DNA from: Puniceicoccus vermicola
GTDB lineage: Bacteria; Verrucomicrobiota; Verrucomicrobiia; Opitutales; Puniceicoccaceae
DNA: 64,000 bases
Direction: 5' to 3'
Assembly (NCBI RefSeq): GCF_014230055.1
Contig: NZ_JACHVA010000081.1
Coordinates: 7,501-71,500, forward strand
Shown: piece by piece, positions 1 through 64,000 of the stretch
Layout: every line of letters starts with the position of its first letter
How positions within the stretch are numbered: position 1 is the first letter of the stretch
Notes under the pieces: generated by a model
The model's database searches: none
Told to the model about the DNA's origin: nothing
What the model saw: only the letters and a program-made list of their open reading frames with translations
Translations under genes and position numbers: made by a program

Positions 1-504
1 ATTTTCGGGGCCATCGTTAATGAAATCGAAGGCGCTGGATGCACGGTTTTGGATGCCCGCGCCTTTATCGACCAAGACCTGGCCGACGCAGGCAAGATGA
101 CCAAAATAAAGCAATCCTGTGATTCCGAACACTTGGCCCACGGCATTCACATTGCCCGCGAGTCCGCTCGACTCCACATAGGCCAAGGCGTTCTCGTCCG
201 CAAGGGCACCGTCCTCGCCGTCGAAGCTTTCGAGGGAACAGACGACATGCTCAAACGCGGTGGCGGCTTCAAGACTGATCAAAAGATCTTCGTCAAGATT
301 CCCCATCCCGATCACGATTTCCGCTTCGACGTGCCCGTCTTCGGCATTCGAACACTTAAAACAATGATCGAATCCGGAATCACCACTGCGGCACTGGCAA
401 CCGATCAAACCGTCATCCTCGATAAAGAAGCGGTTCTCCAAGAAGCAACAAAAGCCGGAGTTGAAATTCTTGGATTCAATCCGGGAACTGAAAACATTCT
501 CTAG
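1..504 (+). CDS. lpxI: UDP-2,3-diacylglucosamine pyrophosphatase LpxI, C-terminal part (5' end outside window)
   Basis: The frame is open from base 1 and ends at TAG 502-504, so this is the C-terminal ~167 residues of a longer protein. Family features are the GQGVLVRKGTVLAVEAFEGTD stretch (quoted as GQGVLVRKGTVLAVEAFEG), a KxxQ-K-FVKIPHPDHDFRFDVP segment and the closing VPVFGIRTLKTM block typical of the LpxI (DUF1009) C-terminal catalytic domain. LpxI hydrolyses UDP-2,3-diacylglucosamine to lipid X at the inner membrane in lipid A synthesis, replacing LpxH in many non-gammaproteobacterial diderms. It fits the lipopolysaccharide genes kdsA and lptF/G elsewhere in the window. The start codon and N-terminal domain cannot be seen. 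Confidence 0.85.
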   Translation: MFGAIVNEIEGAGCTVLDARAFIDQDLADAGKMTKIKQSCDSEHLAHGIHIARESARLHIGQGVLVRKGTVLAVEAFEGTDDMLKRGGGFKTDQKIFVKIPHPDHDFRFDVPVFGIRTLKTMIESGITTAALATDQTVILDKEAVLQEATKAGVEILGFNPGTENIL

Positions 505-666
505 CCTACTTGTTGTTCGGTCTCGGCCGAGCGCCTTCCCAACCGACATTGCTGTCGACCGTCCGGCGCACTCCCCTTTCCAGAATGCAATGGTCATAGG
601 CCCTCTGCGCTTGCCACACAGTGGGCACTGGTTTGACAGGAATCCACCAGATGGATACCTATTCGA

Positions 667-1239
667 ATGACCCTGCGAATTTTCCCGAAACCACTCTGGT
701 TCGCGACCTCCCTCCTTCTATCTGCTTTTCATTCCATGTCTGCCACCGAACAAGCCTATCCGGAAACGCCGGTCGGGGAGATCGAGATAAAGAAGCTACC
801 GGGCGCGACCCTGATCGTCTCGAAATCGGGAAAGAGCTATTTCGAAGAAGACAACCAGCTTTTTCGACCACTCTTCCGCTACATCCAAGACCGAGACATC
901 GCCATGACGACTCCCGTCGAAGCCGAAATCAATCCCGGCGAGATGTTCTTTTACATCGGTGACGGCGTAGAGTCAGAAGAATTGACCAACACAGACGACG
1001 TTACCGTCCGCGAACTCCCGGAGCGTTCAGTGGCCAGCATCGGAGTCCGCGGCAGCTACAGCTCGTCCAACTTTCAAGAAGCGAAAGCGAAACTCGAGGC
1101 ATGGCTGGCGAACCAGTCGGATTGGCGAGCGACCGGCGACGCGAAAGGAGTTTTCTGGGACGGACCATTTACCCTCTGGTTTCTCAAGAGGTTCGAGGTT
1201 CACATTCCCGTCGAAGAGAAAGAAGAGCAGGGATCCTGA
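667..1239 (+). CDS. SOUL heme-binding family protein, exported
   Basis: 190 residues. The N-terminus is hydrophobic (about residues 8-26, ending near SMSA) and looks like a cleavable signal peptide, so the protein is probably periplasmic. The body matches the SOUL/HBP fold: an early EIKKLPGATLIVSKSGKSY strand pair, the RYIQDRDIAMTTPVE core (the MTxPV signature), and a C-terminal GPFTLWFLKRFEVHIPVEE segment resembling the family's P-x-T-P-x-x-RRNE-type end. Family members bind heme or related tetrapyrroles in some cases; the ligand here is unknown. It stands alone, 162 bases after lpxI with no overlap, so separate transcription is likely. Confidence 0.75.
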   Translation: MTLRIFPKPLWFATSLLLSAFHSMSATEQAYPETPVGEIEIKKLPGATLIVSKSGKSYFEEDNQLFRPLFRYIQDRDIAMTTPVEAEINPGEMFFYIGDGVESEELTNTDDVTVRELPERSVASIGVRGSYSSSNFQEAKAKLEAWLANQSDWRATGDAKGVFWDGPFTLWFLKRFEVHIPVEEKEEQGS

Positions 1240-1473
1240 CGTAGGTAGACAGTTCGGAGACTTTAGAGGCCGGACGTTGCTAACAGTGCCTACCACAACG
1301 AAGAACGGAGGTCACAACCAATCCTCAATTCGATCCCCCTCCACTCGCCAGCGAATTATCAGAAGCTCTAGGAAGAAGCCTGAGCCCCTCTCATCAGAAA
1401 GCCGGGAACCAGTCGACAACACCCTATTTTTAGCGTGACCGGGGAGACGGGATTCGGGAATGTGGAGTGCAGT

Positions 1474-1890
1474 ATGAGAATCATCCTGACGGCTCTTTCC
1501 TTGCTTCTTCTATTATTGGGAATTTTCTCTCTGGCTCTGCCGATTACGCTACTTTCCTCGGCGCTGTCGGGCGAATCGAGCCCGCTCTCACTGGCCGCAA
1601 TCATTCCGGCTCTGGCCTTGGCGATCGGCGTAAGTTGGTCGAGTGCATCGTTCTTGAAGCGGAGAGGAAGAAAGACAGCCAATCGAATGGCCTACGTGGC
1701 TGGATTTTTCGTGTGGATATCAACGAAGTCGCTGGCCGTCGATTTCTCTCAATCCAACGAAGAAGATTGGGGGAAAGGCGCGGTCCTCGCCTTGTTTCTT
1801 CTTCCTATCCTTTTGGGGATCCTCACCACAAAAACGATTAAGTTTCTGATCAGGAAAGCCTACGAGACTGAGGGCTACCCACCTCGATAA
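1474..1890 (+). CDS. Small integral membrane protein, function unknown
   Basis: 138 residues if started at ATG 1474, which has GGAG six bases upstream; an in-frame start at 1435 would add 13 polar residues and has no better ribosome site. Three or four hydrophobic segments are visible: residues ~2-27, ~33-53, ~68-85 and ~103-122, separated by a basic LKRRGRKTANR loop and an acidic DFSQSNEEDW loop. No family was recognised. It is convergent with mgtE, with the mgtE terminator between them. Coding status rests on the clean alternation of hydrophobic segments and short polar loops. Confidence 0.5.
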   Translation: MRIILTALSLLLLLLGIFSLALPITLLSSALSGESSPLSLAAIIPALALAIGVSWSSASFLKRRGRKTANRMAYVAGFFVWISTKSLAVDFSQSNEEDWGKGAVLALFLLPILLGILTTKTIKFLIRKAYETEGYPPR

Positions 1891-2015
1891 ACCTTCGGAA
1901 AAGAGGATATTTCGACTCCGGAGAAAATCGGTTTGAGAACCTAACGGGTCCGCAATATCAGCCAGAGCCCCGAGAGTTCTCTGCACATCCTGACCGCACC
2001 TCCGATTTTCTCGTA

Positions 2016-2044
2016 GAAAAGACTACCAGAGAGGAACTCTCTGG
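2016..2044 (-). terminator. Intrinsic terminator of mgtE
   Basis: A perfect 8-bp stem (CCAGAGAG / CTCTCTGG, 2026-2033 and 2037-2044) with a three-base loop lies 32 bases past the mgtE stop. Read on the minus strand it is followed by TAGTCTTTTCTA, a short T-rich run. Confidence 0.6.
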
Positions 2045-2075
2045 CGGATTGATCGATTGGCAGGAAACCGTCGGT

Positions 2076-3458
2076 CTACAGCAAAAACAAACTGCCAAGA
2101 CCGAGGAAGATCGCGAAACCGACGATATCCGTGGAGGCGGTGAGAAACATTTGGCTGCTCTGCGCAGGGTCGAGATTCATCTTTCGCAGGGTAATGGGAA
2201 TCAGGGCTCCGGCCAAACCCGCATAAGTCATGGAGAGAATCATGGCGACAAAGAGGACAATCGAGACATCCCATCGGCCGGCGAGAAATCCCACCGCGAC
2301 AGCGGAGATCATTCCGACGAGAATGCCGTTCAAACCAGCCTTGAATGCCTCGCGGATGAGAACGGACTTCGAGTCCTTACGCTCCAAACCGCCCAAGGCG
2401 AGGGTTCGAATCACGATGGCTAAAGTTTGCCCTCCGGCATTTCCCCCGAGACTGGCCACGATCGGCATACAGACGGCGAGGATGGTCAGATGGCTGATCT
2501 GCTCCTCAAAAATTGAAATCACCCCTCCAGCGAAAAAGGCGGAGAGGAGATTGACCAATAGCCACGGACTCCGCCGACAGACGCTATTCAGTATCGGATC
2601 GTGGATCGCCTCGTCTCCACCCGCACCGAGTGCTTTCTGGAAGTCCTCGGTCGCCTCCTGGTTAATAATGTCAATGATGTCATCATCCGTTACCATCCCG
2701 AGCAGGAGATTTCCGGAATCGACAACCGGCAGGGCGTGGAAGTTGTGCTTGGCCATCTCCAACGCGACATCCTCCTGATCCATCATGACATCCAAAACTC
2801 CCCTCAACTCCGATTTCATGATATCGCCGATAGAATCATCGGTTTTGGAAATGACGAGGTCGCGCATGGAAACGGTTCCGATCAATTTCCCCTCATCATC
2901 GACGACGTAGACGTAATGAATGTGCTCGAACCGATTGTTTAATGTCTGAATATGGTCGACGGCTTGTCGCACCGTCATCTGCCGTGAAACCGTAGCGACG
3001 TCAGTCGTCATGACGCCACCGGCCGAGTCCTTGGGATAGCTGATCAGCGTCCGGACCGTATCGGCCGTTTGAGGATCCACTCCGCCCAACAAGCGCTTCT
3101 GTTCCGCCTTTTTGAGTTCCCCAAAAATATCCGCCGAATCATCCGGGTCGAGGGCTTCGAGAACCTGCACCGCCCGGTTCTCGCGCATTCGCCCCAAAAC
3201 CTCGGCTGCGTCATCGCTTTCCATCTCCGACAAAACATCGGCGACCTCTTCGATATTGAGCAGACGGAGGACGACGCGGCGATCGTCCACTGCAAGGCGT
3301 TCAAGAAACCTCGCGACTGTGTGCGGCGAGGTCCGCGCCAGCCTTCCCGCGTCAAGCGTCTTCAGCTCGTGACTTTCGGCGAAGAGTATGAGCTCCCCTA
3401 GGGAGAACTCGTCAACGGCAGTGGGTGATTCGGGAAGAGGAGATTCTGCGTGCGACAT
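2076..3458 (-). CDS. mgtE: Magnesium transporter MgtE
   Basis: 460 residues, close to the family's usual ~450. Domain order is standard: an N-terminal MgtE superhelical domain (about 25-135, with the repeated LNIEEVADVLSEMESDDAAE and LDPDDSADIF acidic helices), a CBS pair (about 140-265), a plug helix, then five membrane segments (about 285-460). The last part contains the PIVASLGGNAGGQTLAIVIR pore helix motif diagnostic of MgtE. It is a dimeric inner-membrane Mg2+ channel gated by cytosolic Mg2+ bound between the N and CBS domains. It appears monocistronic: a terminator follows, and 366 bases without a gene precede it. I looked for an M-box Mg2+ riboswitch in that upstream stretch and saw none. 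Confidence 0.95.
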   Translation of the reverse strand: MSHAESPLPESPTAVDEFSLGELILFAESHELKTLDAGRLARTSPHTVARFLERLAVDDRRVVLRLLNIEEVADVLSEMESDDAAEVLGRMRENRAVQVLEALDPDDSADIFGELKKAEQKRLLGGVDPQTADTVRTLISYPKDSAGGVMTTDVATVSRQMTVRQAVDHIQTLNNRFEHIHYVYVVDDEGKLIGTVSMRDLVISKTDDSIGDIMKSELRGVLDVMMDQEDVALEMAKHNFHALPVVDSGNLLLGMVTDDDIIDIINQEATEDFQKALGAGGDEAIHDPILNSVCRRSPWLLVNLLSAFFAGGVISIFEEQISHLTILAVCMPIVASLGGNAGGQTLAIVIRTLALGGLERKDSKSVLIREAFKAGLNGILVGMISAVAVGFLAGRWDVSIVLFVAMILSMTYAGLAGALIPITLRKMNLDPAQSSQMFLTASTDIVGFAIFLGLGSLFLL

Positions 3459-3824
3459 GGTGTAGACGATCTGAGAGAGCGAAACGGCAAGGAAAAGGTA
3501 GTTCTTTCGCGCCTCCGTGAACTATCTGGAGGGGACCATCTAAGGAAGCATAATCCGACGATTTCCGGTGGCAGTAGAACTGCGCCCACCCGAAAGGAGT
3601 TTACTTGCCGGAAGAGTAACGCAGAAACGATCCACAAAAAAAGGCTCTTGCAGGCGGGGCGGAATGAATTCCGCGCTCCATCCAAAACCCGCGAGCCAAG
3701 GCAATGACCCAAAGAATCTATGATTTTTCAGTGAGACCTTCGAACTACAACATTGTAACCACGGTAAAGATGGAATGCCCCAAAGACCTACGCGAAGACG
3801 AGTTTGGTCTGCTCACTCGAAAGC
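3459..3824. other. Intergenic stretch upstream of mgtE, no gene seen
   Basis: About 366 bases between the mgtE start and the end of the small lipoprotein gene, both on the minus strand. It holds one short perfect inverted repeat, GCGGAAT-GA-ATTCCGC near 3657-3673, of unknown meaning. I saw no convincing coding frame, no M-box and no strong promoter. The mgtE promoter presumably lies in its first 150 bases. Confidence 0.5.
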
Positions 3825-3983
3825 CTAGTTATTAATCTTACCCTGATCCTCAAGCGAGGGATCTTCCTCCATGACATTCCCATCGCTCTCCTCAATCTCA
3901 GCCGCAGTCGCACAACCGGACAAACCCGTGAGGAGGAAAAGAAAGAGAGCGGAGAAAAGATAGGGAAAAACGGATTTAGACAT
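3825..3983 (-). CDS. Very small lipoprotein (52 residues)
   Basis: A 52-codon frame running from ATG 3983 to TAG 3825. The protein starts MSKSVFPYLFSALFLFLLTG and continues LSGC, a textbook lipobox with Cys24, followed by ATAAEIEESDGNVMEEDPSLE, an acidic tail of under 30 residues. The mature product would be a tiny acylated, acidic peptide on the outer or inner membrane. Alanine-threonine after Cys rather than Asp favours outer-membrane sorting under the E. coli rule, which may not hold here. It lies 95 bases downstream of the BlaR1-like gene on the same strand and might be part of its regulon. Ten consecutive G on the coding strand lie 29 bases before its start. Family unknown; entericidin-like in size only. 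Confidence 0.65.
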   Translation of the reverse strand: MSKSVFPYLFSALFLFLLTGLSGCATAAEIEESDGNVMEEDPSLEDQGKINN

Positions 3984-4012
3984 GGTTTGAAAAAAAAGAA
4001 CAAATGAACGAG

Positions 4013-4022
4013 CCCCCCCCCC
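4013..4022. repeat. Ten-base C homopolymer (G10 on the minus strand)
   Basis: An uninterrupted run of ten C between two A runs (A8 at 3990-3997 and A9 at 4039-4047). It sits 29 bases upstream of the small lipoprotein ATG, in the position of its promoter or leader. Confidence 0.9.
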
Positions 4023-4078
4023 AACTGAATCCGTATCGAAAAAAAAAGCTGAGGATGATTCGCGAAATCGCCGATAAG

Positions 4079-7000
4079 CTAGTCAGCCAAACTCCCGTCA
4101 AACCACTCATACAATTCCACCGTGAGCACCGCTTCTTCGCCGACCCCAGACTGGACCTCCACCTCGCCGCCCTTGCCTGCCCGAGTGTTCATCCGAAAGT
4201 TCCCTTGAGGCAGGTTGGTGAAAATGAAGCGTCCCTGGGCATCCGTCTTTCCTCCCTTGAACCAGCTAGGCCAAGCATCCGGCACGTAGGGTTCACGCGA
4301 GGCGTAGACTTCGGCCCCGACAACGGCCTTCCCCGTTGCGGCATCCAAAACCCTTCCCGACACTTCGCTCCCTGGAGCAAGCTGGATCTCCTGACGGGAC
4401 TTGCCAAAATTGATATCCCACCGTTTCGGCTGACAGCCCTCCACGTCCTCAATCTCCAGATAGGTCTTTCCCCGCACCTCCGGGTTCACCCCGTCGATCA
4501 CGAACCGTCCGTCACCATCGGTAATCACGCCCCCGCGTGCGAATCCATGCCCGCCATCGGCCTCGATAAAGAGATTCAACCATTGAAACGCGGCCGGTGA
4601 ACCATCCGGGCGCAGGAGGCGCCCCTCCACCGGAATACCTTCCGGAAGGGTGAGCACCAATTCCTTTATCGGAGCCCCCTCATCGAGAAGCACCGGCTTG
4701 GAGAATAAATAGGTAAATTCCCTAGAGACGCTGACCACATATTGATCCCCCAAAGGAAGAGGGCTGGCCAAAAACCGATTCTGCTGGTCCTCCTGGGTCG
4801 CGGAATTTTTCACTTCGACGCCGATGTTGGAAGAACGGTTCTCATCCGCCTTCTGGCGACGAAAGACGCCGATCAAAAGGCTATCGGCCGGATCTCCGTT
4901 TTCCTCAAGGACCGATCCATAAATCGCTCCGGCTGGAACGGCGTCGACCGTGATCGTCGCACCCGGCTCACTGATTTCATGCGAGCGAACCGGATCAATC
5001 CAATAGCCGATCAGCCCCTCGGGTTGAATCCCGATACGGTTGGGATACGGAACTTTCAGCGAAGCAACTCCCTCTCTCAGCTCGAGAACGCGCTTCTTCA
5101 TTCGGCGAACCTTTCCTTTAATGTCCCCGTTTTCGATATATTCCACCACAAGTTTTCCCTGCGCCTCGGGATCGCCCTCCGGAGTCCGGATACGGATCTC
5201 CAGCATTCCAAGCTGAACCGTCGGTTCTGAACTCTGATCGACGTTCGGCTGATCCGCACTCGTGGAAAACGCAATTGCTATCGGGCCCGATTCCCACTCC
5301 TCCGGCGAAAAGGACAATTGCTGGTCGGCTACTTTCATCCGAACCGGAACACGGACCGACGGCGACCAGAGTATCGTCGCCCCTCCACCGACCACCGGTG
5401 ACGAAACGGTTTCCCTTCCGATCCCCGAACTTAAACTAGGCGTCTCGAGAGACTGACTCAAGGTCACCTCCACCTCCGATTGCGTTGGCGGCAATCCGGT
5501 AATCTCGAATCGAATGGGCCTCGACTTCCTCAACTCGACCGAAGTGGATCCGCCCGCACCGAGCGGACCGATGAAGGCACTTTCATACCCCTCTTTCTCA
5601 ACGAAGAAATAATAGATCGAACCCGCGCCCAAACTGGTAGCGACCAAATCCCCCTCTTCACCCGAAGTGGCAATGACCGGGCCGGACTTATCAAGACTTT
5701 GGTTCAAACCCGTGGAAAAGCGGAACACCATCCGCAAAGAAACGTCTCCGAGCAGCTCTCCATCCTCCGCCGAAAGCACCTCGATCCGAAGAGGTTCGGT
5801 CGGAGACAAGGTCAACTCCTCGATCAAGCCCGGCTCTATCGACACCTTTTCCCACAAACCCTCGCCATATCCGGACAGACTTGCCTCTATTTTCAGCGGC
5901 AATTCGCTCATGTGTTCAACGATGACGATTCCCTCTTCATCCGAAACCCGTTCCTTCGGGGATCCCTGCACCCTTCCCGCATTAACGCTCGTCTTCAACT
6001 CGACCCCCGAAAGAGGCTTGCCGGATTCCGCATCCACGAACCGCAGCTTCCCGACAAACCCCTCGCTCAGGATAAACTCGAGCCCGGTCCGGTCGGCATC
6101 GAATTGGCCAAGATCGAACTCGAACGGCGCATAGTTTTCCGGCTCGAAAAGAAGCTCCGCCCTTCCCTTCCGAACGGATGCCGTAAAGGTCCCGTCGCTC
6201 CCCGCACGCGCCGAGGCCATGATCGAAGAGGTTCCGCTGATACTAAAGGAATGGATCGGAATACGACCCACCGGGACCGATCCGTCCGGCCCCCGAAGAA
6301 CGCCACTGACTTCAAATTCTTGATTCTTCTCGGGACGTCCGAACTCCTCTTTCCGTTCCAGTGACGGCTGTGGATAGACTTCTCCCACCGCCTCAATCTC
6401 TCGTATCCGTTCCTCCGCAGTCAGCACTTTCGCCACCCCGATCGAGCCGACCTGGAACGCGATCAACATGACCGCAATCACCGCCGTCCAACCGAAGAGA
6501 ACCGGCCAGCGCAACCGCATCTCCGGAATCGCCTGCGGACTGATCAACCGCCTCACGCGCCCGAGAAGGGAGCCTTTTCCGCCCTTCCCGGCAAAGGAGG
6601 AGGCCGTTGCGAACTTGCCTCCGAGTCCCGCTTGGGCGGTTTCGAGAAGAGCTTCCAAATACTCTTTTTTCCGACCCGTCACCCGGACCGCCTCCTGATC
6701 GCAGCAGGCCTCCCGCTCGGCGCGAACCACTCCGCTGATCCACCAGAGAAAGGGGTTGAAGAACAAAAGCGCTTCGGCAAAGAGCTGGACCAGATTCCAC
6801 AACGGATCCAGACGCCGTAGATGGGCAAACTCATGAGCGATGACCATCTCGAGCTGCTCCCGGGGCATGGCCGTAGCCATGGAGAGCGGCAGGAGTACGA
6901 CGGGCTTTACGATGCCCAAGACGCAGGCAACGGATACCCGGCGACATACTCGGATCGGCACGGATTTCCGCAGCCCACATCTTTGCGCCAAACCCTCCCA

Positions 7001-7510
7001 CGAAAATCCGGCAAACTCCTCGCTCTCCTTTCTCAATGCCGAAACGGCCACCATTGAACGAAGAAGACGCATCAGCCCCGCAAAAAAGCCGAGGGTCCAA
7101 ACCGCCACGACCCAGGCCGCCCACGATTTCGATCCCGCCCTTCGGGCATTTCCGGCCAGTGCTTCCTCATGGTAATCGATAACCCGGTCCAACTCCGAAC
7201 GCGAGGGCTCGGCGACCGACACCACAGCCACGGACTCTGACCGCCCGCTCTCTTCCGAAATCTCCAATAGAGGCGACGAGGTGGGATCTCCCTCTCCGGT
7301 AAAAGAGAGAGAGGCAATCGTCACCGGAACGGCGAGAACGAGAAGGATCAAGGCAGCGAAGGCCACCCCGTAGCGGAGACCGGATCGAGCCGCCGGGATC
7401 AGGCGTAGAAGAAAGTAAACCAGCGCAGCCAGGACCCACCCCTGCCAGAGATTGTGAAGCAGCGCCTCCGCCGTCAGTTGAAGAATCTCCCGGGGATCGT
7501 CAAAGTTCAT
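4079..7510 (-). CDS. BlaR1-like M56 membrane metallopeptidase with a giant repeat ectodomain
   Basis: 1143 residues. The N-terminal ~355 residues are a BlaR1/MecR1-type M56 protease: three hydrophobic segments (about 22-40, 46-70, 130-150), a cytosolic zinc protease with HEFAH at 226-230 and an AEREACCDQEA helix near 264-273 supplying the third ligand, then a fourth segment at about 335-356. In place of the C-terminal penicillin-binding sensor there are ~780 residues of extracytoplasmic beta-sandwich material resembling carboxypeptidase regulatory-like domains (for example EVSGRVLDAATGKAVVGAEV and GRLLRPDGSPAAFQWLNLF). It follows the blaI-like gene by 9 bases, so the two form a sensor-repressor operon. 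On signal, the protease would be expected to inactivate the repressor. The inducer is unknown; nothing seen binds beta-lactams. At least six ectodomain repeats can be picked out by eye. Confidence 0.85.
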   Translation of the reverse strand: MNFDDPREILQLTAEALLHNLWQGWVLAALVYFLLRLIPAARSGLRYGVAFAALILLVLAVPVTIASLSFTGEGDPTSSPLLEISEESGRSESVAVVSVAEPSRSELDRVIDYHEEALAGNARRAGSKSWAAWVVAVWTLGFFAGLMRLLRSMVAVSALRKESEEFAGFSWEGLAQRCGLRKSVPIRVCRRVSVACVLGIVKPVVLLPLSMATAMPREQLEMVIAHEFAHLRRLDPLWNLVQLFAEALLFFNPFLWWISGVVRAEREACCDQEAVRVTGRKKEYLEALLETAQAGLGGKFATASSFAGKGGKGSLLGRVRRLISPQAIPEMRLRWPVLFGWTAVIAVMLIAFQVGSIGVAKVLTAEERIREIEAVGEVYPQPSLERKEEFGRPEKNQEFEVSGVLRGPDGSVPVGRIPIHSFSISGTSSIMASARAGSDGTFTASVRKGRAELLFEPENYAPFEFDLGQFDADRTGLEFILSEGFVGKLRFVDAESGKPLSGVELKTSVNAGRVQGSPKERVSDEEGIVIVEHMSELPLKIEASLSGYGEGLWEKVSIEPGLIEELTLSPTEPLRIEVLSAEDGELLGDVSLRMVFRFSTGLNQSLDKSGPVIATSGEEGDLVATSLGAGSIYYFFVEKEGYESAFIGPLGAGGSTSVELRKSRPIRFEITGLPPTQSEVEVTLSQSLETPSLSSGIGRETVSSPVVGGGATILWSPSVRVPVRMKVADQQLSFSPEEWESGPIAIAFSTSADQPNVDQSSEPTVQLGMLEIRIRTPEGDPEAQGKLVVEYIENGDIKGKVRRMKKRVLELREGVASLKVPYPNRIGIQPEGLIGYWIDPVRSHEISEPGATITVDAVPAGAIYGSVLEENGDPADSLLIGVFRRQKADENRSSNIGVEVKNSATQEDQQNRFLASPLPLGDQYVVSVSREFTYLFSKPVLLDEGAPIKELVLTLPEGIPVEGRLLRPDGSPAAFQWLNLFIEADGGHGFARGGVITDGDGRFVIDGVNPEVRGKTYLEIEDVEGCQPKRWDINFGKSRQEIQLAPGSEVSGRVLDAATGKAVVGAEVYASREPYVPDAWPSWFKGGKTDAQGRFIFTNLPQGNFRMNTRAGKGGEVEVQSGVGEEAVLTVELYEWFDGSLAD

Positions 7511-7519
7511 CGATGACTC

Positions 7520-7903
7520 CTATTTTTTCTCTTCCTCGAGAGAGGCCAACAGCTTGCGAATCTCCGCGATCTCTTCGTAATCAACATTCTCCGAATCGAG
7601 CAGTTGCTGCATGACCAGACTCGGCCGTCCCCGGAAGATCTGTTGGGTCAGCCGTTGAAGAATCGGCTTCGAAATCTCTTCGCGATCAACCACCGCGGTC
7701 CAAAGATCACCGCCCCCCGAAGAACTTTTCTCCTTCTCCAGCAGCCCCTTCTTCCGCATGACCTGCATCACAGAAAGGACGCTCGTATAGGCCCGCTCCT
7801 TCCCATCCGGCAAACGCTCCCGCACCTCCCGCACCGTCAATCCGGGCGCCTCCCAGAGCACCCCCAACACCTGTAACTCGAAATCAGAAGGCTTCTTTTT
7901 CAT
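7520..7903 (-). CDS. BlaI/MecI-family transcriptional repressor
   Basis: 127 residues from ATG 7903; a longer reading from 7951 would run through the operator dyads and is rejected. The winged-helix domain is seen at about 4-75: SDFELQVLGVLWEAPGLTVR, then EVRERLPDGKERAYTSVLSV and a wing ending KKGLLEKEK. The C-terminal dimerisation helix includes FRGRPSLVMQQLLD. The YTSVLSVMQVMRKKG helix is the standard recognition helix region. BlaI proteins are homodimers that repress their own operon and are cleaved when the partner M56 protease is activated. Two perfect inverted repeats lie directly upstream of the start, consistent with autoregulation of this operon. Confidence 0.92.
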   Translation of the reverse strand: MKKKPSDFELQVLGVLWEAPGLTVREVRERLPDGKERAYTSVLSVMQVMRKKGLLEKEKSSSGGGDLWTAVVDREEISKPILQRLTQQIFRGRPSLVMQQLLDSENVDYEEIAEIRKLLASLEEEKK

Positions 7904-7913
7904 GGGAACGAAT

Positions 7914-7933
7914 ACTACTGCAACTACAGTAGT
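7914..7933. promoter_or_regulatory. Probable BlaI operator dyad 1
   Basis: Perfect 7-bp inverted repeat ACTACTG-CAACTA-CAGTAGT, centred about 20 bases upstream of the repressor start. The TAC/GTA core resembles BlaI/MecI operators. Confidence 0.75.
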
Positions 7934-7939
7934 CGTCAA

Positions 7940-7955
7940 TACTGTAAGCACAGTA
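7940..7955. promoter_or_regulatory. Probable BlaI operator dyad 2
   Basis: Perfect 6-bp inverted repeat TACTGT-AAGC-ACAGTA, six bases beyond dyad 1, sharing the ACAGTA/TACTGT half-site. Two neighbouring dyads are usual for this repressor family. Confidence 0.72.
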
Positions 7956-8263
7956 GCTCCACCAATTTTCCGGGCACTCGTATTTCACCTATTAGACTCC
8001 TATTGGCCTACTTCGAGCCATATTCGATTGCACACCTTCACGAAACCTTCGCACAGAGCTCGGCTCGACCTCCCTCGAGAGCTCCGGTGATCAGATTTTT
8101 ACCGCACCCAAAATCGGTCGTGAATCCTCCGTTTACGCGGACCGGCCACCTCAGAAAGGAGAAGGCTTCGAAGGCGCCGAAAAATCAAGCCATCCCCGAA
8201 GGATGGGACAGAAGTGATTCCATCAAGGATTTCAAATCCTCCGGACCCAGTGGTTTCAACCCA
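7956..8263. other. Intergenic stretch, no gene seen
   Basis: About 308 bases between the BlaI-type operators and the 3' end of the minimal zincin gene. A plus-strand frame crosses it (8003-8404), but its second half is antisense to the zincin and it shows no domain, so it is not called. The promoter for the blaI operon should be within the first ~60 bases. Confidence 0.5.
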
Positions 8264-8635
8264 TCAATCCAGACCGCGTACGACCAAATCTTCCTCGTCA
8301 AACCCGAGAAGGTGCCCGAGCTCGTGAAGAAGGGTGCCGCGGACCTCATCGCAAAAAGTTTTCTGATCCCCGTCGGCAAAATCGAAGAGGTTTTCCAGAA
8401 ATAGGTAGATCCGGGCCTGCCCGGCCTGATCTTCCTCTCCTAGGTCTCCCCCTTCGAACAATCCGAGGAGATCCGGCTCCAAGCCTTCTTCGATCAAACG
8501 CCGCGGCACTTTCTCAAAGAGCAGCACCGGAATCTCGACGGCAATCTCTCGAATCTCTTCCGGGAGCTCCTGCATGGTCGATTCGACGACCTGTCCCGCC
8601 GTAGCCATGAGCCGGGCTCCGGCCTCCGCCTTCAT
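8264..8635 (-). CDS. Minimal zincin-type metallopeptidase family protein
   Basis: 123 residues from ATG 8635, which overlaps the stop of the upstream phosphatase as ATGA. The single clear motif is LLHELGHLLGFDEEDL near residues 102-117: the HExxHxxGxxE zincin signature, with His, His and a downstream acidic residue as zinc ligands. The upstream part (LPEEIREIAVEIPVLLFEKV, then a segment rich in GLF/GGD and IYLFLENL) matches the small standalone metallopeptidase family found in many bacteria (MPN/DUF1025-like). Substrate unknown. The 4-base overlap indicates translational coupling with the inositol-phosphatase family gene. Confidence 0.8.
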   Translation of the reverse strand: MKAEAGARLMATAGQVVESTMQELPEEIREIAVEIPVLLFEKVPRRLIEEGLEPDLLGLFEGGDLGEEDQAGQARIYLFLENLFDFADGDQKTFCDEVRGTLLHELGHLLGFDEEDLVVRGLD

Positions 8636-9456
8636 CGGGCGATCATCGGGAAATCTTCCAGCCCTCTCAGAACTCTTTGCTGCAGACTGCGGGAAGTCGT
8701 AGCCAACAGGGATGTTCCATCTTCCGGCGGACCCCCGTTGCAATCCGAAACAACGGCTCCGGCCCCTCGTAGCACCGGTAACAGCGGAAGCATGTCCCAG
8801 GGGTTGAGTATCGGGTCGATCATGATATCGGCCTGCCCCATGACGAGGGAAAGGTAGCCAAAACAATCTCCCCAGGAGCGAACTACGCCGGCCTCCCGGA
8901 TCAGATTTTTATAGGAATCCCCTCTTTCCAACAAAAGCGAATCCGACGGATCGGTCATGAGGAGGGTCGCTTCCGACAGGGGACGCTCTTTGCGCACTCG
9001 GATCTGCTCTCCATTGAGCCAAGCCTGACGGTTATCCCCGGATGCCAACCGATCGAGCACCGGCTGGTGGATCACGCCCACCAATGGGCGGCGACGATAA
9101 AGAAGGCCGATCAGAGTTCCAAAGAGCGGTACGCCATGAACAAAACTCTTGGTCCCGTCAATGGGGTCGATGACCCAGATAAATTCTTGTCCCGTTCCTT
9201 TCGCACCGAACTCCTCCCCGATGATCCCGTGCTCTGGAAATTCTTTTTCAATACAGCTTCGGAGGTATTTTTCCGCTTCTTGATCCGCTTCGGTCACCGG
9301 AGAGCCATCTTCCTTGTTTTCCACTGAAAAAGAACGACTGCGGAAACGATCAGCAATGCCAACCCCGACCTCGCGAGCGATCTTCTCAGCGAAGGATAAG
9401 AACGCAGCAACGCTTTCGTGACTCAACTCCTTCATCGAAAAATCTTTGCGGGTCAT
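8632..9456 (-). CDS. Inositol monophosphatase family phosphatase, histidinol-phosphatase-like
   Basis: 274 residues from ATG 9456 (in-frame starts at 9495 and 9435 are possible; none has a strong ribosome site). The metal-binding signature is complete: the GIIGEEFG glutamate, then WVIDPIDGTKSFVHG with the DPxDGT motif, and later ILNPWDMLPLLPVLRGAG with the WDxxP/AG aspartate. Such Mg2+-dependent phosphatases act on inositol phosphates, histidinol phosphate, PAP or fructose-1,6-bisphosphate. The KSFVHGVPLFGTLIGL segment is most like the HisN-type histidinol phosphatases, which would suit a genome that also has hisI, but the substrate is not certain. It is divergent from thrS. Confidence 0.85.
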   Translation of the reverse strand: MTRKDFSMKELSHESVAAFLSFAEKIAREVGVGIADRFRSRSFSVENKEDGSPVTEADQEAEKYLRSCIEKEFPEHGIIGEEFGAKGTGQEFIWVIDPIDGTKSFVHGVPLFGTLIGLLYRRRPLVGVIHQPVLDRLASGDNRQAWLNGEQIRVRKERPLSEATLLMTDPSDSLLLERGDSYKNLIREAGVVRSWGDCFGYLSLVMGQADIMIDPILNPWDMLPLLPVLRGAGAVVSDCNGGPPEDGTSLLATTSRSLQQRVLRGLEDFPMIAR

Positions 9457-9695
9457 AGTAAACCCGATGAAATCCCGAAGGCACATTCGCAGCAAGATTT
9501 GTTTTCTTCACGAAATCCGCCCCTCAGCCGCCTCCACCACCGAAGGAGGTCTACCTTCTATAGATATTAGGCGCTCCTCTACCCGGGAAAGGCAACATTT
9601 CGAGCAATCCTCGGATCCTTGCCTTCAAGCACCCTCCGGTTTTTCGGCATTGCGATTATTCCCAGAGTTCGTAGCAACATTACAGGATGCCCGCA

Positions 9696-11525
9696 ATGAC
9701 ACCATTGGAGGAAATCCGACATTCCAGCGCCCATATTTTGGCGACTGCCCTTTTGCGCCTTTTTCCGGAGGCCCAGCTCGACATCGGGCCGCCCACCAAG
9801 GACGGTTTTTATTACGACGTCGATCTGGACCATTCTCTCACCGCAGAGGATCTGGAGAAGCTCGAGACCGAGATGAAGCGGATCATCAAGGAGAACCAGC
9901 GCTTTGAGCGTTTCGAACTCTCACGCGAAGAGGCCACCCAGCTCATCAAGGAGATGGGGCAAGAAACCTATAAATTGGGCCGCCTCGCCGACATTCCCGA
10001 GGGCGAAACCATTTCTTTCTATCGCAACGGCGAATTCACCGACCTTTGCGCCGGGACTCACGTCAACTACACCAAGAAGGTCAAAGCTTTCAAATTGCTG
10101 AACGTGGCGGGTGCCTATCACCGCGGCGACGAGAAAAACAAGCAACTGCAACGGATCTACGGAACTGCCTTCGCCTCAAAAGAGGAGCTTGAGCAATATC
10201 TCCAGCGACTGGAGGAGGCCCGCGCCCGCGATCACCGCAAGATCGGCCGCGATCTCAAACTTTTCCACATCGACGACAAGGTCGGTCAAGGTTTGGTGCT
10301 CTGGGCTCCCAATGGTGCCATCATCCGGCAAGAGCTTCAGAATTTCATTAGCCGTAAGCTCGCGCATCAGGGATATCAGCAAGTTTTCACCCCACACATC
10401 GGGAAACTCGGGCTCTTCCGCACTTCCGGACACTTCCCCTATTATAAGGACAGCCAGTTCGCCCCGGTTCTCGAGCACGATAGCCTCGAACAATTGGCTC
10501 ACGAAGGCTGCTCCTGCAGTGAATTGTCAAACCGTCTCTCCGAAGGCGATGTCGACGGCTATCTCCTCAAGCCGATGAACTGTCCGATGCACATACGCAT
10601 CTTCGACAGTCAACCACACTCGTACCGCGACCTCCCGGTTCGCCTTGCCGAATTCGGCACGGTGTATCGCTGGGAACAATCCGGGGAGCTCAATGGGTTG
10701 ACCCGCGTTCGCGGTTTCACGCAAGACGATGCGCACATTTTCTGCACGCCGGAACAAGTTAACTCCGAGATCAAAGGCTGTCTCGATCTCGTGCGCGAGG
10801 TCTTCGAAGCGCTGGGTATGAAGGATTACCGCGTGCGCCTCGGCCTCCGCGATCCCGAATCGAGTAAGTACACCGGTAGCGACGAGAATTGGGACAAAGC
10901 GGAGGCGGCTTTGAAAGAGGCCGTCAAAGTAATAGGCGTAAACTATACCGAAGAGCCCGGAGAAGCCGCATTCTACGGACCGAAGATCGACTTCGTTGTC
11001 GAAGATGTCATCGGTCGCGAATGGCAACTCGGAACCGTGCAGGTGGATTACAACCTACCGGAACGCTTCGATCTGAACTACATCGGTGCTGACAATCAAA
11101 AGCACCGCCCGGTCATGATTCACCGGGCTCCCTTCGGATCTCTCGAGCGTTTCACGGGCGTCCTTACCGAGCATTTTGCCGGAAACTTCCCGACGTGGCT
11201 CGCTCCCGAACAGGTTCGTTTGCTTCCGATGAACGACGAACTGGTCTCCTACGCCGAAGAAATTGAAGCAGGCCTCAAGGCCAAGGGCTTCCGGGTCGGA
11301 AAAGATTACCAAGCTGACAAACTGGGCGCGAAGATCCGCCGAGCAGAAACGGCCAAGGTTCCTCACATGCTGGTCCTCGGTAAGCGGGAGCGGGAAGAAG
11401 GCAGAGTATCGTTGCGCAGTCGGATCGATCCGAGCGCTCCGGCAAGCCTTACCGTTGTCGAATTTGCCGAATGGCTGAGTCAGGAAGTTGCCTCACAGCG
11501 ACTCCCAGAGTTCAGACAGCAGTAG
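9696..11525 (+). CDS. thrS: Threonyl-tRNA synthetase lacking the TGS domain
   Basis: 609 residues from ATG 9696, which has AGGA eight bases upstream; ATG 9687 is also in frame but would have AGG touching the start. A TAG at 9672 closes the frame, so no TGS (N1) domain can be attached: the protein begins LEEIRHSSAHILATALLRLF, the start of the N2 editing domain (HSSAH metal motif; YHRGDEKNKQLQRIYGTAF later). The class II core follows with LKPMNCPMHIRIF (Cys zinc ligand), RLAEFGTVYRWEQSGEL (motif 2), QDDAHIF, and YGPKIDF. It ends with an anticodon-binding domain (VLGKREREEG). It charges tRNA-Thr. The usual bacterial length with TGS is about 640. A GC-rich hairpin follows the gene. Confidence 0.96.
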   Translation: MTPLEEIRHSSAHILATALLRLFPEAQLDIGPPTKDGFYYDVDLDHSLTAEDLEKLETEMKRIIKENQRFERFELSREEATQLIKEMGQETYKLGRLADIPEGETISFYRNGEFTDLCAGTHVNYTKKVKAFKLLNVAGAYHRGDEKNKQLQRIYGTAFASKEELEQYLQRLEEARARDHRKIGRDLKLFHIDDKVGQGLVLWAPNGAIIRQELQNFISRKLAHQGYQQVFTPHIGKLGLFRTSGHFPYYKDSQFAPVLEHDSLEQLAHEGCSCSELSNRLSEGDVDGYLLKPMNCPMHIRIFDSQPHSYRDLPVRLAEFGTVYRWEQSGELNGLTRVRGFTQDDAHIFCTPEQVNSEIKGCLDLVREVFEALGMKDYRVRLGLRDPESSKYTGSDENWDKAEAALKEAVKVIGVNYTEEPGEAAFYGPKIDFVVEDVIGREWQLGTVQVDYNLPERFDLNYIGADNQKHRPVMIHRAPFGSLERFTGVLTEHFAGNFPTWLAPEQVRLLPMNDELVSYAEEIEAGLKAKGFRVGKDYQADKLGAKIRRAETAKVPHMLVLGKREREEGRVSLRSRIDPSAPASLTVVEFAEWLSQEVASQRLPEFRQQ

Positions 11526-11550
11526 GTCGGGTCCTCGGGGAATCCTTACA

Positions 11551-11580
11551 GGGAGCGCCCGCCGCAAGGCGGGCGCTTCC
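11551..11580 (+). terminator. GC-rich hairpin with GCAA tetraloop after thrS
   Basis: A 13-bp stem (one G-T pair) formed by 11551-11563 and 11568-11580, closed by the GNRA loop GCAA. It begins 26 bases after the thrS stop. Only two T follow directly, so it is an imperfect intrinsic terminator or an mRNA-stabilising hairpin. Confidence 0.5.
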
Positions 11581-11612
11581 TAGTCGTTGGGCAAATTAGT
11601 CGTTGGGCAAAT
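11581..11612. repeat. Perfect tandem duplication of a 16-base unit
   Basis: TAGTCGTTGGGCAAAT occurs twice head to tail (11581-11596, 11597-11612). A small GGGCAG-ACG-CTGCCC hairpin follows at 11619-11633. No coding role is seen. Confidence 0.85.
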
Positions 11613-11650
11613 CATTCGGGGCAGACGCTGCCCTCCTCCAGAGTTTTGTA

Positions 11651-11881
11651 TTATACCGAATTTAGGAAGTTTTGATAGTTATGGCGGGATGAGAAATGAG
11701 CCTGAGCGAGGCGGCCCAATTGGAGGCGGGTCTGCGACCCGTGCCATTTGGGGTAACGCTGCTCAGGCTCATTTCCCGCCCGTCCCAGGGGGATGCGCCC
11801 ACAATCGAAGGTCCCTGCGCCTTGCGCTGCTTCGATTCTGCGCTGCACCATAACGGTCAAAACTTACTAAATTCGGTATTA
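11651..11881. mobile_element. MITE-like inverted-repeat element, about 231 bp
   Basis: Terminal inverted repeats of 34 bases lie at 11651-11684 and 11848-11881 and match at 30 positions; the shared core is ACCGAATTTAG, then AAGTTTTGA and GTTATGG. Inside, a second perfect inverted repeat of 15 bases (GAAATGAGCCTGAGC, 11693-11707, against 11761-11775) can form a long hairpin. No transposase is encoded. The right end supplies the TAA stop (11879-11881) of the hybrid histidine kinase. The structure fits a non-autonomous miniature element or a large intergenic palindromic repeat. No target-site duplication beyond a possible TA could be recognised. Confidence 0.65.
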
Positions 11882-14800
11882 GCCGCGTTTTGCGAGGAAT
11901 TCGCTGGTGGCCTGCAACTCTTGCTCCAACGCCCCGGCTTGAACTGGCTTGGTGAGATATCCGTCCATTCCAGCCTCCTCGGCATCTTCCCGGTTGTCGC
12001 GAGTGGCACCGGCAGTGAGGGCGACGATCCTCGGACGCTTCTCTGAGGCAATCGCCTCTACAATCTTCCCGCTGGCCTCGATTCCGTCCATTTCCGGCAT
12101 TTGAATATCCATCAAAACTAGATCGAAAGACTCGTTCATCACCTTCTCGACGGCGCGAGCTCCGTTTTCCACGACCGTGCAATCATAGCCCAATCGCTTC
12201 AATAGCAAGCGGATCACCTTCTGGTTCACCAAATTATCCTCTGCGACTAGAATTCTCATATCATTATTGGACTCGCTTTTTTCCGGAAACATGGGGTCTG
12301 CCGTCCGGATCTTTTTCTTGCCCGTGCTTCCTTCCAAAATGCTAAGGACTCGCTTCTCCGAAACCGGCTTCGTCAACCAAACCACCGGAAACCGGAATTC
12401 CGTTTTTTGCCCGGGAACACTAATCACTACCACTGGATTGGATTCGGTCGGCCGCGATTCCAAAGCCACCAAGAGGGAAGCATCCCCCTCAAGCAATTTG
12501 TAATCGATAAAAATCCAGACATCCGGCGCTGCTTCGCGAATTGCGGCAACCAACCCCTCCGAATCGGAGAAGAACTCCACCGAGAGACCAGCCTGCTCCA
12601 ATATCGATCGGCATTGTTTTTCGCGGGTGGTGAGACGTGTCCAAACCAAAACGTGGCCTCCACCTTTTCTTTTTTGAACTGGCTCTCGGGAATGTGAGGC
12701 CGAGAAAGGCAATAAAACCTCAAAGCAGGTTCCTTCACCCTCCTCGCTTTCAAACTCAATGTCTCCTCCCATCCGCAAAGAGAGCTCTTTGGAAATAGCC
12801 AGACCCAAGCCGCTTCCACCAAACTTACGCGTGATGGAAGGATCAACCTGACTGAAGGATTGGAAGATTCGGTCGTGACGGTTTTCGGGAATTCCGATCC
12901 CTGTATCCTTCACCGTGAAGAGAAGAAGGCAGCGGTCGTTCTGACGACGCTCGCGAAGTTCGACCTCAACCGTAATAGAGCCTCCGTCGGTGAATTTGAC
13001 CGCATTCCCGAGGAGATTAAAGAGGATCTGCTTCACTCGAGTAATATCACCAATCACATACTTCGGCACTTCCGGATCGATCCAATAAGCAAAATCGACC
13101 CCTTTCTGGACAAGCTTTGGAGAGAAGAAGAGAACGGACTCTTCAACTGCCGAATCTAAAGAAAACTCCTTGTGTTCGAACTGAATTTTACCGTGTTCAA
13201 GGCGGTTAAAATCAAGGATGTCGTCGAGGAGCATGACGACTGTGGATCCAGAACTGTGGATCGTTTCGACATAATCAGCCTGCACCTCGTCGAGCTCGGT
13301 CTGTCTCAGCAGATCGGCCATGCCGATGACTCCATTCATCGGATTCCGAATCTCGTGGCTGATCATCGACAGGAAGGAGCTCTTGGCTTCGCTCGCCTCT
13401 TGAGCCTTTTTCTCGCTGTCTCGGGCTTTGTCCAGAGCACCTGCAAGCTGTCCATTTAAAACTTCAGCCTCCTCCTTTGCCCGCACTAAAGCGGTCTCCG
13501 AATCTTTTTGAGCGGAGATATCCTGAACAATTCCGTACAGCTTCGTGGTGACACCTCCCTCGCGCAGAGCCATCCCTTTCGCAAAGGCCCAACGGGTCTG
13601 GCCATCCGGGCGCCGAAACATCGCCTCCCGCTCAAAGCCCTTTCCTGTTTCAATGGCCTCTTTTACACTGGCCGCCATCGCTTCCCGGTCCTCCCTGTCA
13701 AAAAGGTCCAAAGCCAAATCGAGGGTCATCGTAGAATCTCGGGAAACTCCAAAAATCCGATACACCTCATTGGACCAGAAAACTGTATCCTCAACAGGAT
13801 CAATCTCCCAAGACCCAATCGAAGCAAGGCGTTGGCTTTCCAAAAGAAGAGATTCGCTTTTGCGCAGATCCGACTCGACGCGCATCTCCCGGGAAATATC
13901 GCTCTCGATCACAAGGTAGTTCGTCGGGATTCCCCCTTCATCCAGAACTGGATTTCCAACGACGCGGGACCAAAAGGCCTCCTCCCCCCCAGACGCTCGG
14001 GCGACGACAAGACTAAACTCCGTCCCCCGAATCACCGCACTGCGCATAGTCTCCTGTTCTTCAGCAACCTGATTTCCCGAGAAAACAAAAAGTTCCCAAA
14101 TCGGCTTACCGAGAATCTCTTTCCCCTGCCTCTCCGGATGGTCGCGAAACGCGGGATTGGCCCATTCCAAGGAACCCATTTGATCGAGAATCGCGATTCC
14201 CGAGAGCGTCTGCCGAGTCGCCAATTCCAGACGATTCAGCTCGGCATCCCGCAGAACCACATCGGTCAAATCGATATAGGCTCCGAGAATAAACTTCCTA
14301 TGATCAAACTCATCCGTGCGCACAGCACCGCGGAATCGATACCAACCCCAACTTTCATCGCCCCGTTTCATCCGGTGACGTAAACTGAAGGTGCCCTTCC
14401 CCTCTCCCCACCTCTGCTCGAGCTCATCGATAACGCGGCTGCGATCCTGCGGATGAATTCGACCCTCCCAATCTTCGACGGTCCGAATTCCCTCTCCCGG
14501 CCCGAGAAGAAGCATCCCAGCCATCCGCTTGTCCGTCTCCACCACTCCTCCGTCGAAATCGATCCTCCATTCGGAAATACCCGCGGCCTCCATGGCCATT
14601 CGAGTTCTCAGGCTGGCATCACTCAAGTCACGAGAGGCCTGCTGACTCAGACGCAACGCCCTCTGCTTCCGAATCATGGCGGGAACCACGATCACAATCG
14701 CCAAGATGAAGAGAACCACAATCGGAATCATCACCATTAAGATCTGGTGCCAAGAGGGTTTGTCGCTGACCTGGCGTACGATGAAAAACGGATCGGCGTT

Positions 14801-15691
14801 GATCGCCCCGATCGGTGCCGAGTCCACAGTCAGGACACGCGGAGCCTTCGATCGATTCGTCTCAAGAGGAATATGCTCCCGAAAAATCCACAACCCCTCC
14901 TCAGAATAGCTGCCGTCTCCCGACGAAATCATCGCCCGCCAGACATTCGGATGCTCATCGAGAATCCAACGACTCTGACTGGTATCTTTCAGGCTCGCCC
15001 AAGGATCCTCGCTCGACGAATCGTAAATCCAGCGGCCATCGGCCGAAATCAAAGAAAGGTCACGATTCCCGTTCCCGAGCAGTCCGGCCACATCCTCCAG
15101 GATCTGATTTGCGAGCACATCGACAACGATGTATCCAGCCCGAGCCCCCGAAGCGAAGAAGAGCCCAGTTCCGATAAAAACCTTAGGTTCCAGTCGTCCT
15201 CGAGACGGCACGACAAAAAAGTCCGAGATCATGATTTCTCCCGCCGACAGGCTCCTCAACTCTTCGAGGTATTCATCGCTCAAATTCGCAGAAGCACTCG
15301 GGTCGGTCGAAGCCTGCGGATCCTCAATCGATTCTTCATTCACCCGAAGAAGTTCCCGGCCCATATTGTCGAGAACCCTCAGGCTTTCAATGCTTTCATT
15401 CTCACGGACGATGGACTTGAGAGCCTGCTGATACCGTTCCGACGAAAGAGAGGCCGTCGACAAGAATCGGGCTTCCTGAATCGCCTTCACGGGGGTGGTC
15501 AAATCGATATCGAGACGGGCCCGCTGGAGGTCCAGCTTCGCGGCCCCTTCCTGAGCCGTTTCTCTCATTTCGACCCGCCAAATCCAGGCGAAAGACAAAA
15601 GAACGATCACCAAGAGAAAAATTCCCACGCAAATCGGACCGACTAGCAATGGTTCTTTGGCTTTCCTTGAGTTCTCGAAATCCCCTCCCAC
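11879..15691 (-). CDS. Hybrid sensor histidine kinase with Cache-like sensor, PAS domains and two receivers
   Basis: 1270 residues. Membrane segments at about 16-38 and 316-340 bracket a ~275-residue extracytoplasmic region whose layout (VRENESIESLRVLDNMGREL, then ISADGRWIYDS) resembles a dCache sensor. Three PAS modules follow (about 357-480, 485-605, 615-730), then the HisKA helix SFLSMISHEIRNPMNGVIG with His779, and an ATPase domain with LLGNAVKFTDGG (N box), DTGIGIP and GSGLGLAIS. The first receiver is degenerate. The final one (RILVAEDNLVNQKVIRLLL, then LVLMDIQMPEMDG) is intact and can take the phosphate. No cognate regulator is adjacent. The stop codon lies in the end of the MITE-like element, so the last residues may have been changed by its insertion. 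Confidence 0.92.
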   Translation of the reverse strand: MGGDFENSRKAKEPLLVGPICVGIFLLVIVLLSFAWIWRVEMRETAQEGAAKLDLQRARLDIDLTTPVKAIQEARFLSTASLSSERYQQALKSIVRENESIESLRVLDNMGRELLRVNEESIEDPQASTDPSASANLSDEYLEELRSLSAGEIMISDFFVVPSRGRLEPKVFIGTGLFFASGARAGYIVVDVLANQILEDVAGLLGNGNRDLSLISADGRWIYDSSSEDPWASLKDTSQSRWILDEHPNVWRAMISSGDGSYSEEGLWIFREHIPLETNRSKAPRVLTVDSAPIGAINADPFFIVRQVSDKPSWHQILMVMIPIVVLFILAIVIVVPAMIRKQRALRLSQQASRDLSDASLRTRMAMEAAGISEWRIDFDGGVVETDKRMAGMLLLGPGEGIRTVEDWEGRIHPQDRSRVIDELEQRWGEGKGTFSLRHRMKRGDESWGWYRFRGAVRTDEFDHRKFILGAYIDLTDVVLRDAELNRLELATRQTLSGIAILDQMGSLEWANPAFRDHPERQGKEILGKPIWELFVFSGNQVAEEQETMRSAVIRGTEFSLVVARASGGEEAFWSRVVGNPVLDEGGIPTNYLVIESDISREMRVESDLRKSESLLLESQRLASIGSWEIDPVEDTVFWSNEVYRIFGVSRDSTMTLDLALDLFDREDREAMAASVKEAIETGKGFEREAMFRRPDGQTRWAFAKGMALREGGVTTKLYGIVQDISAQKDSETALVRAKEEAEVLNGQLAGALDKARDSEKKAQEASEAKSSFLSMISHEIRNPMNGVIGMADLLRQTELDEVQADYVETIHSSGSTVVMLLDDILDFNRLEHGKIQFEHKEFSLDSAVEESVLFFSPKLVQKGVDFAYWIDPEVPKYVIGDITRVKQILFNLLGNAVKFTDGGSITVEVELRERRQNDRCLLLFTVKDTGIGIPENRHDRIFQSFSQVDPSITRKFGGSGLGLAISKELSLRMGGDIEFESEEGEGTCFEVLLPFSASHSREPVQKRKGGGHVLVWTRLTTREKQCRSILEQAGLSVEFFSDSEGLVAAIREAAPDVWIFIDYKLLEGDASLLVALESRPTESNPVVVISVPGQKTEFRFPVVWLTKPVSEKRVLSILEGSTGKKKIRTADPMFPEKSESNNDMRILVAEDNLVNQKVIRLLLKRLGYDCTVVENGARAVEKVMNESFDLVLMDIQMPEMDGIEASGKIVEAIASEKRPRIVALTAGATRDNREDAEEAGMDGYLTKPVQAGALEQELQATSEFLAKRG

Positions 15692-15773
15692 GAAAGAGTT
15701 GAAACACGAAGAAACGCCCCTTTCAATTCGATAAATGTGGATTCAGAGTTACAGGCGGAGCTAAAGTAGATCC

Positions 15774-16415
15774 GTGCGCATCCAACTACAGAGAGTCGAG
15801 CCCGACTACCTAGCAAAAAGCACCCTCGAAAGCTCGGATGTCTGGGGAAAACAAATCCAGATCGAGGCACCGGACGGAGTCATCCTTTGGGGTCCATCCG
15901 GCCAAGGAAAATCGACTTTTTTTCGCATTCTTTTCGGCCTGGAACGACGCTACCGAGGCGATCTCGTAATCGACGGGCTGCCTCCCTCCGAACGACCCCA
16001 CCGCGTTTGGCCTGAAGTTCGGGCAGAGCGGCTGGCTTTTGTCGCTCAGCACTTTCACCTTTTTGAGGAGAAAACCGGTCGGGAAAATTTGGAATACCTT
16101 CCTCGACGCGCCCCCGGGGTTAAAGAAGAGGACCTGAACCAATGGGCCGACTACCTCGGGATCGCCGCCATCCTTGACCGCCCTCCTTCCACTTGGTCTC
16201 AAGGCCAACAACAACGGTTCTGCATACTCCGGGCGCTTGCCTCGCCTTTCGAATTCATCCTCTTGGACGAACCCGTGAGCCATCTCGACCCGGACTCCGC
16301 GGAGAGGAGCCTCAAACTAATTCGCACGGTCTGCTCGGAGCGCAAGGCTGGCTGGATTATCTCCCAACAGACCGCCATTCCCCCTTTTCCGGCCCAACAA
16401 ATTCTTCGCGTATGA
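15774..16415 (+). CDS. ABC transporter ATP-binding protein with atypical signature motif
   Basis: 213 residues with a GTG start at 15774; GGAG lies 13 bases upstream, rather far. Walker A is GPSGQGKST (about 42-50), Walker B is FILLDEPVSHLDP, and the switch region is WIISQQTAIP, in which the usual His is not evident. The signature motif reads WSQGQQQR instead of LSGGQ. The short length and absence of accessory domains fit a LolD/MacB-like exporter ATPase. The next gene overlaps by four bases (ATGA) and encodes a permease with four likely membrane segments, so the pair is a transporter. Substrate unknown. Confidence 0.85.
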   Translation: MRIQLQRVEPDYLAKSTLESSDVWGKQIQIEAPDGVILWGPSGQGKSTFFRILFGLERRYRGDLVIDGLPPSERPHRVWPEVRAERLAFVAQHFHLFEEKTGRENLEYLPRRAPGVKEEDLNQWADYLGIAAILDRPPSTWSQGQQQRFCILRALASPFEFILLDEPVSHLDPDSAERSLKLIRTVCSERKAGWIISQQTAIPPFPAQQILRV

Positions 16416-17647
16416 GCTCTGATCTTCGAAATCGATCGAAGGGTCGAACGCGCAGACCTCCTCTTCTTCCCAGATCGGCCCAAGGAAGCGGTGGTCGACA
16501 GATCGGTCTCGCCCTCGCGGCCATCCTCGGCTGGTTTCTCGCTCTTGGGGCTTTGCAAGGGTGGATGGACTTCCGCAACCTTCTCCGAGGAGAGGAGCAA
16601 TGGTTCCGCGGTGACATGGTTTTCGTCAATCGTCAGGTCAAACTGAGCGACAGCATGGGGTTTACCTCTTCCTCAATTACTCCTTCGCTGCTTCAACGCA
16701 TTCGCGAAGTCGAAGGAGTCAGTATCGCAGAACCCGTTCTCCGCAACCACTTCCCCACCACCGTCGAGATTGGCGGCGGAGCAATCCCATCCATCGTCAG
16801 CGAAATCTTTCTCGAGGCCATTCCCACTGAACTCTTCGACCCCGAAACCCAAGGCTGGCAATGGAATCCGGGCGATCCGGTGATTCCCGTCCTCGTTCCC
16901 CGACAGTTTCTCAATCTCTACAATTTTGGATTTGCCCCGGGCAAGGGTCTCCCGCCGGTTTCCGAGGAGACCGCAAAACGTGTTCGCTTCTCCCTGATCG
17001 TCTACCCGGCGCAAGGAGGCAATCCGCTTCGATTCACCGCCTCCATTGCAGGCTTCAGCGACCAAATCGAGTCGATCCTCGTTCCCGTCTCTTTTCTTTC
17101 CTGGGCCAATCAGCGATACGGAAGCGCCGACTCCTCCGGCTACAACCGAGTCGCAGTCGCTCTCCAGAATCCTGATTCGTCCGCCTTCTACCGCCTTCTA
17201 GAGGACAACCGACTCCTCAGCAGCCGGGGAACCAAAGAGACCGCCCGCCTCCAAATCCTCCTCGACCTGAGCCTTGGAGTTCTCGGCTCGGCCGGTGCTC
17301 TCATCCTCGTCCTCATTCTTCTCCTCTTTCTCGCCGAAGCCGAATCTCTCATCTCCGACCATCGCGAGCGAATCCACAAGCTCTATTTCCTCGGCCATCA
17401 ACCAGGCACGCTTCTCCGGCGCTTGGTCATCATGAGACTCGTCAGCGCAGTGGCTCCGGCTCTGATCGGGCTCGGACTCGTCTGGCTCAGTCGACGCCCT
17501 ATCGCGAATTTCCTCGAGGAGGCGGGTCTCCACATCGAGAGTCATCCCGCAAACATCACTTTTCTGGCTTGGGCCTTGCTTCTACTCCTCGCAAACTTAT
17601 GGCTCGTCTGGCGCATTCGCCGGCGGCTTCTCAAACTTTACCAATAA
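16412..17647 (+). CDS. ABC transporter permease, FtsX/MacB-like topology
   Basis: 411 residues from ATG 16412, overlapping the ATPase stop. The N-terminus is strongly basic (RNRSKGRTRRP), followed by a membrane segment at about 34-52. A periplasmic region of roughly 220 residues comes next, with VNRQVKLSDSMGF and IREVEGVSIAEPVLRNHFPTT, resembling a MacB_PCD domain. Three C-terminal membrane segments follow, at about 286-308, 333-356 and 376-398. This one-plus-three layout is that of MacB/LolC/FtsX-type permeases, which move lipoproteins, lipids or peptides rather than importing solutes. No binding protein is nearby, in keeping with an exporter-like or mechanotransmission role. crcB follows 11 bases later and may be cotranscribed. 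Confidence 0.8.
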   Translation: MSSDLRNRSKGRTRRPPLLPRSAQGSGGRQIGLALAAILGWFLALGALQGWMDFRNLLRGEEQWFRGDMVFVNRQVKLSDSMGFTSSSITPSLLQRIREVEGVSIAEPVLRNHFPTTVEIGGGAIPSIVSEIFLEAIPTELFDPETQGWQWNPGDPVIPVLVPRQFLNLYNFGFAPGKGLPPVSEETAKRVRFSLIVYPAQGGNPLRFTASIAGFSDQIESILVPVSFLSWANQRYGSADSSGYNRVAVALQNPDSSAFYRLLEDNRLLSSRGTKETARLQILLDLSLGVLGSAGALILVLILLLFLAEAESLISDHRERIHKLYFLGHQPGTLLRRLVIMRLVSAVAPALIGLGLVWLSRRPIANFLEEAGLHIESHPANITFLAWALLLLLANLWLVWRIRRRLLKLYQ

Positions 17648-17658
17648 GCCAATAGAAC

Positions 17659-18060
17659 ATGACTGCTCACCTGATCGCCGTTTTCGTCGGAGGAGGACTC
17701 GGTGCCTCCAGCCGCTTTCTCATGAGCATCTGGATCACTGATTTATTCGCCGGAAGGCACGCCCTCCCAGTCGGCACCATGTTTTGTAACGTAACCGGTT
17801 CCTTCATCATCGGGGTCGGAGCGGCCTTCGCCGTAGGCAGTTCTTTTGAGCACCACCCTCTCTTCCGTCACCTCATTCTCATCGGATTCCTCGGAGGCTA
17901 CACCACCTTCTCCTCGTTTAGCCTCGAGACCATCACTCTTCTGCAGAACGGCAAATCCATCGCCGCAGCCATTACCGCCATCGGTACGGTATCTTTATGC
18001 CTAATCGGAGTCACCCTCGGATCCGGCTTTGGGAGCTTCCTTCGCAACCAGATCGGTTGA
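17659..18060 (+). CDS. crcB: Fluoride channel FluC/CrcB
   Basis: 133 residues with four membrane helices. Family signatures are present: the GGGLGASSRFLMS start, GTMFCNVTGSFIIG with the conserved Asn of the pore, and GFLGGYTTFSSFSLET carrying the Na+-site glycine/threonine loop and the phenylalanine box. Dual-topology dimers of this protein let fluoride out of the cytoplasm. It sits 11 bases after the ABC permease. I looked for a fluoride riboswitch upstream and did not see one; the spacing leaves no room. Confidence 0.93.
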   Translation: MTAHLIAVFVGGGLGASSRFLMSIWITDLFAGRHALPVGTMFCNVTGSFIIGVGAAFAVGSSFEHHPLFRHLILIGFLGGYTTFSSFSLETITLLQNGKSIAAAITAIGTVSLCLIGVTLGSGFGSFLRNQIG

Positions 18061-18191
18061 TCTCCGAGCGATCAAAAGGGTCCTCTAGAGACGAAAATCG
18101 CGCCGATATTCAGAGACCTTTTCAATCGGAACGGAACTACTACACCCTCGTATTCCCTATCAAAAATACGCCACCTAGGCTTTGTTAAGTA

Positions 18192-18214
18192 TTTTTTAAC
18201 CTGGTTTATTATAG
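18192..18214. repeat. AT-rich AACCTGGTT motif, copy 1
   Basis: TTTTTTAACCTGGTTTATTA followed by TAG, in the 220-base gap between the convergent crcB and PfkB-kinase genes. Related copies lie at 37538-37561 and 49505-49526. Confidence 0.4.
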
Positions 18215-18280
18215 AGGGTCCATTACCCCTCTACCAGAGGTTGAAGGGCATGATCGCCCGGGCTTTTGGATCCTTCGGGA

Positions 18281-19438
18281 TTAGAGGCGCTCGGGCAGTG
18301 AGCCTTCTTTCCATTTCGCAGCCAGATCGAGAATTTGATCCAGAGAGGGAAACTCTCCTGTCCGCACGTAGTAGCCGCTAGCGCAGGCTCCGCACACGAC
18401 CATAGCCTCGTCGCTCAATCCAAGGAGTCGGGCTGACATGACTCCGGCACCGAAAGTGTCTCCTGCGCCGGTGGAGATCAGAGGCTTCTGGCAGAAGGGG
18501 CCTGGGACGTACACCGAGCCATTGGCACTTGCACAGGCAGCTCCGTCGTTCGGGTGGATGACAATGCGATCGACATCCATCTGCTCGAAGAGGAATCCGG
18601 CCAACTCGGCAATTTTCTCAGGGGCTTTCTCGCCTTTGAAGTTACCGCCAAAGACTTCGGCCATCTGCCATGCTTCTTTCAAATTAAAGCTGAGGATGGT
18701 ATCGCATTCCTTGGTGATCGCACTCACCAGCTTCACCAGTTCCTTTTGATCTTCCAACGGACGCTGCTCGAACTCGGCCAAGTCCATAAAGAACGGCACC
18801 TCTTTTGCCTCGCGCCCGAGTGAGGAAAGACCTTCGGAGATTCCCTGCCAAATGGTGCCAACGTTGACCAGCTTCCCCCAGTTCACTGCGCCAACAAAGT
18901 TGCATTTCTTGAGCTCTGCATCCAAGTCCTCACGACTCATACGCTCCAGCAAACGATCCCAGTGAATTTCCGAGCAGGTTCGCAAATCACTCAGCATCAC
19001 TTTCCCATCGCGAAATTCCAAACAATCGCTGTGGGCGGGATCTGCGAGCGAAACCAGCCGCTTCATCTTGTCTTCCAAGGCTTCCCGAAAGACTGGGAGA
19101 ATTTCTTGATCGCCCATGGCACCCATGTAGGTGATATCGACGTCTTCATGGAAAAAAGCGTGTAGTGCCGACGCAAAGAGCGGGCCGTTGCCACCGAAAC
19201 GATCTCCCTGATGCCGAGCGGTAAAGGAGGTGGCGATGCCAGCGGCGTCGGCGACCTTAGGCCCAAAACTCTCCATGCTGTCCGGGTTCTCCAGCTCGAT
19301 GAAAGTGTCGATAAATCCATCAAATCCGCAGATTCCTGAAAGTTTTTCCGGGATGCCATCTTTCCGAGCCGCTTTGATCTGCTCGATGACGTTATCCAAT
19401 TCTTCAACCGATGTATAGACGCTGCTTTCCATTCCCAT
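18281..19438 (-). CDS. PfkB-family sugar/nucleoside kinase
   Basis: 385 residues from ATG 19438 (starts at 19444 TTG and 19432 ATG are also possible). The C-terminal PfkB signature is complete: ISTGAGDTFGAGVMSARLLG with the GAGD anion hole and catalytic Asp. The N-terminal part has GFDGFIDTFIELEN and RFGGNGPLFASAL, the GGN substrate-binding region, so a ribokinase-like fold is expected. The LDxxDLRTC-type lid and a long acidic insertion after residue 90 make it longer than ribokinase (about 310). Substrate cannot be told. It lies alone between convergent crcB and the transglutaminase-family gene. Confidence 0.85.
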   Translation of the reverse strand: MGMESSVYTSVEELDNVIEQIKAARKDGIPEKLSGICGFDGFIDTFIELENPDSMESFGPKVADAAGIATSFTARHQGDRFGGNGPLFASALHAFFHEDVDITYMGAMGDQEILPVFREALEDKMKRLVSLADPAHSDCLEFRDGKVMLSDLRTCSEIHWDRLLERMSREDLDAELKKCNFVGAVNWGKLVNVGTIWQGISEGLSSLGREAKEVPFFMDLAEFEQRPLEDQKELVKLVSAITKECDTILSFNLKEAWQMAEVFGGNFKGEKAPEKIAELAGFLFEQMDVDRIVIHPNDGAACASANGSVYVPGPFCQKPLISTGAGDTFGAGVMSARLLGLSDEAMVVCGACASGYYVRTGEFPSLDQILDLAAKWKEGSLPERL

Positions 19439-19552
19439 AAGCAAAGCAAAAGGTAAACTGGCATCGGTTCCAAGAGATTTTCCATCCGCTTCGCTTTTAG
19501 AGCGGCTCCAAGGGGCCTTCCGCTCTCATTTCTCCACTCTCTCGAAGTGAAT

Positions 19553-21763
19553 TCAGGTTTTTCCGGACCGGGAAATCACTTTGCCTTTCCGGAAACGTTT
19601 CGCTTCGCGGAAGAGACGAATCGCTCTCTGGAACTCCGGCGAAGGTCCAAATCGCACGGCGAGGAGTTCAGATTTTAGCTGATCGCGTACTTCTTCCCGC
19701 TCGTGTCCTTCGACCACCAAATCGCTCAATCGCTGCAATTCACGACCCGCCTTCCTTCGCACCGGATCGGAAATCCCATCGCGACCCCAATCCATCCAGA
19801 GGAGACCGCTCCCCCGGCAGAGAATTGTAATCAGAATCACTAGGGCGATTGCGGCAAGGGCTGCCAGCAGAGATTCCCTGAGGGTTTGGAAAATCGCCTT
19901 TCCCCATTCGGCCAGAACCTCAAAAATTGCGACCACAAACCCTCGCACAAAGTTCCCCGCCTCACGGAATCCAACTGCAAGATCCTCGATCATGTTTTCC
20001 TGGGAGGAGTCATCAAAATTGATCACCCGGCGGAACCACATGACTCGCAGGCTATCAATCCATGCTTGAAAATCACTTTCATGGATAAAATCGCCGCGCC
20101 CCTGATTGGCCATGGCCGCCCCAAATCCACCAGCCCCACCCGGTGTTGGATCGTAACGCACCCAATCCTTCCCATCAAAAATCTCACACCACGCGTGGGC
20201 ATTCCGGTTCCGCACAACGAAAAAGTCCTCATAGGAATTCCAAGTGCCTCCACTGAAGCCGACCACCATTCGCGTTGGAACCCCAGCCGTGCGAGCCAGG
20301 AGAGTGAAGGCTCCGGCAAAAAACTCGCAGTGCCCAGGACGTCCGTCTCTCAACCACTGCACAATTGGATCCCCCAGCCCATATCCTCCGGGAGAGAGGC
20401 TGTATTGGTGATTCGCTTGCAGATAATTCATGATCTCCCCGGCGATTTCGTTCGGAGACTCCCCGCCCTCTTTAAGAATGTCCTTCAACAAACTCCGGAG
20501 ATAAACCTGCTCCTCCGATTCGATTGGCACCTCCAGCGTCGTGAAAGGATATTGCAGCATTCCTTCAAAGGACTCCGTCGGCTCCGTCGGCACAATCAAG
20601 GGAAGATCCAATGAGCTGGCAGGAATTGAGGGCCGAACAACAAAGTCTCTTACTTTATATGAGAAAACCGACGCAGAAGACTCCCTCATGCGAAACACCA
20701 AAACCTCCAGGTTCTGTTGCAGCGGTTGACGACCTTGAAACGTTAACTCCCGAAAAGGCCCCAGCATTGGCAAATATTGGCTGACCCCTTCTTCCATGTA
20801 GAAGGTCCATTCTCCGGCAGACGGATTCGGCCCCTCAAACCAGCTCTCCGGAAATGATGGCTTGATCGAATGAACATTGGGCAGGGAGCGACTCCCGTTC
20901 GGAGAATAAAAGAGGCTATTGATGAAGGCTCCTTGATCGTATCGGTCCAGAATCAACATCCGCCAATAGGGATTCGAAGGGACCGCATCGATGCTCGGAA
21001 CGTCAATCCACAGCGCAACCGAATCGTCCTCTTGGATATTCGTGACATCGCCCAATCGAACCACATCGCTAAACCCACTCTTGCCCTGCTTTTGGAGTCT
21101 TAAAAATGGAATCGCTTGGTCCAGATGAACCCGGGGAATCGAAACGAATAGAATCGCGGTGGTCGCGAGTAAGAGAAGAAGCAGCACCACCAGTGAGCGA
21201 AACATCCGAAAGTTCGCCGAGGACCGCAAAAAGCGCCAAAATTCCGGCCAAGAGAACGCTTTCCAATCCGCATCCGTTTCTTCTGGCTCTCCGCTCGACT
21301 CCAGCAAATTGACAAGAAACAAGAGACCAATGGAGGTCATTGCGAAGAGGAATGCCTGCACCGCAAAAAGCATCGACAGCGTGAAAACCCCCGAGACCAC
21401 CGAAAGAAACATGGTCAGCAATACCAGCTGCAAATCCTCCCGATTGCGACGCAGAGTCACGATTCGAATGGCGAGGAGGATCAGCAGCAGCCGAACCATC
21501 GGCGGAATGATCTCGCGACCATTCAGGAGCAGATCCCCAAGAAAAACCAAAATCAGTGCGGGAGCAACGAACTTGCGTGCGTGAGAGGGAATCTTCGCCG
21601 GCAGATATGGGTAAGCAGTCACCACCAGCGTCAGAATAAAAACACCCAGCCACACGGGTCCGCGCGCCATATCCAAGGCCGAGACCGTCCAGAGGGAAAG
21701 GATTGCGAGGATTTGGCCGAGGAACCATTTCAGCCGCAGCATCTCTGTCACGGACGGGTTCAT
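19553..21763 (-). CDS. TgpA-like transglutaminase domain membrane protein (DUF3488 plus transglutaminase core)
   Basis: 736 residues. An N-terminal block of six hydrophobic segments (about 8-215) matches DUF3488. The periplasmic transglutaminase-like domain then shows the catalytic triad: GHCEFFAGAFTLLARTAGVP (Cys near 478), NAHAWCEIF (His near 523) and VRYDPTPGG (Asp near 537). One more membrane segment (about 638-660) precedes a basic cytosolic tail with a DUF4129-like REAKRF ending. It overlaps the DUF58 gene by four bases, and moxR is next upstream; this MoxR-DUF58-transglutaminase trio is common across bacteria and is linked to envelope or secreted protein maturation. Substrates are unknown. 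Confidence 0.88.
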   Translation of the reverse strand: MNPSVTEMLRLKWFLGQILAILSLWTVSALDMARGPVWLGVFILTLVVTAYPYLPAKIPSHARKFVAPALILVFLGDLLLNGREIIPPMVRLLLILLAIRIVTLRRNREDLQLVLLTMFLSVVSGVFTLSMLFAVQAFLFAMTSIGLLFLVNLLESSGEPEETDADWKAFSWPEFWRFLRSSANFRMFRSLVVLLLLLLATTAILFVSIPRVHLDQAIPFLRLQKQGKSGFSDVVRLGDVTNIQEDDSVALWIDVPSIDAVPSNPYWRMLILDRYDQGAFINSLFYSPNGSRSLPNVHSIKPSFPESWFEGPNPSAGEWTFYMEEGVSQYLPMLGPFRELTFQGRQPLQQNLEVLVFRMRESSASVFSYKVRDFVVRPSIPASSLDLPLIVPTEPTESFEGMLQYPFTTLEVPIESEEQVYLRSLLKDILKEGGESPNEIAGEIMNYLQANHQYSLSPGGYGLGDPIVQWLRDGRPGHCEFFAGAFTLLARTAGVPTRMVVGFSGGTWNSYEDFFVVRNRNAHAWCEIFDGKDWVRYDPTPGGAGGFGAAMANQGRGDFIHESDFQAWIDSLRVMWFRRVINFDDSSQENMIEDLAVGFREAGNFVRGFVVAIFEVLAEWGKAIFQTLRESLLAALAAIALVILITILCRGSGLLWMDWGRDGISDPVRRKAGRELQRLSDLVVEGHEREEVRDQLKSELLAVRFGPSPEFQRAIRLFREAKRFRKGKVISRSGKT

Positions 21764-22902
21764 CCGGCCAGCTCCAGTCCCACACCGCCAGTATCGGACG
21801 GAACGAATCGGATGAGATTCCCCGTCGGCGCGATCCTTCCCGATCTCCCCGGAAAAGGTTCCGCGACGGCCAACCGATCATTCAACTCGTTCAACTCCGA
21901 GAGGTGCCGGATCGAGCGAAATTCCTCCCGATTGAAAAAGTACCCATGCAGACGATTCTGGGTGAATAAATTCCCAGCCAACGTGGAGGCCCGACTCAAC
22001 AGTAGCTCGAACGACTCAGCATCCGGCCAGAGGGTCTCACTGCAATCGATATGCAGAGTAAACATCCCATTGCCCTCGTCAGCGAGCTGTCGAACCATCA
22101 GCTGCCCAGTGCGGGCGGTCGCCTTCCAGTGAATACGACGCAGGGGATCCCCTTTCTGATAATCCCGCAATTGAAGCAGGTCCGTTCCCGCTCCGACCCG
22201 CCGATGAACGCCGCCCATTCGGGATGTGCGCCGCGGAGCCGGAATCTTCACCGGACGAGAATCGAGCGCCGGCCAGACTAAAAACTCCATCCCCACATAG
22301 GACCCAGTCTGCTTTCTGAGGAATCCGAAGGGATAGGTCGATTCCGGACCTTCGACCGTCATTCTCTCCTTTCCCCGATTCTCTACGGTGAAGGAAAACG
22401 GCAGCAGTTTCGAATCCCCAGGGGAGATCCGATCATGCAAAAAGACTCTCTGCGGTTTCTGATTCCCAACCCGAACAATAAACCAAACCGCCCTCGTCGA
22501 ATAGAAACGCTTCCGGTTGCGGATGAATAAAGCCCCCTTCACCGTCTCCCCGACCCTGCATTCCGAGGGCAAACGAAGCTCCCAGTACAGTTTCTGAAAA
22601 TTGATGACCGAGAGGATGCCATTTACAATCAACAGGGAGAAAACAAAGGAGAGAACCAGAAACAGAATATTGCTCGCGGTATTATAGGCGGCGCCCCCGA
22701 TCCCCACCGCAATCAGAATGAGAAGCCACCCCGATATCGTTGGCCGGTTGCGCTGGCGACGCGGAGGAATGATGAGAGCAAGGATCCGTCTCCACCAAGC
22801 CCGGCTAATCCGTTCCGGAAGAGCCGTAGTTCCCTCTTCCGACACATTCCGATGATACCTACTTACGTCTGATTCGACATCCGAAGAGCGAGAGGTACCC
22901 AT
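21760..22902 (-). CDS. DUF58 (vWA-like) membrane protein
   Basis: 380 residues. Two adjacent hydrophobic helices lie at about 60-78 and 83-105, after a basic N-terminus. The DUF58 core is recognisable from GGVHRRVGAGTDLLQLRDYQ then KGDPLRRIHWKATARTGQLM (the R-x-Y-x-x-G-D-x-x-R-x-I-x-W-K signature), followed by a vWA-like stretch, FTLHIDCSETLWPDAESFE. The D-C-S order departs from a full MIDAS motif. It sits between moxR and the transglutaminase gene in one minus-strand operon and probably serves as the adaptor or scaffold recognised by the MoxR ATPase. Confidence 0.88.
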   Translation of the reverse strand: MGTSRSSDVESDVSRYHRNVSEEGTTALPERISRAWWRRILALIIPPRRQRNRPTISGWLLILIAVGIGGAAYNTASNILFLVLSFVFSLLIVNGILSVINFQKLYWELRLPSECRVGETVKGALFIRNRKRFYSTRAVWFIVRVGNQKPQRVFLHDRISPGDSKLLPFSFTVENRGKERMTVEGPESTYPFGFLRKQTGSYVGMEFLVWPALDSRPVKIPAPRRTSRMGGVHRRVGAGTDLLQLRDYQKGDPLRRIHWKATARTGQLMVRQLADEGNGMFTLHIDCSETLWPDAESFELLLSRASTLAGNLFTQNRLHGYFFNREEFRSIRHLSELNELNDRLAVAEPFPGRSGRIAPTGNLIRFVPSDTGGVGLELAG

Positions 22903-22935
22903 TTAACGTAAAACTCCTAAAGATCTCCGCACCCG

Positions 22936-23907
22936 CTAGGGCGCCGGAATCTCTTCAATGATGCTCTTCAAAATCTGCTGAACGATCTTGCGCTCCTCAA
23001 TCGCATCCGCCGTCGCCTTCCGAGGAACCAGGCGGTGGACCAACACCGGAAGCGCCGTCGAGAAAACATCGTCCGGGATCACGAAATCCCGGCCCTCACA
23101 AATCGCCCGGGCCTGAACAGCCCGCTTCAGAGCGAGAAGTCCCCGCGTGCTGACCCCGGAACGAAACTCCGCCTCCGTTCGGGTCGATTGGACGATGCGC
23201 AACAGGTAGTGCTCAAGCGAATCCTCGAGAAAGACCTGAGTCGCCATTTTCTGAATCTCCAGAAGCTCCTCCGTCGTAATCACCGACTCGATTCGCAAAT
23301 CATCGTAGGCCAGGTTCGGATCCCGTAAAATCTCCAACTCGGAATCGTAGTCCACATACCCCATCGAAATGCGCATGAGGAAACGGTCCATCTGACTCTC
23401 GGGCAGAGGAAAGGTCCCCTCAAAATCGACCGGATTCTGGGTTGCAAAGACCATAAAGGGCCTCCCCACCTCATAAGTCGCCCCATCAATCGAAACCTTC
23501 GAGCGATCCATGACTTCCAGCAAACTGGACTGCGTTTTGGGGGTCGTGCGGTTGATTTCATCCGCGAGGACAATGTTCGCAAAAATTGGCCCTTTCCGAA
23601 AAATAAATTCGCGCCCCCGCTCATCAAAGACCGAAACGCCAAGAACATCAGACGGCAAAAGATCACTGGTGAACTGGATTCGCGAAAAATCGCCGTCCAG
23701 CGACCGGGCAAGGCAATAGGCCAAAGTCGTTTTCCCGACACCGGGACGGTCTTCGACCAGAAGGTGTCCCCCTGCGACCACGCAGACCAGCACCTGTTCA
23801 ATGACCTCCTCTTTCCCCCGGATTACGGATCCGATATTCTCCGAAAGGAGCGACAGGCGTTCTCGCGCCCAGCTGACCCGCGACTTGTCCAGGACCGATG
23901 ATTCCAT
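22936..23907 (-). CDS. MoxR-family AAA ATPase
   Basis: 323 residues, the usual MoxR length. Walker A is DRPGVGKTTLAY (about 55-66), Walker B is VLADEINRTTPKTQSSLLEV with the DE(I)NR motif, sensor 1 is FATQNP, and the arginine region PLPESQMDRFLMRI and lid domain (VSTRGLLALKRAVQARA) follow. It is a cytosolic chaperone-like ATPase that acts on partner vWA/DUF58 proteins. It heads the operon moxR-DUF58-transglutaminase, with 33 bases to the DUF58 gene, and is divergent from the P1B metal ATPase gene. Confidence 0.95.
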   Translation of the reverse strand: MESSVLDKSRVSWARERLSLLSENIGSVIRGKEEVIEQVLVCVVAGGHLLVEDRPGVGKTTLAYCLARSLDGDFSRIQFTSDLLPSDVLGVSVFDERGREFIFRKGPIFANIVLADEINRTTPKTQSSLLEVMDRSKVSIDGATYEVGRPFMVFATQNPVDFEGTFPLPESQMDRFLMRISMGYVDYDSELEILRDPNLAYDDLRIESVITTEELLEIQKMATQVFLEDSLEHYLLRIVQSTRTEAEFRSGVSTRGLLALKRAVQARAICEGRDFVIPDDVFSTALPVLVHRLVPRKATADAIEERKIVQQILKSIIEEIPAP

Positions 23908-24087
23908 TCCCTAATACTAAGGGAAGAAATGCCGCCCATGCAACCTCGCGAAACGAAAAGCGAGCAATCCTTCCCATCCATTCCCGACCTCCCCTTTTCC
24001 ACCCCATCCGATCCAGAGAACTTACATAATTTTTAGATCGCCAAAGATCGTTTCGGCTCTACATTTTAATTAGAATAATTCCAAACA

Positions 24088-26379
24088 ATGAGCCAAACGC
24101 CTACTTCTCCAGGGACCCCCAGCAAGGAAAGCTGGCAGGATATTCTTGCCGATTTCCTTAGGAAGAAGGGCAACTTAGAAGCGATTCTCGTCAAACCGGA
24201 GGAACGACGAGTGGCTTTGGCTACGCTGGGCCCGTCGGACGAAGGCGAGCTGGAGGAAACGCTCCGGGACACACTTTCCCGGGTCATCGAAGAGCTCGAA
24301 AACGAACGCCGCGAGAAACACTGGAAAAGCGCGCCGATCATTCACAGCCGAGGCATTCTCGTCAAAAATATCGACGGCCAGCTGCTCTTTGAAAAAGCAA
24401 GCTGCCCGACCGCTCCCCATTTCTGGCGGTGGCGCGAATTCTCCTGGCCCGACGAGCAAGATTCCGAAGAAGAAGCCACCGGCGAGGAATGGCGTTTCCT
24501 CTCCGCACTCGCGGGGATTTGCGGGGTCTCACTCGCAGCCGGATTTCTTCTGGAAAAGACCGGAATGATTTCCTTCCCGGTCGCTATCTGCTTCTACGCA
24601 GTTTCGATGATCGCAGGCGGATGGGATGCCTCGATCGACGCATTCCACAAGGTTCGTCGCGGCGTTCTCGACATCCACTTCCTCATGCTCGCGGTGGCAG
24701 TCGGCGCCACCGCGATCGGTGCCTACATCGAGGGGGCTCTTCTCCTCTTCCTCTTCTCCCTCTCGGGTGCGTTGGAACACTTCGCGATGTATCGCACCCA
24801 TCGCGAGATCGGGTCGCTCGTCGCCAATGCCCCGAAGAAGGCGCGCCTCAGCCTCCCAGATGGAACTTTTCGCGAAGTCCCCATCGGCGAGGTCGAAATT
24901 GGGCAGGTCGTCCAAGTGAAGCCCGACGAACTCTTTCCCATCGATGGAAATTTAATCAGCGGGAAAACGGCGGCCGACGAAGCCAACCTCACCGGAGAAT
25001 CCGTTCCGGTGGAAAAAGAGAAAGGGGATAAAATTTTCGGCGGCACCCTCAACCTCTGGGGCTCCGTCCAGATGGAGGTCACCCGACGGGCCGAGGACAG
25101 CTCCCTTCAGAAAATCATCCGCCTCATCCACCAGGCCCAGAAGCAGAGGGCTCCGAGCCAACGATTCACCGACCGCTTTGGAACTCACTACACCTATCTG
25201 GTGCTCGCCGCCACCGCACTCGTGTTTTTCGGCTGGTGGCTCATCATGGGACTCACACCATTCCTGGGGACCGAAAGCGAGCCTTCTGCCTTCTACCGCG
25301 CCATGACTTTCCTCGTCGTCGCCAGCCCCTGTGCGCTCGTGCTCTCGATCCCCTCAGCTATTTTGGCCTGCATCGCTCGCGGAGCCCGCATGGGAGTGCT
25401 TTTTCGGGGAGGAGCGCCGATTGAAAAACTGGCCGAAATCGATTGTGTCGCTCTCGACAAGACTGGCACGCTGACCACGGGCGAGTTGGAAGTTACGGGA
25501 GCCGAGAGCTTTCCCCCAGGCTCCGAGCAGCTCATTCTCGAGACCGCCTACTCCCTCGAGCGCAACTCCAACCACCCGATCGCCCGTGCCATCACCCAAT
25601 ATGGGGAGAAAAACCACCTCAAAGCCGTGGAGGTCAGCGAGTTTCAATCGATCAGTGGCCAAGGGATTCGAGCCGTTTCGGATGAGGAAGTGTGCTTCCT
25701 CGGGCGCCGCGAACTTTTCTCCCGAGACGATCTCGGCGAGGTGTTGCGCAACGTCCCCGATCCCCCTCCGGCCATCACCGAGGTCTGGGTGGTTCACCGT
25801 GGCCTCATCGGACGCGTCCTCCTGCAGGACCGCATCCGCTCCCAGTCAGCCCAAGTGCTGCGACGTTTTCACGATCACGGCATCCGCACCGTCATGCTGA
25901 CGGGTGACCGTCGATCGACCGCCGAAGAAGTTGGCAAAAAACTTGGCATTGAAGAGGTTCGAGCCGGTCTGTTTCCCGAGGACAAGGTGCAAGCCATCCT
26001 CGATCTGAAAGCGGAAGGCCGCAAGGTCGCGATGGTCGGGGACGGGGTCAATGACGCCCCTAGCCTCGCTGCCGCCTACGTCTCTGCGGGCATGGGCGCC
26101 CGCGGGAGTGACGCCGCTCTGGAGCAGTCCGAGATCGTCCTCATGAACGACCGAATCGAAAAGTTCCTCGACGCTTTTCTGCTCAGCGTCCGCGCCAAGA
26201 GGATCATCCGGTGGAACCTGACCATCGCCCTCGGCACCGTCGTTCTGATGATGGGAACCTCCATTCTCGGGCTCGTGCCCCTCACCGTGGGAGTTATCGC
26301 CCACGAGGGAAGCACCGTCCTCGTCTGCCTCAACAGCCTCCGGCTCCTGTTTCTGAGACTGGAATCAGACGAGAGCTAG
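24088..26379 (+). CDS. P1B-4-type heavy-metal P-type ATPase (Co2+/Fe2+/Zn2+ class)
   Basis: 763 residues. The first ~145 residues are an acidic cytosolic region without the CxxC metal-binding domain of CopA or ZntA. Six main membrane segments follow, in three pairs. Phosphorylation site DKTGTLT is at Asp457, the actuator loop has LTGESVPVEKEKGD, and the hinge GDGVNDAPSL is intact. The transport motif in the sixth helix is SPC (413-415) rather than CPC, and the last helix carries HEGST (739-743). SPC plus HEG[GS]T is the signature of P1B-4 ATPases (CoaT/CtpD/PfeT group). The role would be efflux of cobalt, ferrous iron or zinc. The exact metal cannot be read from sequence. Confidence 0.9.
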   Translation: MSQTPTSPGTPSKESWQDILADFLRKKGNLEAILVKPEERRVALATLGPSDEGELEETLRDTLSRVIEELENERREKHWKSAPIIHSRGILVKNIDGQLLFEKASCPTAPHFWRWREFSWPDEQDSEEEATGEEWRFLSALAGICGVSLAAGFLLEKTGMISFPVAICFYAVSMIAGGWDASIDAFHKVRRGVLDIHFLMLAVAVGATAIGAYIEGALLLFLFSLSGALEHFAMYRTHREIGSLVANAPKKARLSLPDGTFREVPIGEVEIGQVVQVKPDELFPIDGNLISGKTAADEANLTGESVPVEKEKGDKIFGGTLNLWGSVQMEVTRRAEDSSLQKIIRLIHQAQKQRAPSQRFTDRFGTHYTYLVLAATALVFFGWWLIMGLTPFLGTESEPSAFYRAMTFLVVASPCALVLSIPSAILACIARGARMGVLFRGGAPIEKLAEIDCVALDKTGTLTTGELEVTGAESFPPGSEQLILETAYSLERNSNHPIARAITQYGEKNHLKAVEVSEFQSISGQGIRAVSDEEVCFLGRRELFSRDDLGEVLRNVPDPPPAITEVWVVHRGLIGRVLLQDRIRSQSAQVLRRFHDHGIRTVMLTGDRRSTAEEVGKKLGIEEVRAGLFPEDKVQAILDLKAEGRKVAMVGDGVNDAPSLAAAYVSAGMGARGSDAALEQSEIVLMNDRIEKFLDAFLLSVRAKRIIRWNLTIALGTVVLMMGTSILGLVPLTVGVIAHEGSTVLVCLNSLRLLFLRLESDES

Positions 26380-26404
26380 GAAGTCTTCCCAAACCTCCCC
26401 CCAC

Positions 26405-26435
26405 AAAAAAGGCCCTCCCGAAAATGGGGAGGGCC
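26405..26435 (-). terminator. Strong intrinsic terminator of the porin-betaine transporter operon
   Basis: Perfect 9-bp stem GGCCCTCCC / GGGAGGGCC (26411-26419, 26427-26435), 7-base loop. On the minus strand it is followed directly by TTTTTT (26405-26410). It lies 43 bases past the stop of the substrate-binding protein gene. Confidence 0.9.
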
Positions 26436-26477
26436 TGAAAATGTCGAGTCGATGAAACGACTCAAACTCTGCGACAA

Positions 26478-27317
26478 TTATCGGCGGGGGAGCCAGGACT
26501 CAACGAGAGGGCTGTTATCACGAGCCCAGTCAGAAGCCACGTCCAAAGCGTCGTCGTCCGATTCATCGATGGCGAGCATCAGCGAGAGGAGCTGATCTTC
26601 GGTCAACGAAAAGTTCTTCAGGAAATCCGCCACATCCGGATAGTCTTCGCTGAAGCCGACGCGGGAGACTTTACGCAATCCATCGATCGGGAAGACGCCA
26701 CGGGGATCGGTAAGGACCTTCAGATCAAAGCGACCGAACATCCAGTGAGGTTTCCAACCAGTCACCACAATTGGCGCTTCATTCTCAATCGCATTGGCGA
26801 GGGCGGCCGTCATTGCCGGTCCGCTCGAGTTCACTTGGGTGAAGTCCAAGTCATACTCATCAATCGCGATGTTGGTGTTCTTCGTGATTCCGGCACCCAT
26901 TCCGATTCCGGTAATCTTGTTGTCCAGCTCGTCGGCGATGTCATTGAGATCTTCAATGCTCTCCACATCCATGTAGGCGGGAACGACCAAACCGGTTACC
27001 CCATACCCGAAGGTTGTGCCGAGGTTTTCAAGCTGATCGCCATACTGATCCCAGTAATCGGCGTGAGTGTTCGGCAGCCAAGCATCCAGGAGAAGATCTT
27101 GATCTCCGTCAGCCAGTGCAGCATAGATGACCCCAGGATCCGCTTGGGTGAGGTCCACATCGTAGCCCATCTCGTCTTCGAGAATCGCTGCAACCAGATT
27201 TGTCATAGCGATCCCTTCCGACCAATTCGGATAGGCAATCTTCACGGTATCGGCAGTCGCGGCAGCCGAAATCAATCCGGCGGCGAAAACCGAAGTTATG
27301 GTTTTTATCTTATTCAT
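26478..27317 (-). CDS. proX: Glycine betaine/proline betaine ABC transporter substrate-binding protein
   Basis: 279 residues with an ordinary signal peptide (about 1-22, cut after ATA) and no lipobox, so it is a soluble periplasmic protein as in E. coli ProX. The OpuAC domain shows the aromatic-cage tryptophans typical of betaine binders: VKIAYPNWSEGIAMTNL, LLLDAWLPNTHADYW and VVTGWKPHWMFGRFDLK. It is the last gene of the operon; the order on the minus strand is porin, ATPase, permease, binding protein. Seventeen bases separate it from the permease. It delivers osmoprotectant to ProVW. Choline or another quaternary amine is also possible as ligand. Confidence 0.9.
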   Translation of the reverse strand: MNKIKTITSVFAAGLISAAATADTVKIAYPNWSEGIAMTNLVAAILEDEMGYDVDLTQADPGVIYAALADGDQDLLLDAWLPNTHADYWDQYGDQLENLGTTFGYGVTGLVVPAYMDVESIEDLNDIADELDNKITGIGMGAGITKNTNIAIDEYDLDFTQVNSSGPAMTAALANAIENEAPIVVTGWKPHWMFGRFDLKVLTDPRGVFPIDGLRKVSRVGFSEDYPDVADFLKNFSLTEDQLLSLMLAIDESDDDALDVASDWARDNSPLVESWLPRR

Positions 27318-27334
27318 AGTGTTTTCTCTTGGTT

Positions 27335-28900
27335 TTAGGTTTTCGGGGTTCCCAGAGCCTGGGTAACCCGGTCGAGGTAAATGGCGAGAATGACAACGGC
27401 AAGGCCGCCTTCAAACCCGAGCCCCAGCTTCATCTGGGTGATGCCGCTCAAAACGACTTCACCCAATCCGCCGGCTCCAATCATCCCGGCGATGACGACC
27501 ATCGACAGGGAAAGCATGATGGTCTGGTTCACACCGGCGAGAATCGTCGGCATAGCGATGGGCAGCTGGGCCTTAAAGAGAAGCTGTTTTCCAGTCGAGC
27601 CAAACGCTTGCGCAGCTTCGACGACTTCCTCCGGCACTTGGCGAATTCCCAAGCTGGTCAGGCGAACAGCCGGAGGCATTGCAAACACCAGCGTCGCAAT
27701 CGAGCCCGGGACTTTTCCGAGACCGAAAAAGATGACCGCGGGGATCAAGTAGACGAAGGCTGGCATCGTCTGCATAAAGTCCAAAACCGGGCGAATAATC
27801 TTCGCCGCAATCTTCGAACGCGCGCCCATTATTCCAGCCGGAACTCCAATCAATAGTGCGAAGAAAGTCGCACAGAGGACAAGCGCGAGTGACTCGATCG
27901 TCGGAATCCAGAGGTTCATCGATATGATCAGGAAGCACCCGACAATCGTGAAGACCGTCATTCCTCCGCCAGCGATCAAGAAAGCAATCATCGCCATCAA
28001 GACGGTCGTCGCGACCGGGGCGAACCATTGGAGACGATCTGGATTCAAAAGAGCCATGGATTTGTCGACGGCCTTCGCCTCATCCGCAATCTGATCCTTA
28101 CCCTGTTCGGCATAATAAGCCTGGGTCACGGTGAGCAATTCGCGAATCTCCGAATAGGAGCGATGGTTGATAAACCCATTGAGCAGACCGCCCTCTCCGT
28201 CTTCGACGACTTCTTGAAGATCATCGATCAGACGCTCTGACTCCTCAATCAGAGTCAAACTCTCGTAGCGTTCACGCTCATTTTCCAGAGCACTCAAATT
28301 GGATTCCGAAATCTCCACGAGGTGTTCCGCTAACGCTTCCGAAGTCTCATCCAAAGCATCGAACACCTCATCGTATTCCGCGGACCTCGCTCGGCGGATA
28401 TCCCGGAGGCCATCACCTGCCGCATCCCGAACCTGATACTCGGCGGAATCACGATCGTCGTTCTCGGGCACCGCGTCCCGGATGTTTTCCAAAACGGTTT
28501 CCGCTCCGGAAAAGTCCTCGGGGGCAGACTCTTCGAGCGACCCTAGCATGGTATTAAATTCCTTTTCCATCGATGCCGCTAATTCGGGAGTTACCTCCGA
28601 AGAGAGTGTTCTCAAACGCCAGAATTCCGCGCCTCCGAAAACCAGAGCCAACGCCAGGAACATGGGGAGAAAAGCTTTCCCACCCCAGAGACGACGTCCC
28701 AGAAAACCAGCCACAATGGCCAGCAGGATCCCAAAAAGGATGGATGGATAGAGTCCCTCCGTTTCAAGAAGGAGTGTGCTTTCGACCACCTGAATCGGAA
28801 AGTCGAGGACGGTGCTGATTCCGTCGAAAAACGCCGAAAACGACGATTTCAGCCAACGGACCATCAGCTCAAAATATTCACCTATAGGTATGTTAATCAT
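27335..28900 (-). CDS. proW: Betaine ABC transporter permease (ProW-like) with a large acidic helical insertion
   Basis: 521 residues, well over the ~280-350 normal for ProW/OpuAB. The C-terminal ~230 residues form the usual permease, with VLDFMQTMPAFVYLIPAVIF and EAAQAFGSTGKQLLFKAQLP (the EAA loop contacting the ATPase). Before it are two membrane segments (about 52-68 and 76-94), then about 190 residues (98-290) of acidic, helix-favouring sequence (for example DALDETSEALAEHLVEISES). The insertion returns to the membrane at LQWFAPVATTVLMAM. Ten bases separate it from the ATPase gene. Whether the insertion lies in the periplasm or the cytoplasm cannot be decided by eye. Confidence 0.9.
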   Translation of the reverse strand: MINIPIGEYFELMVRWLKSSFSAFFDGISTVLDFPIQVVESTLLLETEGLYPSILFGILLAIVAGFLGRRLWGGKAFLPMFLALALVFGGAEFWRLRTLSSEVTPELAASMEKEFNTMLGSLEESAPEDFSGAETVLENIRDAVPENDDRDSAEYQVRDAAGDGLRDIRRARSAEYDEVFDALDETSEALAEHLVEISESNLSALENERERYESLTLIEESERLIDDLQEVVEDGEGGLLNGFINHRSYSEIRELLTVTQAYYAEQGKDQIADEAKAVDKSMALLNPDRLQWFAPVATTVLMAMIAFLIAGGGMTVFTIVGCFLIISMNLWIPTIESLALVLCATFFALLIGVPAGIMGARSKIAAKIIRPVLDFMQTMPAFVYLIPAVIFFGLGKVPGSIATLVFAMPPAVRLTSLGIRQVPEEVVEAAQAFGSTGKQLLFKAQLPIAMPTILAGVNQTIMLSLSMVVIAGMIGAGGLGEVVLSGITQMKLGLGFEGGLAVVILAIYLDRVTQALGTPKT

Positions 28901-28909
28901 GACGATAAA

Positions 28910-30112
28910 TTATCCGGCAATACCGGAGAGAATAGCTGGGCGGGTTACGATACCGCGGAAGGCACCTTTTTCATCAACGACGGCTAGTGGCACAATATTC
29001 TTGGCCGACTCCTCGAGAAGATCCGCAATGGGGACATCGGGAGACGTCGTATAGTATTCAGTATGAATGACCGACTCGATTGTGCGGCGTTCGTCTTCCT
29101 TCTCTGGCGTTTTCTTCGCCAGTTCCGCAACCTCTTCCAATCGAATTAGCCCACGAAACTTCCGGTCGGGATCCAGCACATACAACGTAGACGCGCCGAG
29201 CTTCCTCATTTGCCGCAACGCTTGGTGAGGTCCATTCGATACATAAGCAACGTCGGTCTTGCGCATGATCGAACCCGCGGTAATGACCTTACTACGGTCT
29301 ACGTTCTCAACAAAATCGCGCACATAGTCATTTGCCGGTTTGCTGAGAATTTCTTCCGGGGTTCCGACTTGGACGACTTCCCCGTCCTTCATAATCGCAA
29401 TCCGGTCACCCAACTTGAGAGCTTCGTCCAAATCGTGGGTGATGAATAAAATCGTTCGATGATCCTTTGCCTGCAACTCGAGCAACTCGTCTTGGAGTTG
29501 CACCCGAATCAACGGGTCGAGCGCCGAAAAGGCTTCATCCATAAGCAGGATCTCCGGGTCATTGGCGAGAGCCCGAGCCAAACCGACTCGCTGTTGCATG
29601 CCGCCGCTCAGTGCCTGCGTCATGCTTTCTTCGTAGCCAGCTAGACCGACTGTCTCGATCGCCTTTTGCGCTTTCTTGTAGCGCTCTTCTTTTCGGATTC
29701 CCTGAATCTCCAGGCCAAAAGCGACATTATCGATCACCGTTCGGTGTGGAAGCAGGCCAAAACGCTGGAAGACCATGCTCATCTTCTTCCGGCGGATCTC
29801 CCGCAATTCTTCCCGTGAGGCCGAAAGCACGTCGCGGCCATCGACGAGCACCTGCCCTGCGGTTGCACCGATAAGCCGATTCACGCAACGAATGACCGTC
29901 GACTTACCGCTTCCGGAAAGTCCCATAATCACAAAGATCTCACGCTTTCGCACCGAAAAGGATGCGTTGTTAATTCCAACGGTGCATCCGGTCTTCTCAA
30001 GAATCTCGGCCTTCGACAACCCTTTCTCAACGAGAGGCATGGCCCGCTCTTTCGGATTGTTACCGAAGATTTTGTAGAGGTTCTTTACCTCAACGATATT
30101 CGCTTCGCTCAT
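28910..30112 (-). CDS. proV: Glycine betaine ABC transporter ATP-binding protein with CBS domains
   Basis: 400 residues, the E. coli ProV length. The N-terminal VEVKNLYKIFGNNPKERAM extension typical of ProV/OpuAA is followed by Walker A GLSGSGKST, signature ALSGGMQQRVGLARAL, Walker B ILLMDEAFSALDP and the ITHDLDEA switch. Two CBS motifs occupy about 275-398 (AYVSNGPHQALRQMRKLGAS and TTSPDVPIADLLEESAKNIV); in OpuA these sense ionic strength. The gene follows the porin, with a stable hairpin between them, and shares the terminator after the binding protein gene. Confidence 0.95.
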   Translation of the reverse strand: MSEANIVEVKNLYKIFGNNPKERAMPLVEKGLSKAEILEKTGCTVGINNASFSVRKREIFVIMGLSGSGKSTVIRCVNRLIGATAGQVLVDGRDVLSASREELREIRRKKMSMVFQRFGLLPHRTVIDNVAFGLEIQGIRKEERYKKAQKAIETVGLAGYEESMTQALSGGMQQRVGLARALANDPEILLMDEAFSALDPLIRVQLQDELLELQAKDHRTILFITHDLDEALKLGDRIAIMKDGEVVQVGTPEEILSKPANDYVRDFVENVDRSKVITAGSIMRKTDVAYVSNGPHQALRQMRKLGASTLYVLDPDRKFRGLIRLEEVAELAKKTPEKEDERRTIESVIHTEYYTTSPDVPIADLLEESAKNIVPLAVVDEKGAFRGIVTRPAILSGIAG

Positions 30113-30130
30113 AATAATTCAATGGGTGAA

Positions 30131-30162
30131 GAAACCGGCGGAGGATCGACTCCGCCGGTTTC
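30131..30162 (-). promoter_or_regulatory. Stable hairpin between porin and betaine ATPase genes
   Basis: Perfect 12-bp inverted repeat GAAACCGGCGGA / TCCGCCGGTTTC with an 8-base loop. No T-run follows on the minus strand, so it more likely sets relative mRNA stability or partial read-through between the porin and the ABC genes than full termination. Confidence 0.6.
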
Positions 30163-30191
30163 CGTGTTAAAAATGCCGTCGAAACGACCGA

Positions 30192-31562
30192 TCAGAAGTA
30201 ATAACCGAAGTTAATGTTGAATCGGCCTTCCCAGGTCGCATCCAAATTCGCACCGAAGTTATTGTATGGATCGCCTCCGACAAAGGAGTTACCGTTCGAA
30301 TACGCGTATTCAGTATAGATATACCAACCGTTGTGCGCCCATGCGGCTCCAATCGTGAACAAATCACTGTCCTTGAAGCTGGCGCCATCAGCGGTCTCAC
30401 CGTTCTTCATAATCGAGCTGTACTCAATATAAGGAATCACATAGTCGAGCCAGAGGATATCCGGAGTCTCCTTGTAGTAACTCAAGGAAACGGCAGGAAT
30501 CCAACCTTCGGTCGCGATATCCGCGTAGAAGTCATAAAAACCACGATTGATCAGATCAGAACCATCAATGTCGTAGTTGTAATAGGTGAGCTGCAGTGCG
30601 AGCTTCCAGTTATGGATTTGGTTCACCGCGTGGACCGCAGTTGCGTAAGCGGTGCCATCTTCGCCTTCGTCTGCATCCCCTTTATTGATCAGCTGACCGA
30701 TCTGAAAAGAAGCCCCGAGGTCCGTTGTAATGCCTTCGTCCCATTCAATAGGCTGAATAATGCGGGCATTGACCTGATTGCGCTCTTCATATCCAACACC
30801 TTCGTCATTTCTGACCATGTCGGAGTCGTAGCGAGCAGCGTGATCGGTATAACCCAATCCATTCGGCTGAGCGGAATAGTAGTAAGCCAGAGCGAGTTCG
30901 GTGTCCCCTAGGTTGAACAGGTACTTGATCCCCAGGTCCATATCATCGGCAAGACCGACGTAGTAAGACTGGTCAAAGAACCAACTTTGGGAAACGCCAT
31001 AGGGTCCGGCGCCGAAAGGAACCCGATTCAGACCCACCTGAACCTGACTATCATCCTCGAAATTGTATCCGAGCCATGCGGTATGGAAGAAATTATAACC
31101 GTTATACCAGCGATACTCTGCTTTACCGACGATGTTCCCGTAAAGGAGGTCTGCGTTAATGCGAAAAGTATCGAGCTCGAAGTTTCCTCCGTCACTTCCC
31201 CGTGAAGGTCCTCCGGTATCAACATAGTCACCATAGATATAGTTCGCACGGATCGCTCCGCCGAAAGTAATGGGTCCGATCTTCGGCGATGCCTCGATCC
31301 GATCAAGCTCCTGCTGCATCGTTTCCGCCTGGGAGGCTTCCTGTTCGGCCTGCTGATCCTCCTTCTGGCTCTCCGCCAAGGCTTTCTTGGCTTCTTCAAG
31401 CTGGCGATTGAGATCGCGAACCTTTTCTTGTAATTGTTCCACGGATTCCTCCGGCTCTGGCCTTGACTGTGCCTGTGAGCTGGAGACAAGGCCCGCGAGC
31501 AGGAGACCGGTTACAGCGGTCCTCCCCCAGTGATTCATCCTTATCAGTTTATTTCGTTTCAT
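30192..31562 (-). CDS. Outer-membrane porin-like beta-barrel with N-terminal coiled coil
   Basis: 456 residues (ATG 31538, eight codons later, is an alternative start). A signal peptide ends near SSSQAQ. A charged coiled coil follows (about 38-90, VEQLQEKVRDLNRQLEEAKK type heptads). The remainder alternates short amphipathic strands rich in Tyr, Trp and Asn (FGGAIRANYIYGDY, KAEYRWYNGYNFFHTAW) and ends in GRFNINFGYYF. A terminal Phe is the outer-membrane barrel signal. The layout resembles DcaP-like porins. It leads the betaine transporter operon, so it probably supplies the outer-membrane path for osmolytes or their precursors, although that specificity is inferred from position only. Confidence 0.8.
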   Translation of the reverse strand: MKRNKLIRMNHWGRTAVTGLLLAGLVSSSQAQSRPEPEESVEQLQEKVRDLNRQLEEAKKALAESQKEDQQAEQEASQAETMQQELDRIEASPKIGPITFGGAIRANYIYGDYVDTGGPSRGSDGGNFELDTFRINADLLYGNIVGKAEYRWYNGYNFFHTAWLGYNFEDDSQVQVGLNRVPFGAGPYGVSQSWFFDQSYYVGLADDMDLGIKYLFNLGDTELALAYYYSAQPNGLGYTDHAARYDSDMVRNDEGVGYEERNQVNARIIQPIEWDEGITTDLGASFQIGQLINKGDADEGEDGTAYATAVHAVNQIHNWKLALQLTYYNYDIDGSDLINRGFYDFYADIATEGWIPAVSLSYYKETPDILWLDYVIPYIEYSSIMKNGETADGASFKDSDLFTIGAAWAHNGWYIYTEYAYSNGNSFVGGDPYNNFGANLDATWEGRFNINFGYYF

Positions 31563-32115
31563 GTTTCGTTTTCGTGTTGAGGTTTGTACTCGAAAAAGTC
31601 TTTGCCATTCGGAGATGGTGCAGCTCCGCCGAAACGGAATTCATGGACAACACCTGCTAATAGGGGTAAAAACCAATCTCGCTCCGACGGATGAACAAGG
31701 CCCCAAAAGCGGAAAAGCCCCAGCGATTGCTGAGGCATTTTATAAGTGGTTCTACCAAACCTACTGCCGAACCCTTCAAATAGGACGTCGGCCGCTTTCT
31801 TCGCTCGGGAAGTGTCTCCGAGCCAGTCTTTTATAATAAATCCGATTTTTAATTAGAGTTTTGATACCGTCTACTCACCAGACGATCTTCGAACCCGAAT
31901 TGCGCTGACTAAACCGCCATTCCACAAGCGATGCAAGGGAAACCCTCCCCTTTCTCCCTATTCGTTTCGACATTGAAAAATTTTGCTTTCGCCCTCAAAA
32001 GAAAATCAGAGCAACCGCTCTCCTCTCCCACTTTACATTCAACCGCTCACAGAACATCAGACTAGCCGGCTCCGTCCCGGACCGACCAACGACCGTTAAT
32101 TGACATCTTCCATTC
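31563..32115. other. 553-base divergent intergenic region with two hairpins
   Basis: No coding frame is convincing. It must hold the promoters of the leftward porin operon and the rightward DinB-like operon. Two hairpins are seen: 31717-31736 (listed separately) and GCTCGG/CCGAGC at 31803-31808 and 31818-31823, the latter followed on the plus strand by CAGTCTTTTATAAT. The 31860-32100 part is unremarkable. Confidence 0.5.
31700..31736 (-). terminator. Terminator-like hairpin inside the porin upstream region
   Basis: On the minus strand GCCTCAGC-AATC-GCTGGGGC (one mismatch in eight pairs, 31717-31736) is followed by TTTTCCGCTTTT. No gene on that strand precedes it in this gap, so it is either a leader attenuator for the porin operon or the end of a small RNA. 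Confidence 0.4.
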
Positions 32116-32676
32116 ATGATGACCCACCTACTCAATGCTTCGGCGACTAAGGCAAATCTGGCTCTCCTCAATCAGGCGGTCGACTTTCTCAACGGCATGC
32201 CGGAAGAACTCTACGGAGCGACGGAGGCCCCAGTATTCCCGTCCTCAATCGGTGCCCATTTGCGACATATCCTCGACCACTATGATAGTCTCCTCGACGG
32301 CCTCGAGTCCGGGAAGGTCGATTACCACTCCCGCGACCGCGACGCAGAAACCGAGAAACGTCCAGACCGCGCCCTTCAACGAATCGAAACCATCCGCACT
32401 CGTCTTACCGGTGAGAATGATCGTCCAAATGACTTCAAATCTGACCTATCCCTTCGCATCTCCGCTGACGATCCGGAAGCCGAAATTCCTACAACGGCCG
32501 AGAGGGAACTCTTTTTCGGACTCAGCCATACGGTTCACCATTATGCTCTCATCGCGATGATCGCCCGCCACAACGGATACGGGGTCCCCGATGACTTTGG
32601 CGTCGCTCCTTCGACTTTGGCTCACCGCAAGAGCCTTTCTAGCCAACAGTCCCAGCAGAGCCAGGCCAGCCAGTAA
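32116..32676 (+). CDS. DinB/YfiT-like four-helix metal-binding protein
   Basis: 186 residues (ATG 32119 one codon later is equally good). DinB-superfamily features are the first-helix histidine pair in SIGAHLRHILDHYDSLLDGL (about 49-67) and the late LSHTVHHYALIAMIARHNGY (about 136-155), giving the three-His metal site. The C-terminus is a low-complexity SSQQSQQSQASQ tail. Relatives include bacillithiol or mycothiol transferases and DNA-damage-inducible proteins; which chemistry applies is unknown. The TAA stop shares its last base with the next gene's ATG, so it is cotranslated with the NRDE-family protein and the large fusion protein. Confidence 0.75.
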   Translation: MMTHLLNASATKANLALLNQAVDFLNGMPEELYGATEAPVFPSSIGAHLRHILDHYDSLLDGLESGKVDYHSRDRDAETEKRPDRALQRIETIRTRLTGENDRPNDFKSDLSLRISADDPEAEIPTTAERELFFGLSHTVHHYALIAMIARHNGYGVPDDFGVAPSTLAHRKSLSSQQSQQSQASQ

Positions 32677-33425
32677 TGTGTACGGCAACTTGGATGGAGG
32701 GTGACCGTTTTCGGTGCTTCCTATTTAATCGGGATGAGCGCCGGACCCGCCCGGTCGAAGTGCCCCCGCGAATACACGAACCGATTCACCTCCCGCGATT
32801 CCTCGCTCCAACCGACCCACAAAGCCAAGGAAGCTGGATCGCCGTGAATGAGTACGGTTTGACCGCCGCGATTCTAAACCATTACGACGCCAGCACCCAA
32901 ATGGGAAAGCCAAAGCATCCGGAAACCATTAGCCGCGGCACCCTTCCCATTACCGCGGTCGCCCACAAACGCGCGGAGCAATCGATCTCCGAAATCGCCG
33001 GGCGAGTGCAAGAATCCCATTTCGAGCCATTTCATCTCGTCCTCTACTCGGCCGACGGCGATGGTGAGCTCCTGACCTGGAACGGCTCAACCCTGACCAA
33101 CTCCAACATCACCGAGGTAAAACTTCCCCTGACGACCTCCTCGTGGAAGAGCAATGAGGTCACAGAATTTCGACGAGACCTTTATCAGAAGCAGGTCGGG
33201 ATCCGCCCCAAACTTCATGAGCTCCTGGAGTTCCACGGGACATCCACCCCCGATCAACCCGCCTATGGTCCGGCAATGGTCCGAGACGATGCCCATACCC
33301 GCTCTCTCACCATCGTTCGCCTCGGAGGCGGGGAGATTTCGATGCGGCACCAATTTTTTGATCCGGAGAACAGTACGTTTCTCAACCCCACGGAGGTCCG
33401 GACCCCGCGCAAACTCTTTTCATGA
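32676..33425 (+). CDS. NRDE/TANGO2-family protein
   Basis: 249 residues. The family name motif appears as FLFNRDERRTRP (about 15-26), followed by GSWIAVNEYGLTAAILNHYD, the usual strand pair after it. The protein begins Met-Cys; in this Ntn-hydrolase-like family the second-position Cys is conserved and could act as an N-terminal nucleophile once Met is removed. Eukaryotic TANGO2 is linked to lipid and heme handling, while bacterial members are uncharacterised. The gene overlaps its upstream neighbour by one base and its downstream neighbour by four (ATGA), so all three are one transcriptional and translational unit. Confidence 0.82.
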   Translation: MCTATWMEGDRFRCFLFNRDERRTRPVEVPPRIHEPIHLPRFLAPTDPQSQGSWIAVNEYGLTAAILNHYDASTQMGKPKHPETISRGTLPITAVAHKRAEQSISEIAGRVQESHFEPFHLVLYSADGDGELLTWNGSTLTNSNITEVKLPLTTSSWKSNEVTEFRRDLYQKQVGIRPKLHELLEFHGTSTPDQPAYGPAMVRDDAHTRSLTIVRLGGGEISMRHQFFDPENSTFLNPTEVRTPRKLFS

Positions 33426-36037
33426 ACGCACGGCGCAAGAAGTGGTTCCTCTGGATTCTGGCTCTCTATTTGGTCCTCTTGGGTGCATCCCATCTCAAGA
33501 GAGCGGTCTTCCCGACGAAACCGGTCCTGGATCGAGAGCAAAAAACCTTTGTCGCCCAGGGCTATGGCGAGGACGAGGGGAACTCGATCCGCATCGCCTA
33601 TCTCGATGAAGGCCCCAAGGATGGGATCCCGGTCCTCCTCATTCACGGGAGCCCGGTCGCAACGGATGCTCTCCTGCCGCTTCTTGACGAGCTCCCCGAA
33701 GATCTCCGCCTCATCGCCCCGGACCTCCCTGGGCACGGCAACTCCACCTATGAGGTAGAGGATGGGTCCTTTCGCGCCGACGCGGACTACCTTCACCAGC
33801 TCATTGAATCCCTCGGCATTCCTTCGGTCCAGGTCGTTGCCTACAGCCGGGGCGGAGGTCCGGCCCTCCAGATGATCCAACAGCATCCCGATGAGGTGAG
33901 CAGTCTCATTCTCGTGTCGTCCATCGGAGTTCAAGAGCAAGAGCTCCTGGGAAACTATACCCTCAACCACGCTCTACACTCTCTGCAGCTCGGCTTCTTC
34001 GTCCTCGTCGAAGAGCTAGTTCCCCATTTCGGCTACCTCGACAACGCGATCCTCAACAGCGACTACGCCCGCAGTTTTTCGGATGCAGACCAGCGCCCAC
34101 TCCGCAAAATCCTCTCCCAGGTCGAAGTTCCGACTCTGATCATTCATGGAAAGGAAGATGCTCTCGTCCCCGTCTCGGCAGCCCGGGAGCATCACCGCAT
34201 CGTCCCCCAGAGCGAACTGGTGGAGATGAAGGGTGGTCACATACTGATCATGAGAAAAGCGGCCGACGTCGCTCGGCGGATCGACGGTTTCGTCCATGAA
34301 TCGGCAGCAGGTGTCGCCCGGGCAAAGGCGGACGCCTCGCCAACCCGCCTGCTGCAAGCTGCCGAAAAGAAAGCTTCGAGTCCGGGCGCTCCCGCCTCCG
34401 GTCGAGGATTGATGTTTCTCGCCGTCATTCTCTTTTTTGCCACCTTCGCCAGCGAAGATCTTACCTGCGTGATCGCTGGAATCCTCGCAGCAGCCGGAAC
34501 CTTGTCCTTTACGGTGGCCACGCTCGCTTGCTTCCTCGGCATCCTGGTCGGCGATCTCGCGATTTTCTTCGGCGGTCGATTCTTCGGGACACAAGCGGTC
34601 CGTTATCCGCCGTTCCGCTGGGTTCTCACCGAGGAGCGTCTCGACACCGCTCAAGAATGGTTTATCCGCCGCGGCGCAGTCGTAATCCTCTCCTCCCGCT
34701 TTATCCCCGGCAGCCGACTCGCGGTCTATTTTGCGGCAGGAATGGCCCGAACCCAGGTATCCAAATTCCTCCTCTACTTCCTGATCGCCGCGATTATCTG
34801 GACCCCCTTGCTCGTGGGACTCGCGATGCTCATCGGGAACCCCCTGCTTCAGATTTTCGCCAGATTCGAGCACTGGGCCCTCCCCGCCCTCATCGTGCTG
34901 ATCGCCTTCATCCTCTTCGTGACCAAGGTAATCGTACCGCTCCTCACCGCCCGCGGACGTCGCATCTCCTACGGCTCCTGGAAACGAAAGGTCCGCTGGG
35001 AGTTTTGGCCTCGTTGGATTTTTTACCCTCCCGTGGTTCTTTGGGTTCTCTGGCTCGGGATCCGGCACCGCAAACCCTCCCTCTTTACCGGAGCCAATCC
35101 GGGAATCGCAGGAGGTGGGATCGCCTTCGAGTCCAAACGTGAGATCTACTCCCTCCTGGAATCGGGAAAGGGCCAGATCGCCCGGACTCTCTCTCTCCCC
35201 CCTCAAGGCTCCGTTCAAGAGTGGCTCCCACAGATCCGCAGTTTTCAGGATCAGCTACCGTCCCCGTTTCCCTTGGTCTGCAAACCGGATTTCGGCGAAC
35301 GGGGCGATGGGGTCTCGATTGTTCACAACGAGTCTGATCTGATCCGCGCCCTTGAGGAGATTGACCGGGATCCGATCGTCCAAGAATTTATCCCCGGCCT
35401 GGAATACGGGATTTTCTTCGAAAAGAAGCCCAGCGAATCCAAGGGACGCGTCACATCAATCACCCGCAAGATTCATACAACCGTGACCGGAGATGGGATC
35501 AAAACGCTTGATGAACTGATTCTCGCAGACGATCGCGCCGTCTGCTGCTATTCTTACTTCCGCGACAAGCATCGTGCGCACCTGCTCTCGATTCCTCCCA
35601 AAGGAGAAGAATACGAACTGGCGACCCTCGGATCCCATTGCCGTGGCAGCCTCTTCCTCGACGGATCGTCACTACTCACTCCCGAGCTCACTGAGGCGGT
35701 TAACCAGATCTTCGACGGGGTGGAAGGCCTCTGCTTCGGTCGTCTGGACGTCAAGTGCCCATCCGATGAAGACCTTCAAAGAGGACAGCACCTGACCGTC
35801 CTCGAATTTAATGGGATCACCTCAGAACCCACCCACATCTACGACCCGAAGCACTCCCTCATGTACGCCTACAGCGTAGTCTTCGCCCAATGGGCTCGGG
35901 CCTTCGAGATCGCTGCAGAGAACCGAAAGGCGGGACACGAACCTTGGTCCGCCGGAAAAACTCTTCACCTCATGGTCAACGCGATGAGAGGTCGGCCAGT
36001 TAAAACCAAAGAGAAGACCCAAACCCCTGCCTCGTAA
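33422..36037 (+). CDS. Three-domain fusion: alpha/beta hydrolase, DedA/SNARE-associated membrane domain, ATP-grasp domain
   Basis: 871 residues. A membrane anchor (about 7-23) leads into an alpha/beta hydrolase: oxyanion strand VLLIHGSPVATD, nucleophile elbow VVAYSRGGGPA with Ser142, acid Asp246 in IIHGKEDALVP, and His273 in MKGGHILIM. A DedA-type domain with several membrane helices spans about 330-505 and includes FFGGRFFG and SSRFIPGSRLAVYFAAGM, the RFxPG signature. A C-terminal ATP-grasp domain spans about 550-840, with FPLVCKPDFGERGDGVSIV (nucleotide lysine and loop), IVQEFIPGLEYGIFF and LTVLEFNGITSEPTHIYDP (metal-binding Glu/Asn). DedA proteins flip or scramble lipids; ATP-grasp enzymes ligate carboxylates to amines. 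The union suggests membrane-lipid or lipid-linked-substrate modification. I know of no characterised protein with this architecture. Confidence 0.85.
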   Translation: MNARRKKWFLWILALYLVLLGASHLKRAVFPTKPVLDREQKTFVAQGYGEDEGNSIRIAYLDEGPKDGIPVLLIHGSPVATDALLPLLDELPEDLRLIAPDLPGHGNSTYEVEDGSFRADADYLHQLIESLGIPSVQVVAYSRGGGPALQMIQQHPDEVSSLILVSSIGVQEQELLGNYTLNHALHSLQLGFFVLVEELVPHFGYLDNAILNSDYARSFSDADQRPLRKILSQVEVPTLIIHGKEDALVPVSAAREHHRIVPQSELVEMKGGHILIMRKAADVARRIDGFVHESAAGVARAKADASPTRLLQAAEKKASSPGAPASGRGLMFLAVILFFATFASEDLTCVIAGILAAAGTLSFTVATLACFLGILVGDLAIFFGGRFFGTQAVRYPPFRWVLTEERLDTAQEWFIRRGAVVILSSRFIPGSRLAVYFAAGMARTQVSKFLLYFLIAAIIWTPLLVGLAMLIGNPLLQIFARFEHWALPALIVLIAFILFVTKVIVPLLTARGRRISYGSWKRKVRWEFWPRWIFYPPVVLWVLWLGIRHRKPSLFTGANPGIAGGGIAFESKREIYSLLESGKGQIARTLSLPPQGSVQEWLPQIRSFQDQLPSPFPLVCKPDFGERGDGVSIVHNESDLIRALEEIDRDPIVQEFIPGLEYGIFFEKKPSESKGRVTSITRKIHTTVTGDGIKTLDELILADDRAVCCYSYFRDKHRAHLLSIPPKGEEYELATLGSHCRGSLFLDGSSLLTPELTEAVNQIFDGVEGLCFGRLDVKCPSDEDLQRGQHLTVLEFNGITSEPTHIYDPKHSLMYAYSVVFAQWARAFEIAAENRKAGHEPWSAGKTLHLMVNAMRGRPVKTKEKTQTPAS

Positions 36038-36118
36038 ACGATTACAAAATCCGTAAAAAACCAAACTCTTACTGAAAAAGTTCGCCTTCCGAGCAACCCC
36101 GACCCAACATTTTTCACA

Positions 36119-37237
36119 GTGCAGGATTCAATAACCCCCGGTTTAGGAGAACGCTCCAAAATTCTCGTCGTCGACGATTCAGTGGAAACACTGGAGATGA
36201 TTTGCAAGATTCTCGAAGAACAGGGACATAAGACATTCGGCTTCGAAAAAGCCACCGAAGCCCTCGAGTCGGCAGAGAGCATTCAACCCGATCTCATTCT
36301 CCTCGACGCGATCATGCCGGATCCCGATGGCTATCGCTCGTGTGAGCTGATTCGGGAAATCGACTCTCTGAGCCACGTCCCCATCATTTTTGTCAGCGGA
36401 GTTCAGGAACCCTTCGAAAAGGTTCGCGCCTTCCAAGTCGGAGCCGTCGATTATCTGACCAAGCCCTTCCACGCCAAAGAGATCGATGTTCGCATCACCA
36501 CTCACCTGGAATTAAGCCGCAAGCAGGAAGAGGCCCGGGCCACCGCGAGAACGCTCAGCGATTTGGTCGAACAGCAGGTGCAAGAAATCTCCCAATCCCA
36601 GATGGCGCTGATTTTCGCGTTGGCCAAACTCTCCGAGTCCCGCGACTTCGAAACGGGAAAGCACATGGCGAGGATCCAGATTTTCTGCAGAATCCTCTCT
36701 CTGGAACTGCGCAAAGGTCCCTACTCCGAGCACATCGACGATAGGTTCCTCGAAGACATCGTCTGCACCAGCGCCCTCCATGACATCGGAAAAGTCGGCA
36801 TTGAGGACAGCATCCTCCTTAAACCGGGAAAGCTCACACCCGACGAGTTCGACATCATGAAGCGCCACTCCGTCATCGGTGCCGACACCTTGCACGCGGT
36901 CTTTAAAAAGTTCCCCTCCAACCATTTTCTCTCCATGGCCATCAAGATCGCCCGCTCCCACCACGAAAGATGGGACGGCACCGGATATCCCGATGGCCTC
37001 GCCGGTGAAGACATCCCCCTCTGCGCCCGGATCATGGGCTTGGCGGACGTCTACGATGCCCTTCGCTCCCGCCGGCCCTACAAGGATCCATTCTCCCACG
37101 AGAAAGCTGTAGCAATCATTAAAGAAGAGAGCGGAACCCATTTCGACCCCCGTATCGTCGACGCATTCCTCGCCTGCGAACAGGAGTTTTCCGCGACGCG
37201 GGAAAAGATCTCCAATAGCGAGCCTCCCACAACCTAA
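36119..37237 (+). CDS. Response regulator with HD-GYP c-di-GMP phosphodiesterase domain
   Basis: 372 residues with a GTG start at 36119. The receiver (about 13-130) has the acidic pair in ILVVDDSVE, phosphoacceptor Asp63 in LILLDAIMPDPDG and Lys in YLTKPF. A coiled linker (about 135-170) connects to an HD-GYP domain with ALHDIGKVG (His221, Asp222), IARSHHERWDGTGYPDGLAG (GYP at 289-291) and LGLADVYDAL. All residues for cyclic di-GMP hydrolysis appear present. No histidine kinase is adjacent; the orphan hybrid kinase at 12-15.7 kb is one possible partner but nothing ties them. The GTG start lacks a strong ribosome site. Confidence 0.93.
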   Translation: MQDSITPGLGERSKILVVDDSVETLEMICKILEEQGHKTFGFEKATEALESAESIQPDLILLDAIMPDPDGYRSCELIREIDSLSHVPIIFVSGVQEPFEKVRAFQVGAVDYLTKPFHAKEIDVRITTHLELSRKQEEARATARTLSDLVEQQVQEISQSQMALIFALAKLSESRDFETGKHMARIQIFCRILSLELRKGPYSEHIDDRFLEDIVCTSALHDIGKVGIEDSILLKPGKLTPDEFDIMKRHSVIGADTLHAVFKKFPSNHFLSMAIKIARSHHERWDGTGYPDGLAGEDIPLCARIMGLADVYDALRSRRPYKDPFSHEKAVAIIKEESGTHFDPRIVDAFLACEQEFSATREKISNSEPPTT

Positions 37238-37652
37238 AGCGTCTCCCCCCGGGGAGGAGAGACAAACCCGGATGCGCCGATAGGATGTTCTTTCCTTCGA
37301 AAACCAGGTGGGTGCTCTCCTCACGGGCTTTGTCTTCCGATGGGCGGCTTGACAGCACCCGCTCGGGATCGAGCTCCCTTATTGATAGAGTAAGGAAAGA
37401 AACGGTTGAAAGGCCGAACGCCCCAGGAATGTCTCAGCCCGGAAGAGACCACATTCCTCGCCGGAACGCAAGCGCCTCCATCCGATTTTAATTCGGAAAA
37501 TGCTCCCCTCCGATTCTTCACCATTCAATCCGTCAACTTTTTGAAACCTGGTTTCTATAATCAAAAAAATCATCCAAGAAAGATTTTTTCGAAGCTTTGC
37601 TTGACCTCTCTCCCTTGCTTCGACATCCCTCATCTTTTCCCTCAAAGGAAAC
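37238..37652. other. 415-base gap upstream of tRNA-Phe, no gene seen
   Basis: A C/G-rich palindromic stretch (CTCCCC-CC-GGGGAG, about 37244-37257) follows the HD-GYP gene and may aid termination. The rest shows no coding signal. A consensus TATAAT lies at 37556-37561 (listed as candidate promoter). Confidence 0.5.
37538..37561 (+). promoter_or_regulatory. Candidate promoter region of tRNA-Phe; AACCTGGTT motif copy 2
   Basis: TTTTTGAAACCTGGTTTC followed by a perfect TATAAT (37556-37561). A -35 at 17 bases upstream (TCAACT, 37533-37538) matches consensus at only three positions. The predicted start would give a leader of about 85 bases before the tRNA. Confidence 0.35.
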
Positions 37653-37728
<76 letters not shown>

Positions 37729-37815
37729 CTCACCGGAAAAAACCGGGCCCCACCGAAGCTCGTCGTTAAAATTCTCCTCGTCATTCTGAGACGCGCCGAA
37801 TAGGAACAAAACCTC

Positions 37816-39111
37816 ATGAATTCGGTCTTCACTCGCCTCTTCAGCCTCCTCTCTCTCGGCCTTGCCTTGGGCATGCCAGTCGCTGCCTCCGCCCAGAGTC
37901 AGAGCTCGGCCAAACCCCGCACCGTTCGCTCGATCTTTCTCGGAATCGACACTCTTAACCAGCGGGGGTTCGACCTCTTGGAGGGAAAGCGCATCGGGCT
38001 ACTCACTCATCCCGCCGGAGTGAACCGCCAAGGGGAGTCGACGATTCAGGTCCTCAACCGCGCGTCGAATGTCGATCTGGTCGCCCTCTTCGGCCCCGAG
38101 CACGGCGTCTACGGCAACGAGAAAGCCAACGTTCCCGTCCTCGACCGGATTGACCCCAAAACTGGCCTCCCCGTTTTTTCGCTCTACGGCAAATACCGCA
38201 AGCCCACCCCGGAGATGCTCTCCAACATCGATGCCATGGTTGTCGATTTGCAGGATCTCGGCGTCCGCTCCTACACCTACATCAGCTGCATGAAGCTGGC
38301 GATGGAGGCCTGTTTTGAAAACGACGTGGAGTTCATCGTCCTCGATCGCCCCAATCCGCTCGGAGGCCTCAAGGTCGACGGTCCGATGATGGAAACCCGC
38401 TGGATGAGCTACGTCGGCGACTACCGGATGCCCTACGTCTATGGTCTCACCATCGGAGAGCTGGCCCGGATGCTGAAAGAAGTGCCCGGTTGGCTCGAAG
38501 TCCCCGCAAAGGTTCGCCTCGAGGGGGATCTCAAGATCGTGCCGATGAAGGGATGGAAGCGCTCCATGCTCTGGCCTCAAACCGGCTTGCGCTGGGTGCC
38601 AACCTCCCCAGCCATCCCCGACCTCTCCGCCGTTCTCGGCTATCCGATGACCGGGCTGGGCACGCAACTGGGCGGCTTCCGCCACGGTTATGGCACTCCG
38701 TTCCCCTTCCGCCTTCTCACCTATCCCGGCATGTCGCCCATCACCCTGAAGGCCAAGCTGGAACAATTGAAAATTCCCGGCCTCAGCTACCAGTTGAAGC
38801 GCTATCAACTCCCCAACCGCAGCATGGGCATGGGCGTGTACGTGATCGTCGACGATTACAATGTCCTCCGTCCGACCCAGCTGAGCTTTGAAATGATGAA
38901 GCTCGCCGCCCAATGGTCCGGAAAGAATCCTTTCGCCTCGGCCACCGAAGCGCAGATGACCCTCTACAACAAGCACGTCGGCTCGACCGAGTGGTGGAAC
39001 GCCATCTCGACTCAAGGTGGCCGGGTTGACCTGAAATATTTCCTTCGCAAGTTCGAGCTCGAGGCGGACACTTTCCAAGAGTTCAGCCAGCGCTACTGGA
39101 TCTATCAATAA
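37816..39111 (+). CDS. DUF1343 exo-beta-N-acetylmuramidase, NamZ-like (GH171)
   Basis: 431 residues with a signal peptide (about 1-26, VAASAQ cut site). Family blocks are all visible: GKRIGLLTHPAGVNRQGEST, LFGPEHGVYGNE, VDLQDLGVRSYTYISCM, FIVLDRPNPLGG and GLTIGELARML, with the Glu and His of FGPEHG as likely active-site residues. NamZ removes terminal N-acetylmuramic acid from peptidoglycan fragments during wall recycling. Length matches the family. The LptF/G permease gene follows after 15 bases, so the two may be cotranscribed, linking wall turnover with outer-membrane assembly. Confidence 0.9.
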   Translation: MNSVFTRLFSLLSLGLALGMPVAASAQSQSSAKPRTVRSIFLGIDTLNQRGFDLLEGKRIGLLTHPAGVNRQGESTIQVLNRASNVDLVALFGPEHGVYGNEKANVPVLDRIDPKTGLPVFSLYGKYRKPTPEMLSNIDAMVVDLQDLGVRSYTYISCMKLAMEACFENDVEFIVLDRPNPLGGLKVDGPMMETRWMSYVGDYRMPYVYGLTIGELARMLKEVPGWLEVPAKVRLEGDLKIVPMKGWKRSMLWPQTGLRWVPTSPAIPDLSAVLGYPMTGLGTQLGGFRHGYGTPFPFRLLTYPGMSPITLKAKLEQLKIPGLSYQLKRYQLPNRSMGMGVYVIVDDYNVLRPTQLSFEMMKLAAQWSGKNPFASATEAQMTLYNKHVGSTEWWNAISTQGGRVDLKYFLRKFELEADTFQEFSQRYWIYQ

Positions 39112-39126
39112 ACGGCAGTTCCGGCT

Positions 39127-40224
39127 TTGCGCATCGACCTCTACATCTTCCGCGAGTGGGTGAAAATCTTCACCCTCGCTGCGGGAGCCATCCTCGGGCT
39201 CCTCTTACTGAGTGAGATCTACAACGAGCTCCCCGGATTTCTCGACCGCAAGGCACCGTTGGATCAGGTCATCACCTTTTTTCTGCTTCTCATCCCGGGA
39301 TATCTCCCCTCCCTGCTTCCGATCTGCTTTCTGCTCTCGCTCCTCTTCTCCCTGGCCTCTCTTCACCGCAACGGAGAGATCGTGGCAATCCGTTCGGCAG
39401 GCATCAGTCTCTTTCGCCTCAGCCGCGCTTACTGGATCGCCGCGGGACTTCTCGCCGCCGTCCTTCTCTGGCTAAACGGCTCCCTTGCCCCTTCATCCAT
39501 CGAGAACTCGCGTCTGATCAAGGAGCAGGTCAAAGAAAAAGACCTGGCCAGCCGCAGCGACCATATCCGCGGAACCACCCAGGATCTCGCCGTCGCGATT
39601 CCCGGCAGCGATGAGATTTGGTTTGTGGAGGTCTATCGCCGCTCGAGCAACGAGGCTTTCGGCGTCTCCGTCTCTCTGCCCCAAGGGGACGGCAAGCGCA
39701 TCCGCTATGAAGCCGCCCGAGCCGTCTACGATACCGAGAAGGAACACTGGATCCTCGAGGACGGGCTGATTATGAACTTGAGCGAAGATTCCGGAATCCC
39801 CGAGTCCCTCGTCCAGTTCGATCAAATGGAGCTCATAAATAGCGAAATGAGCCCGATCCTACTGGTTGGATTCAGCCAGCGGCCGAAAGATCTTTCCCTC
39901 AACCAACTCGCCGGCCTCCTGAGCGAAATGGGGAATGTGCCCAAGAGTAAACCCTACCGCGCTCGCTACTACTCGATTCTTTCCTCCCCTTTCCAGTTTT
40001 TCGTGGTCGTTCTGATCACGCTCCCCTGCGCCTTGGGCAGTGGCCGTTCCCGCGCTTCCGGAGGTTTTTTCCGCGCCGTCTGGATCTATCTGGGATTCTT
40101 TGCTGTCACCGCAGTCTTCTCGTTCGCCGGTCAGCGCGAAATCCTCCCCTCGCTCCTCGCGGCGTGGAGCCCTTTCGTCATCGCGACCGCGGCGGGTATT
40201 TGGATGTATCGCCAAAACGCTTGA
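39127..40224 (+). CDS. LPS export permease, LptF/LptG family
   Basis: 365 residues starting at TTG 39127. Layout is that of LptF/LptG: three N-terminal membrane helices (about 14-32, 50-80, 98-116), a periplasmic jellyroll (about 120-270) and three C-terminal helices (about 280-300, 310-330, 340-358). The RSAGISLFRL coupling-helix segment after helix 2 is typical. The protein pairs with LptB ATPase to pull lipopolysaccharide from the inner membrane. Only one permease is found here; its LptF/G partner and LptB must be encoded elsewhere, and I cannot say which of the two this is. An ATG start is not available nearby. Confidence 0.88.
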   Translation: MRIDLYIFREWVKIFTLAAGAILGLLLLSEIYNELPGFLDRKAPLDQVITFFLLLIPGYLPSLLPICFLLSLLFSLASLHRNGEIVAIRSAGISLFRLSRAYWIAAGLLAAVLLWLNGSLAPSSIENSRLIKEQVKEKDLASRSDHIRGTTQDLAVAIPGSDEIWFVEVYRRSSNEAFGVSVSLPQGDGKRIRYEAARAVYDTEKEHWILEDGLIMNLSEDSGIPESLVQFDQMELINSEMSPILLVGFSQRPKDLSLNQLAGLLSEMGNVPKSKPYRARYYSILSSPFQFFVVVLITLPCALGSGRSRASGGFFRAVWIYLGFFAVTAVFSFAGQREILPSLLAAWSPFVIATAAGIWMYRQNA

Positions 40225-40371
40225 TCCAGCACCCGCGCATTCCGAGCTTTGGGCCTCCTCTAATTTGGAATTCCCACATCGGCTCCGCGATAAACAAACT
40301 TTTGCGGAAAATCCACTAATGAGAACCCGTATCAAGGCTACTTATTGCTTGATGCCCGGCTCATAGTTATG

Positions 40372-40421
40372 CTAATAGCTATTAGATGCTATTTTTATTG
40401 AGTCTCTCGGCATTAGCCGAG
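40372..40421. promoter_or_regulatory. Palindrome and hairpin upstream of the cbb3 cluster
   Basis: A perfect 14-base palindrome CTAATAGCTATTAG (40372-40385) is followed by a small hairpin CTCGGC-ATTA-GCCGAG (40406-40421). Both lie in the gap before the first oxidase-cluster gene. The palindrome does not match an FNR box (TTGAT-N4-ATCAA). Confidence 0.45.
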
Positions 40422-40441
40422 CTGAAACAATTCTCTTTCCG

Positions 40442-40606
40442 ATGAACGTGATTGGCTTGACCATCCTCATCAGCCTACTTCTAGCCACTCTTTTCCTATG
40501 CCTATTCCTCTTCCTACACCAGCGCCACTCCGGTAGCCCCGAGCAGGACTCCCTGCAACCTTTGCGGGAAGAGGACCAGCGAACCTCACAGGAAAGCTCT
40601 CAATAA
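40442..40606 (+). CDS. Small single-span membrane protein at the head of the cbb3 cluster, CcoS-like in size
   Basis: A 54-codon frame from ATG 40442 to TAA 40604-40606. One hydrophobic helix (about 3-25, GLTILISLLLATLFLCLFLF) is followed by a hydrophilic tail rich in Ser, Gln and Glu. Position, 30 bases before the CcoNO start, and topology suggest CcoS, the short assembly factor of cbb3 oxidase, but the FDDxE-like residues of CcoS are not seen. Codon use agrees with neighbours. No clear ribosome site precedes it. It could equally be an unrelated small protein. Confidence 0.5.
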   Translation: MNVIGLTILISLLLATLFLCLFLFLHQRHSGSPEQDSLQPLREEDQRTSQESSQ

Positions 40607-40636
40607 TATTTCTCTCGATTGCCACGAATTAGAAAA

Positions 40637-43075
40637 ATGGAAAACCATTCCCGCGTAACCATTGAATACGATGACCGGATTGTCCGGCAGTTCACGATTG
40701 CCTCGATCTTTTGGGGCGTCATCGGAATGTCGGCCGGAGCCCTCATCGCCTCACAGCTAAACTTTTGGCAGATGAACGGAAAGTTTCTGGAGTGGCTAAC
40801 CTTTGGCCTCATCCAGAACGAAGGCCTCCAGCAAATCACTTTCGGACGCCTCCGCCCCCTCCACACAAACGCGGCCATCTTCGCATTTGTCGGGAACATG
40901 ATGTTCGCCGGTGTCTACTACTCCACCCAACGACTCTGCCGCTGCCGGCTCGCCTCCGACCTACTCTCCAAAATTCACTTCTGGGGATGGCAACTGATCA
41001 TCGTCGGAGCGGCAATCTCTCTCCCGATCGGTCTTACCCGCGGGAAGGAATACGCCGAGCTGATTTGGCCGATCAACATCTGCGTGGTGCTGATCTGGGT
41101 CGTCTTCGCCATCAATTTCTTCTGGACCTTGATCCGACGCAATGAGCGCAGCCTCTACGTTGCCCTCTGGTTCTACATCGCGACAATCGTAACCGTGGCG
41201 ATGCTCTACATCGTTAACCACCTGTCCATCCCGACCAGCTTCACCCACAGCTACCCGATATTTGCCGGGGTTCAGGATGCTCTCGTCCAGTGGTGGTATG
41301 GACACAACGCCGTAGCCTTCTTCCTGACGACACCGATCCTCGGGATCATGTACTACTTCATCCCGAAAGCGGCTCAGCGCCCGGTCTACAGTTACCGCCT
41401 CTCGGTCATTCACTTCTGGTCGCTGGTCTTTATCTACATCTGGGCCGGCCCTCACCACCTCTTGAACACCGCCCTGCCAAGCTGGCTCCAAGCTCTCGGA
41501 ATGATCTTCAGCCTCATGCTCTGGGCGCCCTCCTGGGGGGGAATGCTCAACGGCCTCCTCACCCTTCGCGGGGCTTGGCACCGTCTTCGCACGGACCCGG
41601 TTCTCAAGTTCCTCATTGCCGGAGTGACATTTTACGGGATGGCCACTTTCGAAGGCCCCCTCCTCGCTATCAAATCCCTAAACAGCCTCTCCCACTATTC
41701 AGACTGGACCATCGGTCACGTCCACTCGGGAACTCTTGGTTGGAACGGTTTCATGGCCGCCGGGATGTTCTACTGGCTCGCACCCCGCCTCTGGCGGCGG
41801 AAGAAGGACCCGGTCGAACCCCACGATGCCGAAGTCAGCTGCCGGGGTCTTCACTCGGTCGCCCTCGCCAATCTCCACTTCTGGCTGGGGATGATCGGCA
41901 TCCTCCTCTACGTCGGAGCGATGTGGGTCTCCGGAATCACTCAGGGCATCATGCTCAACGCGGTCAACGGCACGACTCTCGCCTACCCCGAGTTTATCGA
42001 AACCCTGAATGCAATTCGGGCACCGATGCTGTTCCGCCTCATCGGCGGCGTTTTCTACCTCGCAGGCTATGTGTTGCTGGCCTACAATATTTTCCGCACC
42101 ATTCGCGCCGGGGAACCGACCACAGGAACAATCGAAGTCGAGATCGATGAGTCGCGTGAACCCGGCTTCCTCAAAGCCTTCATCAATGCTCCAGTCGCCT
42201 ACTCGACCGGAATCATTGTTTTCGGATCCTTCTGGCTCTTTGGGGGCGGCGGATGGCTCATCCTTGGGATGATCGGTTCCATTCTCACCGTTCTCGGGGC
42301 CGTAGCCCACTTTGAGATCAGTGGTGCCCGCTGGGTCGAATGGTACGACAAGCTCCTCAAGAACTGGGCGGGCTTTACCATCCTGACCTTCATCTCCGTC
42401 GCGATCGGCGGTGCGATCCAGATTATTCCGACAATTACAGTCGAGCGGGCCTCCAACATCGAAGGCCGAATCCAGATCCCCTACACGCCCCTCGAACTCG
42501 CCGGACGCGATATCTTCATCAGTGAGGGTTGCTACAATTGTCACAGCCAAATGATCCGGACCATGGTCCCGGACGTCCTCCGCTATGGCTCCCGCCAGGA
42601 TCAGGGGTATTCCCGCCTCGGTGAGTCCATTTATGACTTCCCCTTCCAATGGGGCTCCAAGCGGACTGGTCCAGACCTCGCCCGCGAAGGCGGTGCGATC
42701 AAGGACGGATACACCTATATGCGGATCGGGAAACGGGATAACGTCTGGCAGTATGGTCACTTGATGAATCCACGAGATCTTTCTCCCGGATCGACGATGC
42801 CGAACTATCCGTTCCTCGCCGACCAGAAGATCGATATTCCCAGCCTCGCCGACCGTATTGCCGTTCAACGTGACTGGCTCGGAGTGCCCTACCCGGTCGA
42901 GATGGACGAAGAGATTGTCCGCAGTCTCGCCGAAAAGCAGGCGCTCGAGATCGCCAATGATTTGAAAGAACGGCAGTTCTATGTCGATCCCGACAGCAAG
43001 ATGGTCGCTCTCATCTCCTACCTCCAAAAGCTCGGAGCCTACGAGGAGACCGCTCGAACCGCCAAAAACGATTAA
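40637..43075 (+). CDS. ccoNO: cbb3-type cytochrome c oxidase, fused subunits I and II (CcoNO)
   Basis: 812 residues from ATG 40637 (a TTG at 40619 would add six residues). The CcoN part, about 1-480, has the heme and CuB ligands in RPLHTNAAIFAF, WWYGHNAVAFF, WAGPHHLLNT and IGHVHSGTLGWNG. A linker with further membrane helices (about 520-600) leads into CcoO, with heme c motif CYNCH near 632 in EGCYNCHSQMIRTM and an axial Met in SPGSTMPNYPF. The complex reduces O2 with high affinity and pumps protons. Normally ccoN and ccoO are separate genes; here one reading frame covers both, without interruption. It is followed by ccoQ, ccoP and ccoG. Confidence 0.96.
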   Translation: MENHSRVTIEYDDRIVRQFTIASIFWGVIGMSAGALIASQLNFWQMNGKFLEWLTFGLIQNEGLQQITFGRLRPLHTNAAIFAFVGNMMFAGVYYSTQRLCRCRLASDLLSKIHFWGWQLIIVGAAISLPIGLTRGKEYAELIWPINICVVLIWVVFAINFFWTLIRRNERSLYVALWFYIATIVTVAMLYIVNHLSIPTSFTHSYPIFAGVQDALVQWWYGHNAVAFFLTTPILGIMYYFIPKAAQRPVYSYRLSVIHFWSLVFIYIWAGPHHLLNTALPSWLQALGMIFSLMLWAPSWGGMLNGLLTLRGAWHRLRTDPVLKFLIAGVTFYGMATFEGPLLAIKSLNSLSHYSDWTIGHVHSGTLGWNGFMAAGMFYWLAPRLWRRKKDPVEPHDAEVSCRGLHSVALANLHFWLGMIGILLYVGAMWVSGITQGIMLNAVNGTTLAYPEFIETLNAIRAPMLFRLIGGVFYLAGYVLLAYNIFRTIRAGEPTTGTIEVEIDESREPGFLKAFINAPVAYSTGIIVFGSFWLFGGGGWLILGMIGSILTVLGAVAHFEISGARWVEWYDKLLKNWAGFTILTFISVAIGGAIQIIPTITVERASNIEGRIQIPYTPLELAGRDIFISEGCYNCHSQMIRTMVPDVLRYGSRQDQGYSRLGESIYDFPFQWGSKRTGPDLAREGGAIKDGYTYMRIGKRDNVWQYGHLMNPRDLSPGSTMPNYPFLADQKIDIPSLADRIAVQRDWLGVPYPVEMDEEIVRSLAEKQALEIANDLKERQFYVDPDSKMVALISYLQKLGAYEETARTAKND

Positions 43076-43108
43076 TCGAAACAACGATTTTAGAGGACAA
43101 GCTAAACT

Positions 43109-43309
43109 ATGTTTCACCGAATCCAATACGCAGAATGGCAGCAAATCCTGCCCATTCTTGCTTTTTGCATCAGCTTTCTTCTCTTTCTCCTGATCGTCGT
43201 CCGCGCGATTCGTATGAGAAAGGACAAGGCTTCCGAGATGGCCAATCTTCCCCTCTCTGCGGAAAAAGAAAAATCCGATTCATCAGACAATGAGCGCAAA
43301 CCCGAATAA
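43109..43309 (+). CDS. ccoQ: CcoQ-like small subunit
   Basis: 66 residues: one membrane helix (about 14-33, ILPILAFCISFLLFLLIVVR) then a basic and later acidic tail. This is the size and layout of CcoQ, which stabilises the cbb3 complex. It sits 33 bases after CcoNO and overlaps the ccoP start by 20 bases. Confidence 0.75.
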   Translation: MFHRIQYAEWQQILPILAFCISFLLFLLIVVRAIRMRKDKASEMANLPLSAEKEKSDSSDNERKPE

Positions 43310-43862
43310 GGATGACCAGCAGTCCGGAGTCCGTCTCCTCGAGCACAAGTATGACGGGATTCAGGAATACGACCAGAGACTCCCCAATTGGTGGCTCGTA
43401 ACCCTTTACGGGGCGATCGCATTCGCCATCGTTTACTGGTTCTTCTACTTCCAGTCCAATGTCGGAAAATCCGACGTCGCCGAGCTAGAGGCCCGACTCC
43501 AAGTGATCGAAGCCGCCAATCTCGAAGCGACCTTGGCCATGCTCGACAACGACAACCTTTGGAAGATGAGTCGCAACGACCAGTTCGTCGCCGCGGGTCG
43601 AGAAACTTTCCAATCCATCTGCTACACCTGTCACGGCACCGACCTCAAGGGAGGCATCGGCTTCAACCTCGTCGACGCCGAGTGGGTCCACGGCGGACAG
43701 CCTGTCGAGGTCTATAACACGGTCAATAACGGTGTCGCAGGAACCGGGATGCAGGCTTGGGGCCCCACTCTCGGGCCTAAGAAGGTCGCCGAAGTAGTTG
43801 CCTACGTATTGTCGCACCACTCCTCCGGAGAAGGCGACGGAGGTGGCAATGAACCGCAATAA
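43290..43862 (+). CDS. ccoP: CcoP-like membrane cytochrome c with a single heme site
   Basis: 190 residues. The N-terminal FixP region is recognised from HKYDGIQEYDQRLPNWWLVT, followed by a membrane helix (about 38-55). One cytochrome c domain follows, with CYTCH at 111-115 and an axial Met in GVAGTGMQAWGPTLG. Standard CcoP carries two such domains and is about 290-310 residues, so one heme domain is missing. It would accept electrons from a periplasmic cytochrome and pass them to CcoO. The start overlaps ccoQ by 20 bases and the end overlaps ccoG by 14. Confidence 0.88.
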   Translation: MSANPNKDDQQSGVRLLEHKYDGIQEYDQRLPNWWLVTLYGAIAFAIVYWFFYFQSNVGKSDVAELEARLQVIEAANLEATLAMLDNDNLWKMSRNDQFVAAGRETFQSICYTCHGTDLKGGIGFNLVDAEWVHGGQPVEVYNTVNNGVAGTGMQAWGPTLGPKKVAEVVAYVLSHHSSGEGDGGGNEPQ

Positions 43863-45318
43863 ACAGACCCCCTCTCGCGAATCGGTTACGACCATCGCCC
43901 AAGACGGTTCGCGGAATTTCCTTCGTCCCGCCGATGTGCGGGGAAAATACACTCTACTACGGCGGATCAGCGCCATTTTGCTGATCCTGATCTACGTCTC
44001 CCTCCCTTGGATTCCGATCAACGGCTATCCAGCCGTTTTTCTCGATATCGCAGATCGCCGCTTCCACCTCTTCGGCCTCACTCTGGCGGCCGAGGATCTC
44101 TGGATTCTCTTCTTTTTTATTACCGGGCTCGGCTTTCTGCTCTTTCTCGTCACCTCGCTCTTCGGGCGCATCTGGTGCGGTTGGGCCTGCCCCCAAACCG
44201 TCTTCCTTGAGCACGTCTTCCGCCGCGTGGAGCGATGGATCGAGGGTCCTGCCAAGAAGCAGAAGGAACTCGACGCCATGGAATGGTGCCCCGAGAAGGT
44301 CACGAAGAGACTCCTGAAACACGGCATCTACATCATCCTCGCCGGGATGATTGCCCACCTCTTCCTCTCGTATTTCATCACGGTGGATATCCTTTTCTCC
44401 TGGCTGTCCGAAGGACCAGCCTCCCATCCCCGGGCTTTCGTATTCATGCTCTTCATGACCGGGGTGCTCTATTTCAATTTCTCGTGGTTCCGCGAACAGC
44501 TGTGCCTCATCATCTGCCCCTACGGCCGACTCCAATCCGCTCTGATCGACGATGATTCCGTCGTCATCGGCTACGATGAAATCCGCGGCGAACCGCGCGG
44601 ACGAAAAAAGAGAGCCCGTAAAGCTCCAGAGAGTTCGGAAGCCGATCAGATTTTTCAGGAAGGAGACTGCATCGACTGTCACCGGTGCGTCTCCGTATGC
44701 CCCACGGGTATCGATATCCGCCAAGGCCTCCAGATGGAATGCATCGGCTGCTCGAACTGTGTAGACGCCTGTAACGAGGTGATGGATAAGATCGGTCGCC
44801 CGCGCGGTCTCGTCCGTTACGATTCCTTGAATGGTCTCTCCGGCAAGAAGCACAAGATCATCCGACCCCGCCTGTTCCTGTACTTTGCTCTCATGAGCTT
44901 CGGGATTGCCGCGTTCGCAATCTCAGTGACACACGTCAAACCCGGCAATCTCGGTGTCTCACGGATGACCGGAACGCCTTTCTTCGTATCGGACGGCAGC
45001 ATCCGCAACCAGTTCAACCTTCGTCTGATCAACAAGCGTAACCAACCGGCTACGTTCTCGGTTGAGGCGGTCTCCGAACAAGAAGGCCTCTCTACGGCCG
45101 GTTTCGAGGGCTCGATCACCGTCGCCCCGATGCAGGAAATTGTCCGCCCATACGTCATCCTTCTCCCGAAAGAAAAATACGACGGGCCCTTTCCTTTGAC
45201 GATTCAGGTAAACGGACAACCGGGAGATTTCACCGTCTCCCGCGAAGTGGAATTTCTCGGACCCGACCCCCGCCTACTCCGTGAAGATATGGAACTCCAG
45301 TTCGGAGGCGATTCATGA
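43849..45318 (+). CDS. ccoG: cbb3 oxidase maturation protein CcoG (FixG/RdxA)
   Basis: 489 residues from ATG 43849, which has GGAGG seven bases before it inside ccoP. Five membrane helices are scattered through about 35-365. Iron-sulfur features are the FGRIWCGWACPQTVF motif near residue 110 and a ferredoxin-like CIDCHRCVSVCPTG then CIGCSNCVDACN pair near 275-310. A C-terminal Ig-like FixG domain (about 385-489) ends the protein. CcoG is a Cu(II) reductase that supplies Cu(I) for CuB of cbb3 oxidase. It is in the usual place after ccoP. Confidence 0.95.
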   Translation: MNRNKQTPSRESVTTIAQDGSRNFLRPADVRGKYTLLRRISAILLILIYVSLPWIPINGYPAVFLDIADRRFHLFGLTLAAEDLWILFFFITGLGFLLFLVTSLFGRIWCGWACPQTVFLEHVFRRVERWIEGPAKKQKELDAMEWCPEKVTKRLLKHGIYIILAGMIAHLFLSYFITVDILFSWLSEGPASHPRAFVFMLFMTGVLYFNFSWFREQLCLIICPYGRLQSALIDDDSVVIGYDEIRGEPRGRKKRARKAPESSEADQIFQEGDCIDCHRCVSVCPTGIDIRQGLQMECIGCSNCVDACNEVMDKIGRPRGLVRYDSLNGLSGKKHKIIRPRLFLYFALMSFGIAAFAISVTHVKPGNLGVSRMTGTPFFVSDGSIRNQFNLRLINKRNQPATFSVEAVSEQEGLSTAGFEGSITVAPMQEIVRPYVILLPKEKYDGPFPLTIQVNGQPGDFTVSREVEFLGPDPRLLREDMELQFGGDS

Positions 45319-45449
45319 GAGGAATCCTGAAAAGATATCCATGGATCTTTCTGGTCATCCTCTTCCTCCTTTCTGTCGGAGCATGGGTCTTTTTTATCTA
45401 CCTCGCCGTGAACAATGCGCCGGAACAGATTGAACCAAGCCAATTCTAA
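45315..45449 (+). CDS. 44-residue membrane protein in the ccoH position
   Basis: The frame runs from ATG 45315, which overlaps the ccoG stop as ATGA, to TAA 45447-45449. One helix (about 10-31, WIFLVILFLLSVGAWVFFIY) is followed by LAVNNAPEQIEPSQF. FixH/CcoH, the assembly subunit encoded right after ccoG in most clusters, has the same N-terminal helix but adds a ~120-residue periplasmic domain. This gene may be a minimal CcoH; similarity beyond topology cannot be shown by eye. Translational coupling to ccoG supports its being real. Confidence 0.6.
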   Translation: MRGILKRYPWIFLVILFLLSVGAWVFFIYLAVNNAPEQIEPSQF

Positions 45450-45475
45450 TCTACAGTTAGGCCTTTCCACGATCC

Positions 45476-46186
45476 ATGATTGACCCGCAAACTATTACCG
45501 GCCCCACCGCAGCATTTCTCGCGGGAGTCGTCACATCGGTCCACTGCGTGGGGATGTGCGGACCGCTGGCTTGCGCCTTTCTTCCTCAAGGCGAAGACAA
45601 AGCCAATCCGATCGTGGTCACCTCGGTCTACCACGGAGCCCGCGTCTTTGCCTACACGCTCTTGGGAGCCATCGCCGGAGCAGTCGGGGCGGCCCCGTTT
45701 ACCTGGTTCGACACCAGCTCCCTGCACTTTTTCCCATGGGCCTTGGTCATCTTCTTTGTCGCCGTCGCCTTCGGCCTCGAAAAACGAATTCCGAAACCCA
45801 AGTTCGTCAGCAAGTGGTTTTTTAAGCTCAACTTGAAGTTCCGGAAGCTCCCTCGCACCTTCGCCGGAGGCCTCCTCGGTCTGGTCACACCATTCCTCCC
45901 CTGCGGCCCCCTCTATCTGGTCTTGGGCGTTGCCCTCATGACCGGATCGATGACCAACGGCGCTCAGTTTCTTTTCGCTTTCGCACTGGGGACTCTGCCC
46001 CTCATTTGGCTGACTCATACTCAATACGCCCGGATCCAGACGCGTATTTCTCCGATCTGGATGAAACGGATTCAACGCGGCATGGCCCTCATCCTCGCGG
46101 CCATGATTGCCTGGCGGCTCTATGCCGGCCCCGACTTGGTCCAGATGCCAGACGGAAGTATGGAAAACTGCCCTTTCTGCTTCTAG
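45476..46186 (+). CDS. TauE/SafE-type (UreH-like) membrane protein linked to cbb3 assembly
   Basis: 236 residues, six hydrophobic segments. The diagnostic stretch is TSVHCVGMCGPLACAF (about 22-37), with its HC..MCGP cysteines. A second Cys-Pro element, LVTPFLPCGPLYLVLGVALM, lies near 140. The protein ends in GSMENCPFCF, a CxxC. This family (sulfite exporter TauE/SafE, related to the DsbD membrane domain) is often found beside cbb3 oxidase genes, where it is suspected of copper or thiol handling. It starts 26 bases after the 44-residue gene and is the last gene of the cluster; the next genes are convergent. Confidence 0.8.
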   Translation: MIDPQTITGPTAAFLAGVVTSVHCVGMCGPLACAFLPQGEDKANPIVVTSVYHGARVFAYTLLGAIAGAVGAAPFTWFDTSSLHFFPWALVIFFVAVAFGLEKRIPKPKFVSKWFFKLNLKFRKLPRTFAGGLLGLVTPFLPCGPLYLVLGVALMTGSMTNGAQFLFAFALGTLPLIWLTHTQYARIQTRISPIWMKRIQRGMALILAAMIAWRLYAGPDLVQMPDGSMENCPFCF

Positions 46187-46200
46187 GTCGGGAGTCAGAT

Positions 46201-46932
46201 TCACCAGCGGAGTATCCGCTCAAAAAACCGCTGAGCCTCCTCCGTACGAGGCTGGTCGATCACCTGCTGAGGCGGTCCCGTCTCGAGAATTTTTCCATCG
46301 TGGAGAAACCACAACTCATCCGCAACTTCTCGGGCGAATCCGATTTCGTGGGTCACCAAGACCAAATCACGGTCCTCCTCCCGAACCTCCCGGATCGCTT
46401 CGAGGACTTCGTAGGTCATTTCCGGATCCAAGGCTGACGTTGGCTCGTCGAAAAAGAGCAACTCGGGCTGAATCGCCATCGCCCGCGCAATCGCTACCCT
46501 CTGCCTCTGCCCTCCGGAAAGGGCTCCCGGCTTCTTCCCAGCGTGAGCGAGCAGCTGGAAGCGATTGAGATGGGTCTCCGCCCGCTGTCGTGCTTCCTCG
46601 GGCGAGCAACCATGCACCTTCACCAGCGGAAGAGTGATATTCGCCAAGGCTGAAAGATGCGGGAAGAGATTGAAGGCCTGAAAAACGGTGCCGACCCGGC
46701 GGCGATACGCGAGAAGATCCTTCTCCCGGAAAGACATCGGCCCCCCCGACCAGAGAACCTGTCCTTCATCGGGACGCAAGAGCCCCGACAAGACTCGCAG
46801 GAGCGTCGATTTTCCCCCACCTGAAGGACCCACGACTGCCAGAACGCGGGTCTCCGAAATTTCTGCCGACATTCTGCGGAGCACCTCGCTCTCTCCGAAT
46901 CGCAAAGACAACTGGTCGACCTTCAGCTTCAT
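46201..46932 (-). CDS. Polar amino-acid ABC transporter ATP-binding protein
   Basis: 243 residues, the typical GlnQ/ArtP size. Walker A GPSGGGKST (about 34-42), Q-loop VFQAFNLFPHL, signature ALSGGQRQRVAIARAM, Walker B LLFFDEPTSALDP and switch VLVTHEIGFA are intact. It overlaps the permease gene upstream by four bases. On the minus strand the gene order is binding protein, permease, ATPase. Convergent with the cbb3 cluster, with 14 bases between stops. The amino acid is not identifiable. Confidence 0.95.
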   Translation of the reverse strand: MKLKVDQLSLRFGESEVLRRMSAEISETRVLAVVGPSGGGKSTLLRVLSGLLRPDEGQVLWSGGPMSFREKDLLAYRRRVGTVFQAFNLFPHLSALANITLPLVKVHGCSPEEARQRAETHLNRFQLLAHAGKKPGALSGGQRQRVAIARAMAIQPELLFFDEPTSALDPEMTYEVLEAIREVREEDRDLVLVTHEIGFAREVADELWFLHDGKILETGPPQQVIDQPRTEEAQRFFERILRW

Positions 46933-47720
46933 GACGGATGCTTCAGACGCTCCTCCATACGTCGGGAAAACAGGGAAATCGGGAGAGTTAAAATCAAATA
47001 GCCGCAGGCCAGCGGTAGAAAACTCTCGAAGGCACTGAAGGTGAAAGAATTCACCTCCTGAGCGTTCAACGTCAGCTCATTCACCGCAATGATCGAAAGG
47101 AGCGAACTATCTTTGATCAAAGACGCAAACTGCCCGCTCAACGGAGGCAACGTCTGCCGGATCGCCTGAGGTAGAATAACAAATCGGAGGGTTTGCCACC
47201 GCGTGAATCCCACGGCCCGGGCACTTTCCCGTTGTGATGCTGAAACATTCTCAATGCCCGCACGAAAAATCTCCGCGATGTAGGCTCCGGAGAAAAGCGA
47301 CAGCGCCAAAACCCCGACCATATACCGATTGGAAATCCCATATCCGTCGGCAACGATGTAAAAAAAGATGAGAATCTGGACCAGAAACGGCGTCCCCCGA
47401 ATCAATTCCACATACACGGTCGAAAGGCTCCGCAAGATATAGACCGGCGACGACCGCGCGAGTGCCACCCCAAAGCCGAGAACCGCGCTCAGGAACAACG
47501 CCGCTGCTGAAATCCAGACCGTGGTAATCCATCCGTTGAGGAACTTCTGCCGATATTCCCAGACGCCCTCCCAATTCCAGGCATAATCCAGTTGCAAGAA
47601 AGCAAAGCTGAAAAACGCGGCCAATCCGAGAAAGGCGACCGCCCATCCGAGACATTGCCCGGTGAGAGACGGTTTCACGCCCGGAATCTCGGATTTTTTC
47701 CAGATGGAGAGAAAAGCCAT
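46929..47720 (-). CDS. Polar amino-acid ABC transporter permease
   Basis: 263 residues with a cytosolic N-terminus and about six membrane segments. The HisM/GlnP family signature is seen in YVELIRGTPFLVQILIFFY (the ELIRGTP motif) and SARAVGFTRWQTLRFVILPQ, the EAA-type loop, with the conserved Gly-Phe-Thr. The N-terminal 40 residues are a little longer than in GlnP and include an extra hydrophobic helix (GWAVAFLGLAAFFSFAF). It overlaps the ATPase start by four bases and lies 13 bases downstream of the binding-protein gene. Confidence 0.93.
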   Translation of the reverse strand: MAFLSIWKKSEIPGVKPSLTGQCLGWAVAFLGLAAFFSFAFLQLDYAWNWEGVWEYRQKFLNGWITTVWISAAALFLSAVLGFGVALARSSPVYILRSLSTVYVELIRGTPFLVQILIFFYIVADGYGISNRYMVGVLALSLFSGAYIAEIFRAGIENVSASQRESARAVGFTRWQTLRFVILPQAIRQTLPPLSGQFASLIKDSSLLSIIAVNELTLNAQEVNSFTFSAFESFLPLACGYLILTLPISLFSRRMEERLKHPS

Positions 47721-47733
47721 TCAGCGAAACAAA

Positions 47734-48522
47734 CTAAAAGACAAAGGGATAGCCCAACTCCGCAAAGGCCTCCTTCTGCTCTGACAAATAGCGATCACCC
47801 AAGTCGTCAAACCCACCGGAAGCCCGAAACTCCGCAAGAAAAGTATTCACCGAATCTAGGAGAGACTGATTCCCCTTTTTTACCCCGATCGCCCAATACT
47901 CTTTGCGAAAGGGGTCGAGGAGAGCACGGGTGGAGTCCGGATTGCGCTGCCAATGCTTGAAAGTCGACATCTGGTCGTAGATGAACGCATCGGCCTTGCC
48001 TTGGACCACCTCAAGCACCGCCGCCGACTCCTTATCAAGAACCAGAACCCTCGATCTCGGCAGATTTCTCATCGCGTAGAGATGCCCAGTCGTCCCCTGC
48101 TTCACCGCCACCACCGAGCCATCGCCAACATCATCGATCGATTCGATCCCGGAGTCCTTTCCCACCAGAAGAGTCAGACCCGTGGTCAAATAGGGGTCCG
48201 AAAAATCAATCGCCCGCGCCCGCTCCTCCGTTTGGGTCATTGAGGAGAGAATGAGGTCAATCTTTCCGGTTCTCAGTGCTGGAATGAGCCCCTGGAAAGG
48301 AATATTCCGAATCTCGACCGGACGATCCAAAAACTCTCCCAACGCCTCGGCGATCGCCACGCTCACCCCATCCGGAGCTCCCGCGGCATCAGTCATCTCA
48401 AACGGAGGATAGGCCAGCTCCATTCCGACCCGCAAAGGGTCTTGGGCTTTCTCCGCAAAAAGACAGAAAGGAAAAAGGAGAAGGAGAAAAGTACGGCGCA
48501 AAATCCCAGCGGACATGCTCAT
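47734..48522 (-). CDS. Polar amino-acid ABC transporter substrate-binding protein
   Basis: 262 residues from ATG 48522; ATG 48552, 48534 and 48516 are also in frame. A signal peptide is clear (LRRTFLLLLFPFCLFAEKA). The mature part is a family 3 solute-binding domain: LRVGMELAYPPFEM, then GVSVAIAEALGEFL, GKIDLILSSMTQTEERARAI and FSDPYLTTGLTLLV, with the family's Asp/Arg amino-acid contacts (TQTEERA and the later KADAFIYD). It heads the three-gene ABC operon. Ligand unknown; a glutamine, arginine or cystine type cannot be distinguished. Confidence 0.92.
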   Translation of the reverse strand: MSMSAGILRRTFLLLLFPFCLFAEKAQDPLRVGMELAYPPFEMTDAAGAPDGVSVAIAEALGEFLDRPVEIRNIPFQGLIPALRTGKIDLILSSMTQTEERARAIDFSDPYLTTGLTLLVGKDSGIESIDDVGDGSVVAVKQGTTGHLYAMRNLPRSRVLVLDKESAAVLEVVQGKADAFIYDQMSTFKHWQRNPDSTRALLDPFRKEYWAIGVKKGNQSLLDSVNTFLAEFRASGGFDDLGDRYLSEQKEAFAELGYPFVF

Positions 48523-48603
48523 AGAGTTGCCCATCCTCGCGAAGAAATCCAATCGAATCCAAAGTTTCCCGCCCCACCCTCAGGAAAAGGCCGACCCCAA
48601 AGG

Positions 48604-49449
48604 CTAACTCAAATCCAGATCGGGCTGTCCTTTCACCAAGCGATCCACCTCGATCACCTGTTGCAGGAACGGCTCGAAAGCCGATAGAGGCAACGCACTC
48701 GGACCATCGCACAAAGCCTTATCCGGATTCGGATGAGTTTCGAGAAAGAGCCCCGCGATCTTCTGGGAAACCCCGGCCTTCGCCAATTGCAAGGCAGCCT
48801 CCCGACGCCCTCCCGAAGAACTCTCCCGCCCCCCAGGCACCTGCAAAGAATGCGTAACATCAAAAACCACCGGAGCTCCAAGATTCTTCATCACCCCAAA
48901 TCCCAGCATGTCCACCACCAGATTGTGATAACCAAACGAAACCCCACGCTCACAGAGAAGAATCCGCTCATTCCCACACTCCGCAAATTTCGTCAAAATA
49001 TGACGCATATCATCCGGCGCCAAAAACTGCCCCTTCTTCACCTGAATAACCGTCCCAGCCCGAGCCAAAGACTTCACCAAGTCGGTTTGGCGACAGAGAA
49101 AAGCCGGCAATTGCAAAATATCACAAACCTCAGCCGCCGGCTTCGCCTGAAAAGGCTCATGAACATCCGAAATCACCGGAACCCCAAACTTCGCCTTCAC
49201 CGCCGCCAAGATCTCCAATCCCTTCTCCAAACCGGGCCCGCGAAACGAATGAATAGAAGACCGATTCGCCTTATCAAAAGAAGCCTTAAAAACATAAGGA
49301 ACCCCCAAACGCCCCGTAACCTCGACCATCGTCTCAGCCACCTCAAAAGCCAGATCCTCCGACTCCAAAACATTAATCCCCGCCATCAAGACCAGGGGGC
49401 CATCATTGGAAAATGAAATCGAATCCGAAAGAGAAACAGTCTCAGCCAT
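48604..49449 (-). CDS. kdsA: 3-deoxy-8-phosphooctulonate synthase KdsA
   Basis: 281 residues, the standard length. It condenses phosphoenolpyruvate with arabinose-5-phosphate to make Kdo-8-phosphate for the lipopolysaccharide inner core. Signature stretches are the [20 protein letters not shown] start, [20 protein letters not shown] ([11 protein letters not shown] motif), [25 protein letters not shown] and [14 protein letters not shown]. The Cys in FLCRQTDL is common to both the metal and non-metal types. GAGGGG directly precedes the start. Codon use favours G and T at third positions, unlike most neighbours but like the RAYT gene next door. Confidence 0.96.
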
Positions 49450-49504
49450 CCCCTCAGGCTGCGATCCCCCGCTCTAGAAGCAAGCCGGGAAGATAATTCT
49501 TTTA

Positions 49505-49545
49505 TTTTTTAAACCTGGTTAAAAAAGTATCGCCATAGGTATGGC
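49505..49545. repeat. AT-rich inverted repeat (AACCTGGTT motif copy 3) and adjacent short hairpin
   Basis: TTTTTTAA-ACCTGG-TTAAAAAA (49505-49526) is followed by GCCATA-GG-TATGGC (49532-49545), preceded by GTATC. They lie between divergent kdsA and the RAYT gene, 20 bases before the RAYT start. The second could be a REP-like substrate of the transposase. Confidence 0.45.
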
Positions 49546-49564
49546 TCACTGTTTCTATTAGTGC

Positions 49565-50515
49565 ATGAGAAGAAAACGGATTCAGCTCGAAGGACAAACA
49601 GCCTACTACCATGTGATGAGTCGAACGGTGAACGGAGAGGCTCTCTTTGGCGACCGGGAGAGGGAGGTTTTGCGGAAGATGATCTGGCAGGTGGCTGATT
49701 TCTCGGGGATCCGGGTGGTTACTTATGCGGTGATGAAGAACCACTTCCATGTATTGGTAGAGGTGCCGGCGGAGGTTGACATTTCGGATGCGGAGTTGGT
49801 GCGCCGGTATCGTCGGCTTTATCCGAAGCCTACGCCCTGGAATCCGATGCGGGCTGAGGTTTTGGAGGGGCATCTCCGGGATGATTCTTCCGAAGGGAGG
49901 GATTTGCGGAAGAGTCTTTTGCGACGGATGGGGGATGTTTCCTGGATGATGAAGACTCTGAAGCAGCGGTTTACGCTTTGGTTTAACCGGTCGCGGGATC
50001 GTTTTGGACCGCTTTGGTGTGAGCGGTTTAAGAGTGTTCTGGTGGAAGGGGATCGTTGGGCGCTGCGGACGGTGGCTGCCTATATCGACTTAAATGCGGT
50101 TCGGGCGGGGTTGGTGTCAGATCCTAAGGATTACCGGTTTTGTGGGTATGCCGAGGCATTGGGCGGGGGCCGGATGGCTCGGGCTGGGCTTTCGGTTGTG
50201 GATAAGGATCTGGCTGGGTATCGGCAGACTTTGTATGGAGTCGGGGCCGGGGAGAAGGCTGAGAAGAAGTCGATTTCTCGGGAAGAAGCGGTGCGGGTTC
50301 TGGAAGAGGAGAAGGGGAAACTGCCCTTGTCTGTGGTTTTGCGGTGCCGGGTGCGGTACTTTACGGACGGGATGGTACTGGGTTCGCCCTCGTTTGTGGA
50401 GGAGCAGGTTCAGGGAGATCCTGGGAAGCGTCCCAAGCGGGCGCATGCAATGTCTGGTGCAGACTGGGGTGGTCTGGCTGTGGGAACTGGGTTGCGGGCT
50501 AAGCTGTTTGGTTAA
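49565..50515 (+). CDS. REP-associated tyrosine transposase (RAYT, Transposase 17/Y1 family)
   Basis: 316 residues. The Y1-transposase fold is identified from GQTAYYHVMSRTVNGEALFG, then TYAVMKNHFHVLVEVP with the HxH metal motif (His-Phe-His near residue 60), and FKSVLVEGDRWALRTVAAYI then DLNAVRAGLVSDP, the RAYT C-terminal helix block. These domesticated single-copy HUH enzymes act on short palindromic REP sequences. No full insertion sequence surrounds it. The longer C-terminal region (after about 205), including SISREEAVRVLEEEKGKLP, is typical of planctomycete/verrucomicrobial RAYTs. Third codon positions are mostly G or T, unlike the C-rich neighbours, which suggests a different origin. Confidence 0.88.
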   Translation: MRRKRIQLEGQTAYYHVMSRTVNGEALFGDREREVLRKMIWQVADFSGIRVVTYAVMKNHFHVLVEVPAEVDISDAELVRRYRRLYPKPTPWNPMRAEVLEGHLRDDSSEGRDLRKSLLRRMGDVSWMMKTLKQRFTLWFNRSRDRFGPLWCERFKSVLVEGDRWALRTVAAYIDLNAVRAGLVSDPKDYRFCGYAEALGGGRMARAGLSVVDKDLAGYRQTLYGVGAGEKAEKKSISREEAVRVLEEEKGKLPLSVVLRCRVRYFTDGMVLGSPSFVEEQVQGDPGKRPKRAHAMSGADWGGLAVGTGLRAKLFG

Positions 50516-50584
50516 AAACGGCGTTGTTTCCTCGATCAGCTTAGTCGGCTATCCCCGTTCATACGGGTCTCGTGGGAGGCCTTC

Positions 50585-51571
50585 TTAAAAGAGAGCCCCG
50601 GTCACCACACCCACTGCTGAGATCGGGCCGGAATCGTTCACACTATCCAGAGTTCGACTTGCCTTCCGCACAACCGATTGAACCTCAAAGTAAATGGTGT
50701 CATCACTCAAGAGTCGGCCGATGGTGGAGTTGGGATCGTTCAACCGAGCTGAGAATTCTTGGACGTTCGCGATCGTGCTCTTCAATTCGTTGGCAATCTG
50801 ATCGCCGTAGAGAAGCTCTCCGAGCGAACCCTCGCCACTCTTCACGTGGTCGACGATGCCCTGCACTCCGGCAAGCATTTCATCGGCTTGACCGGCGGCG
50901 GATTTGATCTCGGCCACGGTCGCCATGAGCTCGTTGTAGCCTTCATCCTCGAAAAGAAGCTTACCCACGGTCCCCTTCCCTTCACTCAGCTGGGTTGTGA
51001 TTATTTCGATGTTCTCAAGTGAGCTTCCAATGCGTCCCCGATTTTCCTTAATCATGCCTCCCAGTTCGGCAAATAATCCGTCTCCTTGGCCGCTAAACAT
51101 TCCGCCAATGTCTGATAGCGCACCATCGATGCGGTCGGCCACGGCACCTACTTCCTCGAAGATTTGGTTAATGTCGACAGAAGGTTTGGTTTTGATCTCC
51201 TCACCGGGCTTCAGAGGATCGCTAAAACTCTTACCCATTTCGATCGAAACGAAGTTTGTTCCCAAAAGACCCGCCATGGAAACGGAGGCCACTGAATCGG
51301 TAGGGATTTCGTATTGTTTCTGAATAGACAATTTGGCCACGGCCTGGCCCTCCTTCAATGAGGTGCCGATTACGGTTCCGACCTTCACACCGGACATCCG
51401 GACGTCGTCACCCACCCGCAACTGCAAGATGTTATTGAAAGGGGCGTCAATGGGATAACCTTCTGCGCTGGCTGAGCCGGCTTTGTTCAAAGAGGTGTAA
51501 ACGAAATAGGTGATCACCAAACCGATGATAAAAAACAGCCCTACTCCACTGTATTGTGCTTTGTCGCTCAT
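50585..51571 (-). CDS. mlaD: MlaD-like MCE-domain phospholipid transport protein
   Basis: 328 residues. One N-terminal membrane helix (about 8-27) anchors the protein; the MCE domain follows (about 35-115), with the MSGVKVGTVIGTSLKEGQAV strand pair and MAGLLGTNFVSIEMG. A long C-terminal region (about 140-320) has repeated helical segments (GRIGSSLENIEIITTQLSEG) ending each time in GxGxxGxLL. This is longer than E. coli MlaD (183 residues) and may form an extended tube or needle as in other MCE proteins. It is the last gene of mlaE-mlaF-mlaD and lies 11 bases after mlaF. It handles phospholipid transfer between inner and outer membranes. Confidence 0.92.
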   Translation of the reverse strand: MSDKAQYSGVGLFFIIGLVITYFVYTSLNKAGSASAEGYPIDAPFNNILQLRVGDDVRMSGVKVGTVIGTSLKEGQAVAKLSIQKQYEIPTDSVASVSMAGLLGTNFVSIEMGKSFSDPLKPGEEIKTKPSVDINQIFEEVGAVADRIDGALSDIGGMFSGQGDGLFAELGGMIKENRGRIGSSLENIEIITTQLSEGKGTVGKLLFEDEGYNELMATVAEIKSAAGQADEMLAGVQGIVDHVKSGEGSLGELLYGDQIANELKSTIANVQEFSARLNDPNSTIGRLLSDDTIYFEVQSVVRKASRTLDSVNDSGPISAVGVVTGALF

Positions 51572-51582
51572 TTGACTTTTCC

Positions 51583-52362
51583 TTAATTTTGTCGGCGGAA
51601 CCGGGGATTCTCAATATCGATCTCCGGTCTAAAAAATTCCTCAATTTCTTCTGATTTGGTTCCCATCACTTCTTCAGCGGTTCCTGTCGCGCGGATGGTT
51701 CCGTTTTTCAGAAGGATCATGCGATCCGAAATGTTTGCGGCCAGATCGCGGTCGTGGGAGACGACAATGCTGGTAACGTTCAGCTCTTCCCGAAGAGTGG
51801 CAATGACTTCGCTGATGGTCGCCGCCATGGTGGGATCGAGCTCGGAGGTCGGCTCATCGTAGAGCAAGAGCTGTGGCTCCATCACTAATGATCGAGCAAT
51901 CGCGACCCGTTTGCGCATGCCTCCGCTCAGTTCGGCCGGAATCTTATCCGCGGCCTCCTTCAGTGAAAGCATCTCCAAGGCCTCCTCCACCTTTTCCCGA
52001 ATTTCCGGCTCTTTGGCCAAACGATGTTCCCGCGGATAAAAAGCGAGGTTATCGAAAACCGACATACTGTTGAAAAGTGCGCCTGCCTGAAAAACCAATG
52101 CGGTTTTCACTTTGTGATGGGTGAGAGGATCACTCGCGTCCATGTCCCCGATCAAGACCCGCCCATCCGTGGGTTTCAGGAGGCCGATCAACGTCCGCAG
52201 GAGGACGGATTTCCCGGAACCACTGGGGCCCATGATGACAAAAATCTCCCCTTCCTTGACCGAGAAGCTCACATCGGAAATGACCTGGGCCTCTCCGAAG
52301 CGCACCCCCACTCCCTCTGCGGTAACGGATATGGATTTCTTTTCTGAACGCACTGAAGACAT
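51583..52362 (-). CDS. mlaF: MlaF-like ABC ATPase of the phospholipid transporter
   Basis: 259 residues. Walker A GPSGSGKSV (about 40-48), Q-loop LVFQAGALFNSMSVFDN typical of MlaF, signature ELSGGMRKRVAIARSL, Walker B LLLYDEPTSELDP and switch VVSHD are complete. The C-terminal tail (about 225-259) is short and polar, as expected for MlaF where it engages MlaB, but no mlaB was seen here. Five bases separate it from mlaE. It powers the MlaE permease at the inner membrane. Confidence 0.95.
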   Translation of the reverse strand: MSSVRSEKKSISVTAEGVGVRFGEAQVISDVSFSVKEGEIFVIMGPSGSGKSVLLRTLIGLLKPTDGRVLIGDMDASDPLTHHKVKTALVFQAGALFNSMSVFDNLAFYPREHRLAKEPEIREKVEEALEMLSLKEAADKIPAELSGGMRKRVAIARSLVMEPQLLLYDEPTSELDPTMAATISEVIATLREELNVTSIVVSHDRDLAANISDRMILLKNGTIRATGTAEEVMGTKSEEIEEFFRPEIDIENPRFRRQN

Positions 52363-52367
52363 GATTA

Positions 52368-53132
52368 CTAAAGAAGAGCCTGGGTGATGAAGTAATCGGT
52401 AAAGAGGATAAAGATCATGGAGATCACGACCGAACGCGTAACTGAGAAACCAATTTCACGCGGCCCACCACTTGTATTGAGGCCCTGCGCACAAGCGATC
52501 AGAATGACAAAGAAACCAAAAATCTGCCCTTTGATGAGCCCGTCAGTGACGTCCTCCCGGGTAAGAAAATCCAACATCCCCCGCCAATAGATGGTTGGGG
52601 AAAGAGAGATAAAGTTCACATACTTCGCTACGACCATGCCGCCAAACCATCCAATGAAAATGGAAAACATGGTCAGCGGCGGGGTGATTAGAAATGCGGC
52701 GACCAAACGGGGCATGACGAGAATTTTCTCGGGAGAAATATTCATCGTCTGAAGGGCATCAATCTCCTGATACACTTTCATCGAGGCCAACTCGGCCGTG
52801 GTCGCAGATCCGACCCGGCCCGATAGGAGGAAGGCGGTCATCACTGGCGCCAATTCCCGGCAAAGCGAAAGCCCCACAATCGAACCGATAAACGACTGGG
52901 CTCCGACTTGCTGCAACGCAAAGCCGGTTTGCAGAGCCAGAACTGCCCCGATGAAGAAACTCAGAATCGCCACGATCGGGAAGGTCTTGTACCCCATCTC
53001 GAAGCAATACAACAAGACTCGGTTCAACTGCCGTGGCAGTGCAGGAAGATACCGCAACGCCGTCCCCAAGAGAACGACATGGTATCCCACATCATCTAAA
53101 TAGCCTTTCGCTCGCTTAATCATCCTGCCCAA
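52368..53132 (-). CDS. mlaE: MlaE-like ABC permease of the phospholipid transporter
   Basis: 254 residues, five membrane helices. The MlaE family pattern is strong: VGAQSFIGSIVGLSLCRELA then PVMTAFLLSGRVGSATTAEL and ASMKVYQEIDALQTM (the conserved E-x-x-M-x-V-x-x-q-I-D-A-L). It starts the mla gene block (order E, F, D on the minus strand). The WPF-repeat protein gene ends 62 bases upstream on the same strand, so they may be one operon. MlaB, MlaC and MlaA are not recognisable in this window. Confidence 0.95.
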   Translation of the reverse strand: MGRMIKRAKGYLDDVGYHVVLLGTALRYLPALPRQLNRVLLYCFEMGYKTFPIVAILSFFIGAVLALQTGFALQQVGAQSFIGSIVGLSLCRELAPVMTAFLLSGRVGSATTAELASMKVYQEIDALQTMNISPEKILVMPRLVAAFLITPPLTMFSIFIGWFGGMVVAKYVNFISLSPTIYWRGMLDFLTREDVTDGLIKGQIFGFFVILIACAQGLNTSGGPREIGFSVTRSVVISMIFILFTDYFITQALL

Positions 53133-53194
53133 AAATTAGATTGCCGGAAATTCCCGCTGCGTCGAATCCAGAAAGCAATTCATTCGATTCTTAC

Positions 53195-54658
53195 TCATAG
53201 GGTAAACCAGAAAAGTTTCCAATCGGTCTCGTCACCGACTCGTTTCCTTCCAAACAATCCGTGAAGGATTGAAAATCCCCCCTCTTCTTCTCCCGTTCTC
53301 ACATCGAGAATCGGACCGAGGGTAAATCGGTGACCCACCTCCTTCTTCTCCACAGTCACGAGATTGAAAACAAAACTGTGCCGCCAGGTATCGAGTTCGC
53401 TGTTCCCGTCGTAGCGGTAAATGGCAAACAAGGGCGAATAGACGTCCCGAATGACCTCGTTGTGCTTGAACCACGGCTGGAAGGGCGTGAAGAGCTGAAA
53501 CTGCTTCCGCCCCTGCCCATTATTCCCCATCGAAAACCAGGGCCAAGCGTAGGTTTTGGAGGCGCTGAAATCCACATTCGGATCGCGCGCAGTCTGAAAT
53601 TCCGCCCAATACAGGAAATAGAGAAAGCTCCAATTGGAAACATTGAGTTGCTCGGTCTGCCATGTCCGGCGCTTGAGCAAGGGCCACATCCACCATTGCT
53701 TGTCCACGCCATTGCGAATGGAACGGGTGTAAAACGGACCCCAGCGATTGACGTAAGGGGTTCCTCGGCCCTGCACCAGAAACGGCCAGAAATACCGGGT
53801 TTCATGATAATCCGGCTCCTGCTGATCCGTATACCCAAAGAATGGCCAGAAGAAATTCTCCTGCACCATATTGGGACGTTTCTCATAGGTGTAGAACGGC
53901 AGAAACCCGTAATTCACGGTAGGCTCCTCAGCGCCGAGGTTCTTCACCTGATGATAAATCAGCGGCCAGAGGAGATACTTGTAGCTATAGTGCCCGGGGC
54001 GTTTGTAGGTCCCGAAAAAAGGCCAGAAGGCAAAACCGCTACTGCCCGCACCTCTCCGGTGAAAGATGAAAGGCCAAGGCGTCCCGTAACTGGTTTCTCC
54101 ATTATTTTCCCATTCCGTATAAAACGGGAAGAGGACCCACTTTACCCGATCAAAAAAGAATCGGTCTTTGATCTCTCCGTAAAACGGGAGAATTCCCCAG
54201 TAGCTGAAGGCCGGGGTGTGCGGATAGTCGTAATCAAAATAGAAGGGAAAGATCTCGAACGTGCTGCTATCCATTTCTCCGTTCGTCTGATAGCGGGAGC
54301 CCCGAATCAGGTAGAAAAGATTCCAGTAATATCCTGGGTCTGTCGCCCGGTAACTGTAGAACGGATAGAAGATGTAAAGGCTCCGAGGATTCAACGGCGC
54401 ATTTTCCGTATACCGGATTCCAAAAGGCCTCACCGCCGTCCAATCTTGCTCGGGAGAAGTGTATTCTTCCACGAACGGTCCGAGAAATTGATCACGCCGC
54501 TGCGGCCCCGAAGGCCCCTCTTCCTCAAGATTCACCCAGAAAGGCCAATAATTCTCTCCAACTTGCCAAACCGCCTTCGCAGACAGACAAGAGAAAAGAA
54601 ATACGGAGGCCCCAAACGCCCACAGGCGCCAAGCTCGAACTGTGAAAAGGAATATCAT
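53195..54658 (-). CDS. Exported aromatic WPF-repeat protein next to the mla operon, function unknown
   Basis: 487 residues. A signal peptide is clear (about 1-29, ending SCLSAKA). The mature protein repeats a tetrapeptide of the form (W/F/Y/L)PF(F/Y) at roughly 20-40 residue spacing, for example YWPFW, FYPFYS, IFPFYF, ILPFYG, LFPFYT, FWPFFG (twice), LWPLIY, FLPFYT, FWPFLV and AWPWFS: at least fifteen occurrences. Between them are alternating Tyr/Trp/Phe and polar residues, consistent with beta-strand hairpins and possibly an outer-membrane beta-barrel; it ends KLFWFTL. No named domain was recognised. It lies 62 bases upstream of mlaE on the same strand. A role in outer-membrane lipid traffic is an inference from position. 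Confidence 0.75.
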   Translation of the reverse strand: MIFLFTVRAWRLWAFGASVFLFSCLSAKAVWQVGENYWPFWVNLEEEGPSGPQRRDQFLGPFVEEYTSPEQDWTAVRPFGIRYTENAPLNPRSLYIFYPFYSYRATDPGYYWNLFYLIRGSRYQTNGEMDSSTFEIFPFYFDYDYPHTPAFSYWGILPFYGEIKDRFFFDRVKWVLFPFYTEWENNGETSYGTPWPFIFHRRGAGSSGFAFWPFFGTYKRPGHYSYKYLLWPLIYHQVKNLGAEEPTVNYGFLPFYTYEKRPNMVQENFFWPFFGYTDQQEPDYHETRYFWPFLVQGRGTPYVNRWGPFYTRSIRNGVDKQWWMWPLLKRRTWQTEQLNVSNWSFLYFLYWAEFQTARDPNVDFSASKTYAWPWFSMGNNGQGRKQFQLFTPFQPWFKHNEVIRDVYSPLFAIYRYDGNSELDTWRHSFVFNLVTVEKKEVGHRFTLGPILDVRTGEEEGGFSILHGLFGRKRVGDETDWKLFWFTL

Positions 54659-54988
54659 CTAACTCAAACCAGAGCGATCGACCCCACCGAGGGCATCGCC
54701 CGGAAAGGGGCAAGAAACCGATTAAGAAGCGACAAAATTTCCCAGTTTGCAAACTCTGAATGCACTCTGTCGCCTCGTCTTGAGAGAAAGAATCAAGAAG
54801 GTCTCCTTTCCCCCATTTTCCGTCGACAATCCTCAGGGCGGCGACTCTTCTCTCTAACGTCGCTCGAGTTTTCCCGATTTCCTCAGGGAATCCCCCACGA
54901 AGCCCGAGAAAACCTACGATTCCATGGTTGCCATCCCCTCGATATCCGAGCATGATTTCAAGCTTTTCTCCAAAACTACCACTTCCCA
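54659..54988. other. 330-base divergent intergenic region, no gene seen
   Basis: It lies between the leftward WPF-repeat gene and rightward argF and must hold both promoters. No operator palindrome or convincing coding frame was recognised. No ARG box was evident. Confidence 0.45.
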
Positions 54989-55939
54989 ATGAGGCATTTC
55001 CTGAAAGAAACGGACTTCAGCCCCGCCGAGATTCCATTAATCTTCAGCATGGCAGCAGAGTTCAAGAGGCTACGCGACGGGTCTTACCCCAAACCCCTCG
55101 AAGGGCAGAGCTGGGGAATGATTTTCTACAAAAACAGCACCCGGACCCGGATATCTTTTGAAGTCGGCCTCCGCGAGCTGGGAGCGCACGCCGTCCGCCT
55201 CGACACCAACGCGACTCAAATCAGTCGCGGCGAGAGCATCGAAGACACCGCCAAAGTCATGGGGCGCTACCTGCACGGCCTCGTCATCCGGACCTACGGA
55301 CAGGAGATCGTCGATGAGTTCGCCCAGCACGCGGGAATCCCGGTCGTAAATGCGCTCACCGACTACCTGCACCCCTGCCAAATCTACGCAGACGTCTTCA
55401 CCCTTGCCGAGAAATTCGGCGAAGACGGCGCGGACCTGGCCTCTTTGAAGGGACGCAAGCTCGTCTTTTTCGGAGATTGCAATTCGAACATGGCCAATTC
55501 CTGGGTTCTCGCCGGCGCCCTGTTCGGCATCGAAGTCGTCCTCTGCGGCCCTCCTTCCTTTGGCCCTGGGAAAGAAATTGCGGCGGAGTTGGCCCGGATC
55601 GCCCCCGGAAAAACTCCTGCCTTCACGGAGAATCCCGAGGAAGCCATCGAAGGCGCCGACGCCGTTTACACGGACGTTTGGGTCAGCATGGGAGATGAGG
55701 AAGAAGCAGCCGCTCGCCTAAAAGCGATGCGCCCCTACTCGGTGACGGCCGACCTCATGAAGAAGGCCAAACCGGAGAGCATTTTCCTTCACTGCATGCC
55801 AGCCCACCCTGGCGAGGAGGTGACCCAAGAAGTTCTTTCCAGCGAGAAATCGGTTCTATTCGACGAAGCGGAAAACCGCCTCCATATGCAAAAAGCGATC
55901 CTTGCCCAACTGGGAGAATGGGCTAAACAAGAGAAGTGA
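54989..55939 (+). CDS. argF: Ornithine carbamoyltransferase
   Basis: 316 residues, normal length. Carbamoyl-phosphate binding STRTR is at 50-54 in [19 protein letters not shown] is near 130 in [11 protein letters not shown], and the ornithine-side loop [16 protein letters not shown] carries the SMG motif that separates ornithine from aspartate transcarbamylases. The active-site [11 protein letters not shown] holds the usual Cys of HCLP with Leu replaced by Met. It makes citrulline from ornithine and carbamoyl phosphate in arginine synthesis. The last four bases overlap the GTG start of ppk, so the two genes are translationally coupled, an unusual pairing. No clear ribosome site precedes the ATG. 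Confidence 0.95.
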
Positions 55940-58179
55940 CCACTCGCAAACGGACAAATCTCTCTCTCCCGGAAGGAGTCAAAAGCCCGTTCCACGGGGA
56001 CCGCCCCTTTTTCAATCGTGAGCTCAGCTGGCTCGCTTTCAACCAGCGGGTGCTCGAGCAGGCCACCAATCCTGACTATCCCCTCCTCGAGCGGGTCCGC
56101 TTCATAGCCTTCGTCAGCTCCAATCTGGACGAATTCTTCGAGATCCGCGTCGCCGGACTCATGCAGAAGGTGGACTCCGGCATCACTCGGACGGGTCTCG
56201 ACGGTCTCGAGCCCAAAGAGCAGCTCAACCGGATCCGCAAGATCACTTCCCGGCTGGTCAATGACCAGTACGCTTGCTGGAACAACCAACTGGTCCCGGA
56301 TCTCAAAGAAGAGAATATTGTCTTCAAAAAGGTCGACCAACTGACGAAAGCCGAGGACACTTGGGTCCAGAAGTACTTCGAAGAAAGCGTTTTCCCGGTT
56401 CTGACCCCGCTAGCGATTGATCCGGGACATCCATTCCCGCAGATCACAAACAAGTCCCTCAACATCCTCGCCTGCATTCGCAACCACGAGGAAGGTGAGG
56501 AGGATCTACTCGCGATCCTCCCGGTTCCACGCATTCTCCCCCGCATTGTCGAAATCCCCTCCAAGGGCACCAAATACCGCACCTACGTCTTCCTGAGCGA
56601 CGTCATCGGAAAATATGCCAGCCAGCTTTTTCCGGGTTTCGAAACTCTCTCGACCCATGCCTTCCGCGTGACCCGCAACAGCGACCTCTACATCGACGAG
56701 GAAGAAGTGGATAACCTTCTCCAAACCATCGAGGAGGAATTGCACAAGCTGAAGAAGGGCGCCTCGGTGCGACTCGAGATTGCCGACACGGTTCCCGAAA
56801 ACGCACTCGAGCGCCTACTCCAGGCGATCAACCTTTCGAAGGAGTCTGTCTTCCGCGTCGACGGCCCGATCAACCTCCTCCGAGTCATGGGTTTCTATGA
56901 CATGGTGGACCGCCCCGACCTCAAGTTTCCTCCCTTCCCCTCATCGACTCCGCAGGCTCTCGCCGAGTCGACGAATATCTTCGATACGATTTCCCGGGAG
57001 GACTTTCTCCTGCACCATCCCTTCGAATCATTTACCCCTGTGGTCGAATTTTTGCGGCAGGCAGGCAAGGACCCGAAAGTCTACGCCATCAAGCAGACGC
57101 TGTACCGCACCAGCGGCGACTCACCGATCATCGAAGCACTGATCGAAGCCTCGACCCAAGGCAAACAGGTCACCGCCCTCATCGAGCTCAAAGCCCGTTT
57201 CGACGAGGCGAACAACATTCACTGGGCTCGACAGCTGGAGGATGCCGGAGTCCACGTCGTCTATGGCTTGGTCGGGCTCAAAACCCACTGCAAGACCTGC
57301 CTCGTCATTCGCCGTGAGCCGGACAACACGCTGCGCCGCTTCGTTCACATGGGGACGGGAAACTACAACCCGAAGACCGCCCGCCTCTACACCGACTATT
57401 CGTACTTTACCGCCAAGCCACACATCACCGAGGAGGTCGCCGATCTCTTCAACTCATTGACCGGCTTCGCCCGCTCCCCCAGCTTCAAGCATCTGCTGGT
57501 CGCCCCTTTCAACCTCCACGCTTCGATCCAGAAATTCATCCGACAAGAGGCGACCAATGCCCGCGCCGGCAAGCCAGCCCGGATCATCGCCAAGGTGAAC
57601 AGCCTCATCGATCAGGAAACGATCGAGTCCCTCTACGAAGCCTCCCAGGCGGGTGTGCAAATCGATCTCATCGTTCGCGGGATCTGCGGCTTGATCCCCG
57701 GCGTCAAAGGCCTGAGCGAGAACATCCGCGTCCGCTCCATCCTCGGACGCTACCTCGAACACTCTCGGATCTACTACTTCCAGAATCATGGGCGCAAAGC
57801 CCGCATTTACGTCGGCAGTGCCGACTGGATGCCCCGCAATTTCTTCCGCCGGATTGAGGCGGTGTTTCCCCTCGAAGAAACCGAACACCGGAAACACGTT
57901 CTGGAAACCCTCCGGACTTACCTCAAGGACAACACCCATTCGAAGCAGCTTCGTCCGACCGGCACCTACGCAAAGGTTCCCGTCTCCAAACGGAGCACTC
58001 CTTTCTCCGCGCAACATTTCTTTATGGAGCAGGCCCTAGAAGCCAGCAAACGCTCGAGCGAAGAGCTGGAAGCAGGAAAGCCCACCCTAAAACTACGGGG
58101 AGAGCCTCGCAATTCGCCAAGCGCGGATTCCACAAAAAAGACGGCGTCCGATCCGGACGCCGCCTCAAACGAAAAATAA
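55936..58179 (+). CDS. ppk: Polyphosphate kinase Ppk1
   Basis: 747 residues with a GTG start overlapping the argF stop (GTGA). Domain order follows Ppk1: N domain with [16 protein letters not shown], head domain, and two C domains. The autophosphorylated histidine is His471 in [16 protein letters not shown]; the second catalytic histidine is His618 in [19 protein letters not shown]. It reversibly makes polyphosphate from ATP and is membrane-associated. About 60 residues past the family's usual end form a polar tail ([15 protein letters not shown]). Its last coding bases contain the terminator of the convergent trxA operon. Confidence 0.96.
58134..58161 (-). terminator. Intrinsic terminator of the hisI-scpA-trxA operon, located inside ppk
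   Basis: Perfect 8-bp stem GGCGTCCG / CGGACGCC (58143-58150, 58154-58161) with a three-base loop. On the minus strand it is followed by GTC and TTTTTT (58134-58139). It lies 65 bases beyond the trxA stop, within the 3' coding end of convergent ppk. Confidence 0.85.
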
Positions 58180-58225
58180 GTTTTCGTGAACTCCAGAGCC
58201 GACTCGAGGTCAGCTCCCGGATGAT

Positions 58226-58546
58226 TTAGGACAGACGCTTCTTCAGGTCTTCCTTAGAGGTCAGACCTACGACTTGGTCGACCATTTCGCCCTCTTTATT
58301 GAAAAAGAGGAGAGTTGGAATCGCGCGCACGCCGTGCTTTTGGGCAACTTCCTGATTCTCGTCCACGTTGACCTTGAAGACCATAGCTGCGTCGCCGAGC
58401 TCACCAGCAACTTCTTCCAGAATCGGAGTCAGCGCCTTACAAGGTCCGCACCATGGTGCCCAAAAATCGACGACGGAGGGCTTCCCTGCAGCCTTGATCG
58501 TCGAGTCGAAATCCGCACTCGTCAGTTCTTTGATATTTTCTGCCAT
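58226..58546 (-). CDS. trxA: Thioredoxin
   Basis: 106 residues. The active site WCGPC (32-36) is in VVDFWAPWCGPCKALTPILE, with the buried acid before it replaced in the usual manner (VDFWA), the cis-Pro in VRAIPTLLFF and the GLTSKEDL end of TrxA. No signal peptide, so cytosolic. It is the last gene of a five-gene operon, 6 bases after the Pro/Ala/Lys-rich protein gene. It reduces protein disulfides using thioredoxin reductase. Confidence 0.96.
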   Translation of the reverse strand: MAENIKELTSADFDSTIKAAGKPSVVDFWAPWCGPCKALTPILEEVAGELGDAAMVFKVNVDENQEVAQKHGVRAIPTLLFFNKEGEMVDQVVGLTSKEDLKKRLS

Positions 58547-58552
58547 AATGTT

Positions 58553-59404
58553 TTAAAGTAGTTTGAGGATATCACTCAAAATCAGGTAACCGACTGCGAG
58601 TGCTCCGACACATGTGAGAACGTCAATTGCAACGCCCACTGCAGAGACATCGCTATCCCGTTTCTTCCCGGTGTCAAACGTGACAGCGGAACCACCCTGA
58701 GTAGGTTGCGATTTTGCCGAAGCAGCTCCAGGACGCACGACGTGCGGTTTTGGAGGCTGTGGCTTCGATGCCGGAGCTTTCGGCGCTTCGGGCTTGGCGG
58801 CTTCCGGTTTCGCTTCCTCGGAGGCGGCGGCATCCGGCTTTGGGGCGGCTGCGGGTTTCGGAGCTGGGGCTTCACCCTTGGGCTCTTCTTCCTTCGCTTC
58901 CGCCGGTTTCGGCTTCACGGGAATCTTTGGAGTCAGCTTCGGCTTCTCTCCTTTGGGTTCCAAAGTGGGTTTTGCGGCAACTTTCGGAGCTGGCTTCGGC
59001 GAAGGGGCTTCCGGCTCCTTATCAGCGGAGTCCGCAGAAGGAGTCGCGGGTTTCGGCGATCCAGCGGGCTTCGGGGCCTCTGCCTTCTCAGGCTCGGCTT
59101 CCCCCGCAGGCTTTTTCGGAGGCAATGGTGCCATGGGCTTCTTGGCCTTCATGTCACTCAAATTCGGAAGGCCTCCCGGTTTCTTCGGGGGCAGCTTCGG
59201 CTTCAGCATGGGGGCTTTTGCAGCAGGTTTCGGTGTTTCTTCAGTTTTCTTTTCTTCTTCCGCCATTGTTTCTGGGGGTTCGGGATGCAACAAGTCCTGA
59301 CCTTTCGACCGAGTCATTCGAATAGAAGATCCCGCAGGCTTCGATGCCTTCATGGGGATACCACTGCTCTTCGAAGCGGATTCGGTTTTGGAGTCGGAGG
59401 ACAT
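58553..59404 (-). CDS. Disordered Pro/Ala/Lys/Glu-rich protein with a C-terminal membrane anchor
   Basis: 283 residues. About residues 40-240 are low complexity: repeated KPxP, PKPA, EAPKP and KPK units (for example GEAPAPKPAAAPKPDAAAS) with almost no hydrophobic residues, so this part is likely disordered. The last ~22 residues (about 259-281, GVAIDVLTCVGALAVGYLIL) form one membrane helix, giving a tail-anchored layout with the disordered part in the cytoplasm. The N-terminal 35 residues are basic and Ser-rich. It lies between an 80-residue gene and trxA with 16- and 6-base gaps. No family recognised; a scaffold, spacer or cell-envelope spanning tether is possible. Confidence 0.7.
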   Translation of the reverse strand: MSSDSKTESASKSSGIPMKASKPAGSSIRMTRSKGQDLLHPEPPETMAEEEKKTEETPKPAAKAPMLKPKLPPKKPGGLPNLSDMKAKKPMAPLPPKKPAGEAEPEKAEAPKPAGSPKPATPSADSADKEPEAPSPKPAPKVAAKPTLEPKGEKPKLTPKIPVKPKPAEAKEEEPKGEAPAPKPAAAPKPDAAASEEAKPEAAKPEAPKAPASKPQPPKPHVVRPGAASAKSQPTQGGSAVTFDTGKKRDSDVSAVGVAIDVLTCVGALAVGYLILSDILKLL

Positions 59405-59420
59405 AATCAGTAAGTAAAGC

Positions 59421-59663
59421 TCAGTTAGGGGTATTCTTATGGATAATATCTGACAATTCCTTTTTGTCCGTATCTTCTAAAGACTTTCCCTTCCGGGACA
59501 GATCTTCAAAGGTTTTGACCAAAGTTTCCGTCATTCGCCCGTGGGTTTCTTCCGAACCTCCGACGATGGAAAACTTGTCCGCACGGGTGACCCGCTTGTG
59601 ACCATCGGAATGATCCAAGCCAATTCCCAGCAGATGCGCCTTTGCTTTTTTATCACGTTCCAC
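59421..59663 (-). CDS. Small conserved-looking soluble protein, function unknown
   Basis: 80 residues, charged, no signal peptide or membrane helix. Segments GIGLDHSDGHKRVTRADKFS and IVGGSEETHGRMTETLVKTF suggest a compact fold with several His and Asp residues; the end (LEDTDKKELSDIIHKN) looks helical. Placement, 17 bases after scpA and 16 bases before the Pro/Ala-rich gene, argues that it is translated. Not recognised as a named family. Confidence 0.65.
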   Translation of the reverse strand: MERDKKAKAHLLGIGLDHSDGHKRVTRADKFSIVGGSEETHGRMTETLVKTFEDLSRKGKSLEDTDKKELSDIIHKNTPN

Positions 59664-59680
59664 AGTCTCAGTATCCGGTT

Positions 59681-60460
59681 TTATTCGATATTTTCAAGGG
59701 CATCCCGCGGTTCGGGGGTCCGGCAGGTAATATCGCCAAAGGCCAAATCCTGCTGGATCTCGAGCTTCCCGACCCGTGTTAGCTCCAAAACCGCGAGAAA
59801 GGTTGCGGCCAAGGTATTCAGGGAAAAACTTCCCGTAGCAAAGAGTTCGCTAAAACGAAACCCTCCCTGAGTCTTCAAACGACCGAGAACAAACTCCATA
59901 CGCTCGGCGACCGTTATCGGATCATCCTCAATTTCGCCGACGACGATTCGGTCCGCAAGTCGCCGCAGAACCTTGTTGAAGGCATTCCATACCTCAAGCT
60001 GATCGCTGGAACGGAGAGGGATCTCCTCTTCTTCGTTCTTACGGCCGACCTTGCGCGGGATGCGGTTCGAATTCTCATCCATGAGATCTTCGAGCTGCCC
60101 GGACATTTCCTTGAAGGCGCGATATTCGATCAACTGCTGGACCAGCTCCCAGCGTGGATCCTGACCGTCCTCATCCTCTTTCTCGGCCTTGCCTCGCTTT
60201 TCCTTCGGAAGGAGGACCCGGCTCTTGATGTACATCAGAGTCGAGGCCATGACGAAGAACTCGCCGGCCACCTCCAGATCCAGCTCCTCCATCTCTTTCA
60301 GGATTTTCAGATACTGATGAGTGACCTCGATAATCGGAATGTCGTGAATGTTGATCTCATTGCGGCGAATGAGGAACAGCAGCAAATCCAAGGGCCCTTC
60401 GAATACTGGCAGGCGCACCGCGGGCTCTTCAGCAGAGAGCAACTGTTCGTCGGACAACAT
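59681..60460 (-). CDS. scpA: Segregation and condensation protein ScpA
   Basis: 259 residues. It is the kleisin of the bacterial SMC complex. The N-terminal helix bundle has VRLPVFEGPLDLLLFLIRRN then EINIHDIPIIEVTHQYLKIL (the FEGPLDLLLxLI and IxDIPI motifs) and FFVMASTLMYIKSRVLLPKE. A variable acidic linker follows, then a C-terminal winged helix with VAERMEFVLGRL and FLAVLELTRVGKLEIQQDLA. No scpB gene is beside it. It is 21 bases after hisI in the five-gene operon. Role: chromosome condensation with SMC. Confidence 0.95.
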   Translation of the reverse strand: MLSDEQLLSAEEPAVRLPVFEGPLDLLLFLIRRNEINIHDIPIIEVTHQYLKILKEMEELDLEVAGEFFVMASTLMYIKSRVLLPKEKRGKAEKEDEDGQDPRWELVQQLIEYRAFKEMSGQLEDLMDENSNRIPRKVGRKNEEEEIPLRSSDQLEVWNAFNKVLRRLADRIVVGEIEDDPITVAERMEFVLGRLKTQGGFRFSELFATGSFSLNTLAATFLAVLELTRVGKLEIQQDLAFGDITCRTPEPRDALENIE

Positions 60461-60481
60461 TCTGAGGCTTCCGCAGAAGGA

Positions 60482-60901
60482 TCAGTCTTTGCAGAAAACC
60501 AACTGGTTCTCGTTCTCCGCATCGATCTTCCGATAGTAGCAACCTGAGCGGGCTTTCCCGTCTTTCCCCTTGGTGTGACAGGACCCTGCGCCCTGAGGGA
60601 TCACGCGGTACAGGAGTGAATTCTGCTCACAGTTCACCCGGACCTCAACGATCTTCAGCCAGTCGCCGCTGGTCTTCCCCTTGATCCAGAGTTCGTTCCG
60701 GCTCGTGCTCCAGAACGTCGCCATTCCCGACTCAAGGGTATACTGCAAAGCCTTCTCGTTCGCATAGGCGAGGATCAGCACCTCACCGTTATCGGCGTTC
60801 TGCACAACTACCGGGACAACATCACTCTCGGTCTTGGCAACCTTTTCCAACTTCGTGAAGTCGAGCTGCAGTTCGCTACCTTCTTCCAAATCTAGACTCA
60901 T
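60482..60901 (-). CDS. hisI: Phosphoribosyl-AMP cyclohydrolase HisI
   Basis: 139 residues from ATG 60901, preceded by a G-rich run (GGGGGGT); a start at 60937 would add 12 residues. Family blocks are VPVVVQNADNGEVLILAYAN, then FWSTSRNELWIKGKTSGD (the SR-LW-KG-TSGN signature), then VNCEQNSLLYRVIPQGAGSC with the zinc cysteines, and HTKG..SGCYY. It opens the imidazolinone-forming ring of PR-AMP in histidine biosynthesis. HisE is not fused. It heads the operon with scpA. Confidence 0.93.
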   Translation of the reverse strand: MSLDLEEGSELQLDFTKLEKVAKTESDVVPVVVQNADNGEVLILAYANEKALQYTLESGMATFWSTSRNELWIKGKTSGDWLKIVEVRVNCEQNSLLYRVIPQGAGSCHTKGKDGKARSGCYYRKIDAENENQLVFCKD

Positions 60902-61033
60902 ACCCCCCAAACAAAGGACTCTGAGGCCGAATGCCAATGAATTTCGTCGGTTCAGAACACTGCTCTAATTCTAAAAAGCTGTCGCTTTTCCCCCATAAAA
61001 CCCTTCTTGCTTCGGTTTTCCCGATTCGACAAA

Positions 61034-61726
61034 ATGGATTTATACATGCCCACTGAACAAGAACCGATTCCTCTACCCCGTCTCGAATCCCCCCATGAGA
61101 TGAAGCTTTTGGATGTCCAAAAGAGCTTCCAGTCCTCCCCCAAACTTCCCTTCGGCCAAAACTGGTACGGAAAGACCGAACGCGATTTCCAACCCGGAAC
61201 CGTCATGGCCTCCTGGTGCCCGGACTACCTACACATCTTCGCCGATTTCGAGGACGAGGACATCGTTCTCGCCGAAGGCTCATCCCTAGCCAGCAGCCTG
61301 ATCGTCGCGGACATTTTTCAGGTTTTCATCGATCGCCCGCTTCAGGGGGACTATCTCGAGCTCCACGTGACACCTGACAATCACTCTCGGGCTCTTGCCT
61401 GGACTCCGGAGCGGCTCAACCAATTCCGCGAGGGCGAAATCTCGCTGGATGACATCCTCATCGACAACGACCAAAGTCTCCTCTCGGACACCTGGATCGA
61501 ACAGGACGAAGGGTCCTGGCATGCGTACCTCAGGGTTCCCATCTCCTTGATCGATTCTTCATCCCCCCACTTCCAGGGCGACCTCTCCGTCCGCGGGACC
61601 TTTTGCCGTTTCGACGCCTCACCGGACTCTCCGGCACCCGTTCTCTCCTCAACCTCCCCGTTCCTGTCTGGTCCCAAGTTCCACGAACGCGAGGACTGGC
61701 ACAATCTTCTCCTCCAAGAGAGCTAA
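61034..61726 (+). CDS. CBM9-like beta-sandwich protein, function uncertain
   Basis: 230 residues from ATG 61034 (ATG 61007 and 61046 are alternatives; none has a good ribosome site). The predicted sheet-rich protein begins [20 protein letters not shown] and contains [40 protein letters not shown] (split here), and a C-terminal [16 protein letters not shown]. The order of acidic turns and the DIFQVFID element resemble family 9 carbohydrate-binding-like (DOMON/CBM9) domains. There is no signal peptide, so it is likely cytosolic. Twenty-five bases separate it from the CvfB-like gene. Confidence in family is low; coding status is good. Confidence 0.6.
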
Positions 61727-61751
61727 ATTTCCTCCTCTTCCCAAAAGCACT

Positions 61752-62588
61752 GTGGCACAAATCGGCAAAATCAACGTTCTTCCCATCATCGAATCCTCCG
61801 ATCATGGATTCTATCTCGACGGCGGAGAACACGACAAAATCCTCCTCCCCAACGCCTACGTCGATACCACCATGGAGATCGGTAAGGAGGTTGAAGTCTT
61901 CATCTATGGCGACTCCGAGGACCGCCTCGTCGCCACCACCGAGACACCCTTGGTGCAAGCTGGAGAATTTGCCTGCCTCGAGGTCGTCCACGTCCACCCT
62001 CGCATGGGAGCCTTTCTCGACTGGGGCCTGCAGAAGGATCTCCTCCTCCCCTACCGCGAACAGGGAGAAAGAGATTTGCGCGCCGGAGATCTCGTCGTCG
62101 TTGCAGTTTACGTCGATGAGTATTCCAACCGCATCGTGGCCTCGACCCGACTTCATCGCCATTTCAGCAAAGAGGTGCCCGACTACCAGCCCAATCAGCC
62201 AGTGGACGTCATCATCTATAGCCGTTCTCCACTGGGATATAAGGCGATCGTGGACAAGACCTACAGCGGCCTACTCTTCCACGGAGAAACCTCCGACAAG
62301 CTGCACCATGGCGACCAATTCCAAGGCTACATCAAGAAGGTCCACGAAGATGGAAAGATCGACGTGCTCCGCGACCCGTTTGGCTATAAACGGGTCGATC
62401 CACTCTCCGAGAAGATCCTTGAGAAACTGAAGGCCGCCGAAGGACGACTCCCGTTCAACGATAAATCATCTCCAGAAGACATCCGGACCGAGTTCGGCTG
62501 CAGCAAGCAGGCTTTCAAGCAGGCCATCGGCAACCTCTACAAACAACGCCGCATCGCGATTAACAAAGCGGGCATTGAGCTGGTGTAA
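61752..62588 (+). CDS. CvfB-like S1 RNA-binding protein
   Basis: 278 residues starting at GTG 61752. Domain order is that of CvfB/YitL: three S1-like OB domains (about 4-70, 72-140, 145-220), seen from [36 protein letters not shown] and [20 protein letters not shown], then a winged helix (about 225-278) with [24 protein letters not shown] (split), ending in KAGIELV. CvfB affects expression of virulence and regulatory RNAs in staphylococci by binding RNA; the target in this organism is unknown. It follows the CBM9-like gene closely and is convergent with the TolB-like gene. Confidence 0.9.
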
Positions 62589-62628
62589 AATTCCATGCCT
62601 CTCTCAGGTCGGCCACTCGACCCGATTG

Positions 62629-64000
62629 TTACAGCGAAAGTCGCCAGATGTTCCAAGCTAGCCCGCGGTTCGAGCGAAAATAGATCGCATCCCCATCAGG
62701 AGAGAATACCGGCTGATCGTCACGGGACGAGTTCGTGGTCAGTTGCCTCACATTCGAACCGTCCGCATTCATAATCCAGATATCCAGACGGGTCGGCTCT
62801 TTCTCTAGATTGGCACCCCGGTCAGACGCAAAGACGATCTCGCCGCCATCTGGAGACCAGGATGGATACATATCATTGGAGGCTCCGGTAGATGCGAGCT
62901 CGGTAACTTCGGAGCCGTCAGTCCTCATTTTCCAAATTTTATTCGACTCCGTAGAGGTGTTGTAACGAGTAAATAGCAGCGATTTCCCATCGGGCGAGAC
63001 CCGCGGACGAAATCCCGTGCGAAGCTGTGAGGGAGGGCCGTTCGGAAGAGGCTGGGACCATATCTGTGGTTCTTTCAGCCCACGCAGGTAAGAAGAGTAA
63101 AAGATTCGCTCACCGGATGGTTCGACATCAGGGAAATTATCGCGCCCTGATTGAGAAGTCATGAGAGTCGATCCTCCTCGTCCCGTCGAAGCGATCCGAA
63201 AAATCGAAGATCCGCCCGCACGGTTCGATGCAAAAAATAGAAAATCACCCTCGGGAGAATAAGTGGGCTGAAGATCGAAATACCCCGTCTCAGTCCTCCT
63301 GACCAACCCCCCAGTTCCATCCACCCCTGCACTCCAAATCGAGCTGGACGCACTGGGATTCTCGAAGGGATTCGAAATATCGATCAAGGAAAGGGCAATA
63401 CCATCCCCTCCCGGAAACAACGAAAAGGAATCGATGACACGATACCCCATTATCTCCGTAACTCGAACCAGAGCATCAGCATTCCCGCCACTTTCGACAA
63501 TGGTCGGGCTCGAATACACCCGAGAAATAGTCAACCTCCCGTCCGACAAATTTCTGGAGAGAACCGCAAAGAGGTTTCCCGGACTCACTGGCACGAGCTC
63601 AACATTCAGCTCTGGGGAATTGGCAGGCCCCACGACAATCTCCTCATCCATGTAGCCTTTCATCTTGAGAACCAAGGGCAATTCTCCTTCGAGGTGAAAG
63701 AAGTCATAGGGAGTAGTTCCCATAACTCGCCCGTCCTCACTAAAAACAAGCGCGCCCTCCGGATCTGTATTCAGTGCCAGCGGCATTTGCCGGACCAGTT
63801 CGACTCTTACTTCAGGAGCCGAAGAAGCATCCACAGTGAGGCTTTCATTCAAATATCCCTCAGCCAATAAATCGAGGGTCTTCGAGAACATAGAAGAGAC
63901 TTCGACATTCACGGGGGTAGTCCCGATATCCTTCCCTGAGGATGTAACCTTCGCTCCCACCGGATTCGATTCAACCAAAACAGGGACAGACTTACATCCG
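62629..64000 (-). CDS. PEGA-domain/TolB-like beta-propeller lipoprotein, 5' end outside window
   Basis: The open frame continues to the window edge; residues just before the first annotated start-like codon read GCKSVPVLVESNP, so a lipobox Cys is visible and the protein is a probable lipoprotein with its signal peptide cut off by the window. Three PEGA-type repeats (VESNPVGAKVTSSGKDIGTT, about the first 120 residues; LNTDPEGALVFSEDGRVMGT) precede a PD40/WD40-like propeller with TYSPEGDFLFFASNRAGG, FRPRVSPDGKSLLFTRYN, PSWSPDGGEIVFASDRG and PVFSPDGDAIYFRSN. The propeller resembles TolB. Such proteins usually act at the outer membrane or periplasm. About 456 residues are visible. Confidence 0.85.
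   Translation of the reverse strand, partial: GCKSVPVLVESNPVGAKVTSSGKDIGTTPVNVEVSSMFSKTLDLLAEGYLNESLTVDASSAPEVRVELVRQMPLALNTDPEGALVFSEDGRVMGTTPYDFFHLEGELPLVLKMKGYMDEEIVVGPANSPELNVELVPVSPGNLFAVLSRNLSDGRLTISRVYSSPTIVESGGNADALVRVTEIMGYRVIDSFSLFPGGDGIALSLIDISNPFENPSASSSIWSAGVDGTGGLVRRTETGYFDLQPTYSPEGDFLFFASNRAGGSSIFRIASTGRGGSTLMTSQSGRDNFPDVEPSGERIFYSSYLRGLKEPQIWSQPLPNGPPSQLRTGFRPRVSPDGKSLLFTRYNTSTESNKIWKMRTDGSEVTELASTGASNDMYPSWSPDGGEIVFASDRGANLEKEPTRLDIWIMNADGSNVRQLTTNSSRDDQPVFSPDGDAIYFRSNRGLAWNIWRLSL

Follow-up and report, generated by a model that had tools for sequence, protein, structure and literature searches.

The 64,000-nucleotide stretch of Puniceicoccus vermicola DNA analyzed here (the window) contains a gene whose product appears to join an α/β hydrolase, a DedA membrane domain and an ATP-grasp ligase. 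Do these three parts truly belong to one protein and, if so, what might such a protein do? The open reading frame starts with an ATG and runs without interruption (Table 1), and a Pfam scan placed Abhydrolase, VTT/DedA and ATP-grasp, in that order, in the same frame. Thus, the reading frame, the Pfam matches and a 47-member family profile confirm the fusion that an earlier note had described from the sequence, including the residues named there: Ser142/Asp246/His273, RFIPG at residues 426 to 430 and KPDFGERGDGVSIV at residues 621 to 634. The note had named a frameshift joining two genes as the alternative. The same three-domain frame is present at 70% and 62% identity in two genomes of the same genus (G002 and G001, respectively), and at least 23 other Verrucomicrobiota genomes have the same domain order (at least 24 with that of the window). 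When the window was compared with L063, which is the same contig as in G002, reached independently, synonymous differences were near saturation (pS of 0.72) and pN was 0.20, with values of 0.19, 0.17 and 0.21 for the hydrolase, VTT and ATP-grasp domains, respectively; the linker and termini are less constrained. All three domains are under purifying selection. Because the order recurs and all parts are under such selection, a frameshift, an assembly error or a chance join is excluded.

Table 1. Coordinates in the window of the fusion gene, its parts and the two genes upstream (residue numbers are those of the fusion protein)
Feature	Position	Strand	Basis
Operon gene 1, DinB-like, 186 aa	32116..32676	+	Pfam DinB_2, 4.5e-8
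Operon gene 2, NRDE/TANGO2 family, 249 aa	32676..33425	+	Pfam TANGO2, 3.2e-13
Three-domain fusion gene, 871 aa	33422..36037	+	Open reading frame and Pfam scan; homologues with the same domain order
N-terminal hydrophobic segment, residues 7-30, basic N-terminus	33440..33511	+	Hydropathy
α/β hydrolase domain, residues 40-295	33539..34306	+	Pfam Abhydrolase_1/_6
Hydrolase triad codons (Ser142; Asp246; His273)	33845-33847; 34157-34159; 34238-34240	+	
VTT/DedA membrane domain, residues 330-512	34409..34957	+	Pfam VTT_dom
Segment WEFWPRWIFYPPVV..RHRKPSLFTGANP, residues 513-560	34958..35101	+	Conservation
ATP-grasp ligase domain, residues 561-850	35102..35971	+	Family profile against solved structures

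Structure prediction from an alignment of two sequences gave mean pLDDT values of 38 for the ATP-grasp part and 35 for the whole protein, and these models were not used. A role in a defense system was set aside when PADLOC gave no match for it, as was a phage origin, the matches in unannotated phage records being partial and confined to the VTT region.

The fusion begins with a hydrophobic segment that is probably a membrane anchor, its side of the membrane being a provisional assignment. The part that follows is a member of the α/β hydrolase superfamily with predicted activity, as indicated by a curated match to Abhydrolase_1 (E value of 3.5e-24; 86 bits against a cut-off of 25.8; best over residues 70 to 171) and by the Ser142/Asp246/His273 triad; Abhydrolase_6 spans residues 71 to 285. 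Of the 24 three-domain proteins, 14 have a whole triad, among them that of the window and both from the same genus; in the other 10 it is broken, most commonly by a change of the serine to glycine. The triad-less domains still keep other positions (G169, N182, P201, D223 and P262), which argues that the role of the hydrolase domain does not always require catalysis. Moreover, the domain is missing altogether from two- and one-domain relatives. Together with the loss of the triad in 10 of 24 proteins, this suggests that hydrolysis is dispensable for the common function of the family.

The middle part of the fusion is a VTT/DedA member with intact signature residues, as judged by its sequence. 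VTT_dom (PF09335) matched residues 353 to 467 with an E value of 2.4e-15 and 57.5 bits, above the curated cut-off of 33.9. DedA function requires conserved acidic residues and arginines; of these, E345/D346, D378, R426 and R432 are kept in 34 to 36 of 36 to 37 sequences, R426 and R432 lying in SRFIPGSR, which contains the RFIPG motif. The C-terminal part can be firmly assigned to the ATP-grasp superfamily through the 47-member profile, which matches the solved structures of glutathione synthase (9e-13) and cyanophycin synthase (2e-10). The domain scan that the earlier note had proposed thus returned three families and not one, with the ATP-grasp assignment secured by the family profile: the Pfam ATP-grasp_3 match to the window protein (E value of 0.0016, residues 608 to 664) is itself below its cut-off, and no curated ATP-grasp family matched this protein above cut-off. 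The putative ATP- and metal-binding residues are strongly conserved among the 47 members (K621, E661 and D776 in all 47, E795 in 44 and N797 in 42). Between the VTT and ATP-grasp domains lies the best-conserved stretch of the fusion, residues 513 to 560 (WEFWPRWIFYPP), which is 83% identical to L063, is found in stand-alone ATP-grasp relatives too and keeps E527, P530, P537 and N559 in 91 to 100% of the 47 members. This segment is likely a membrane-surface anchor.

These domain matches bear on one possible role, in envelope precursor metabolism, whereby the DedA domain would recycle undecaprenyl phosphate as UptA does, the ATP-grasp domain would aminoacylate a peptidoglycan or undecaprenyl-linked precursor and the hydrolase would trim it. 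UptA is indeed the best curated match of the VTT domain, but its 68.3 bits fall far below the NCBIfam equivalog cut-off of 250 bits. For the ATP-grasp domain there is a weak resemblance to D-Ala-D-Ala ligase and cyanophycin synthetase, and homologues on plasmids carry the annotation D-alanine--D-alanine ligase; the Ddl family itself (Pfam Dala_Dala_lig_C) had no match in the window protein and gave weak matches in only 6 of the 47 members. The conserved neighbors of the family were not found to include peptidoglycan genes, whereas aminolipid synthase genes (OlsF/OlsB) were found nearby. We consider the envelope precursor role unlikely.

We found the ATP-grasp unit in 39 of 388 sampled Verrucomicrobiota genomes (E < 1e-20), two of which (G119 and G261) carry versions that look split or broken. 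With the window counted, 40 loci were compared: 24 encode three-domain proteins, 11 two-domain proteins (DedA and ATP-grasp, about 540 to 610 aa) and 5 the ATP-grasp domain as a one-domain protein (about 370 to 400 aa). Outside the genus, the three-domain frame is 31 to 47% identical to that of the window and occurs in many Verrucomicrobiota families. Relatives of the ATP-grasp unit also reside on plasmids or chromids of Azospirillum, where the unit is fused to VTT, and of Komagataeibacter, Paracoccus, Variovorax, Vibrio, Photobacterium and Salinivibrio. A tree of the ATP-grasp unit shows the three-domain proteins dispersed over it, with at least 3 changes of state forced by well-supported branches and 10 on the tree as drawn. 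This pattern could reflect either recurrent loss of the hydrolase among the descendants of a three-domain ancestor or recurrent fusion. The earlier note's view that no protein with this architecture had been described holds for the literature searched, where DedA with ATP-grasp returned nothing relevant, and the domain families themselves are known; the architecture is nevertheless not unique to this genome and belongs to a modular, recurrent family.

In the window the fusion is the third gene of an operon, after a DinB-like and an NRDE/TANGO2 gene, with overlaps of 1 nt and then 4 nt. DinB-like genes lie close to the family gene at 28 of the 40 loci and NRDE genes at 27, mostly directly upstream and co-directional, and both neighbors recur in Vibrionaceae. 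The DinB-like protein has invariant histidines (His48, His51, His138, His141 and His142). The NRDE protein has an invariant Met-Cys-Thr start, with Cys2 present in 26 of 26 sequences; an N-terminal nucleophile would require a start of this kind. The TANGO2 family has been modeled as an Ntn-type carbon-nitrogen hydrolase with an Ntn amidohydrolase fold (PMC7612213), TANGO2 has been reported to be an acyl-CoA binder (PMC11867700) and a bacterial homologue in Shewanella has been assigned to heme traffic as a heme carrier (PMC10470608). With the literature so divided, the NRDE neighbor does not decide the pathway. The last of these assignments would fit a heme or cytochrome c handling cassette led by NRDE/TANGO2, in which the fusion would modify a heme-related or other small carboxylate; heme carries carboxylates, and the window has a cbb3 oxidase gene some 5 kb further downstream. 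That oxidase, however, is not a conserved neighbor, most homologues tried in the Shewanella study were unable to replace HtpA, the two other accounts of TANGO2 point elsewhere and the linkage to OlsF/OlsB would be left without explanation. A heme cassette therefore seems very improbable.

The gene context of the family supports a lipid-linked chemistry involving aminolipid synthases. In two marine Vibrionaceae, Vibrio sp. THAF191d and Photobacterium sp. GJ3, one gene run encodes, in this order, VTT, ATP-grasp, DinB, NRDE, YHS, DoxX-like and OlsF-like proteins, and the ATP-grasp gene of Variovorax has an OlsB-like gene immediately after it. Among the Verrucomicrobiota, the family gene has an OlsF/OlsB-type gene no more than about 9 kb away at 10 of 40 loci, compared to ∼0.2 of 40 expected under random placement, our own estimate on the assumption of one to two copies in every 4 Mb; in one genome (G136) two OlsB-type genes are directly downstream. 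YHS and DoxX-like genes occur near the family gene at 9 and 5 of the 40 loci, respectively. All 10 linked loci encode two- or one-domain versions (10 of 16), whereas at the 24 three-domain loci no OlsF/OlsB gene was found over that distance. The three-domain versions are thus tied to OlsF/OlsB through their shorter relatives and through the DinB and NRDE neighbors that they have in common; three proteobacterial loci are linked to OlsF/OlsB as well. The source genome itself encodes an OlsF-like protein on contig C33, with PlsC-like (PF19576) and PF13444 halves and 389 bits against the OlsF model, and a YHS homologue on contig C53; the GH3 match that the OlsH route would require was not found in this genome. 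Because all OlsF/OlsB-like matches are below the NCBIfam cut-offs, the amino acid that is loaded is uncertain. Genomes with the family more often contain PF13444, at 16 of 18 compared to 10 of 34 (p of 8e-5) and, in a second comparison, 32 of 39 compared to 185 of 349 (p of 5e-4), both of which ignore ancestry and genome size.

The same data accommodate a different substrate, such as a phospholipid or a sphingolipid-like molecule, with the OlsF/OlsB neighbors belonging to a common stress regulon but to a separate pathway. In keeping with this, PF13444 went unmatched in several family-bearing genomes (G040, G214, G342 and G298 among them), and the three-domain versions are unlinked to OlsF/OlsB. 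We nevertheless regard another lipid as rather unlikely, given the OlsB or OlsF genes that stand right next to the family gene in several Verrucomicrobiota and also among proteobacterial genera.

The OlsF/OlsB and DinB/NRDE context, the conserved ATP-grasp and DedA residues and the co-occurrence with PF13444 lead us to favor, with somewhat less than even confidence, an aminolipid reading: the fusion may be an ATP-dependent amide ligase that is bound to the membrane, carries its own domain for translocation and acts on phosphorus-free, ornithine-type acyloxyacyl amino-acid lipids. OlsF and OlsB are established to synthesize N-acyl, O-acyl amino acid lipids, and by homology an acyltransferase of this type, encoded elsewhere in the genome, would supply such a lipid. 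ATP-grasp enzymes typically couple a carboxylate to an amine through an acyl phosphate. The cytosolic ATP-grasp domain would activate a carboxylate in this way and, as the gene context suggests, could join either the carboxylate of the lipid to an amino acid or small amine or the free amine of the lipid to an amino-acid carboxylate. The DedA/VTT domain, by analogy with its family, would then carry the product across the inner membrane. Where its triad is kept, the hydrolase might trim or remodel the lipid, probably in the periplasm, whereas the triad-less versions may be binding or structural domains only. The conservation of the operon suggests that the NRDE protein, with its N-terminal cysteine and amidase-like fold, and the DinB-like protein could serve that same pathway as auxiliary enzymes or carriers. 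This reading is better founded for coupling and transport and weakest for the hydrolase role, since 10 of the 24 three-domain homologues are without the triad. The sequence of cleaving, flipping and attaching on a lipid that the earlier note had envisaged is only partly supported: its order is hypothetical, and the lipid-linked chemistry and the intact DedA and ATP-grasp parts hold up, but hydrolysis does not do so as a general feature.

The α/β-hydrolase-fold O-acyltransferase OlsI of ornithine lipid synthesis (PMC12493201) offers another role for the hydrolase domain. As the second acyltransferase of the pathway it would O-acylate a lyso-aminolipid, and the fusion would combine O-acylation, transport and head-group coupling. 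The hydrolase of the window does match the OlsI NCBIfam model (4.5e-6), but with 26.4 bits, below the equivalog cut-off of 385 bits, this is a generic fold match; OlsI is outside the 25 families most often matched by the 24 three-domain homologues and is far outscored by many unrelated hydrolases. Furthermore, the OlsF-like protein of the genome already has a PlsC-like acyltransferase half, and the catalytic residues are lost in ten homologues. The OlsI-like role was therefore set aside as improbable.

Aminolipids with mixed residues exist, namely ornithine-taurine and glycine-serine lipids, and the route to the latter is unknown according to a 2023 review (PMC10191378). Our literature search for ornithine lipid with ATP-grasp returned one review only, which mentions acyl-histidine synthesis by ATP-grasp. 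A more specific form of the aminolipid reading is that the protein is a single-chain ligase and flippase, in which the ATP-grasp domain would be the missing type of enzyme that adds another amino acid or amine to an acyloxyacyl amino-acid lipid, giving products of the ornithine-taurine or glycine-serine kind, with export left to the DedA domain and editing to the hydrolase. We regard this version as possible but doubtful, and we do not claim that the protein makes ornithine-taurine or glycine-serine lipid. If true, it would be the first genetically identified enzyme for synthesis and export of two-residue aminolipids. The ATP-grasp and DedA cassette tied to OlsF/OlsB is in any case a concrete candidate for unassigned steps of aminolipid biosynthesis; through it a DedA protein would gain a likely lipid substrate, a point open for most of that family, and TANGO2-type proteins, the function of which is disputed, now have a bacterial operon context.

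Several known systems resemble parts of the fusion. On plasmid 1 of Paracoccus denitrificans (PDEN_RS24475-24485), ATP-grasp, α/β hydrolase and VTT genes adjoin; there, however, they are three separate genes, with VTT on the opposite strand, and the stretch examined gave no DinB, NRDE or OlsF match. Glutathione synthase, cyanophycin synthetase and RimK-type ligases have in common with the fusion the profile match, a GDG..TL.eLI segment and the ATP/metal residues, but the fusion is distant from them, membrane-linked and endowed with a family-specific N-terminal WEFWPxWxxYxP segment. Similarly, the VTT domain of the fusion has the acidic and arginine residues and the RFxPG motif of UptA and other DedA transporters, yet it is flanked on both sides by enzyme domains and is below the UptA cut-off. 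The planctomycete OlsH-OlsI pathway (PMC12493201) likewise employs an α/β-hydrolase-fold enzyme and an ATP-dependent amide former on aminolipids, but its amide former is GH3-like and not ATP-grasp, the two are encoded by separate genes and its hydrolases are not specifically related to that of the fusion. Finally, genes of the OlsF/OlsBA ornithine lipid pathway recur beside the family, and one OlsF-like gene is encoded in the source genome; neither acyltransferase of that pathway is part of the fusion, which would act after or alongside OlsF/OlsB.

Among homologues of the fusion protein, the hydrolase domain lacks the Ser, Asp or His in loci L071-L074, L080 and L082-L086, with the fold positions kept; pseudo-enzyme formation within the fusion is a repeated event. 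Two family genes in other sampled genomes are themselves in pieces, that of G261 through several in-frame stops and shifts and that of G119 as adjacent split frames.

Directly 3′ of the operon lies a response regulator gene, which was not conserved as a family neighbor in other loci. Elsewhere in the window, the first Pfam match of a P-type ATPase (at the threshold used) is preceded by ∼245 N-terminal residues, and cbb3 oxidase subunits I and II are fused in a single frame.

Coordinates of features in the window and in other genomes
Feature	Position	Strand	Residues
P-type ATPase	24088-26379	+	763 aa
Response regulator, HD-domain output	36119-37237	+	
Fused cbb3 oxidase subunit I/II	40619-43075	+	818 aa
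COX1/CcoN part	within 40619-43075	+	20-478
FixO/CcoO part	within 40619-43075	+	579-807
Broken family gene, G261	C1:1518204-1519179		
Broken family gene, G119	C10:18666-20207		
Locus L103, G136	C1:5305188-5307540		

At locus L103, a stand-alone ATP-grasp gene is preceded by YHS and DoxX-like genes and followed directly by two tandem OlsB-type genes. The Ddl model hardly matched this protein family, despite the label "D-alanine–D-alanine ligase" that public annotation gives to the stand-alone ATP-grasp relatives L105, L106 and other plasmid matches.
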